34,443 nucleotides of DNA from Euryarchaeota archaeon Ods01 (GTDB lineage Archaea; Halobacteriota; Halobacteria; Halobacteriales; Halorutilaceae): contig JAQZCZ010000010.1 of assembly GCA_028751095.1 (NCBI GenBank), forward strand, positions 1 through 34,443. The letters run 5' to 3'. This document shows positions 1 to 34,443 of the stretch, piece after piece (positions within the stretch are counted from its first letter, which is position 1; the number at the start of each line of letters is the position of its first letter). The position numbers were made by a program, and so were the translations under genes. The notes beneath the pieces are model-generated. The model searched no databases. It was given only the letters and a program-made list of their open reading frames with translations, and had not been told where the DNA came from.

Positions 1-399
1 ATACTTGCGGCGGTAATCGGAACCTTTGTCCTCGGGCTTGGTGACGAGGTCGGTGAGACGCCGCAGGCTGGCGTGACGTTCGACCATGACACCGGTAACG
101 ATGAGATAACTGTTCAGATTGTTGACGCCGGTAACGTTGACTCGCTGACGGTACAGTTTGATAATGACGAAGTTGATGGGAGTAACCACGACCTAGCTGG
201 CACAGGATGGGAGACTGATGACGGTGCCGATAACGTATCCACTACAGGCGATGTATCGGCAGGCGACAGCTTCACAATAGTTGAAGATAACCAAGATTCA
301 GGGGAAGTACAGATAGACGGTGACGTTGAAGACCTCGAACTCACCCTCGTTGGTGAGGTCGGCGGCGAGGAAGCTGTCCTTGACGGCTTCGACACGTAG
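1..399 (+). CDS. Type IV pilin, 3' part (5'-truncated by window edge)
   Basis: The frame is open from base 1 and stops at 397-399. The first visible residues read ILAAVIGTFVLGLGDEV, which is the end of the hydrophobic N-terminal helix typical of haloarchaeal Pilin_N (DUF1628-type) pilins. The prepilin peptidase site and the start of the helix lie upstream of the window. The remaining ~110 residues form a polar, Asp/Glu-rich, beta-rich head with alternating Val/Leu strands and no transmembrane segment. By family knowledge the helix packs in the pilus core and the acidic head is exposed; it would work in adhesion or surface attachment. Which pilus system it belongs to cannot be told, since its neighbours upstream are missing. 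Base composition is visibly more AT-rich than in the following genes, which is common for surface proteins. Confidence 0.8.
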   Translation: MLAAVIGTFVLGLGDEVGETPQAGVTFDHDTGNDEITVQIVDAGNVDSLTVQFDNDEVDGSNHDLAGTGWETDDGADNVSTTGDVSAGDSFTIVEDNQDSGEVQIDGDVEDLELTLVGEVGGEEAVLDGFDT

Positions 400-413
400 A
401 GCGCGTTAACCAA

Positions 414-428
414 CCTCTTCTTTTTGCT
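414..428 (+). terminator. T-rich stretch after the pilin gene, possible terminator
   Basis: A pyrimidine/T-rich run (CTCTTCTTTTTGCTC) begins 15 nt after the pilin stop. Archaeal transcription commonly ends at U-rich tracts without a hairpin. The rest of the 126-nt convergent gap (400-525) shows no gene. Confidence 0.35.
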
Positions 429-525
429 CAGACAGATAGCGTAAGCTACGTCGTTACTTTCGACCTGAGGCTAATTCGCCGCGTGCGCAACTTCACCCTC
501 TGAGCTTATAGAGCGGTCCGCTAAC

Positions 526-1359
526 TCAGACCTCAGTCAGCCCCTCGATATCCTCGCCCTCGAACTCCCTTGGCATCCTGCCGTCGACCGCGTAGACGTA
601 CAGCGCCGTCTTGACCACGCCTCTGAGCGCCGCGGCGACGAGCGTTCCGGCGGCGAAGAACAGTAGAGCGGCGAAGAATGCGAGTATGACGCTCGTTCCG
701 ACGAGGGCGAAGGCGACGACCGCTCCGAGGGCGTATATCGGTAGTGCGACGAGGTTAGGACCGACGATACCGATGGGCGTCTCCCCCCAGAGGCTCCTGA
801 ACGTCGATGCGCTTTCGGTGAACATCTCGCGTACGGACCCGTCGGGCTTGAGGACCGCCGTCGGCACGATGAAGAACGTCATCAGGGTCCACGCGACGCC
901 GAAGACCAACGACAGGAGCTGTGCGCCGCGCGAGTCGGAGCTTTCGGCTATCCGGAGTATCACGCCGACCGTCGCGCTTATCGCCGCCCACGCTATGAGC
1001 TTGTCCTTGACGCGCCACGCCGCTTCGAGTCCGCGCCGGAACTCGGGTTCGCCGCCCTCGATGACCTCCTTCGTCTCGTGGACGAGCGCCCCCGTGAAGA
1101 ACGCCGAGATGAACGTTGTCACGAAGTAGACGACGAACAGGACACCTAGCACCGCTATCTCGTTCTGCGCCAGCTCCTCCAGACTTCCTGTCGCCGTGAA
1201 GCCGAATCCGAGCGTCGCACCCGCGAGGACGGCGTAGAAGACGACCGCACTCACGCCCGCGACGAACGGGAAGACCAGAAGACGCGGATAGTTCTTCGTC
1301 AGTACGATACTGTCCTTTGTGAGCGCCAGACCTCGTTTGGCTCTTCCGTACAGTCCCAT
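526..1359 (-). CDS. DUF6159-like integral membrane protein
   Basis: This 277-residue protein opens with a short basic segment followed by about six hydrophobic segments, at roughly residues 30-50, 70-90, 120-140, 150-170, 195-220 and 225-245. The basic start (GLYGRAKRGLALTKDS) and overall pattern resemble the DUF6159 family, which is common in haloarchaea and has no known function. I recognise this from memory, not from an alignment. The short C-terminal tail is acidic and presumably cytoplasmic. A TATA-like box lies 24-31 nt upstream of the ATG. The gene stands alone on its strand, divergent from the ZIP transporter gene. Confidence 0.7.
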   Translation of the reverse strand: MGLYGRAKRGLALTKDSIVLTKNYPRLLVFPFVAGVSAVVFYAVLAGATLGFGFTATGSLEELAQNEIAVLGVLFVVYFVTTFISAFFTGALVHETKEVIEGGEPEFRRGLEAAWRVKDKLIAWAAISATVGVILRIAESSDSRGAQLLSLVFGVAWTLMTFFIVPTAVLKPDGSVREMFTESASTFRSLWGETPIGIVGPNLVALPIYALGAVVAFALVGTSVILAFFAALLFFAAGTLVAAALRGVVKTALYVYAVDGRMPREFEGEDIEGLTEV

Positions 1360-1382
1360 GTTCCGAGATGTACGCCGCCGAA

Positions 1383-1390
1383 CAATAAGC
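1383..1390 (-). promoter_or_regulatory. TATA-like box for the DUF6159-like gene
   Basis: The minus strand reads GCTTATTG centred about 27 nt upstream of the ATG at 1359, the spacing expected for a leaderless haloarchaeal transcript. Confidence 0.45.
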
Positions 1391-1465
1391 TACCGTAAGC
1401 CAAAACGCTCGTTTTGTCTACCGCCCGACGCCAGACTTTTGCCCTCTCCCGACGAAGCCCCGCCG

Positions 1466-2245
1466 ATGACTGACCTCGTCACAGTCCTGCTGATTACGAC
1501 CGTCGCGGGTCTCGTCACGGGTCTCGGCGCTGTCCCCGTCCTCTTCGAGACGCGGGTCAGCCACCGTGCCTACGACGGCGCGGTCGCATTCGCCGCAGGC
1601 GTCATGTCGGGGGCGGCGGTCTTCTCCCTCATCGACCCGGGCACCGAACTCGGGACCGTTGGCGAGGTCGCCGTCGGCGTAGCAGTCGGCGCGGCGTTTC
1701 TGCTCCTCGCCAACCGCGCTATCCCTCACCTCCACGCAGGATACCTCGAATGGACCTCGGACTCCGGAGACGGACCTGCGCCCCAAACCGACGACAGCCT
1801 ACGGAAAGCCGTCCTCATAGGCGGCTCTATCACGCTCCATAACGCGCCCGAAGGTCTCGCGGTAGGCATAGCGTTTGCGAGCGGACTCGAAGGCGTTGGC
1901 ATGACGCTTGCCTTCGTAATCGGTATCCAGAACATACCCGACGGATTCGCTTTCGCCGTTCCCGCGGGCGTCACGGGACTGTCCAAGGCGCGCGTCGTCG
2001 GATACACGACCCTCTCGGGCGCTATCCCTCAGCCCGTCGCCGCCGCCGTCGGCTTCGTACTCGTCGAACTCTCCGAAGGCGTCTTCCCCGTTGCCGCGGG
2101 CTTCGCCGCCGGAGCCATGATAGCCGTTGTCTTCCGCGAAATGATACCGTCGAGCCACGGACACGGCTACTCCGACGCCGCTACCGCGACCTTCGTCGTC
2201 GGATTTCTCCTGATATTCGTGGTCGACACGGCTCTCGTCTTCTGA
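1466..2245 (+). CDS. ZIP family divalent metal transporter (GufA-like)
   Basis: This 259-residue protein with about eight hydrophobic segments carries the two ZIP signatures: HNAPEGLAVGIAF in the fourth helix and IQNIPDGFAFAVP in the fifth. They supply the metal-binding His, Asn, Glu/Asp and Gln of the transport site. The Gln in place of the first His of the second motif is the form I associate with GufA-like ZIPs. The substrate is most likely Zn2+, possibly Mn2+ or Fe2+. A polar His-containing loop between the third and fourth helices is short. The frame is open upstream to 1319, but that extension is basic, overlaps the divergent gene and has no hydrophobic pattern, so the ATG at 1466 (MTDLVTVLLITTVAG) is preferred. 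Confidence 0.88.
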   Translation: MTDLVTVLLITTVAGLVTGLGAVPVLFETRVSHRAYDGAVAFAAGVMSGAAVFSLIDPGTELGTVGEVAVGVAVGAAFLLLANRAIPHLHAGYLEWTSDSGDGPAPQTDDSLRKAVLIGGSITLHNAPEGLAVGIAFASGLEGVGMTLAFVIGIQNIPDGFAFAVPAGVTGLSKARVVGYTTLSGAIPQPVAAAVGFVLVELSEGVFPVAAGFAAGAMIAVVFREMIPSSHGHGYSDAATATFVVGFLLIFVVDTALVF

Positions 2246-2296
2246 GAGCCGCGGCTGTCTGTCGGAGCTTCGGAAAAAACGGCGAAAGAACGGCGT

Positions 2297-2503
2297 CTAA
2301 ATCCGCTCTAGGTTTGCCGCCCGCGGTCCCTTGTCGCCTTCCTCTACGTCGAAACGTACCTCCTCGCCTTCCTCTAGGTCGGGACCTTCGATATCTTCCA
2401 TGTGGAAGAATACGTCGTCGTCGGCGTCTTCGTCGGTGTCGTCGCGCTCTATGAATCCGTAGCCCTTCCTGTCATGGAAGAACTTTACCGTGCCTTCTGG
2501 CAT
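2297..2503 (-). CDS. cspA: Cold-shock domain protein
   Basis: This 68-residue protein is a complete cold-shock domain. It has the N-terminal GTVKFFHDRKGYGFIE strand pair with RNP1 (KGYGFIE) and the RNP2-like VFFH. It would bind single-stranded nucleic acid and act as an RNA chaperone. The central acidic insert (DTDEDADDD) and pI are typical of haloarchaeal versions. A near-perfect TATA box lies 22-29 nt upstream, so the transcript is probably leaderless or nearly so. It is a monocistronic gene between the ZIP transporter and the VOC protein. Confidence 0.93.
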   Translation of the reverse strand: MPEGTVKFFHDRKGYGFIERDDTDEDADDDVFFHMEDIEGPDLEEGEEVRFDVEEGDKGPRAANLERI

Positions 2504-2524
2504 GACCCCGAATTTGGTCCGGTC

Positions 2525-2532
2525 CTATATAG
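2525..2532 (-). promoter_or_regulatory. TATA box of the cold-shock gene
   Basis: The palindrome CTATATAG is centred about 26 nt upstream of the cspA ATG at 2503. It could also be read on the plus strand, but lies 52-59 nt from the VOC start, so cspA is the better partner. Confidence 0.6.
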
Positions 2533-2583
2533 TCTTTGCGTTGCACCCCACGCCTATTTCCGTGCCAGTGCCGTACTAAGCCC

Positions 2584-3186
2584 ATGAACGTCACCGACGA
2601 CTATCCCGACAGCCCTTTCCGCACGACCGGCACCGACCACGTAACCGTCTGGGGGAGCAACCCCGACAACGTACTGTCGTTCTACCGTGACCTGTTGGGA
2701 ATGCGCCTCGTCCTGCGCCAACCCAACCTCGATGACCCCTCCCAGACACATCTGTTCCTCGACACGGGCGACGGTACCGTTCTTACCTTCTTCGTCAACG
2801 AGGGGCGCGACGCCCACGCCGGTCCACAGCGTACGAACGTCGGCGCTGTCCACCATCTCGCCTTCTCTTTCGAACCCGAGCGTTTCGCCGACGTAGCAAA
2901 GGCGCTTGACGACGACGGGCGCGGCTACAACGTCTTCGACCGCGGCATCTTCCAGTCTCTCTACACGCGCGATAACGACGGCTTAATCGTTGAACTCTCG
3001 ACCGACAAGTACGGTATACCTGACGAACGCCGCGCCGAGGTCTTGGCGACCACCCAACGGATACGTGAGGAGGACGGCGCAGATTACGCCGAAGACGAAC
3101 ACCTGCGTGCCGCCCTCGAAGAGCTGGGTATCGACGCCGAACCCCGCGAGATACCCGACGCACCGAGCGGGGTCGGTGACCTCTAG
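2584..3186 (+). CDS. VOC family (glyoxalase/dioxygenase-like) protein
   Basis: This 200-residue protein holds one vicinal-oxygen-chelate module (residues ~15-140) followed by a charged C-terminal extension. Visible candidate metal ligands are His19 (TDHVTVW), His91 (VHHLAF) and Glu137 (GLIVELSTD), the 2-His-1-carboxylate pattern. The stretch SLYTRDNDGLIVEL resembles ring-cleavage dioxygenases and related VOC enzymes. The substrate cannot be read from the sequence. The ATG at 2584 is chosen because the in-frame region upstream overlaps the cspA promoter. Its stop codon interlocks with the stop of the convergent SCP2-type gene through CTAG at 3183-3186. Confidence 0.82.
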   Translation: MNVTDDYPDSPFRTTGTDHVTVWGSNPDNVLSFYRDLLGMRLVLRQPNLDDPSQTHLFLDTGDGTVLTFFVNEGRDAHAGPQRTNVGAVHHLAFSFEPERFADVAKALDDDGRGYNVFDRGIFQSLYTRDNDGLIVELSTDKYGIPDERRAEVLATTQRIREEDGADYAEDEHLRAALEELGIDAEPREIPDAPSGVGDL

Positions 3187-3926
3187 AAGATGTACCGCGT
3201 CTCAGTCTCCGCAGAGACGCCGGCGAGACGCTGAGCCGCTTCGGCGTACTCCATCACACGGTTCATGTCTCCTTCGAGTTCGAGCTTACCGCTCATGATA
3301 AGCTGAATCGGGTCGCTTCCCTCGATAAGCTCCTTCCAGTCGTCGTACTCGCCGTGTATCACGAAGGCGGCGTCCGACTCCTCGCGCGACTCAACCATCC
3401 CAACCTCGGTGCAGTCGCCGCGCTCCAGACCGATATGTGCGTACACGGTGTCCTCGTCGACCTTCTCGTCTAACTCCGTCATCAGCCTGTCCAACTGCGG
3501 CGGAAGCGCGTCTTCGAGAGCCGCGGGCATCTCGTCGCTCGCGTCTTCGAGAGCGGGGTCTTCGTCGAAGAACCCCTCGGCGTCTTCGAGAAGTCCACGT
3601 ACATCGTCGGGGAGCGACTCCACGATTGCGTCAGGAACCTCATCGGTCAGCGCGTAAACCGGAGCCTCGCCGTACTCGTCGATGAGCGTGTCGCGTGCCC
3701 CGTCGTCTACCTCCGACCAGACCTCGTCGGGTACCTTTCTTAGCTCCAGAAGTTCGTCGGGAAGGTCCGAAACGGTGTGTTCGTCGAGCGGAAGCCCCCG
3801 TATCTCGAAGACGAAGTCTCCGTTCCATCCGTCACCCCATTCGGCGGCGTGTTCGGCGTACTCGTCGTCCTCGTTTATCGCCTCACGGTACAGTTCGAGC
3901 CATTCTACGGTAGGAAACCACGCCAT
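3183..3926 (-). CDS. SCP2-type (sterol carrier-like) lipid-binding protein, paralog A
   Basis: This 247-residue acidic protein begins AWFPTVEWLELYREAINED and ends with a region resembling the SCP2 fold: EYDDWKELIEG, then the dipole LIMSGKLELEGDM followed by a final helix. SCP2 domains bind fatty-acyl or other hydrophobic ligands in a tunnel; haloarchaea lack sterols, so the ligand is probably an isoprenoid or acyl compound. The middle ~90 residues are a helical acidic segment. It is clearly paralogous to the protein at 9479-10267, which shares the opening WFPTVEW, the EIRG/DxPxDE segment and the closing ETRYIF. No signal peptide or membrane segment is seen. It overlaps the VOC gene by 4 nt at the 3' end. 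Confidence 0.7.
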   Translation of the reverse strand: MAWFPTVEWLELYREAINEDDEYAEHAAEWGDGWNGDFVFEIRGLPLDEHTVSDLPDELLELRKVPDEVWSEVDDGARDTLIDEYGEAPVYALTDEVPDAIVESLPDDVRGLLEDAEGFFDEDPALEDASDEMPAALEDALPPQLDRLMTELDEKVDEDTVYAHIGLERGDCTEVGMVESREESDAAFVIHGEYDDWKELIEGSDPIQLIMSGKLELEGDMNRVMEYAEAAQRLAGVSAETETRYIF

Positions 3927-4086
3927 ACCTTACCTATCCGACAGCCCCGAAAGCCCTTTCTGCCTGTTATCCGAGGCTGTATGTTTCTCAGCGCTCCTCC
4001 GTACTACTCTTGTCGTTTCCACGGGGACTTAAACAGCCTTCTATCGTGGGGGAAACCGATTTCCGTACCATCGAGTACTATAATTC

Positions 4087-4674
4087 ATGTCAGTTCCCGA
4101 CGACATAGACCGTTACTTCGAGATGTCGGACGAAGAGCTAAAGCAGAACCTTCCGGAGCTTCTCGACGCGCTTGCGGACGACGTAGAGGCTCTCGTCGAG
4201 GAGCGTGCCGAAGACGTGCCCCGTCTCCTTAGCCGCCTCGACTCGACAGACGTTGAGGGTTTCGCCAACGACGCGCCCGAGGTCGCTGAGGAGTTTCAGG
4301 ACTTCCTCTGGGATGCGACGAGCGCTCTCGTGGACCGCGACGAGGAGCTACAGCAGAATATCACGCAGAGCGCGACGGTCAACTTCGAGGCGACCGACTC
4401 GCCGATGGAGGGTCATCTCGAAGTTGACGCCGACGCCGGAGCGCTCGAAGGCGGCGCGGGAAACGTTGACGGCGCGGACCTCAACATCACCGGACCCTCG
4501 AATACGCTCGCTGGCATGCTGACCGGCTCGACCGACCCTGTGCAGGGGTTCATGGCGGGCGAGTTCGAGATGGACGGCGACGTTGATACAGGCATGGAGC
4601 TAGCGTCGGTGATTACTCCCGTACACGAACGCCTTAACCGGTACGGCGACGAGGAGGGCGACGAGGACGACTGA
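4087..4674 (+). CDS. Small SCP2-domain protein with helical N-terminal region
   Basis: Residues 1-90 of this 195-residue protein are predicted helical and acidic (SDEELKQNLPELLDALADDVEAL). Residues ~95-190 look like an SCP2 lipid-binding domain, with ADLNITGPSNTLAGMLTGS, DPVQGFMAGEFEMDGDVD and a terminal helix. The second phrase corresponds to the conserved core of SCP2 (dp...ml.GkikveGD). It differs from the two longer paralogs in the window and has no FPTVEW opening. It lies divergent from paralog A across a 160-nt gap with no clear TATA box and is followed after 78 nt by the repeat protein on the same strand, so the two may be co-transcribed. Its ligand is unknown. Confidence 0.65.
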   Translation: MSVPDDIDRYFEMSDEELKQNLPELLDALADDVEALVEERAEDVPRLLSRLDSTDVEGFANDAPEVAEEFQDFLWDATSALVDRDEELQQNITQSATVNFEATDSPMEGHLEVDADAGALEGGAGNVDGADLNITGPSNTLAGMLTGSTDPVQGFMAGEFEMDGDVDTGMELASVITPVHERLNRYGDEEGDEDD

Positions 4675-4752
4675 GATAAACCCGAGCGCCTGCTTCGCCG
4701 ACGCCTGACCGGAGTTAAGCTTTAGTGTTCTCAAAACTAGACAGGTTAAGCC

Positions 4753-5580
4753 ATGTCAACTGAAACAAGCGAGATAACGATACGTCTGGAGGGGGAAGGG
4801 AGCGAACAGATGGCTGACGAGGTCCGCAACGCAGTTGTCGAGAGGCTTTCGGACGACGACGCCGATGCCTTCGTCCGCGATACCACCGACGCAATCTCGG
4901 GAACTGCACGCGACGGCGGCTTCTCCGACGAGGTTGTGGTCGACGTTGCGTCTTCGATAAGCGCGTCTGTCGAAGAGGGGGGCTACTCCGACGAACTTGT
5001 CGAAGAAGGCGCTGACACCATCTCCGAGACTATATCTGAGAAGGGACACTCGGAGGCTCTCGTCGACGGCGTCGGCGACGAAATTGTCCGTCTCTTACAA
5101 GGACCTAAGTCGGACGAGATTGTTCAGGAGGTTGCCGATATCATCATCGCACGCCTCCCGGGTGTGCGCCGTGTCGGTATGCTCCGGCGCGCTATCAAGA
5201 AGGTCGCCGACAAGCTACTCGGCAAACGCGCCGACCTCGTCGTTGCGGACGTAGGCGACGTAATCGTTGACAAGATAGTCAGCGAAGGACACGCCGACGA
5301 GATGGTCGAAAATACGCTTTCGATAGCCGCTGATGAGGTTATCGAGGGCGACGACTCGCACGCTCTCGTCCATGCCCTCCTTCTGATGGCGGCTCACGAG
5401 ATAGTTGAACAGGACGCGTCGGACGAGGTCGTCGAGAACGCAATCGAGGACCTCGCCGAGAGGTACGTCGATGAAGACGCGTCCGAGGAGTTCGTTGAGG
5501 GGACCGCCGACGCCTGCTTCGACAACCTTTCGAAGGAGGATATCGAGGAAATCGCGTCGAGGCTCGACGACGGGACCTAG
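4753..5580 (+). CDS. Hypothetical protein made of ~12 helical 20-21-residue repeats
   Basis: I do not recognise a family. After a short N-terminal strand-like stretch (residues 1-16), almost the whole 275-residue protein is a tandem repeat. Units begin at residues 17, 37, 58, 79, 100, 120, 160, 181, 202, 223, 244 and 264, i.e. every 20-21 residues, with one basic insert at ~136-159 (GVRRVGMLRRAIKKVADKL). Each unit starts (S/A)-(D/E)-x-hydrophobic-Val, has hydrophobic residues at unit positions 4, 5, 9, 12 and 16, and ends in a Gly/Asp/His turn such as EGGY or SEGH. This suggests one amphipathic helix plus a turn per unit. It has no signal peptide or membrane segment. It follows the SCP2 gene on the same strand, and its TAG interlocks with the stop of the convergent esterase (CTAG at 5577-5580). 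Confidence 0.8.
   Translation: MSTETSEITIRLEGEGSEQMADEVRNAVVERLSDDDADAFVRDTTDAISGTARDGGFSDEVVVDVASSISASVEEGGYSDELVEEGADTISETISEKGHSEALVDGVGDEIVRLLQGPKSDEIVQEVADIIIARLPGVRRVGMLRRAIKKVADKLLGKRADLVVADVGDVIVDKIVSEGHADEMVENTLSIAADEVIEGDDSHALVHALLLMAAHEIVEQDASDEVVENAIEDLAERYVDEDASEEFVEGTADACFDNLSKEDIEEIASRLDDGT
4753..5580 (+). repeat. Protein-level tandem repeat with ~60-63-nt DNA period
   Basis: The repeat is visible in the protein as (S/A)(D/E)-x-(L/V/I/M/F)-V-x(3)-A/V-x(2)-I at 20-21-residue spacing from about base 4801 to 5560. At DNA level the units have diverged, sharing codons for the SDE-LV start but not long identical stretches, so the array is old and not a recent slippage expansion. The spacing breaks once, between the units starting at residues 120 and 160. 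Confidence 0.75.
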
Positions 5581-6212
5581 ACCAGCCTGTCGAACAGCCC
5601 TGCGACGTACTCCTTTTCGTCCCTGTTGACCGTGTGTCCCATGCCTTCGTAGATACGTTTCTCGACCTCGGCTCCGAGTGCCTCGAAGACATCCGCGGTT
5701 ACGTCGACGCGCTCGACGGGTATATGCGGGTCACGGTCGCTACATCCGACGAAGAACGGTGTACCTCTGAGGTCACCCTCGTAGTCGCCCGTCTCGACCT
5801 TCTCGCCTATCAGACCGCCGCTGAAGGCGACGACGCCTCCGTAACGACGTGGACTGCGCGCCGCGTACTCGGACGCGAGACACGCGCCCTGTGAAAAGCC
5901 GAGGATGACGACGCGTTCGACCGGGACGCCGCCGTCGCGTGCGGCGTTGACCGCGCTTCCGACGGCACGTAGACCCGAAGACCGCCCGGGTTCGTTCATC
6001 TCGACCGGAGCGAGGAACGACTCCGGATACCACTCGTTCCCCTCTGCCTGCGGCGCGAGATACGCGACTCCTTCGCGGTGGAACGTTTCAGCGAGGCGGA
6101 TGATGCTCTCGGCGTCCGCTCCGCGTCCGTGTACCAGAACCGCCGCCGCTTCCGCCTTGTTGAGTTCGGTTCCCGCTGTAACGAGCGGCTGGCTGGCGTG
6201 AGGGTCTTCCAT
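5577..6212 (-). CDS. Phospholipase/carboxylesterase-family alpha/beta hydrolase
   Basis: This 211-residue hydrolase has the small-esterase layout: oxyanion region AVLVHGRGA (residues ~24-32), nucleophile elbow GFSQGA with Ser107, Asp161 in SDRDPHIP and His193 in GMGHTV. These form a complete Ser-Asp-His triad of the Abhydrolase_2 (phospholipase/carboxylesterase) family. It should hydrolyse carboxylic esters or thioesters of short to medium acyl chains; the natural substrate is unknown. It has no signal peptide, so it is cytoplasmic. Its 3' end overlaps the repeat protein by 4 nt. A TATA-like box lies 22-28 nt upstream of the ATG, back-to-back with the promoter of the membrane protein at 6282. 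Confidence 0.88.
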   Translation of the reverse strand: MEDPHASQPLVTAGTELNKAEAAAVLVHGRGADAESIIRLAETFHREGVAYLAPQAEGNEWYPESFLAPVEMNEPGRSSGLRAVGSAVNAARDGGVPVERVVILGFSQGACLASEYAARSPRRYGGVVAFSGGLIGEKVETGDYEGDLRGTPFFVGCSDRDPHIPVERVDVTADVFEALGAEVEKRIYEGMGHTVNRDEKEYVAGLFDRLV

Positions 6213-6233
6213 GCCTGACGTAGCCGACGGTCA

Positions 6234-6240
6234 CCTAAAC
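6234..6240 (-). promoter_or_regulatory. TATA-like box for the esterase gene
   Basis: The minus strand reads GTTTAGG, centred 25 nt upstream of the ATG at 6212. Confidence 0.4.
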
Positions 6241-6253
6241 CGTTTCGGGAGGG

Positions 6254-6260
6254 TTTTACG
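6254..6260 (+). promoter_or_regulatory. TATA-like box for the membrane protein at 6282
   Basis: TTTTACG is centred 25 nt upstream of the ATG at 6282. With the box at 6234-6240 it forms a compact 69-nt divergent promoter region. Confidence 0.4.
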
Positions 6261-6281
6261 TCGAGCGCCGTATTACGCCGC

Positions 6282-6674
6282 ATGGAAACCGCGAAGCTCG
6301 AACATCCTCTGACGGAAGCCACCGTCAGCGCCGTCTTCGTATTCGTCGCGGGCTACGTCGTCTGGCCTCCGACCACGTTCCACTGGGAGTTTCTCGAAGG
6401 CGTCGTCGGCGGAGCAGTCCTACTCGCCCTTCTCGCCGTTCTCTGCGTCGTCCTCGGAGCGGCGTTCGCCGTCGTCACCGGCGTCCGTCTTTCGACCTTC
6501 GTCGCCGGCGGTATAGCCGCCTACCTCGTCGGAATGTGGGGAATAAGCCGTATAATGACGCCCGACAGTCCCGTCCACTTCGTCCTATACGGCGTCTTTC
6601 TCGTCCTTTTCGTCGCGGGGGTCGCCGTTCCGGAGGCTTACGGTCGTTTGAAGGAGCTAACGCATGACGAGTAG
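6282..6674 (+). CDS. Four-helix integral membrane protein, unknown function
   Basis: This 130-residue protein has four strong hydrophobic segments at roughly residues 14-31, 40-65, 70-88 and 98-117, separated by very short loops, and a charged C-terminus (YGRLKELTHDE). I recognise no motif or family. Segments two and three are Ala/Val/Gly-rich. It is probably monocistronic, divergent from the esterase, and its last 18 nt overlap the convergent membrane protein gene. Confidence 0.7.
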   Translation: METAKLEHPLTEATVSAVFVFVAGYVVWPPTTFHWEFLEGVVGGAVLLALLAVLCVVLGAAFAVVTGVRLSTFVAGGIAAYLVGMWGISRIMTPDSPVHFVLYGVFLVLFVAGVAVPEAYGRLKELTHDE

Positions 6675-7289
6675 CTTCGAACTCCAGTCGCTGTCGGAGT
6701 CGAAGGACCCGCTCGTGTCGGAGAGGGCGGACGAGATTATGATGAAGGCGGCGAGTAACATCAGGTAGAGTCCGTAGCCGAGTTCACGGGTCACGGCTTC
6801 GAGGTTGCCCGTCTGTTGCATCAGTATGAAGACCATCGTCATGCCGCCGAGGAGCATGACGTAACCGCCCATATGGTGGAAGACTGAGAGGAACGAACCT
6901 GCGAAGACGACTACTACGAGAATAAGGACTACTAAGCTAACACTCGTCTCGACTCCGGCGGAGGCGGAGACTACGATATCAACGACCGACTGAGCCGCTT
7001 CGTTAGCCCCGACGACGGGCGACCGGAAGTAAGGGGTGGCGAGAGACGCGAGACCGACGCCGACGCCGACTGCGCGTATCATAGCGGGGCTGTCCGATGC
7101 GCCGTCCTCTGTTGTCTTGGGGTCTGCCTTGGTCGCGTCCCTTACTGCGATACCCATGCCTGAGACCGTCAGGACGAAGCCGAGGACGAACGCCATCATG
7201 CCTATCTCAGGTCCCGGGTACTCCGCGATTCCGAGAGCCATCAGCGCGACCCCGCCTGCCGGTAGGGCTAACGATGTCTTGCTTACCAT
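6657..7289 (-). CDS. Haloarchaeal-type membrane protein, unknown function
   Basis: This 210-residue protein has hydrophobic segments at about residues 7-22, 26-46, 72-86, 113-135, 139-158 and 170-187 and a Ser/Asp-rich tail (SGSFDSDSDWSSK). I do not recognise the family. The ATG at 7289 is preferred: the frame can be extended to a TTG at 7304, but a Gly-rich possible ribosome-binding stretch (GGTGGGA) sits about 8 nt before the ATG. A TATA-like TTATTTATC lies about 35 nt upstream (7322-7330). It overlaps the membrane protein at 6282 tail to tail. Confidence 0.68.
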   Translation of the reverse strand: MVSKTSLALPAGGVALMALGIAEYPGPEIGMMAFVLGFVLTVSGMGIAVRDATKADPKTTEDGASDSPAMIRAVGVGVGLASLATPYFRSPVVGANEAAQSVVDIVVSASAGVETSVSLVVLILVVVVFAGSFLSVFHHMGGYVMLLGGMTMVFILMQQTGNLEAVTRELGYGLYLMLLAAFIIISSALSDTSGSFDSDSDWSSKLLVMR

Positions 7290-7321
7290 TCGGTTCCCAC
7301 CCAATGGGACTGAGTCGTTCG

Positions 7322-7330
7322 AGATAAATA
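7322..7330 (-). promoter_or_regulatory. TATA-like box for the membrane protein at 6657-7289
   Basis: The minus strand reads TTATTTATC within an AT-rich island (GATAAATAAG on the plus strand). Its centre is about 37 nt from the ATG, which would leave a ~10-nt leader holding the GGTGGGA stretch. Confidence 0.4.
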
Positions 7331-7443
7331 AGTCTTTGTGGAAGAGAAAGCTCGGCTTTACTCAGTTACGGAGGGCTTTACAGCCGCTCACACGCCTCGT
7401 TCCCATCAGAACCCTTTTGGGCGGATACGCGGATTAATGAACG

Positions 7444-8853
7444 ATGACCGAACTCCGTCTGGAAAACACGTTGTCGGGCGAGAAGGAAGCCTTTGAGCCG
7501 CTGAACGACGACCGCGTTCTTCTCTACGTCTGCGGTCTGACCGTCAGCGACGACCCGCATCTCGGACACGCGCGGACGTGGGTCTCCTTCGACGTTCTCC
7601 ACCGGTATCTCGAACACAAGGGCTACGATGTGAAACACGTCGAGAACGTGACCGACGTTGACGACAAGATAATCGACCGCGCTGAGGAGGAGGGGAAGAC
7701 CGCCGCAGAGGTCGCGGCGCGGTACGCCGAACAGGTCTACGACGATATGGGGGCGCTCAACCTACGCCGCGTCGATGTCCGTCCGCACGTCACCGAACAC
7801 GTCGACGAGATAATCGAGATGACCGAGCGTCTCGTCGACCGCGGATACGCCTACGAGGCTGAGGACGGCGTCTACTTCGACGTTAGCGAGTTCGATGGCT
7901 ACGGAAAGCTTTCGGGTCAGAAGGTCGAGGAACTCGAACAGGGCGAGGAGGGAGCGGCGAAGGACGCGCCCGAGGACTTCGCGCTCTGGAAGCTCGCCGA
8001 GGACGGTGACGGCGACGCCGAACCGACGTGGGACTCTCCTTGGGGAGAAGGGCGTCCCGGCTGGCATATCGAATGTAGCGCGATGTCCACCACTCATCTC
8101 GGCGAGACAGTCGATATACACGGCGGAGGGCGCGACCTCGTCTTTCCGCACCACGAGAACGAGATTGCGCAGACCGAGGCGGCGACGGGCGAGGAGTTCA
8201 CGCGTTACTGGCTACATGTCGGTCCCCTCCGCGTTGAGGACGAGAAGATGTCGTCTTCGCTCGGTAACTTCTGGACCGTCCACGAGGCGCTTGAGGAGTA
8301 CGACGCCAACGAGATACGCGCCTTCCTCGTCTCGACCCAGTACTCGAAGCCGCAGGAGTTCACGCGCGATGCGCTCGACGACGGCGCGGCACGCTGGGAA
8401 CGGCTCCGTAACGCCTACCGTGCCTGTGAGGAGGCGATGGACTCGACCGGGGCGCGTGCGAAACACGCCGACGACGAACTCCGTGCCGCAACCGAGGCGG
8501 CACGCGAGGAGTTTGCCGAAGCGATGGACGACGACCTGAATACGCCCGAGGCGCTCGCCGCACTCGACTCCCTCGTCAACGCCGTAAACGCGCACGTCGA
8601 GGAGCCGCCGTACGACTACATCGGTCTGTTCGGCGCGTGGCGGACGTTCGAAGAACTCGCGGGTGATATTCTCGGCTTCGACTTTTCGGGCGACGGCGAC
8701 GGTGCCGGACGCATTATCGAGGCTGTTCTCGCGTTACGTGAGGAGATGCGCGACGACGGCGAGTACGAAACCGCCGACGCCCTCCGTGACGCGCTTGAGG
8801 AAGCGGGCGTCGAGGTACAGGATACCGACGAGGGCGCGACCTACCGGCTGTAG
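7444..8853 (+). CDS. cysS: Cysteinyl-tRNA synthetase
   Basis: This full-length class I enzyme of 469 residues charges tRNA-Cys. The zinc ligand Cys30 and HIGH motif appear in [15 protein letters not shown] (HLGH at 39-42); further zinc-site residues lie in HIECSAM and [11 protein letters not shown]; the KMSKS loop reads [10 protein letters not shown]. The C-terminal DALR-type helical region contains an Asp/Glu-rich segment and ends with the [15 protein letters not shown] motif usual in CysRS. The CGPTVYD-type signature has Leu for Pro and Ser for Tyr, a mild variant. It appears monocistronic and overlaps the convergent GMP synthase subunit gene by 13 nt. Confidence 0.97.
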
Positions 8854-9398
8854 TCCGTCGCTATCTCGACGAAGTTCTCGAAGACACGGTCCCCTTTCTC
8901 GGTATGCGAGACCTCGGGATGCCACTGGACGCCGAAGACGGGACGGTCGTCGTGGCGCATAGCCTCTATTCCGCAGACCTCGCTCCTCGCCGTCCTGACA
9001 AAGCCGTCGGGGACGGTCTTCACCTCGTCGGCGTGCGAAGCCCATGTCGAGACCGAGTCTCCGAGACCCGCGAGGACGCCGGAGTCGTCGAGTATCTCGA
9101 CCTCAACGTCGGCGTATCCGCCGTAGTCGCCCGCGCCGACCTCGCCGCCGAAATGGTCGGCGATAATCTGGTGCCCGAGACAGATTCCGAGGACGGGAAC
9201 GTCGCGTTCGAGGTATTCGGCGCTGTTGCCCGATTCGTCGCGCGACGGACCGCCGCTCAGGACGACGCCGTCCGCCTCGGCGAGAACATCGTCCACCGGC
9301 GTCTCGTTGTCCACGACGCGGTTTTCGACGCCGAGGTCGCGGAGGGCACGCCCTTCGAGATGGGTGAACTGCCCGCCGTTGTCGATTACAGCTATCAC
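8841..9398 (-). CDS. guaAA: GMP synthase glutaminase subunit (subunit A)
   Basis: This 185-residue class I glutamine amidotransferase releases ammonia for XMP amination by a separate ATP-pyrophosphatase subunit, the two-subunit archaeal arrangement. The N-terminus reads IAVIDNGGQFTHLEGRALRDLG. The nucleophile elbow is GICLGHQI (Cys), and the His-Glu pair is in VQWHPEVSHTEKG. The GTG at 9398 is chosen because the protein then begins right at the first beta strand and an AAAGGA ribosome-binding site (9404-9409) sits 5 nt upstream. A further in-frame GTG at 9431 would add 11 residues not typical of the family. The synthetase subunit is not in the window. Confidence 0.93.
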   Translation of the reverse strand: MIAVIDNGGQFTHLEGRALRDLGVENRVVDNETPVDDVLAEADGVVLSGGPSRDESGNSAEYLERDVPVLGICLGHQIIADHFGGEVGAGDYGGYADVEVEILDDSGVLAGLGDSVSTWASHADEVKTVPDGFVRTARSEVCGIEAMRHDDRPVFGVQWHPEVSHTEKGDRVFENFVEIATDYSR

Positions 9399-9449
9399 GT
9401 TCGTCCTTTCGCGCGACGCGCACAAAAACACGCGGGTTCCAGCCTAATC

Positions 9450-9456
9450 TATAAAG
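9450..9456 (+). promoter_or_regulatory. TATA box for the SCP2-type paralog B gene
   Basis: TATAAAG is centred 26 nt upstream of the ATG at 9479, so the transcript is probably leaderless. It is one of the best TATA matches in the window. Confidence 0.6.
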
Positions 9457-9478
9457 GTTTGGACTCCGACTACCGTTT

Positions 9479-10267
9479 ATGCCTTGGTTCCCTACGGTCG
9501 AATGGTACGAGGAGTACCGCGAGACGCTTAACGAAAACAACCGTTTCCGTACACTCATCCGTGACTGGGGAGAAGAGTTCGACGGCTCGTTCCTTTTCGA
9601 GATACGTGACGTTCCGGTGGACGAGTACCGTCTCGACGAAATCCCCGACGAGATGCTCGGCGTTGACAGGATGCCCGACGAAATCTGGGACGACCTCCCC
9701 GACGCTATCGAACGTGAGATGAAACGCGAGGGAATCGACAAGCCCATCTACAAGTCGTTCAGCCTTCTCGACGGGTCGGTGCGGGACGCGCTTTCGGAGG
9801 ATATGCGCGCCCTCCTCGAAGAGTCCGAGGCGCTCTTCGACGCAAACCCGACCTACGTCGAAGCCGTCGATGAGATGTCCGACGACCTGCGCGACTTCCT
9901 GCCGCCGCATCTCGAAAGCCTCGTCCATCAGCTCGAACGTTTCGTAACCGAAGACGGCGATGCCTTCGCCTATCTCGACGTGGAGGACGGACGCGTCGTC
10001 GAGGCGCGCGCCCTCGAACCCGACGAGGTGGACGGTATCGATGCGGGCTTCCATCTACGCGGTGACTATGAGGACTGGGAGCAGTTCATGAAGAGCGACG
10101 AAACCGTTATCGGCGTCGTGATGGACGAGGTTCTGAAGCCCGAGGGGCAGATGTTAACCCTGATGGAGTACGCCGATGCCCTCAACGAGATGGGCGAGAC
10201 GCGCCACGACGTAGAGACGCGTTACATCTTCGACGTTGCGGACGAGAAGAGCGCCGCGACCGTTTAG
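9479..10267 (+). CDS. SCP2-type (sterol carrier-like) lipid-binding protein, paralog B
   Basis: This 262-residue protein is collinear with the protein encoded at 3183-3926. Shared features are PWFPTVEWYEEYRETLNEN at the start, FEIRDVPVDE near residue 45, the acidic helical middle, GDYEDWEQFM, then VVMDEVLKPEGQMLTLMEY and ETRYIF near the end. The C-terminal ~110 residues match the SCP2 pattern, which binds hydrophobic ligands. A short C-terminal tail (DVADEKSAATV) is absent from paralog A. No membrane segment or signal is visible. The gene has its own strong TATA box, and its stop interlocks with the MazG-like gene (TTAG at 10264-10267). Confidence 0.7.
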   Translation: MPWFPTVEWYEEYRETLNENNRFRTLIRDWGEEFDGSFLFEIRDVPVDEYRLDEIPDEMLGVDRMPDEIWDDLPDAIEREMKREGIDKPIYKSFSLLDGSVRDALSEDMRALLEESEALFDANPTYVEAVDEMSDDLRDFLPPHLESLVHQLERFVTEDGDAFAYLDVEDGRVVEARALEPDEVDGIDAGFHLRGDYEDWEQFMKSDETVIGVVMDEVLKPEGQMLTLMEYADALNEMGETRHDVETRYIFDVADEKSAATV

Positions 10268-10578
10268 GCGTCGTCCACGACCTTGCCGCCCTCGGTCGTC
10301 TCGCCGCTCTTTTCGACGTTGTACTCCATCTTCTCGATGAACTCCTCGCGCAGGTCTATGTCGCAGATACGTGCCATACCGAACGCGACGATGACCACGT
10401 CGGCAAGCTCCTCGCCGATAACGTCGTCCTTGTCCTTGTTGACTGCCTCGGCGAGTTCGCCGACCTCCTCGGTCAGCATCGATACCCAGAGAAGTTCGTC
10501 TTCCTTGGTGCCTTCGTGGTCTATTCCGGCGGCGTCGTGGAACTCGCGCGTCAGGCGTTTGTACAGGTCGTCTTCCAT
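10264..10578 (-). CDS. MazG-like nucleotide pyrophosphohydrolase
   Basis: This 104-residue all-alpha NTP pyrophosphatase carries the two metal-binding motifs of the MazG superfamily: EEVGE (residues 37-41) and EELAD (56-60), giving the EExxE...ExxD pattern that coordinates Mg2+. The family hydrolyses canonical or damaged NTPs to NMP and PPi, often as house-cleaning. The single domain is complete. It lies 34 nt downstream of tatCo on the same strand and may be cotranscribed with it, though no functional link is obvious. Its stop interlocks with that of the SCP2 paralog. Confidence 0.87.
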   Translation of the reverse strand: MEDDLYKRLTREFHDAAGIDHEGTKEDELLWVSMLTEEVGELAEAVNKDKDDVIGEELADVVIVAFGMARICDIDLREEFIEKMEYNVEKSGETTEGGKVVDDA

Positions 10579-10612
10579 GCCGAACCGTCTCCGGCGGACG
10601 ACATAAGCCTGA

Positions 10613-11326
10613 CTAACGCGCTATCTTGAGTCCGAGAAGCGTCGTCTCGAACAGCCCTATCATCGTCAACGCGACCATCAGTCCCGCGACGCCGGTCGGG
10701 TCGAGCGAACCCGCAAGGAGCGCGGCGACCGTGATGCATCCACCCCAGACGTAGATACGTTTTGTCTCGAACCAACGGACGGAGACGACGCCCATCTTGA
10801 CCGCGAGCGACATCAGGAGCGGAATCTGGAAGACGACGCCGAAGGCGACCTTGACGAGCAAGATGAGGTTGAAGGTCTCGGTCAGCCCGAGTCCGGCGGT
10901 TGCAACGTCCTGCGAGTAGAAGATGAAGTAACGGAACAGGAGCGGCAGGGCGAAGAAGAAGGCAAACGCTATTCCGAGGAACATCAGGACGAGCGAGACG
11001 GGGACGACGGAAAGGAAGTACTGGCGCTCGTTCGGGTACAGTCCTGGCTTCATGAACTGGAAGGTCTCGTAGATGAGAACGGGCAATGCGAGAGCCAGAC
11101 CGACGACGGCGCTAATCTTGAGACGCGTCAGAATCTCGGCGAAAGGATGGTAGACGTGCGGGGCGAAGTCGACAAAGCTGTACCAGATTATATCGAGCAA
11201 CGACTCGGAGAAGATGAAAGCGACAGCCATAACCGCCGTCGAGGCGATGACGACAACCATCAGGCGGCGCACGAGTTCCTCGATATGCGCCGTCAGCGGC
11301 ATCTCTTGGTCAGTTTCCAGCGACAC
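10613..11326 (-). CDS. tatCo: Sec-independent translocase TatC, single-domain form
   Basis: This 237-residue protein has six transmembrane segments and the TatC cytoplasmic N-terminus (HIEELVRRLMVVV). The first periplasmic-side loop leads to the conserved ETFQFMKPGLYPNER segment. TatC recognises twin-arginine signal peptides; haloarchaea export most secreted proteins, already folded, by this route, and carry both a single TatC (TatCo) and a fused one (TatCt). It starts with GTG at 11326, with a TATA-like box 24-30 nt upstream. It is divergent from tatCt across a 98-nt gap. No tatA is seen in the window. Confidence 0.95.
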   Translation of the reverse strand: MSLETDQEMPLTAHIEELVRRLMVVVIASTAVMAVAFIFSESLLDIIWYSFVDFAPHVYHPFAEILTRLKISAVVGLALALPVLIYETFQFMKPGLYPNERQYFLSVVPVSLVLMFLGIAFAFFFALPLLFRYFIFYSQDVATAGLGLTETFNLILLVKVAFGVVFQIPLLMSLAVKMGVVSVRWFETKRIYVWGGCITVAALLAGSLDPTGVAGLMVALTMIGLFETTLLGLKIAR

Positions 11327-11349
11327 AGCGGCGATACGCTGTCTCAGCG

Positions 11350-11356
11350 CATAAAG
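11350..11356 (-). promoter_or_regulatory. TATA-like box for tatCo
   Basis: The minus strand reads CTTTATG, centred 27 nt upstream of the GTG start at 11326. Confidence 0.5.
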
Positions 11357-11424
11357 CCTGCGTTGACCGTCTCAGGTAGCGCGAAGCGGAAAGGTTGATA
11401 CGCGACGGTGACCAACCTCCGATA

Positions 11425-13119
11425 ATGACTGAGTCGGAGGGCTTCGCAGGCGGTGCTTACGACGTTCTCGACGCCGCCCGAGAGAACCTAGTGCGCGTTC
11501 TCATGACGTTCCTCCTCGGTCTGGTCGGCACCATACTCGCGCTCCGTCTTTACTTCTTCGACCGTATACAGACCGACGCCCTTACGCGAGTCCCAGAGGC
11601 GTACGAGGTCGATACCTCGTTCGTCAACCCGTTCGAGGTCATCCTCCTACAGGCGAAGATAGGCATCATAATAGGCGTACTCCTCACTATTCCCGTCGTC
11701 ATCTACTTCGCGCGCGACGCCCTCCGGAAACGCGGTATGTGGTTTCCGCCGTCGGTTTCCCGCGGGCGTATCGCCGTCTTCCTTGCGGGCATCGCCGCGC
11801 TCTTCGTCCTCGGCGTCGCCTACGCCTATCTCGTCATGGTGCCGTATATCATGCAGTTTGTCTCCGTTATCGCCGCCGAAGCAGGTGTGCGTCCGTTCTT
11901 CCGCATATCCAGCTTCATCAACTTCGTCCTCATCTACTCGTTAATCTTCGGAGTCGCCGCCCAGCTCCCGTTAATCATGACCTTCACGGTCCGTTCGGGC
12001 ATCGTCTCCTACCGTTTCTACCGTGAGAAATGGAGACACTTCGTCATCATAGGCGCCGTAATCGCCGCCCTCGTCACCTCTCCCGACCCTCTGACCTTGT
12101 TCGTCGTACTCGGTCCCGTCGTCGGTATCTACTTCCTCGGACTCGGAATCGTCCGCGTCGTCGCCCGCGAGCAGATACGTGAGCGCGAACGTCTCCGCGA
12201 GTCTATGGAGACGACCGAAGACCGCGCGGACGCCGAAACGGAGACTCCTAAGAATGCGACCGCCGAGGGCGCAAAGGCGGCGACACGTTCAGCCGCAGAA
12301 GCCGGAGCTGACGCCGTCATGGACCGCGGGCTTATCGACGTGGGCGCGGCGGTTGTTGACGAGATGCGCGCCCACTCCAAACGTCTCGGTCTCGTCTTTC
12401 TCGTCGTCTCGTCGCTCGCCTTCTACTGGCTCATCTACTACGGCATCGCCTCGATACGTGACCAGACGCTATCTTACATGCCGCCCGAACTCGCGGCGCA
12501 GGTTGAGACAGTACAGCTAGAAATCTTCGAGTTCGTCTTCCTCGTCGTCAAGTACAGCGCCGTTGCGGGCGCGGTCGCAACCGTGCCGTTCATCATCTAC
12601 TACTCGCGCGAAACCCTTGTCTCCGAAGGCGTGATACAGGGCGATGGCTCCGTCTTCTACTACGTCTCACGTGCCGCGGTCGTCGGTGGTCTGTTCGTCG
12701 GCGGGGCGCTCTACGCCTACTACGGCATGGTGCCCATACTCGTCAGCATACTGTCGAACTCCATCGTCGAAAGCGGCATGGAGGCGACGTTTACCATCGG
12801 CGACTTCATCGACTTCGTAATTCTCGTCACCTTCATGGTCGGAGTCATGGCTGAGATGCCCGCCGCGATGTACTTCCTCGTCTCGTCGCGTCTCGTCCGT
12901 TACGAGACACTCAAGGACAAATGGAGACACTTCACCGTCGTCGTCTTCGTACTCGGTGCCGTCGTCACCTCACCCGACCCGTTCACGATGGTCGTCGTCT
13001 CAGTGCCGCTTTCGGGCTTCTATCTCGTCTCGCTCGGCGTGACGCGTGTCCTGTGCCACGGCACCATAAAACGCATCCGCGACGAACGCCGTAAGATAGG
13101 ACTCGCCGACGGCGACTGA
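11425..13119 (+). CDS. tatCt: TatCt: two fused TatC domains
   Basis: This 564-residue protein consists of two TatC-like halves joined by a charged cytoplasmic-type linker (~residues 255-315) rich in Arg/Glu then Ala. Each half has six hydrophobic segments, and the linker region adds more, matching the known 14-helix TatCt of haloarchaea. The halves are related: KWRHF followed by a helix and TSPDP occurs at residue ~202 and again at ~499. TatC forms the signal-peptide receptor of the Tat pathway. ATG at 11425 is preferred over a TTG at 11395, because the latter adds only a polar ten-residue extension. tatCo is divergent, so the pair probably shares a control region (11327-11424). Confidence 0.95.
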   Translation: MTESEGFAGGAYDVLDAARENLVRVLMTFLLGLVGTILALRLYFFDRIQTDALTRVPEAYEVDTSFVNPFEVILLQAKIGIIIGVLLTIPVVIYFARDALRKRGMWFPPSVSRGRIAVFLAGIAALFVLGVAYAYLVMVPYIMQFVSVIAAEAGVRPFFRISSFINFVLIYSLIFGVAAQLPLIMTFTVRSGIVSYRFYREKWRHFVIIGAVIAALVTSPDPLTLFVVLGPVVGIYFLGLGIVRVVAREQIRERERLRESMETTEDRADAETETPKNATAEGAKAATRSAAEAGADAVMDRGLIDVGAAVVDEMRAHSKRLGLVFLVVSSLAFYWLIYYGIASIRDQTLSYMPPELAAQVETVQLEIFEFVFLVVKYSAVAGAVATVPFIIYYSRETLVSEGVIQGDGSVFYYVSRAAVVGGLFVGGALYAYYGMVPILVSILSNSIVESGMEATFTIGDFIDFVILVTFMVGVMAEMPAAMYFLVSSRLVRYETLKDKWRHFTVVVFVLGAVVTSPDPFTMVVVSVPLSGFYLVSLGVTRVLCHGTIKRIRDERRKIGLADGD

Positions 13120-13130
13120 CAGCCCGAACC

Positions 13131-13137
13131 GTTATGT
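13131..13137 (+). promoter_or_regulatory. TATA-like box for the UspA gene
   Basis: GTTATGT is centred 26 nt upstream of the ATG at 13160. It lies in the 40-nt gap after tatCt, suggesting separate transcription. Confidence 0.4.
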
Positions 13138-13159
13138 TCCGCGCGAACGACGGTCGGAC

Positions 13160-13564
13160 ATGGTCGAACACGTTCTCGTACCCGTAGACGGGTCGCCGCC
13201 CTCGGACGCCGCCTTCGACTGGGCGCTTGAGGAGTTCGATGCTGAACGGGTCACCGTTCTGCACGTTGCCCATCCCTCGGACACGAGCCACGAAGAAGGC
13301 GCTGTCGTTGACGCAAAGAAGGTTCTGATGGGGAGACCGAGCGAGATACTCGAACGGTACGAAGCCGACGGCGTCACGGTAGACAGGAAGATGGCTGTCG
13401 GACGTAACGAGGTCGAGGCGATAACGGGCTTCGTCAGGGACGCCGGCGTCGACGCCGTCGTGATGGGTAGCCACGGACGTAAAGGCGTCTCACGTCTCGT
13501 ACTCGGGAGCGTCGCTGAGGGCGTCGTCCGTGAGTCGCCCGCCCCTGTCGTGGTCGTCCGTTAG
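13160..13564 (+). CDS. Universal stress protein (UspA family)
   Basis: This 134-residue single-domain Usp opens with HVLVPVDGSPPS (Asp10) and carries the ATP-binding signature G103-x2-G106-x9-G116-Ser in MGSHGRKGVSRLVLGS. It is thus likely an ATP-binding type. Haloarchaea carry many such paralogs involved in stress and energy limitation, and the specific role cannot be assigned. The small size and absence of other domains indicate a cytoplasmic dimer. Its TAG interlocks with the stop of the convergent lipase-like gene (TTAG, 13561-13564). Confidence 0.93.
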   Translation: MVEHVLVPVDGSPPSDAAFDWALEEFDAERVTVLHVAHPSDTSHEEGAVVDAKKVLMGRPSEILERYEADGVTVDRKMAVGRNEVEAITGFVRDAGVDAVVMGSHGRKGVSRLVLGSVAEGVVRESPAPVVVVR

Positions 13565-14406
13565 TCGCCTGATACGGCGCGGTAGACGCCTCTTGCCCTG
13601 TCGACGACGCCTTCCGCAACCCAGAGGGCGTCGTCGCGCACGTCTCTAACGAGGTCGCCACGTACGCTTCTGCCGACATCGTCTACGCCGAGGAAGTCGG
13701 CGACGCCTATCCATGTCTCGTCGTTGTAGAACATGGTGACGTGCCCCGTCAGGAGGTCGTCGCGTCTGAGACCGCCGCCACGTTCGCCGTACTCCGACCG
13801 CGAGAACTCCGAGATACAGCCGTTGAAGATTTCCTTGACGCTCCTTCCGACACGTATGTTACGGTCGTTCTCGCGTACCTCGGGAAGCGCGGCGTACTTA
13901 CGCGGTATGATGAGCGGGTCGTTCATCGTGTAGACGGCGCAGTAGTCGACACCGTCGGCGAGACCCTCGCTGTTGAGCGTCCTGATGAACTGGCTTCCCG
14001 GGCGGAGGTCGCGCGCCCCCTTGCTTCCGAAGACCGGCACCCCGAAAGGCACCGCCACCAAGGTACCGCGGTGCGGCGAACCGAAGGTCAGAAGCTTGTC
14101 GACCTGTTCCTCGTACCCCAGCTTCTCGATGAAGTAACGTGCGACCATCCCTCCCATTGAGTGCCCGACGACGACTATCTCCGCTCCTTCGTACTCCTCT
14201 TCGAGAGCATCGTACATGCTCTGGACGCGGAGTTCGACCTTCTCGGCGTACTTCCGAGGCGAGTCGATGGTGCGCGCCAGACCGTCGAAGTTTATTTCGA
14301 CGACATCGTATCCCCAGTACTCGAACTTCTCCCGCACCGGTCTCCACCACGGCGTAAAGTAGTCGTCGGCGAAGCCGTGGGCGATAAAGGCGACCTTCGT
14401 AGCCAT
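13561..14406 (-). CDS. Lipase-like alpha/beta hydrolase
   Basis: This 281-residue protein has the alpha/beta-hydrolase order: HGF oxyanion motif at residues 10-12, GHSMGG elbow with Ser83, a likely Asp in YTMNDPLIIP and His in LTGHVTMF. The FGSPHRGT segment after the elbow strand is typical of true lipase and PGAP1/LipA-like families. The C-terminal ~60 residues are helical and charged. It could cleave carboxylic esters or lipids. There is no signal peptide, so it is probably cytoplasmic. A TATA-like TTTAC (minus strand, 14432-14438) is centred 29 nt upstream. Confidence 0.82.
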   Translation of the reverse strand: MATKVAFIAHGFADDYFTPWWRPVREKFEYWGYDVVEINFDGLARTIDSPRKYAEKVELRVQSMYDALEEEYEGAEIVVVGHSMGGMVARYFIEKLGYEEQVDKLLTFGSPHRGTLVAVPFGVPVFGSKGARDLRPGSQFIRTLNSEGLADGVDYCAVYTMNDPLIIPRKYAALPEVRENDRNIRVGRSVKEIFNGCISEFSRSEYGERGGGLRRDDLLTGHVTMFYNDETWIGVADFLGVDDVGRSVRGDLVRDVRDDALWVAEGVVDRARGVYRAVSGD

Positions 14407-14496
14407 CCGTCCGACGTACGCGGGACGCGAAGTAAAGTCTTTGCGAGTGTCCCGCGACGCCGTCAGATTGATACGGCGTCCGACGAACCCTACCGT

Positions 14497-14967
14497 ATGC
14501 GCCTCGACGAACTCCGCGACGCGTCACTAGACGAACTCCACGACCTGTACGAGAAAGGCGAGATACCTGACGAGGTTCCGACTGCCGATATGCGCGGCGT
14601 CGTTCTTGCGGGACGCGGACTTGCGCGTACCTCGGCGTGGGACAGCGTCGCCAACCTAGCGCCGTGGTCGGGAATGCGTATCGGCGACCGCGAGACGGAG
14701 GACGGAGTCAACTACGTAGGCTACGGACCGCTCGTCTTCGAGAGATACGGATTCGAGACCTACGTCGAACGGGACCGAGAGGGCGGAGCGCTCGTACTCG
14801 ACTACGACGTTCCCGAGAACCCGTACGCACTCCGACGTCTCAAGGAGCATGTCCGCGAGGTTGACGGCATCTACCTCGGCAGGGCTTACGTTGAGGTGGG
14901 CGGCAGACGTGTCTTCCTACACTACTACGCTATGGAGCCTGAGGAAGCTGAGATTCCCGTACGCTAG
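14497..14967 (+). CDS. Conserved-looking hypothetical protein
   Basis: This 156-residue soluble protein is not confidently recognised. A helical N-terminus (RLDELRDASLDELHDLY) precedes a beta-rich region from about residue 35 (GVVLAGRGLARTSAWDSVANLAPWSGMRI). The end, YLGRAYVEVGGRRVFLHYYAME, gives alternating hydrophobic strands. The Trp/Gly pattern and closing strand recall small lipocalin-like or GXWXG-type domains, a weak guess only. The frame stays open upstream to 14161, but that part is antisense to the lipase-like gene. The ATG at 14497 is the first suitable start outside it; an extension of a few codons cannot be excluded. Confidence 0.6.
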   Translation: MRLDELRDASLDELHDLYEKGEIPDEVPTADMRGVVLAGRGLARTSAWDSVANLAPWSGMRIGDRETEDGVNYVGYGPLVFERYGFETYVERDREGGALVLDYDVPENPYALRRLKEHVREVDGIYLGRAYVEVGGRRVFLHYYAMEPEEAEIPVR

Positions 14968-14973
14968 ATAGGT

Positions 14974-14981
14974 CTATATAC
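14974..14981 (+). promoter_or_regulatory. TATA box for the small membrane protein at 15004
   Basis: CTATATAC (14974-14981) is centred 26 nt upstream of the ATG at 15004. It is a strong box at leaderless spacing and independent support that 15004 is a real start. Confidence 0.6.
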
Positions 14982-15003
14982 TACCGTCGCGTACTTCAGC
15001 GGG

Positions 15004-15230
15004 ATGTCCAAGATAGGTAGCCTACTAACCGTCGCAGTCGTCGGCGCTGTCGTCGTCGTCGGAGTCCTCCTGATTACCGTCGTCGGGGACACGCTTTTCA
15101 CGGTCTCGGGCGCGTTCGTCGGTCTCGCCGTCGCACGCCCCGGGGTCTTCGCCGTCCTCGTCGTCGTAATGTCCTGTTCGTCGCTCTCGAACAGGGCGCG
15201 CCGCGTCAGCCACGGGGACGGAACCGCTGA
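15004..15230 (+). CDS. Small two-helix membrane protein, probably frameshifted near 15172
   Basis: From the ATG at 15004 the frame encodes two hydrophobic segments (TVAVVGAVVVVGVLLITVV and PGVFAVLVVV). The same frame then runs on as non-membrane sequence all the way through the opposite-strand gene to 15690. If the reading slips back one base at GTAATG (~15171-15176), the second helix continues as NVLFVALEQGAPRQPRGRNR and ends at TGA 15228-15230, directly beside the stop of the convergent gene. This gives a compact ~75-residue protein with two membrane helices and a basic tail. I infer one missing A at this point, either a true mutation or a sequence error. Function is unknown. Without a shift the gene would overlap the EF-Tu-like gene completely. 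Confidence 0.45.
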
Positions 15231-15557
15231 CTACCTCACTTCTGCGGTCGCGTCCTCAGGAACCGACGTAGGTTCGACACCGAGTTCAATACCGACTCGG
15301 TCGCCTGCTTCCGCTTTCTCGACTTCTTCGTGGTGTCTCTCGATGCTCTCAACGGTCGTTGTCTCGTCGTTCTCGAAGACGAGACGGTCGCCGCGACGGA
15401 GAACGCCGGTTTCGACCTTCGCGGTCACGACGGTTCCTACGCCGCTGACCTCCATTACGTTCGTCACCGTTACCGTCGTTTTCTCAGCTCTTGGCGTTCT
15501 GTCGACCGTTTCGGTCCCCTCGTTTCCGCCGAGAACGGATTTTAGCCAGTTCAGCAT
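15231..15557 (-). CDS. Stand-alone EF-Tu domain 2-like beta-barrel protein
   Basis: This 108-residue protein lacks a G domain. After a short amphipathic N-terminus (LNWLKSVLGGNEG), residues ~27-105 read as the translation-factor second domain: VTVTNVMEVSGVGTVVTAKVETG, GDRLVFEN, VESIERHHEEVEKAEAGDRVGIEL. These match the EF-Tu/IF-2 domain 2 pattern (v.GrGtVvtGrve.G...GD.v...........S.e.....v..A..Gd.vgi.l). In translation GTPases this barrel contacts the ribosome or the aminoacyl-tRNA; alone its role is unknown. It is the last gene of a minus-strand run after the DHH nuclease, 39 nt away. Confidence 0.75.
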   Translation of the reverse strand: MLNWLKSVLGGNEGTETVDRTPRAEKTTVTVTNVMEVSGVGTVVTAKVETGVLRRGDRLVFENDETTTVESIERHHEEVEKAEAGDRVGIELGVEPTSVPEDATAEVR

Positions 15558-15596
15558 ACCTGAACCAGATGCGCCGTCAAGAAGTAGCTTTTCCGG

Positions 15597-16997
15597 CTAC
15601 GAAATCTGTTCGGCGACGACTGTATCGACCTCGTCGACGAACTCGTCGACCGCATCTTCGGGTATCGTTGCGCCCGCCGCGATATCGTGACCGCCGCCGT
15701 CGCCGCCGACCGCCGACGAACACTCGCTCATGACCTCGGCGAGGTTCAGCCCTTGACGGACGAGACTTTTCGTCCCGCGCGACGAGACCTTCTTCTCGTT
15801 CTCGCCGTCCGCGTCGGCGAAGGCGATGACGGGCTTGCTTCTGTCGACCTCAGACAGCGAGTAGCTCATCCCTGCAACGATGCCGACGATAGTATCGCGT
15901 ATCTCGTCGCCGGCGTCGAAGTACTGGAGGTTGTCGAGCTTCGTAACACCGTTGTCTCCGACGAACTCGACGCCGGCGCGTAGATTGCTCCGGTGACCGT
16001 TGAGCAGGTCGCGTGCCTCAGCGAGCGCTTCGCCGCGGTCGCCTTTGCAGACTGCGAAGCCAACGTCGGCGCGTTCGTACCGAGCCGTCGAGTTGAGGAG
16101 CGTCGAGAACTCGCTCGCGTCGCGCATCTCCGTTCCTGGCTCCTCGTTCAGGAGCGTGTACGTCTCGCCGACGAGTTCCTCTATCTGCCCCGAGTCAACG
16201 CCGCGTTTTGCACACTCGCGGAACAGCGTGTTGGTGACGCGGTCGCGTTCGTCGCCGGAGAGGTCGACCCACCGCCTCCATCCGTCGCCGTTCTTCGCCT
16301 CAACGCCCGCCTTTTCGAGGAGTTCCTTCGCACCCGACGAGTTCTTCGATATTCCCGGGATGAAAACGTCCGTCGAGTACTCAAGGAGCTTGGGAAGCGG
16401 ACGCGTCTGTCTGCCGAACAGCAGAAGGTCCTGTTTCGCCTCTAGGACGCCTGCCTCGACGCCCTCGCGGACGACCTCGCGGTTCGCGCCCGTCAGACCG
16501 CCGCCTTGGTTCTGCATGTCGCCGACAGCACCTACGACGGCGAGCGCCGCGAGGTCGCGGTTGTCGTCGTCTTCTTCGAGCGCACGCGCGAGGACGTAGG
16601 CGGTTCCCGCCCCCGAAAGCTCCGACGAACCGTCGATGTCGAAGAGGAGCGGATTCAGATGGTAGTCGCAGTCGCCGTTGGGCTGGTGGTGGTCCGCCAC
16701 GACCGGAGTAAAGTCGCGTTCTACTACTTCGTCCAGCAAGCCGCTTCCGAAGTCAGTGAACAGAACAACGTCGTATCCGTCTTCCTCGATTTGGTCGAGG
16801 TCATCGTCGTCCAACTGTTTCGAGAAACGCGTCTCGTGGTCGATACCGGCACGGTCGAGGGCGGTTGATGCGACGCCCGCGCTCGTCAGACCGTCGGCAT
16901 CTATATGCGAAACGAGGAGGAGGTCGCCGGCGTCACGTAGAAACTCGGCGCATTCGTGGGCGCGTTCGAGAAAGGAGCCGTCGAGGTCGATTTCCAT
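15597..16997 (-). CDS. DHH-family single-strand nuclease, RecJ/GAN-like
   Basis: This 466-residue protein carries the DHH/RecJ motifs: motif I HIDADG (His31, Asp33, Asp35), motif II TDFGSG (Asp82), motif III ADHHQP (102-106). The C-terminal DHHA1 signature GGDGGGHDIAAG lies at about 431-442. Archaeal members (GAN, GINS-associated nuclease, and relatives) are Mn2+-dependent 5'-3' ssDNA exonucleases tied to the CMG replisome; haloarchaea have several paralogs, so the partner is not fixed by sequence. The insert between the two catalytic parts is helical and acidic. It lies 36 nt downstream of the histidine kinase gene, possibly in one operon. Confidence 0.88.
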   Translation of the reverse strand: MEIDLDGSFLERAHECAEFLRDAGDLLLVSHIDADGLTSAGVASTALDRAGIDHETRFSKQLDDDDLDQIEEDGYDVVLFTDFGSGLLDEVVERDFTPVVADHHQPNGDCDYHLNPLLFDIDGSSELSGAGTAYVLARALEEDDDNRDLAALAVVGAVGDMQNQGGGLTGANREVVREGVEAGVLEAKQDLLLFGRQTRPLPKLLEYSTDVFIPGISKNSSGAKELLEKAGVEAKNGDGWRRWVDLSGDERDRVTNTLFRECAKRGVDSGQIEELVGETYTLLNEEPGTEMRDASEFSTLLNSTARYERADVGFAVCKGDRGEALAEARDLLNGHRSNLRAGVEFVGDNGVTKLDNLQYFDAGDEIRDTIVGIVAGMSYSLSEVDRSKPVIAFADADGENEKKVSSRGTKSLVRQGLNLAEVMSECSSAVGGDGGGHDIAAGATIPEDAVDEFVDEVDTVVAEQIS

Positions 16998-17033
16998 AGA
17001 CGTTGTAGAACGAGCGCGGCAAAAAACCCGTGG

Positions 17034-18110
17034 TTACCGCTCCGTCTCGTCGACGAACTCGAAACGCGCGCCTTTTCTCTTCCCTTCGACGGCGCGTACT
17101 GACCAGCCGTGTACCTCTGCTGTACGACGGACGATAGGCAGACCGAAGCCCGTGCCGTCGTTCTTGGTGCTGTAACCGCCCTCAAAGACCTGTTCGCGTT
17201 TCTCCGGCGGTATTCCTTCTCCGTCGTCCTCGACGTAGAAGACGCAGTCTTCCGACGTTCCGACCTCGACGGTAACGACGTTCTCGCAGTGTTCGACGGC
17301 GTTTCTGAACAGGTTCTCGAAGACCGTCTGCAGCCTTCCGTCGTCGGCACGTATCTCCTCCTTCGCGTTGACCTCGACGCGGCTCTCAGAAATCGGCGTG
17401 TTCGCGGCGGCACGGTTGGCGACCTCCTCAAGCCTCACGGGTTCCGGTTCGTAGACCTCCTCTCCTTCGCGCGTGAACGAGAGCATCTCACGTATGAGGC
17501 GCTCCATCCTTTCGTGGGCTTCCTCGACGGCGTCGAAATGCTCCTCCTGCTTCTCGCGGTCGTCGGCTTGCCTGCCTATCGCCAGCTGTCCGCGTGCCAC
17601 GTTGAGCGGATTCCGAAGGTCGTGTGAGACGATGCTTGCGAACTCGTCGAGACGCTGGTTCTTGTCACGGAGGAGGCGGTTGGCTTCTTCGAGTTCGTCC
17701 GCCTTTCGACGTAACGCCGTGTAGTAGTATCCGGTCGCTGTACCGAAGGCGGCGGTGACCGAGACGCTACTCATCGTGAAGTAGAAAGGCTCGTCGGGGA
17801 ACGCGCCTCCGAGGAGGAAGACGTACCACTGGTTGATTGCGACGCCGACCGTTGCCGATACGACAGCCCAGAGTGCGACGGATGCCACGAAGTCGGCGTC
17901 GTGATACCATCCTATTCCGACACCCGCCGCCGCGACAAGTACCGACAGGAAGATGGGCGAACTCGTGTTGACTAATGTTCTCCACAGGCTGTCGGTCGAA
18001 AGGAACGAGTAGATGACGATGACGCCGATGGCGCTCAGACCGACCGCCGTCAGCGACCACCGTTTCGCCCACGTCAGCACCATAGCTTCGACTAGAGACG
18101 CCTCTAGCAT
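17034..18110 (-). CDS. Membrane sensor histidine kinase
   Basis: This 358-residue protein has a four- to five-segment N-terminal membrane region (residues ~19-133), a short coiled linker (RRKADELEEANRLLRDK), then a HisKA dimerisation domain with the phospho-acceptor in IVSHDLRNPLN (His163) and a HATPase_c domain. The latter has N box NLFRNAVEHC, G1 DDGEGIP and G2 GTGFGLPIV, so it is catalytically complete. The extracytoplasmic loops are tiny, suggesting it senses within the membrane or from inside. No response regulator is adjacent, as is common for haloarchaeal kinases. The first ATG (18110) is kept; a second at 18083 is also possible. It is divergent from the L-2-hydroxyglutarate oxidase gene with a 55-nt gap. 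Confidence 0.93.
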   Translation of the reverse strand: MLEASLVEAMVLTWAKRWSLTAVGLSAIGVIVIYSFLSTDSLWRTLVNTSSPIFLSVLVAAAGVGIGWYHDADFVASVALWAVVSATVGVAINQWYVFLLGGAFPDEPFYFTMSSVSVTAAFGTATGYYYTALRRKADELEEANRLLRDKNQRLDEFASIVSHDLRNPLNVARGQLAIGRQADDREKQEEHFDAVEEAHERMERLIREMLSFTREGEEVYEPEPVRLEEVANRAAANTPISESRVEVNAKEEIRADDGRLQTVFENLFRNAVEHCENVVTVEVGTSEDCVFYVEDDGEGIPPEKREQVFEGGYSTKNDGTGFGLPIVRRTAEVHGWSVRAVEGKRKGARFEFVDETER

Positions 18111-18165
18111 TACTCTTGCGCCCGTTACGGTAACCGTTATCCGTGACGGCGGGCAAGACCGACCG

Positions 18166-19362
18166 ATGACCGAGCATGAGGTCGTCGTGGTTGGCGGCGG
18201 ATGTGTCGGCGTCTCAACCGCGCGTCATCTAGCCGACCGCGGCGTTGATGTCGCAGTCGTCGAGAAGGAGTACGCCGTTGCTCAGCACCAGAGCGGACGT
18301 AACTCGGGCGTCCTACATCCGGGATTCAACTATGAACCCGGGACGCTCAAGGCTCGTTTCGCCGTCGAAGGAACGCGCCGCACCAAGGAGTACTGCGACG
18401 ACCGTGGCGTACCCCTCGATGAATGCGGCGTCCTTGTCGTGGCGCAGAACGAAGAGGAACGTAAACGCCTCGATGCTCTGAAGCAACAGGCGGACGAGAA
18501 CGGAACGGAGGCACGTATCGTTGACGCCGACTTCGTCGAGGAACGCGAACCGCACGCGTCGGGCGTTGCGGCTCTGTACGCGCCCGAGGCGGCGTCGGTC
18601 GATTCGCGGAAGTACGTCAACGCGCTTGCTGCCGACGCCGAACGTGCGGGCGCGACGTTCTACCTCGGTCACGAGGTCCGTGACGCTTCACGCGACGGCG
18701 ACGGATGGCGCGTCGAGACGACGAAAGGAAGCTTCGATGCTGACTACGTCGTCAACGCCGCGGGGCTTTACGCCGACGTTCTCGCGCGGAAGATGGACGC
18801 AGGAACGCGTCACCGCGTCGTCCCTTTCCGCGGCGAGTACTACGAACTCACGCCCGACGCCGCCGACCTCTGCGAGACGATGATATACCCGACGCCCGAC
18901 CCCGAACTCCCTTTCCTCGGCGTCCATTACACGCGACGGACCGACGGAAAGGTTATCGTCGGTCCGAACGCCGTACTCGCCTTCGGGCGCGAGGCGTACA
19001 GTAACCGTCAGTTCTCGTTACGCGAACTCGCCGGAACGCTTTCTTACGGCGGCTTCTGGCGTCTCGTCTCGTCGCGTAAGATGGCGGGCGTCGCGTGGGA
19101 CGAACTCAACAAGTCGTACCGCAAGAGCCGTTTCGTCTCGGCGGCGCAACGTCTCGTCCCTGAGGCGTCGGGCGACGACTTCGTACGTTCGTACGCAGGC
19201 GTCCGCGCCCAACTCGTCTCTCCCGACGGCGAACTCGTCAAACAGCCTCTTGTTGAACACGACGACTCCGCGACCCACGTCCTCAACGCCGTCTCTCCTG
19301 GACTCACCTGCTCGCTTCCTTTCGGCGAGCATCTTGCCGACCGGACCGTCGAACGACTGTAA
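18166..19362 (+). CDS. lhgO: L-2-hydroxyglutarate oxidase-like FAD-dependent oxidoreductase
   Basis: This 398-residue DAO-superfamily protein has an N-terminal dinucleotide fold ([17 protein letters not shown], ending in VVEKE) and the LhgO-like phrases [46 protein letters not shown] and VGPNAVLAF. LhgO oxidises L-2-hydroxyglutarate to 2-oxoglutarate, passing electrons to the quinone pool; related enzymes oxidise other 2-hydroxy acids, so specificity is inferred. The ATG at 18166 places the GxGxxG loop at residue 10 as usual. It precedes trpB by 32 nt on the same strand and may be cotranscribed. Confidence 0.86.
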
Positions 19363-19394
19363 CAGTTTTGTGGCGCGCGTGCGACGAACAACGT

Positions 19395-20543
19395 ATGACC
19401 GAACACGAGTTCGGGGAGTACGGCGGCAGGTACGTCCCTGACGAACTTGACGAGGCGCTCGACAGACTCGCCGAGGCGTACGACGCGCACAAGGATACCG
19501 ACGGTTTCCGCGAGAGGTACGACGCCCTTCTGCGCGACTATGCCGGAAGACCGACGCCGCTCTACCATGCCGAGACGTTGAGCGAGGAGTACGGCGCAGA
19601 AATCTACCTCAAGCGCGAGGACCTTCTGCACGGCGGCGCGCACAAGATTAACAACGCCCTCGGACAGGCGATACTCGCTGACGAAGCCGGTAAGACGCGT
19701 CTCATCGCGGAGACGGGGGCGGGGCAACACGGTACGGCGACCGCGATGGTCGGCGCTCTCCTTGGACTGGAGACGGAGATATACATGGGGAAGAAGGATG
19801 TCGAGCGTCAGCGGATGAATGTCTTCCGTATGCGTCTCATGGGCGCGGAGGTCAACGAGGTGACGCGCGGCGGTGCGGGACTCGCTGATGCCGTCGATGC
19901 CGCCCTCGAAGACCTCGTCGAGAACGTCGCGGACACGCATTACCTCGTCGGAAGCGTCGTTGGACCCGACCCGTTCCCGCGTATGGTACGTGACTTCCAG
20001 AGTGTTATCGGAGAGGAGGCGCGCGAACAGATTCTCGAACGGACGGGCGAACTCCCCGATGCCTGCGTCGCGTGCGTCGGCGGCGGTTCGAACGCAATCG
20101 GGCTTTTCGACGCCTTCCGACACGACAACGTCGCTTTCTACGGCGCGGAAGGGGGCGGAAAGGGTGCGGAGAGCGAAGAACACGCCGCGCCCCTCGCCGC
20201 CGGAGAGGACGAGGTTATCCATGGAATGCGGACGCGCGTCATAGACGAAGATACCGACGTACACTCGGTCAGCGCGGGACTCGACTATCCAGGAGTCGGT
20301 CCCGAACACGCGATGTTCCGTGACGAAGGACGCGCCGAGTACCACGCCGTGACCGACGACGAGGCGCTTGAGGCGTTCCGCGACCTGTCGCGCGCAGAGG
20401 GCATCATCCCGGCGCTCGAAACCGCGCACGGTCTCGCGCTCGCCAAGAAGGTCGCCGACGAACACGACACGTTACTCGTCAACCTGTCGGGACGCGGCGA
20501 CAAGGATATGGAGACGGCATCGGAGAAGTTCGACCTGTCGTAA
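19395..20543 (+). CDS. trpB: Tryptophan synthase beta subunit
   Basis: This 382-residue PLP enzyme condenses indole with serine. The start reads [17 protein letters not shown]; the PLP lysine is Lys84 in [19 protein letters not shown]; catalytic Glu106 is in [12 protein letters not shown]; the phosphate-binding loop is [12 protein letters not shown]. Length and motifs correspond to the TrpB1 class that partners TrpA. However, trpA, trpC and other trp genes are not beside it, unlike the usual trpCBA order. The ATG at 19395 is selected since the nine residues upstream add nothing conserved. Confidence 0.95.
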
Positions 20544-20616
20544 CGACAAAGTATCAGTCGGCTTAGATGCCGGAGCGTACCGAAACCGCCTTTCTGTCTT
20601 CGCCTCACGTTGGGGT

Positions 20617-20835
20617 ATGGGAACCCACGACAGACAAGGAAAGCAGAAGAATCCGTTTGAGATACCCGCCGTTAGATGGGGACTCGCCTTCATGAGCGCC
20701 GGTATCATCGCGGCGATAGCATTCCTCTTTCTGGAAGGCACTATCCGTGCCGTTGCGCTTGCGGTCGCCGTCGTAGACCTCGTTACGACGCCCAAGATAC
20801 TCGAAATGGCGGCGGAAGAGAGTAACGAGAAGTAA
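20617..20835 (+). CDS. Small two-helix membrane protein
   Basis: This 72-residue protein has a basic N-terminus (GTHDRQGKQKNPFEIPAVRWG), two hydrophobic segments (~residues 23-41 and 44-60) joined by Glu-Gly-Thr, and an acidic tail (EMAAEESNEK). It resembles small conserved haloarchaeal membrane proteins I have seen but has no assigned function. The frame is open further upstream, overlapping trpB in another frame, and that part is not protein-like. The ATG at 20617 is 73 nt after trpB. The gene ends 6 nt before the convergent malate synthase stop. Confidence 0.68.
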   Translation: MGTHDRQGKQKNPFEIPAVRWGLAFMSAGIIAAIAFLFLEGTIRAVALAVAVVDLVTTPKILEMAAEESNEK

Positions 20836-20841
20836 GCCGTC

Positions 20842-22146
20842 TTATTCGCCGACTTCCATCGCGCGCTCGACTACGTCCTCGCTGTAGAGTTCAGCGAGTT
20901 CTTCGTGCTGGTCGGGACGGTTCTCGTAAACGTCCTTGAACAGCTTGACCGGCGTCATGAGCGCCTGGTAGGTCGCCTCGTCCCACATACGGTCGCTCTG
21001 TATATCGACCTCGACGCCGTCTATACGGACCGTCGTCGCGCGCGTCATCGCTATAGCGCCCTTGCCGGCTTCCTTCGCCGCCTCGAACTCCTCCATCGAG
21101 TCAACGATGTCGTCCATGCTCGGGACGTAGCTCGTGAGGTCAACGAGTTCCTGCTTGAGTTCGTCCTCGTCGAGCGTCTGCTCGTCGTTTCCGACGGTCA
21201 GGACGTAGCCGTCGTCCGTCTCTTCGAGGCTGACGCGGTCGCCCTCGTAGACCTGAACATCGCCTTCGTCGGTGAGTTCGACCTCGCGTCCGTCGGCGTC
21301 TATGAGCCAGCTACCTTCCTGCGGGGGAAGCGGCTCCTTGTTGGCGACCTCAACCTGTCCGGGCGTGAGCGACCAGATTCCGTTCATGCCCATCGCACTG
21401 TTCTCGGTGATGCGCTGGCGGTATCCGTCAACGTCGCGGATGTCGTCGTACGGTCCGTCAACTGCGATAAGCCCCGCCGCGCTCGCGCCGCGCGAGGTGT
21501 TGTGGCGGAGTTCCTTCCATTCGGGGAGCGCGCCCGTCGGCGTGATGGCGCGCATATCCTTCGTGTAGTCAACCTCGCCGTCAACGAGGAGGAAGAGACG
21601 TTCGAGGTTGTTGGTCGGCTTGCCCATCTCGTCGCGGAGTTCGCCCATAGCGAGTTCCGCCTGTCCGCTCTCGATGATGACCGACATATTGAGGCTTCCT
21701 TCTTCGAGTCCATACTCGTTCTCGACGATGGTGATGAACTCGTCAGCCTTCTTCCAGTCGTCTATGTCGCCGACCTCGGGGATGACGAAGCCGTCGATAT
21801 TTTCGACCGCTCCCTTGTCGGGGTCGGCGATTTCGAGCATATGCTGGAGACCCTTGTAACGCGCCTCGGGGTCGTTACGGTGCCAGACGACGCGCGGATG
21901 GATTTCGCCTGGGAACTCCGCGCCGCCCTCTGCGACGACCTCTGCGATATTCTGCGCGCCCTCGTCGCGCATATTCGGCGCTGTCGCGTCTTCGTTGTCG
22001 GGCACCCAGACATCGGGAGCCTGCATTCCGCGTAGCTCTATTGCCTTACGGAGCTTCTTTGCTGAGTCTTCAACGCCTTTCTCCGCGGTCGGCGTCGTGA
22101 AGAACGTTCGGACGAACTCACGTCCGTGTATGCGTGGTTCCGGCAT
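20842..22146 (-). CDS. aceB: Malate synthase, halobacterial isoform
   Basis: This 434-residue enzyme condenses glyoxylate with acetyl-CoA to form malate in the glyoxylate bypass. It is close over its whole length to what I recall of the Haloferax volcanii enzyme (isoform H, citrate-lyase-beta/HpcH-like barrel plus C-terminal part), e.g. GREFVRTFFTTPTA, MQAPDVWVPDNEDATAPNM, FVIPEVGDIDDWKKADEF, GKPTNNLERLFLLVDGEVD, and SMDDIVDSMEEFEAAKEAG. The ATG at 22146 (MPEPRIHGREF) is used; 36 further in-frame residues upstream lie across the promoter and are unlike the family. A TATA-like box is at 22171-22177. Isocitrate lyase is encoded 2.2 kb upstream on the same strand, with a UbiB-family gene between. 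Confidence 0.96.
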   Translation of the reverse strand: MPEPRIHGREFVRTFFTTPTAEKGVEDSAKKLRKAIELRGMQAPDVWVPDNEDATAPNMRDEGAQNIAEVVAEGGAEFPGEIHPRVVWHRNDPEARYKGLQHMLEIADPDKGAVENIDGFVIPEVGDIDDWKKADEFITIVENEYGLEEGSLNMSVIIESGQAELAMGELRDEMGKPTNNLERLFLLVDGEVDYTKDMRAITPTGALPEWKELRHNTSRGASAAGLIAVDGPYDDIRDVDGYRQRITENSAMGMNGIWSLTPGQVEVANKEPLPPQEGSWLIDADGREVELTDEGDVQVYEGDRVSLEETDDGYVLTVGNDEQTLDEDELKQELVDLTSYVPSMDDIVDSMEEFEAAKEAGKGAIAMTRATTVRIDGVEVDIQSDRMWDEATYQALMTPVKLFKDVYENRPDQHEELAELYSEDVVERAMEVGE

Positions 22147-22170
22147 GGAGAAACGGTTGTGCGACGCCGA

Positions 22171-22177
22171 ATTTATT
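22171..22177 (-). promoter_or_regulatory. TATA box of aceB
   Basis: The minus strand reads AATAAAT, centred 28 nt upstream of the ATG at 22146. This supports the shorter start and a leaderless transcript. Confidence 0.55.
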
Positions 22178-22257
22178 CCTTTTGTATTGGCTCCGTCATC
22201 TCTGCCGTCGCTGACGGACTTTCTCACCGCCGGCGCTGTTTCCGAGACGGGCAAGGG

Positions 22258-22266
22258 TTTTATTTA
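22258..22266 (+). promoter_or_regulatory. TATA box of the UbiB-family gene
   Basis: TTTTATTTA lies 27-35 nt upstream of the ATG at 22293. It is back-to-back with the aceB promoter in a 146-nt divergent region that otherwise shows no gene. Confidence 0.5.
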
Positions 22267-22292
22267 CTGGCAGTTTCTAAGGGTTATACTCT

Positions 22293-24278
22293 ATGTCATT
22301 CGTAAGGATAGTCCTAAGGCTCCTACAGGCGACGCGCGTACTTACGCCGCTGATGCTCACGCATCTGCGCGACCGCCGACGTTTCCTTCTGTTCGGCGGC
22401 TGTCGAGAGCTGAGCTACGAACAGCGGCGTCGGCGCGCCGAACGTCTCGCCGACTCCTTCGAGGAGCTAGGGACGACCTACATCAAGCTCGCACAGTTCA
22501 TGACGACGCGTCCTGACCTCGTGCCGCCGCTGTACGTGCAGGCGATGGAGCGCCTCCAAGACGATGTCGAACCCGAGGAGTTCGGAAAGGTTGAGCGTCT
22601 CCTCGAAGACGAGTACGGCAGACCTGTCGACGAAGTCTTCGACTACTTCAACGAGGAGGCGGTTTCGGGGGCATCGATAGCGCAGGTCCATTTCGCCGGA
22701 ATCGATGGACAGGATGTCGCCGTCAAGATACGCCGCCCGGGTTTGGAGAAGGTCGTTGAGACCGACCTCAAGGTCCTGAGCTTCTTCGTGCCTATCGTGC
22801 GCCGCCTCCTGCTCTACATGGGACAGGAGTCACATGCCGAGTCGGCTAAGGGAATCTCTGACGAACTCAGGAAGACGATACGTGAGGAGATGGACTTCAG
22901 CCGCGAGGCGAACATCATGACTGAGATACGTGAGAACATCGAACGTGACGGACTCGACGACCGTATCATTATTCCGTACGTCTACCACGAGTACTCGACC
23001 GAGAAAGTCATCGTGATGGAGTACGAGGAAGGGACGGCTGTCAAGCACGACGACCGGCTCCGGCGCGAGGGACACGACCCCGTTGAAATCGTTGACGCCA
23101 TCGCCGACGCGTATCTCCATATGGCGTTCAGGCATGACGTCTTCCACGCCGACCCACATCAAGGCAACCTCGCCGTCTCCCCCGACGGACGCGCTATTAT
23201 CTACGACTACGGCATCGCTCAGCGACCTCCGGAGGACCTACAGGAGAAATGGAAGGAGATGTTTATTGGCGTCGGTATGCACGACGCAGGACAGGTCGTC
23301 GACGCGCTTCAGGAGATGGGCGCAGTGGACGACGACATAGACCGCGAAACCCTCATCGAGGTCGCCAACGTCATGATAATGGATATCTCGGGTCAGGGAC
23401 TCGACGAAGCCGACATCGAACGTATCGAGAGGAAGGTTGACGAGACGTTGTACGACTATCCGATGAAGTTCCCGCAGGAGATTATCTTAGGGATGCGCGC
23501 TACCTTCGGGGTCGAAGGACTCTGTGCTGACCTTGCCCCCGACTACGACTTTAGCCGTAAGCTACACGACTTCTTCCTTGAAGACATAGAGGAGGAACAG
23601 GTTCCGGAGATTTCCCAGATGGGCGACGGTCCTCAGTATACCGTCCTCAGCGAACTCGACGGCTTTCTCGGCTCCGTCCAGACCTCGCTACCCCTCCCTT
23701 ACCTCGACAGCAGCCGTCCTGTCACCGCGTTCATACTCGACAACGCGCGTTTCCTCGGCGTCGACCTGATGGACCACGGAGAGCCTGTCGAGAACGGACG
23801 CGCGACCGAGGACACCGTACAGGTTGACGTGGGGACCGACGAGGTCAAGGAACACGTCAAGGACGAGATGAAGAAGAGCGGTAAACGTACCTACCTCTCG
23901 ATACTCGGCGGAACCTTCGTCCTCAGTGCCGCCGTGTTACATACAGGAGGCTCCGGACTCGCTCCTTACTCGTTCGGTCTCGGCGCGCTCTTCTTCCTCC
24001 TCGCCTGGCGGTCGTTCAAGGACCGCGAGACGGGCGTCATGGGTCCGAAGTACGTTGCGACGCGCCATAGGATGGAGCAGTGGGACGAACCCGAACCCGA
24101 CGATGACGAAGACGGTGACATTATCGACGAGGAGGCTACCGTAGACCGGACGAACGGCGAGTTCGAAGCCTCGTTGGACAGCGACGATAGGTACGATGGA
24201 AGAGACGCCTTTGACGGCTTCGATAAGGCTCGTGTAGAGGAAGCAAGCGTGCGCAAAGACGTTCCTACTCGTCGGTGA
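22293..24278 (+). CDS. UbiB/ABC1 (ADCK-type) atypical kinase family protein
   Basis: This 661-residue protein has the family order: the KxGQ region reads YIKLAQFMTTRPDLVP (Lys65-Leu-Ala-Gln68), an Ala-rich-type loop VSGASIAQVH (124-133), the VAVKIRRPG lysine (Lys145), HADPHQGN catalytic loop (285-292) and a DFG-like YDYG (Asp305). Two hydrophobic segments near residues 535-575 anchor the C-terminus, followed by an acidic cytoplasmic tail. UbiB proteins act as ATPases or kinases on isoprenoid lipids and support quinone synthesis; haloarchaea use menaquinone, so the role here is inferred. Note Ala in place of the usual Gly of KxGQ. The gene is alone on its strand between aceB and aceA. Confidence 0.92.
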   Translation: MSFVRIVLRLLQATRVLTPLMLTHLRDRRRFLLFGGCRELSYEQRRRRAERLADSFEELGTTYIKLAQFMTTRPDLVPPLYVQAMERLQDDVEPEEFGKVERLLEDEYGRPVDEVFDYFNEEAVSGASIAQVHFAGIDGQDVAVKIRRPGLEKVVETDLKVLSFFVPIVRRLLLYMGQESHAESAKGISDELRKTIREEMDFSREANIMTEIRENIERDGLDDRIIIPYVYHEYSTEKVIVMEYEEGTAVKHDDRLRREGHDPVEIVDAIADAYLHMAFRHDVFHADPHQGNLAVSPDGRAIIYDYGIAQRPPEDLQEKWKEMFIGVGMHDAGQVVDALQEMGAVDDDIDRETLIEVANVMIMDISGQGLDEADIERIERKVDETLYDYPMKFPQEIILGMRATFGVEGLCADLAPDYDFSRKLHDFFLEDIEEEQVPEISQMGDGPQYTVLSELDGFLGSVQTSLPLPYLDSSRPVTAFILDNARFLGVDLMDHGEPVENGRATEDTVQVDVGTDEVKEHVKDEMKKSGKRTYLSILGGTFVLSAAVLHTGGSGLAPYSFGLGALFFLLAWRSFKDRETGVMGPKYVATRHRMEQWDEPEPDDDEDGDIIDEEATVDRTNGEFEASLDSDDRYDGRDAFDGFDKARVEEASVRKDVPTRR

Positions 24279-24311
24279 GTCGGCAGGAAAAAACGGAAAG
24301 AGGCTACGTCT

Positions 24312-25331
24312 TTAGTGTCCGTCTTCGCCGGCGAAGCCTTCGGACTCTTCGATACGTTCCTTCGCGGCGGGGTCGAACTCCGTCTCTATCTCCTGGTAAC
24401 GGTCGGTGTACGAAAGCTCGTGGTGGCTCTCGGTCGGATGTCCGATGTAGTCCTCTTCGAGTTCCCACTGCGCCTGCTCGTCGTTCTCGGCGAGGTTCTT
24501 GAGGTCTTCGTAAGCCTTGTGAGCGCCCGCGTGGAGCGCGAACAGCGTGATGAAGATGTACTTGTAGCCGAGGTCTCCGAGTTCCTGGAACGTGAGCGGG
24601 TCTTCTTCCTCGCTCCACTTGAAGGAGGACGAGTAGTTGAACGCTAGCTTGAGGTCGGGGTGTGTCTCGTGAATCTCCTCGGCGTACTTGACGGCGTCCT
24701 CGCGCGAGGGGTCGGGCATCTCGGGCCAGACGATGTCGACGCCGCAGTCGGCGTACAGGCGTCCGCGTTCGAGATGTTCCTCCCAGTCGCCGTTGGCGCT
24801 TCCGTACGCGTCGGTGCGCGCGATTATGATGGTGTCCTCGTCCTGCTTGGCGTCGACGGCGGCGGAGAAACGACCCTCCGCGGTGTCGCGGTCGACAATC
24901 TGCTTACCTGCGATATGTCCACAGCGCTTAGGCGTGACCTGGTCCTCGATATGGATAGCGGCGACGCCTGCCTTCTCGTACTCACGGACTGCACGGCGGA
25001 CGTTGTGGATTCCGCCGTATCCGGTGTCACAGTCGGCGATGACCGGAAGGTCGGTAGCCTCAACGATGCGCTTGGCGTTCTCGACCATCTCGGTCATGTC
25101 GACGATTTCGAGGTCGGAGAATCCGAACTGACCGAGGACCGTCGAGTATCCCGACATGTAAGCGGCGTCGTGACCCGTCATCTCGGCGAGACGGGCGTCG
25201 AGAGCGTGGTAAAGACCGGGCGCGAAGACGAAGTCCTGCTCGTTGAGCTTCTCGCGGAGTTCGCGCGCCTTGTAGTTGTCTACGTCCCTGTACGTGTAGT
25301 CGTGTTCGTCGCGTCTTTCTCCAGGCGGCAT
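24312..25331 (-). CDS. aceA: Isocitrate lyase
   Basis: This 339-residue ICL/PEP-mutase superfamily barrel cleaves isocitrate into succinate and glyoxylate. Diagnostic residues are the catalytic loop KRCGH (135-139, Cys137), the metal-site DCDTGYGG (100-107) and the substrate region IARTDAYG. The length is in the range of the short haloarchaeal form. With malate synthase it completes the glyoxylate bypass for growth on acetate or fatty acids. It follows the PhaB/FabG-like reductase gene by 60 nt on the same strand, yet has a TATA-like AGCTTAAA at 25361-25368, so it may be transcribed separately as well. Confidence 0.95.
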
Positions 25332-25360
25332 ATGTCACCTGTCTGTTTGGCAAAACGCTG

Positions 25361-25368
25361 TTTAAGCT
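25361..25368 (-). promoter_or_regulatory. Possible TATA box of aceA
   Basis: The minus strand reads AGCTTAAA about 30-37 nt upstream of the ATG at 25331, in the 60-nt gap after the reductase gene. Confidence 0.4.
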
Positions 25369-25391
25369 AATCGGTTTCTTTCGGCGCGCCG

Positions 25392-26132
25392 CTATCCGCG
25401 CATGCCACCGTTGATGCCGAGAATCTGCCCCGTCATGTATCCTGACTCCTTGCCCGCGAGGAAACGGACGATACCTGTCACGTCCTCAACCTCGGCGAAA
25501 CGTCCGAGGGGTATCCGGTCGCGTATTTTCTCCTGCACATCCTCATCGACCTTGTCGAGCATGTCCGTCTTCGTGAACCCCATAGCGACGCAGTTCGCCG
25601 TCGAGTTCGAGGCGGCGAGTTCGAGCGCGAGCGTCCGCGTAAAGCCAAACAGACCGCTCTCTGCCGCCGTGAAGTTCGCCTGTCCGTAGTTGCCGCGCTG
25701 AGCCATCACGCTCGATATGTTGACCAGCCGCCCGTTCGACGATATCGAGATATCGTTGAAGAACGCCTTCGTCGCGTTGAACGCCCCCGTCAGGTTCGTG
25801 TCTATAACACGGCTCCAGTCCTCCGGCTCCATGTTGACGAACTTCTTGTCGACGGTTATTCCGGCGTTGTTGACGAGAACATCGATGCCCCCGTACTCGT
25901 CGCGGACCTCGTCGCGCATCTCGGTCACGGCGTCGAAGTCAGAGACATCCGCCTGCACGGCGATTGCCTCTCCGTCGCCCGCGTTTATCTCGTCGACAAC
26001 CTCGTGCGCCTTCTCCTCGCTCTCGTTGTAGTTGACGACGACGCTCGCGCCGTGCCGTCCGAGGTCGAGCGCTATACCGCGCCCGATACCGCGTGAAGCT
26101 CCTGTGACGACGCATACCTGTCTTTCGACCAT
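25392..26132 (-). CDS. PhaB/FabG-like short-chain reductase with altered active site
   Basis: This 246-residue classical SDR has the cofactor motif TGASRGIG (10-17), NNAG (88-91), the structural Asn in DTNLTGAF and a C-terminus (GYMTGQILGINGGM) like acetoacetyl-CoA/3-ketoacyl reductases; Asn-Tyr at 34-35 after the second strand fits an NADP-binding form. The catalytic Ser is present (Ser141, SSVMAQRGNYG). Where Tyr-x-x-x-Lys should follow, the sequence reads NFTAAESG, i.e. Phe154 and Glu158. Dehydrogenase activity by the usual mechanism is therefore doubtful. It may be a non-catalytic or altered paralog of PhaB; no PHA synthase gene is in the window. It lies directly upstream of aceA. Confidence 0.85.
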   Translation of the reverse strand: MVERQVCVVTGASRGIGRGIALDLGRHGASVVVNYNESEEKAHEVVDEINAGDGEAIAVQADVSDFDAVTEMRDEVRDEYGGIDVLVNNAGITVDKKFVNMEPEDWSRVIDTNLTGAFNATKAFFNDISISSNGRLVNISSVMAQRGNYGQANFTAAESGLFGFTRTLALELAASNSTANCVAMGFTKTDMLDKVDEDVQEKIRDRIPLGRFAEVEDVTGIVRFLAGKESGYMTGQILGINGGMRG

Positions 26133-26182
26133 GAGTCAAGATTGCGTTCCGCTGTCAAAACTCTTGCCCGCTCCGAAAACCG

Positions 26183-26189
26183 CTTATGC
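26183..26189 (+). promoter_or_regulatory. TATA-like box of the gatC operon
   Basis: CTTATGC is centred 24 nt upstream of the gatC ATG at 26210, in the 77-nt gap to the divergent reductase. Confidence 0.45.
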
Positions 26190-26209
26190 TTGGCTGTTCA
26201 TCAAGAACC

Positions 26210-26488
26210 ATGGAACAACGTATCGACGCCGACGACGTGCGACACGTTGCCGAACTCGCGCGCGTCGAGGTCACCGACGACGAGGCGCGCGGATTCGTCG
26301 ACGAGTTCAACGACGTTCTGGACTACTTCGAGACTCTCGACGACGTTCCCGACGACGTTGAGGCGGAGGACGACTTTGAGAACGTCCTCCGTGCCGACGA
26401 ACCCGAACCGTCGCTGTCGCAGGATGACGCGCTTGCAAACGCCGAGGAGACCGAGGACGGCTACTTCAAGGGACCGAGCGTATCATGA
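26210..26488 (+). CDS. gatC: Amidotransferase subunit GatC
   Basis: This 92-residue protein is the small GatC subunit of tRNA-dependent amidotransferase, which stabilises GatA and bridges it to GatB. It has the usual start, DDVRHVAELARVEVTDDE (GatC: vekvAkLAkLeltdeE), the middle FNDVLDYFETLDDVPDDVEAE, and the end EDGYFKGPSV. The ATG at 26210 is preferred over the frame's earlier start (26186), which adds eight residues not typical of GatC. Its stop overlaps the gatA start by ATGA, indicating translational coupling. Confidence 0.95.
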   Translation: MEQRIDADDVRHVAELARVEVTDDEARGFVDEFNDVLDYFETLDDVPDDVEAEDDFENVLRADEPEPSLSQDDALANAEETEDGYFKGPSVS

Positions 26489-27756
26489 GCGTCGACATCA
26501 ACGCATTCGTGACGCGGTGCGATATCGGCGGGGGTGACGGCGCGCTCTCGGACCTCGCTGTGGGTGTCAAGGACAATATATCGACCGAGGGTGTCGAGAC
26601 GACCTGCGGTTCGCGCGTTCTCGAAGGCTACGAACCGCCGTACGACGCCACGGTGGTTGCGCGCCTCAAGGACGCCGGAGCGCGTATCGTCGGCAAGACC
26701 AATATGGATGAGTTCGGCATGGGGACGACGACCGAGACGAGCGCCTACGGCGTGACGCGGAACCCCGTCGATACCGACCATGTCCCCGGGGGTTCGTCGG
26801 GCGGAAGCGCCGCGGCGGTCGCTGCGGGCGATGTCGATGCCGCCCTCGGAACCGATACGGGCGGTTCGGTGCGGTGCCCCGCCGCCTTCTGCGGCGTCGT
26901 GGGTCTGAAGCCGACATACGGACTCGTCTCCCGTTACGGACTCATCGCTTACGCCAACTCGCTCGAAACCGTCGGTCCGATGGCGCGTGACGTAGAGACG
27001 ACCGCCCGCCTTCTCGACGTAATCGCGGGCGCGGACGAACGCGACGGGACGTGCAACTCGGAGGCGGACGACTACGCCGACGCCGTTGAGGAGCCGACCG
27101 CCGACGTAACGGTCGCTGTCCCCCAAGAACTCGTCGGCGAAGGCGTTGAGGAGGGCGTACGCTCGGTCTTCGAGGCTTCCCTCGACTCCTTACGTGACGA
27201 AGGCGCCGAGGTGCGCGAGGTTTCGATGCCGAGTCTCGAAAAGGCGCTCGCCGCCTACTACGTCATAGCGATGGGCGAAGCGTCGAGCAATCTCGCGCGT
27301 TTCGACGGCGTCCGTTACGGTCCGGGCGGCGAGGGCGACGACTGGAACGACTCTTTCGCCGACGCACGCGGACGTTTCGGCGACGAGGTCAAACGCCGCG
27401 TCATGCTCGGAACCTACGCGTTGAGCGAAGGCTACTACGGCGACTACTACGACAAGGCGCAGAACGCGCGTACGCTCGTACGCCGTGACTTCGAAAACGT
27501 ACTCGACGACGCGGATGTCGTCGCGTCTCCGACGATGCCCCTCACGCCGTTCCGCGTGGGCGAGGTGCTCGACGACCCGATGCAGATGTACCTCGCCGAC
27601 GCAAACACGACGCCGGTCAACCTCGCGGGCGTGCCGTCGGTAAGCGTGCCCGCGGGACGTGCCGACGACCTGCCCGTCGGTCTACAGCTAACCGCCGGAA
27701 GGTTCGAGGAGGCTAAGCTTCTACGTGTCGCCCGTGCCTTCGAGAAGGCTCGATGA
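26485..27756 (+). CDS. gatA: Amidotransferase subunit GatA
   Basis: This 423-residue amidase-signature enzyme supplies ammonia from glutamine for conversion of Asp-tRNA(Asn) (GatCAB in archaea) to Asn-tRNA. The Ser-cisSer-Lys triad is complete: Lys29 (GVKDNI), Ser104 (GGSSGGSAA) and Ser128 (DTGGSVRCPAAFCG), with the 75 and 24 residue spacings known from GatA. The N-terminus is about 50 residues shorter than bacterial GatA, lacking the helical leader. It overlaps gatC upstream and the DUF99 gene downstream by 4 nt each. gatB is not in this window. Confidence 0.97.
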   Translation: MSVDINAFVTRCDIGGGDGALSDLAVGVKDNISTEGVETTCGSRVLEGYEPPYDATVVARLKDAGARIVGKTNMDEFGMGTTTETSAYGVTRNPVDTDHVPGGSSGGSAAAVAAGDVDAALGTDTGGSVRCPAAFCGVVGLKPTYGLVSRYGLIAYANSLETVGPMARDVETTARLLDVIAGADERDGTCNSEADDYADAVEEPTADVTVAVPQELVGEGVEEGVRSVFEASLDSLRDEGAEVREVSMPSLEKALAAYYVIAMGEASSNLARFDGVRYGPGGEGDDWNDSFADARGRFGDEVKRRVMLGTYALSEGYYGDYYDKAQNARTLVRRDFENVLDDADVVASPTMPLTPFRVGEVLDDPMQMYLADANTTPVNLAGVPSVSVPAGRADDLPVGLQLTAGRFEEAKLLRVARAFEKAR

Positions 27757-28298
27757 AGAAAGGCGTTCGCGCCCTCGGGGTCGCCGAGTCGTACCGCGGG
27801 CAGACGGGCGAGTCGTATCTCGCGGGCGCTGTCGTGCGCGCCTCACGCGTCGCCGACGGATTTGCGTTCACGAATGCGACCGTCGGCGGGACCGACGCCA
27901 CCGACGCTGTCATCCGTCTGTACGACCGCGTAGACCGCGACGACCTCCGTCTCGTGATGCTTTCGGGCGTCGCACTCTCGTGGTACAATTTCGTTGACCT
28001 CTGCCGCGTCTACGACGAGACGGGTGTTCCCGTCGTCTCGGTGACGTACGAGGAGAGCAACGGATTACGCGACGCGGTCCGGAACGAGTTCGACGGTGAT
28101 GCACGCGACGAACGTCTCGAACTCTATGACTCCCTACCTTCCCGCCGCCGCGTCGGTGACCTATACGTCCGTTCCGTCGGTATCCCCGACGGACGCGCCG
28201 ACAAATGGGTACGCGGCTTCACGTACGACGGACGCCCCGAACCGGTCCGTGTCGCACGTCTCGCCGCACGCGGTCTGCTCGACTACGAGGAAGACTGA
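27753..28298 (+). CDS. DUF99 family protein (endonuclease V-like fold)
   Basis: This 181-residue protein matches the archaeal DUF99 family: GVRALGVAESYRG at the start, the central MLSGVALSWYNFVDLCRVYDETGVPVVSVTYEE and the end WVRGFTYDGRPEPVRVARLAARGL. DUF99 is thought to share the RNase H-like fold of endonuclease V; function is unknown. Its ATG overlaps the gatA stop (ATGA), making it the third gene of a coupled operon with gatC and gatA, and its last 16 nt overlap the convergent enolase-superfamily gene. Confidence 0.9.
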   Translation: MKKGVRALGVAESYRGQTGESYLAGAVVRASRVADGFAFTNATVGGTDATDAVIRLYDRVDRDDLRLVMLSGVALSWYNFVDLCRVYDETGVPVVSVTYEESNGLRDAVRNEFDGDARDERLELYDSLPSRRRVGDLYVRSVGIPDGRADKWVRGFTYDGRPEPVRVARLAARGLLDYEED

Positions 28299-29341
28299 GG
28301 CTTCCACTCCATCCCGCGCGGTTCGTCAGGCGGCGAAAGCGGACTTTTCGGCAAGCCGTCGCTCGGTTCGGGACGGTTGTACGCCCGCGGCGCGATATCG
28401 TTCGCCGACTCAGGATAGAACAGCGACGCTATACCCTGTATATGCTCACGCCCCGGACCGAGTTCGAACTGACCTCCTCCATACAGACGTATCCCGTTCC
28501 CGAAGCAGTACTTGACTGTATCCAGCAACGACCCCACGGAGCCGAAACGCGACGGCTTGATGTTTAGAAAGTCGGGTTCCCAAGGCAGTTCCTCTACCGT
28601 ATCGACGCCCCGTATCGGATAGTCCCACGAGACACGGTCCTCGTTACCTTCTAGGACGCGGCGCGTTTCGTCGGTGAGTTCGGGGTCCTCTATGATGGCT
28701 TCAGGGAATCCTTCGACCACCATCTCGTAGAGTTCGGGGTCGGCGGTCTGGTCTACCTCGGTACCGTGGTACTGTCCCTTGAGGTCAAGAACGCGGACAG
28801 CGTCCGTTGAGGCGAGCCTTTCGACCGTCTCCTCCGTCCAGTCGGAGGTCGGGTCCAGCTTGAACTCTAGCTCAGGGTTTCTGTCGAGCCATTCCAAGAC
28901 GCGGTCGCCGGTGGGCGGCTCTTCGAGGCGCGTACTCACGACGAAACGGACGGGGTCGTAGCTCCTGTCAAGACGTTCCGCCAGATTCTCTCCTGCCTGC
29001 TTCAGGGCTAGGTCGAGCGCCGCGCTCTCGAACGCCCACCTTCTGTAGTTCCTGAATATCTCCTGTCCGGGTTCGTCGCCGAAAAGCTCCAGTTTGCCGA
29101 TACGATGCGAAAAGCCGTCGAAGCTGAAGTCACCGGATAGGTCGAAGGAGTCGGAGGACTCGTGCCACGCGTAATGCGCGTCGCCGTCGTAGGTTACGTC
29201 CTCTCCCCTACCGGTCTTGCCGTCGCCGTGTAACGAGACCACCGTCGTGACGCGCGTAAAGCCGCTCGACGTTTCGCTTTCGAGGAGTTCGAGTTCGTAT
29301 CCGTCCACTGTAACGTCGAGGTCGGCGACCTTCTCGTACAT
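28283..29341 (-). CDS. Enolase-superfamily protein, function uncertain
   Basis: This 352-residue protein shows the enolase/mandelate-racemase layout: an N-terminal capping domain, then RWAFESAALDLALKQAG (residues ~104-120), a barrel with FKLDPT (Lys), metal-ligand candidates in VLDLKG (Asp), IIEDPEL (Glu) and SWDYPI (Asp), the later Lys in NIKPSRFGSVG and a closing LYGGGQFELG. The KxK pair of o-succinylbenzoate synthases is not clear, only one Lys being present. It could be MenC-like or an acid-sugar dehydratase-like member; I do not assign a substrate. A TATA-like GCTTAAC is centred ~29 nt upstream (29366-29372). Confidence 0.78.
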   Translation of the reverse strand: MYEKVADLDVTVDGYELELLESETSSGFTRVTTVVSLHGDGKTGRGEDVTYDGDAHYAWHESSDSFDLSGDFSFDGFSHRIGKLELFGDEPGQEIFRNYRRWAFESAALDLALKQAGENLAERLDRSYDPVRFVVSTRLEEPPTGDRVLEWLDRNPELEFKLDPTSDWTEETVERLASTDAVRVLDLKGQYHGTEVDQTADPELYEMVVEGFPEAIIEDPELTDETRRVLEGNEDRVSWDYPIRGVDTVEELPWEPDFLNIKPSRFGSVGSLLDTVKYCFGNGIRLYGGGQFELGPGREHIQGIASLFYPESANDIAPRAYNRPEPSDGLPKSPLSPPDEPRGMEWKPQSSS

Positions 29342-29408
29342 TGGTCTGGCTACGGATTCGGCACAGGTTAAGCTGTTCCCTCGTATCCCAGGGCGCTCAC
29401 GGAAGCCT

Positions 29409-29415
29409 CTTTACG
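29409..29415 (+). promoter_or_regulatory. TATA-like box of the UDG gene
   Basis: CTTTACG is centred 25 nt upstream of the GTG start at 29437. Confidence 0.4.
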
Positions 29416-29436
29416 CCAACGTGACCAACGACGCGT

Positions 29437-29982
29437 GTGAACTACACCATCGATTCATGCGAACGTTGCGATGCGCTGGTCGAAAGCCGGTCACGTATCG
29501 TTAACGGTGTCGGAAAGGCGTCGCTCGGCGCTGTCTTCGTCGGCGAAGCGCCGGGGGCGCAGGAGGATGAACAGGGCGAGCCTTTCGTCGGCAGAAGCGG
29601 CGACGTTCTGACGGAGAAACTCAACGAACGCGGTGTCGCGCGCGACGAGGTACGTATCACCAACTCGGTCCGGTGCAGACCGCCGGACAACCGCGACCCG
29701 CACGTCTCCGAACTCGAAAACTGCCGTCCGTACCTCGTCGCCGAAATCGACGCGCTCGACCCCGACGTAATCTGCACACTCGGACGCGTGCCGACGAAGA
29801 ACCTACTCGACTGCGTCGGCGCGATGCGCGAGGTCGTCGGCGAAGAACTGCGCGTCGAGGTCGGGGCGAAGGAACGCCTCGTCGTGCCATGCTACCATCC
29901 CGCGGCGATGCTGTACGACCGTTCGAAGGAGGACGTTATAGACGAGACGTTGACGCGTGTCGTCGAAATTGCGCGTTCATAG
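29437..29982 (+). CDS. udg: Family 4 uracil-DNA glycosylase
   Basis: This 181-residue protein removes uracil from DNA. Motif GEAPGAQEDEQGEPFVGRSG (36-55) and the His of CYHPAA (His154) identify family 4. Four cysteines, Cys8, Cys11, Cys80 and Cys96, fit the 4Fe-4S cluster ligands. It starts with GTG at 29437, which gives the usual ~7-residue lead before the first Cys pair. It overlaps the convergent Mut7-C gene by 6 nt and lies beside PolX, suggesting a base-excision repair neighbourhood. Confidence 0.95.
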   Translation: MNYTIDSCERCDALVESRSRIVNGVGKASLGAVFVGEAPGAQEDEQGEPFVGRSGDVLTEKLNERGVARDEVRITNSVRCRPPDNRDPHVSELENCRPYLVAEIDALDPDVICTLGRVPTKNLLDCVGAMREVVGEELRVEVGAKERLVVPCYHPAAMLYDRSKEDVIDETLTRVVEIARS

Positions 29983-30405
29983 CGCCTCCAACGTCTCGCG
30001 TACGTCGTCCCAGTGGGAGCCGCGCCAGTACGTCTTCCCGCAGTCTTCGCACCGCCACGCGCGGTCGATGTCGTCTGGAACGTCGTCCGCCGCGTCGTCG
30101 GCTTCGGACAGCCTTCCGTTACACGCCGAACACCGCTCCGGAACGTCGAGTTCGAGCGAAACGCCCGAGCCGGCGAGTTCACGTAGCTGTCCCTCGATAT
30201 CCTTCGATTTGACGAGTAAACCGTCGGCGCGTCGGGCGAGTTCGGTGTCGCGTGTGAGCAACGTCCGTCCCGTCGCTTCCGCAAGGTCCGCGACCTCTTC
30301 GTCGCCGACGGCGTCCTCGTCGGGCGCATAGACGACATCGTGCCCCGCCATACGCATGTACGTCACTAGCTTACCGAGCATCGCGTCGGCGACGAACCCT
30401 GTCAT
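29977..30405 (-). CDS. Mut7-C RNase domain protein with zinc ribbon
   Basis: This 142-residue protein has an N-terminal PIN-like Mut7-C module (FVADAMLGKLVTYMRMAGHDVVY, then LLTRD with Asp53) and a C-terminal zinc-ribbon with CSAC (92-95) and CEDC (119-122), ending GSHWD. Asp7 and Asp53 are likely metal-binding acids. Family members are predicted ribonucleases. The ATG at 30405 overlaps the TGA of polX (ATGA), so the two are coupled; a longer in-frame extension upstream is Arg-rich antisense-type sequence within polX and is rejected. Confidence 0.9.
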   Translation of the reverse strand: MTGFVADAMLGKLVTYMRMAGHDVVYAPDEDAVGDEEVADLAEATGRTLLTRDTELARRADGLLVKSKDIEGQLRELAGSGVSLELDVPERCSACNGRLSEADDAADDVPDDIDRAWRCEDCGKTYWRGSHWDDVRETLEAL

Positions 30406-32087
30406 CCGAGCCAGTCTTCGAGTTCTTCGACCGTCCACGCGTTCAGTACGTCGTCCGCCGTCGCCCATCCGCGCCGTGCGGTCGCCACGCCGTACTCGAC
30501 GTAGTCGTACTCCGACGGCGTGTGTGCATCGGTGTTGACCGCGACGGGTACCCTCGCCTCGACGCACCGCCACACCTGAGTGTCATGTATATCGAGACGG
30601 TGCGGGTTGGAGTTGAGTTCAAGCGCGACCTCCTCTGACGCCGCAGCGTCGAGAACGGCGTCGAAGTCGTATGGGTAGCCCTCGCGGCTGTTGATTAGCC
30701 TGCCCGACGGATGTCCGAGTATATCGACCTCGTCGTTTCTCACCGCAGAGACGAGTCGCTCGGTCGCCTCGTCTTCTTCCATACGCATACCGCTGTGGAT
30801 AGATGCCACGACCACATCGAGTTCGGCGAGAACGTCGTCGGAGACATCGAGGCTTCCGTCCTTGAGAATATTCGCTTCCGCTCCCGCGAAGAGGCGCACG
30901 TCAACGTCTTCGTTGAGCGCACGGACATCATCGGCGAGCGCGCGGAGTTCTTCGTCCGTAAGCCCGCCCGCGACGCCGAGCGCCTCCGTATGGTCGGTGA
31001 CGGCGAGGTAGTCGAAGCCGCGTTCCTCCGCGCCCGCCACCATCTCTTCGAGCGTAGCGCCGCCGTCCGTGCGGTCGGTGTGGCTATGCAACTCGCCGCG
31101 TACGTCCTCCTCTTCGACGAGTTCGGGGAGTTCTCCGTCGCGCGCCGTCTCTACCTCGCCGCGGTTTTCGCGTAACTCAGGAGGAACGTACTCCATGCCA
31201 AGTGCCTCGTGGACCTCTTCCTCCGTCTCACCAGCGACACGCTCGTCGGTTTCGTCGTCCCAGACGCCGTACTCGTTGAGCTTCAGACCGCGGTCGATTG
31301 CGACGTTACGCGTCGCCACGTTGTGCTGTTTCGAACCCGTGAAGTACTGGAGCGCTGAGCCGAACTCGTCTTCCTTGACGAGATGGAGGTCCACGTCCTC
31401 GTCGTCCTTACGGAAACTCGTCTTGCGCTCGCCCTTCTGTATCACCTCGGCGTCCCAGTCGGTCACGGCGTCGGCGGTCGCCTCGCGGTCGTCGGAGACG
31501 ACGACTATATCGATATCGCCCGTCGTCTCCTTTCTGCGCCTCACGCTCCCCGCTGCGACGGCGCGTTTCACCGACCCGAGTTCCTCGACGCGTGAGACGA
31601 GATGCCGTGCCTTCGGAAGCGACTTCCCCAGAAGCGTCCGTTCGGCGGACTGCCGCGCGAACTCGACCCCTTCGAGGATATTCTGTTCGGTCTTCTCGCC
31701 GAATCCCGAGACGTTCTGTATCCGCCCGTGCTGAGCCGCGTCCTCAAGTTCGTCGAGGTCGGTTACACCGAGCGCCTCGTACAGCTTTCCGACGGTCTTA
31801 GGACCGACCCCTTCGACGCGCGTCAACGCCTCGATATCGACGGGCATCTCGTCGCGGAGTTCTTCGAGTTCCTCGACGCGCCCTTTCTCGCGGAACTCCT
31901 CTATCTTCGACGCGATGGCGTCGCCAACGTCGGGTATCGCCGTCGGTTCATCGAGAGCGTCGGACGACGCCTCCCTGACCGACTCGGCGGCGTCACGGTA
32001 GGCGCGTGGCTTGTAGTCAACACCCTTTGCCTCCAGACGGTCGGCGAACTCCTCTAACATCGCCGCTATCTCGTCGTTCTCAGTCAT
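30402..32087 (-). CDS. polX: DNA polymerase/3'-5' exonuclease PolX
   Basis: This 561-residue family X polymerase has helix-hairpin-helix segments (IPDVGDAIASKIEEF; VEGVGPKTVGKLYE; VSGFGEKTEQNI), the nucleotidyltransferase signature GSVRRRKETTGDIDIVV (Asp191, Asp193) with a third Asp at 233 (DVDLHLV), and a C-terminal PHP phosphoesterase starting HSHTDRTDGG (His334, His336). The PHP part gives Mn2+-dependent 3'-5' exonuclease or AP-site activity. It functions in gap filling in base excision repair. The ATG at 32087 overlaps the stop of the DUF5788 gene by ATGA, and its own stop overlaps the Mut7-C start, forming a three-gene coupled operon. Confidence 0.96.
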   Translation of the reverse strand: MTENDEIAAMLEEFADRLEAKGVDYKPRAYRDAAESVREASSDALDEPTAIPDVGDAIASKIEEFREKGRVEELEELRDEMPVDIEALTRVEGVGPKTVGKLYEALGVTDLDELEDAAQHGRIQNVSGFGEKTEQNILEGVEFARQSAERTLLGKSLPKARHLVSRVEELGSVKRAVAAGSVRRRKETTGDIDIVVVSDDREATADAVTDWDAEVIQKGERKTSFRKDDEDVDLHLVKEDEFGSALQYFTGSKQHNVATRNVAIDRGLKLNEYGVWDDETDERVAGETEEEVHEALGMEYVPPELRENRGEVETARDGELPELVEEEDVRGELHSHTDRTDGGATLEEMVAGAEERGFDYLAVTDHTEALGVAGGLTDEELRALADDVRALNEDVDVRLFAGAEANILKDGSLDVSDDVLAELDVVVASIHSGMRMEEDEATERLVSAVRNDEVDILGHPSGRLINSREGYPYDFDAVLDAAASEEVALELNSNPHRLDIHDTQVWRCVEARVPVAVNTDAHTPSEYDYVEYGVATARRGWATADDVLNAWTVEELEDWLG

Positions 32088-32494
32088 ATTCGGCTGTCCT
32101 CGTCGTCCTTTCCTGTCACCTTCTTCACGAAGTCGAGCCACCGCTTTTCGTTCGCCTTCTCCTTTGCCCGCGCCTCCGCCTCGATACCGCTTCCGTCTCC
32201 CTGTAGAATATTTAGCGCGCGGTCGATACCTGCGACACGTTCTACGATACGTTCGCCTTCTTCGTACGTCAGGTTGTCCTCGCGTATCTCGTCAAGGAGC
32301 ACGGCGCGTCTGCGACGGAGAAGCTTCTTCTTCTCCTTAACGTCGTCCGCCTCTCCTGCACGCGCCTCAAAGACGTACTCGGCGAGTTCGAACTCCTCGC
32401 CGTCGAGTTCGACAGTCTCAGGGACACGCGTCCCGACCGAGACGCTGTCACGGTCGGCGCGGTCAAGGAGCGTTTCACGTTCGTAATCCTTCAT
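32084..32494 (-). CDS. DUF5788 family protein
   Basis: This 136-residue protein begins MKDYERETLLDRADRDSVSVGT and continues with VELDGEEFELAEYVFE, a basic-rich helix KKKLLRRRRAVLLDEI and DNLTYEEGERIVERVAGIDRAL, the pattern I know from haloarchaeal DUF5788 proteins. Function is unknown. The second half appears helical. A longer in-frame start exists (to 32713) but crosses the rhomboid gene; the ATG at 32494 fits the family and sits 26-36 nt from a TATA-like stretch. It is first of the DUF5788-polX-Mut7-C operon. Confidence 0.82.
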   Translation of the reverse strand: MKDYERETLLDRADRDSVSVGTRVPETVELDGEEFELAEYVFEARAGEADDVKEKKKLLRRRRAVLLDEIREDNLTYEEGERIVERVAGIDRALNILQGDGSGIEAEARAKEKANEKRWLDFVKKVTGKDDEDSRI

Positions 32495-32519
32495 CGTCGG
32501 GGTTACGGACGCCGCCTCC

Positions 32520-32530
32520 TTAAGCATAAA
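32520..32530 (-). promoter_or_regulatory. TATA box of the DUF5788-polX-Mut7-C operon
   Basis: The minus strand reads TTTATGCTTAA, centred about 31 nt upstream of the ATG at 32494. Confidence 0.5.
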
Positions 32531-32532
32531 GA

Positions 32533-32539
32533 GATATAC
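32533..32539 (+). promoter_or_regulatory. TATA box of the AN1-rhomboid gene
   Basis: GATATAC is centred 26 nt upstream of the ATG at 32562. It adjoins the divergent operon box at 32520-32530. Confidence 0.5.
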
Positions 32540-32561
32540 GTCGCGCGACGGTTTTCGGGAT

Positions 32562-33485
32562 ATGCAGAACTGTGATGAGTGCGGCAAGGAGCTTTCGATG
32601 CCGTACACCTGTAGCTTCTGCGGCGAAAAATACTGTTCCAAACACCGCCTCCCTGAGAACCATTCGTGCGACGGTCTGTCGTCGTACAAACAGGATGTCC
32701 GTGACAAGGGCAAGGTCTACGATGGACCTTCGCCCCCATCTGCTTCGTCGGGCGGAAGAGCCGGAGGACGGAGCCTTACGATACCGTCCATCGAAGGAAA
32801 CGTGACCTACTACCTCCTAGGCGCTATGGCGACCGTCTTCGTCGTCCAGATTGCGCTTCTATCCCTCGGCTTCGAGAGGATTCATAACTCCATCTTCGTA
32901 ATGCACCCCGACCGTATTGAGTACGTCTGGTCGTGGTTCGGAAGTATCTTCGCCCACGGAAGCCCCGCGCATATACTCGTCAACGGAATCGTCCTGTTCT
33001 TCTTTGGCACCGTCTTGGAACGCAAGATAGGGGGCCGGAGGTTCCTCGCACTATTCTTCGTCGGCGGTCTGGTAGCCGGACTGGCGCAGGCGACCGCAAC
33101 GCTCCTGACCGTTGATGTCGGTGCGCTCACCCCTGGAACGCCGCAGTACGAAGGACTCGGGGCGCTCGGCGCGTCGGGCGCTATCGCCGCCGTGCTTGGT
33201 ACCCTTACTGTCCTGAACCCGAAGCTCCGTGTCTACCTCTGGTTCTTCATACCCATGCCCCTCTGGTTCCTTACAATCGCCTTCGCCGCCTACGACCTGT
33301 TCTTCGCCGCTACCGGAGGCGCTGGCGCAGGCGGAGTTGCGCGCGTCGCACATCTCTCGGGACTCGGGCTTGGACTCCTGTACGGCGTCAAGCTGAAGCG
33401 TGAGGGTGTCTCGGTCCGCGAGAGACTCGACTTCGGAGGTCCGGGCGGTCCCGGCGGACCCGGGGGACCTGGTGGACGTATCTGA
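32562..33485 (+). CDS. Rhomboid intramembrane protease with N-terminal AN1 zinc finger
   Basis: This 307-residue protein has a complete AN1 finger: Cys4-x2-Cys7-x9-Cys17-x2-Cys20-x4-Cys25-x2-His28-x5-His34-x-Cys36. A Gly/Ser-rich linker follows, then a rhomboid core with about six membrane helices from residue ~81. The core has HGSPAHILVN (His132, His137, Asn141), the nucleophile in GASG (Ser205) and the partner in AHLSG (His264), so it should be an active serine protease cleaving within membranes. The tail repeats Gly-Gly-Pro four times (GGPGGPGGPGGPGGRI). AN1-rhomboid fusions are known in haloarchaea. Substrates are unknown. xseA follows after 44 nt. Confidence 0.94.
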   Translation: MQNCDECGKELSMPYTCSFCGEKYCSKHRLPENHSCDGLSSYKQDVRDKGKVYDGPSPPSASSGGRAGGRSLTIPSIEGNVTYYLLGAMATVFVVQIALLSLGFERIHNSIFVMHPDRIEYVWSWFGSIFAHGSPAHILVNGIVLFFFGTVLERKIGGRRFLALFFVGGLVAGLAQATATLLTVDVGALTPGTPQYEGLGALGASGAIAAVLGTLTVLNPKLRVYLWFFIPMPLWFLTIAFAAYDLFFAATGGAGAGGVARVAHLSGLGLGLLYGVKLKREGVSVRERLDFGGPGGPGGPGGPGGRI

Positions 33486-33529
33486 GGCGACAGGCTGATA
33501 CGTCGCGCCGACGACCGACGAACACGAAG

Positions 33530-34443
33530 ATGGAAACCCGTCTGACCGACTTCGGCGACGACGTTCTCACGGTTTCGGACGTAACCGACCGTGTCTCGCG
33601 TCTGCTTGACGACGACCCCGTGCTGAACGACGTGCGCGTGCGCGGCGAACTCTCCGACTTCTCGCACGCTTCGAGCGGACATATGTACTTCACGCTCAAG
33701 GACGACGAGACGGCGCTCTCGTGCGTCATGTTCCGTAGCGCCAACGGAAAGCTTGCGTTCGACCCGTCGGACGGCGACGAGGTCGTCGCAGAGGGACACG
33801 TCGCGGTCTACGAGGCGCGCGGCGAGTACCAGCTTTACGTCCGCGAGATGGACCGTGCGGGACAGGGCGAACTCTACGAGGAGTATCTACGTCTCAAGTC
33901 CGAACTCGCCGACGAGGGGCTTTTCGCCGACCGCCGCAAGAAGCCGCTTCCCGAGTACCCGACGACCGTCGGCGTCGTCACGAGCGACTCGTGCGCGGCG
34001 TTACACGATATACAGGATGTCGTCTCGCGGCGTTTCTCCGCCCGTCTCCTTCTCGCGCCGACACGTGTTCAGGGGGACGGCGCGGCGGAGGAGATAGCCG
34101 ACGCCGTCGAACGTCTCGATGCCGACGGACGTCCCGACGTTCTAATCGTGGGACGTGGCGGCGGGTCGCTCGAAGACCTCTGGGCGTTCAACGAGGAACC
34201 CGTGCCGCGTGCTGTCGCCGCGTGCGAAACACCCGTCGTGAGCGCCGTAGGACACGAGGTTGACGTTACGCTCGCTGACCTTGCCGCCGACGAACGCGCT
34301 GCGACCCCGAGCGAGGCGGCGGAACTCGTTGTCCCCGACAGCGGCGAGATACGTGAACGTCTTGACGCGCTCGAACGCCGCGCACGCGATACGGTCGAAC
34401 GTGCCGTCGAGGAACGCCGTCGGACACTCGAAAGCCACGAACG
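33530..34443 (+). CDS. xseA: Exodeoxyribonuclease VII large subunit, 5' part (runs off window)
   Basis: The frame from the ATG at 33530 is open to the last base, giving 304 codons. The N-terminal OB-fold reads LTVSDVTDRVSRLLDDD, RVRGELSDFSHASSGHMYFTLKD and CVMFR; the catalytic core begins with LPEYPTTVGVVTSD and contains VGRGGGSLEDLWAFNEE, SAVGHEVDVTLADLAADERAATPSEAAE. These are standard XseA motifs for the ssDNA exonuclease formed with small subunit XseB. The usual TSPTGAA segment reads TSDSCAA here, a variation. The C-terminal coiled region lies outside the window, as does any xseB. It may be cotranscribed with the AN1-rhomboid gene upstream. Confidence 0.93.
   Translation, partial: METRLTDFGDDVLTVSDVTDRVSRLLDDDPVLNDVRVRGELSDFSHASSGHMYFTLKDDETALSCVMFRSANGKLAFDPSDGDEVVAEGHVAVYEARGEYQLYVREMDRAGQGELYEEYLRLKSELADEGLFADRRKKPLPEYPTTVGVVTSDSCAALHDIQDVVSRRFSARLLLAPTRVQGDGAAEEIADAVERLDADGRPDVLIVGRGGGSLEDLWAFNEEPVPRAVAACETPVVSAVGHEVDVTLADLAADERAATPSEAAELVVPDSGEIRERLDALERRARDTVERAVEERRRTLESHE

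Follow-up and report, generated by a model that had tools for sequence, protein, structure and literature searches.

A haloarchaeal family of acidic helical-repeat proteins with arms of matched length about a basic central unit

The gene at positions 4753–5580 of the window (the whole 34,443-nucleotide stretch analysed, contig JAQZCZ010000010.1 of Euryarchaeota archaeon Ods01) encodes a tandem-repeat protein that is symmetric about a central unit, a feature that the preliminary description of this DNA could not see. At the level of sequence, the family to which it belongs displays a unit of 21 aa, a central LPGxR motif and basic unit at all chain lengths, parallel growth of the two arms, and opposite residue sizes in the two arms at unit positions 9 and 12. 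Our main reading, to which we assign a probability of roughly 0.4, is that these are soluble, acidic cytoplasmic proteins of single-helix units, with matched arms that pair with each other about the basic centre, and that they act as a scaffold in lipid or acyl-CoA metabolism. Our confidence that the repeat, the central unit and the family are all real is high; it is moderate for the pairing of the arms and low for the cellular role. The features of the window that bear on this are the following.

3183–3926, minus strand: second SCP2-domain gene, divergent, with a long N-terminal part (Pfam SCP2, E 1.5e-10)
4087–4674, plus strand: SCP2-domain lipid-binding protein just upstream of the repeat gene (Pfam SCP2, E 2.2e-8)
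4753–5580, plus strand: tandem helical-repeat protein gene (ATG start, 275 aa, 13 units, net charge −50, pI 4.05)
4753–4800, plus strand: N-terminal extension, aa 1–16, containing ITIRLEGEG (from alignment)
4801–5169, plus strand: N-arm of six units, starting at aa 17, 37, 58, 79, 100 and 120 (profile segmentation, AlphaFold2)
5155–5169, plus strand: LPGVR motif, aa 135–139, its LP nearly invariant across the family
5170–5229, plus strand: central basic unit, aa 140–159, RVGMLRRAIKKVADKLLGKR, charge +7 (segmentation; missing from the earlier list of units)
5230–5577, plus strand: C-arm, units starting at aa 160, 181, 202, 223 and 244 and a short last one at aa 264 (segmentation, AlphaFold2)
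5577–6212, minus strand: convergent carboxylesterase-like alpha/beta hydrolase (Pfam Abhydrolase_2, E 1.1e-18)

When the 275-aa protein is compared with itself, similarity is highest at lag 21 (z 8.3), followed by lag 20 (z 5.1). The period of 21 residues (z about 8–9) compares with a maximum of 4.9 at any lag in 500 shuffles, confirming this ORF as the repeat protein it had been taken for. The unit starts proposed earlier (17, 37, 58, 79, 100, 120, 160, 181, 202, 223 and 244) were recovered by profile segmentation, which used those starts as seeds and the whole family for training; the last unit, at aa 264, is short, went unscored in the segmentation and is a predicted helix in the AlphaFold2 model. 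The accompanying count of about 12 did not stand, because the interval between aa 120 and 160 holds two units, which makes 13. The unit that had been passed over (aa 140–159) has hydrophobics at the usual positions and a polar face that is basic. Across the family the hydrophobic unit positions are 4, 5, 8/9, 12 and 16, and those given for this protein (4, 5, 9, 12 and 16) were correct, also for the added unit. No DNA-level tandem repeat of the 21-aa unit remains in the window gene, so the expansion of units is old.

The central unit is the sole positive stretch of the protein, at +8 in 25 aa, the best value elsewhere being −2. The N-arm leading up to it terminates in the conserved LPGVR, and the place of the N-terminal extension is taken in longer relatives by (Y)xIxF in the alignment. 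AlphaFold2 predicts one helix per unit with short turns between, 13 helices in the window protein and 19 in its 404-aa paralogue L002. Those of the window protein lie at aa 15–31, 35–54, 59–76, 79–96, 100–115 and 120–134 in the N-arm, at 146–155 in the central unit (mostly with pLDDT under 50), and at 160–177, 181–198, 202–219, 224–240, 244–258 and 261–274 in the C-arm. The models thus consist of repeated helices, in support of the helix and turn per unit that had been expected, at low confidence: pLDDT is 59.3 and 57.9 and pTM 0.37 and 0.34 for the two proteins, from alignments of 21 and 11 sequences, respectively. Given this low confidence we used their secondary structure alone, and infer the packing discussed below. 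Foldseek searches of the PDB with both models returned no match with E below 0.001.

The window's genome (1.87 Mb in 133 contigs, 89% complete) encodes two paralogues, L002 and the short L003 (130 aa). Genome G002, of the same genus, has an orthologue at 71% identity along with a 405-aa form and a short form, and G003, of the same family, has forms of 276, 361 and 447 aa, the first two in tandem, as well as two short forms. Halorientalis forms are about 170–200 aa long, with a tandem pair in some species. Among the several hundred genomes sampled (394 at the level of the order, 394 at that of the phylum and 148 from the family including Halorientalis), just two groups yielded relatives, Halorientalis and haloarchaeal MAGs belonging to the window's family, and a short-form query over 295 genomes led to the same lineages again. 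A contig scan with the window protein alone as query found no relative; with the combined alignment it found a contig of G003 (MAG Ods02) and two Halorientalis species. A tblastn search against plasmids yielded no relative, and a search of one literature collection turned up no paper on haloarchaeal SCP2 or on Halorientalis repeat proteins.

In each of the 21 members the LP dipeptide falls close to the midpoint of the chain. Chain lengths before and after it are 135/140 in the window protein and 135/138, 132/144, 175/186, 197/208, 197/207 and 219/228 in other long forms, about 89/90–105 in most Halorientalis forms and about 64/64 in the short forms. Expressed in units, and counting the short last C-arm unit, three of the long proteins are 6+1+6, one is 8+1+8, two are 9+1+9 and one is 10+1+10, and the Halorientalis forms are 4+1+3 (the a-forms) or 4+1+4; the last C-arm unit is only 10–16 residues long, and several members become 6+1+5 or 10+1+9 if it is left out. 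The two AlphaFold2 models, whose helices number 6+1+6 (window protein) and 9+1+9 (L002), follow the same arrangement. An earlier idea of ours, that copy number changes only in steps of 42 aa, was dropped, since there are arms with 8, 9 and 10 units.

In alignments the short forms match the central units of their longer relatives, which suggests a common core from which the arms were extended. Two tandem paralogues of one genome, L007a and L007b, differ by two units in each arm. The best placement of the extra units, counted from the centre, is N 5–6 and C 4–5 from L007a to L007b, N 5–8 and C 4–7 from L007a to L013, and N 3–4 and C 3–4 from the Halorientalis protein L029 to L007a. The best-scoring insertion sites are thus inside each arm and at a similar distance from the centre; other pairs are less clear. 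Were single units gained at random on either arm, the chance of equality in all classes would be about 0.006 (independent classes) to 0.035 (nested classes), an estimate drawn from about five size classes in few genomes; we take the equality of the arms to be suggestive, with chance still a possible explanation.

The units of the two arms also differ in type. In the window's family, position 12 is large in 40 of 40 N-arm units against 3 of 43 in the C-arm, position 9 is large in 7 of 40 N-arm units against 38 of 43 in the C-arm, and position 17 is polar in most N-arm units and V or I in those of the C-arm (units not counted are the LP unit, the central unit and the first unit of each arm). Halorientalis repeats the pattern: position 9 is small in all 16 N units and large in all 16 C units, and position 12 is large in 16/16 N units and G or A in 13/16 C units. 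The units counted at positions 9 and 12 are related to one another, and p-values for them are descriptive. These complementary sizes fit a packing of the arms on each other; two founder units in place of pairing could give a similar pattern. Within the arms of L010 and L013, and most clearly within the C-arms, similarity at lag 42 is as high as at lag 21 or higher, so neighbouring helices differ as well.

The window protein has no confident match in Pfam or NCBIfam, and none to TPR, HEAT or ARM, which bears out the statement that no named family has this unit; the family is undescribed in the libraries searched. DUF445 (PF04286) came nearest, with sub-threshold matches in 7 of the 21 members (best E 1.2e-5; best paralogue score 25.9 bits against a Pfam cut-off of 33.8; no match for the window protein). 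Membership was rejected: hhalign against true DUF445 proteins of these genomes gave a probability of 0.2% (E 0.36), DUF445 has hydrophobic membrane segments that the repeat family lacks, and we judge the match compositional, since the model also matches unrelated EETVSDTV repeats of other haloarchaea. Matches to DUF2267 and FtsJ were likewise judged compositional. As a separate observation, haloarchaeal proteins (L077, L079, L080, L081 and L082) have an N-terminal hydrophobic stretch followed by long arrays like EETVSDTVSKEVEETV, which trigger the DUF445 model below its cut-off. The only low-E matches of a sequence-profile search of the PDB were designed repeat proteins (8cwy, 5e-6; 5cwb, 2e-4).

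Turning to the gene neighbourhood, the spacing of 78 nt between the upstream SCP2 gene and the repeat gene had been given correctly. A T/A-rich stretch lies in this gap about 25–30 nt before the ATG and is weakly similar in G002, so separate transcription is possible. The upstream SCP2 gene is kept in G002, where the alpha/beta hydrolase was not found beside the orthologue. On contig C69 the short paralogue is the last gene of a cluster in the order SCP2, acyl-CoA dehydrogenase, 4HBT thioesterase and short repeat gene (L091:1825-4437); the opposite strand carries an AMP-binding acyl-CoA synthetase-like gene. In a similar cluster of G003 the short repeat gene and SCP2 are about 3 kb apart, and the SCP2 proteins of the short-repeat clusters are 65% and 70% identical to that of the window. 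In G002 an acyl-CoA dehydrogenase adjoins the short form, no SCP2 or thioesterase gene like those of the cluster was seen at that locus, and a TnpB-like transposon gene (by eye; L094:3604-4923) adjoins the repeat gene there. SCP2 thus lies near repeat genes at two loci in G000, one in G002 and, within about 3 kb, one in G003.

Retention of the SCP2 neighbour, raised as a question in the preliminary description, is therefore found within the genus and, as an SCP2 of the same subfamily, in the cluster of the short paralogue; it fails in Halorientalis, whose SCP2 genes lie elsewhere, so that the link is confined to the window's family. Halorientalis repeat genes (L051:6065-9056 and L028) adjoin phytoene synthase and DUF7553, in a neighbourhood that by eye holds further carotenoid-type genes; DUF7553, too, is helical, and it has a weak match to an apolipoprotein-like profile. 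Directly upstream of long repeat paralogues in three genomes, on the same strand, lies a protein with no Pfam match that ends in GFLSRIF or GFLGLF (L092:3434-4120, plus; L010:490-1215, plus; L096:7786-8070, minus, cut by the contig end); it is a probable partner.

An antiparallel packing of the arms would most simply explain why the basic centre is fixed, the arms equal, the insertions mirrored and the unit types complementary. The chain would turn at the LPGxR motif and basic unit, and the helices of the N-arm would lie antiparallel on those of the C-arm, knob into hole; arms packed in this way would have to gain units together. The pairing may be intramolecular or may join two chains as an antiparallel dimer, and the data are compatible with either. 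The tip formed by the basic unit probably contacts something anionic, which may be membrane head groups, acyl-CoA, nucleic acid or an acidic partner. More tentatively, and going by its gene neighbours, the protein might serve as a scaffold or spacer for lipid and acyl-CoA proteins such as the SCP2 encoded beside it and, with the short form, also acyl-CoA dehydrogenase and thioesterase. Hinge proteins of the SMC/Rad50 type have two matched arms that pair antiparallel around a central hinge. The likeness would extend at most to this working principle: the repeat arms are chains of short helices and not continuous coiled coils, ATPase heads are absent, and no sequence relation was found.

A possible objection is that these proteins are ordinary alpha-solenoids, in which hairpins of consecutive helices (a 42-aa repeat) form one superhelix, as in TPR or designed repeat proteins, the basic unit being a decoration or kink and the equality of the arms a coincidence. 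The lag-42 signal of L010 and L013, that is, alternating unit types, and the designed proteins among the PDB matches speak for it, and the family shares with alpha-solenoids (PMC11514114) and designed repeats its tandem short helices, tight turns, variable copy number and A/B alternation in some arms. TPR units, however, have two helices in about 34 aa (PMC11514114), whereas this family has one in about 21 aa, a constant centre and joint growth of the arms; a solenoid would not lead one to expect equal arms in all long forms, mirrored insertions or opposite N- and C-arm residues, arms of nine units are odd in number, and Pfam searches gave no TPR, HEAT or ARM match. On balance we find this explanation possible and somewhat doubtful.

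A coat on a membrane or lipid droplet, built of amphipathic helices like those of exchangeable apolipoproteins or perilipins, is unlikely. It would suit the single hydrophobic stripe of each unit and the SCP2, acyl-CoA, phytoene synthase and DUF7553 genes nearby, and the units resemble the amphipathic units of about 22 residues of exchangeable apolipoproteins (PF01442). ApoA-I also pairs antiparallel about a central helix. Yet the window protein gave no match to the Pfam family Apolipoprotein A1/A4/E at E up to 1 (nor did the members at E up to 0.01), its polar face is almost purely acidic, it is prokaryotic and has no signal peptide by eye, and the arm-specific residue sizes suggest packing against protein. 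By the standard lipid-binding discriminant for amphipathic helices, 11 of the 12 scored units are negatively charged and predicted to fall below the cut-off of 0.68; as the central unit alone passes (2.49), lipid coating by all units is improbable, and the lipid-facing scaffold first suggested is not supported, though high salt could weaken the charge argument. Phasins are helical proteins bound to polyhydroxyalkanoate granules, and PHA synthase is present in Halorientalis and G003; a phasin-like role is nonetheless very improbable, because the only PhaC match in G000 is weak and sub-threshold and G002 (92% complete) has none, both genomes being incomplete and both carrying long and short repeat genes. 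Binding of DNA or RNA by the basic hinge, with acidic arms that mimic or repel nucleic acid, would make sense of a single patch of +7 to +8 in a protein of −50, and seems to us quite unlikely: the protein lacks a nucleic-acid domain and a consistent nucleic-acid gene context, and its recurring neighbours concern lipids and acyl-CoA.

Should the arms pair as we propose, the family might present a new architecture, an array of single-helix units arranged as a hairpin or antiparallel dimer about one basic unit, with arms of complementary unit types that lengthen or shorten in step, giving haloarchaea an acidic scaffold of adjustable length with a charged tip; we hold this tentatively, at somewhat less than even odds. 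Unlike the open-ended solenoids usually described, such a protein would have its length adjusted by adding units in concert to either side of a constant centre, and it would lend itself naturally as a template for the design of hairpin arrays of any length. For the haloarchaea themselves, it would place a structural component beside their little-studied SCP2 and acyl-CoA genes.
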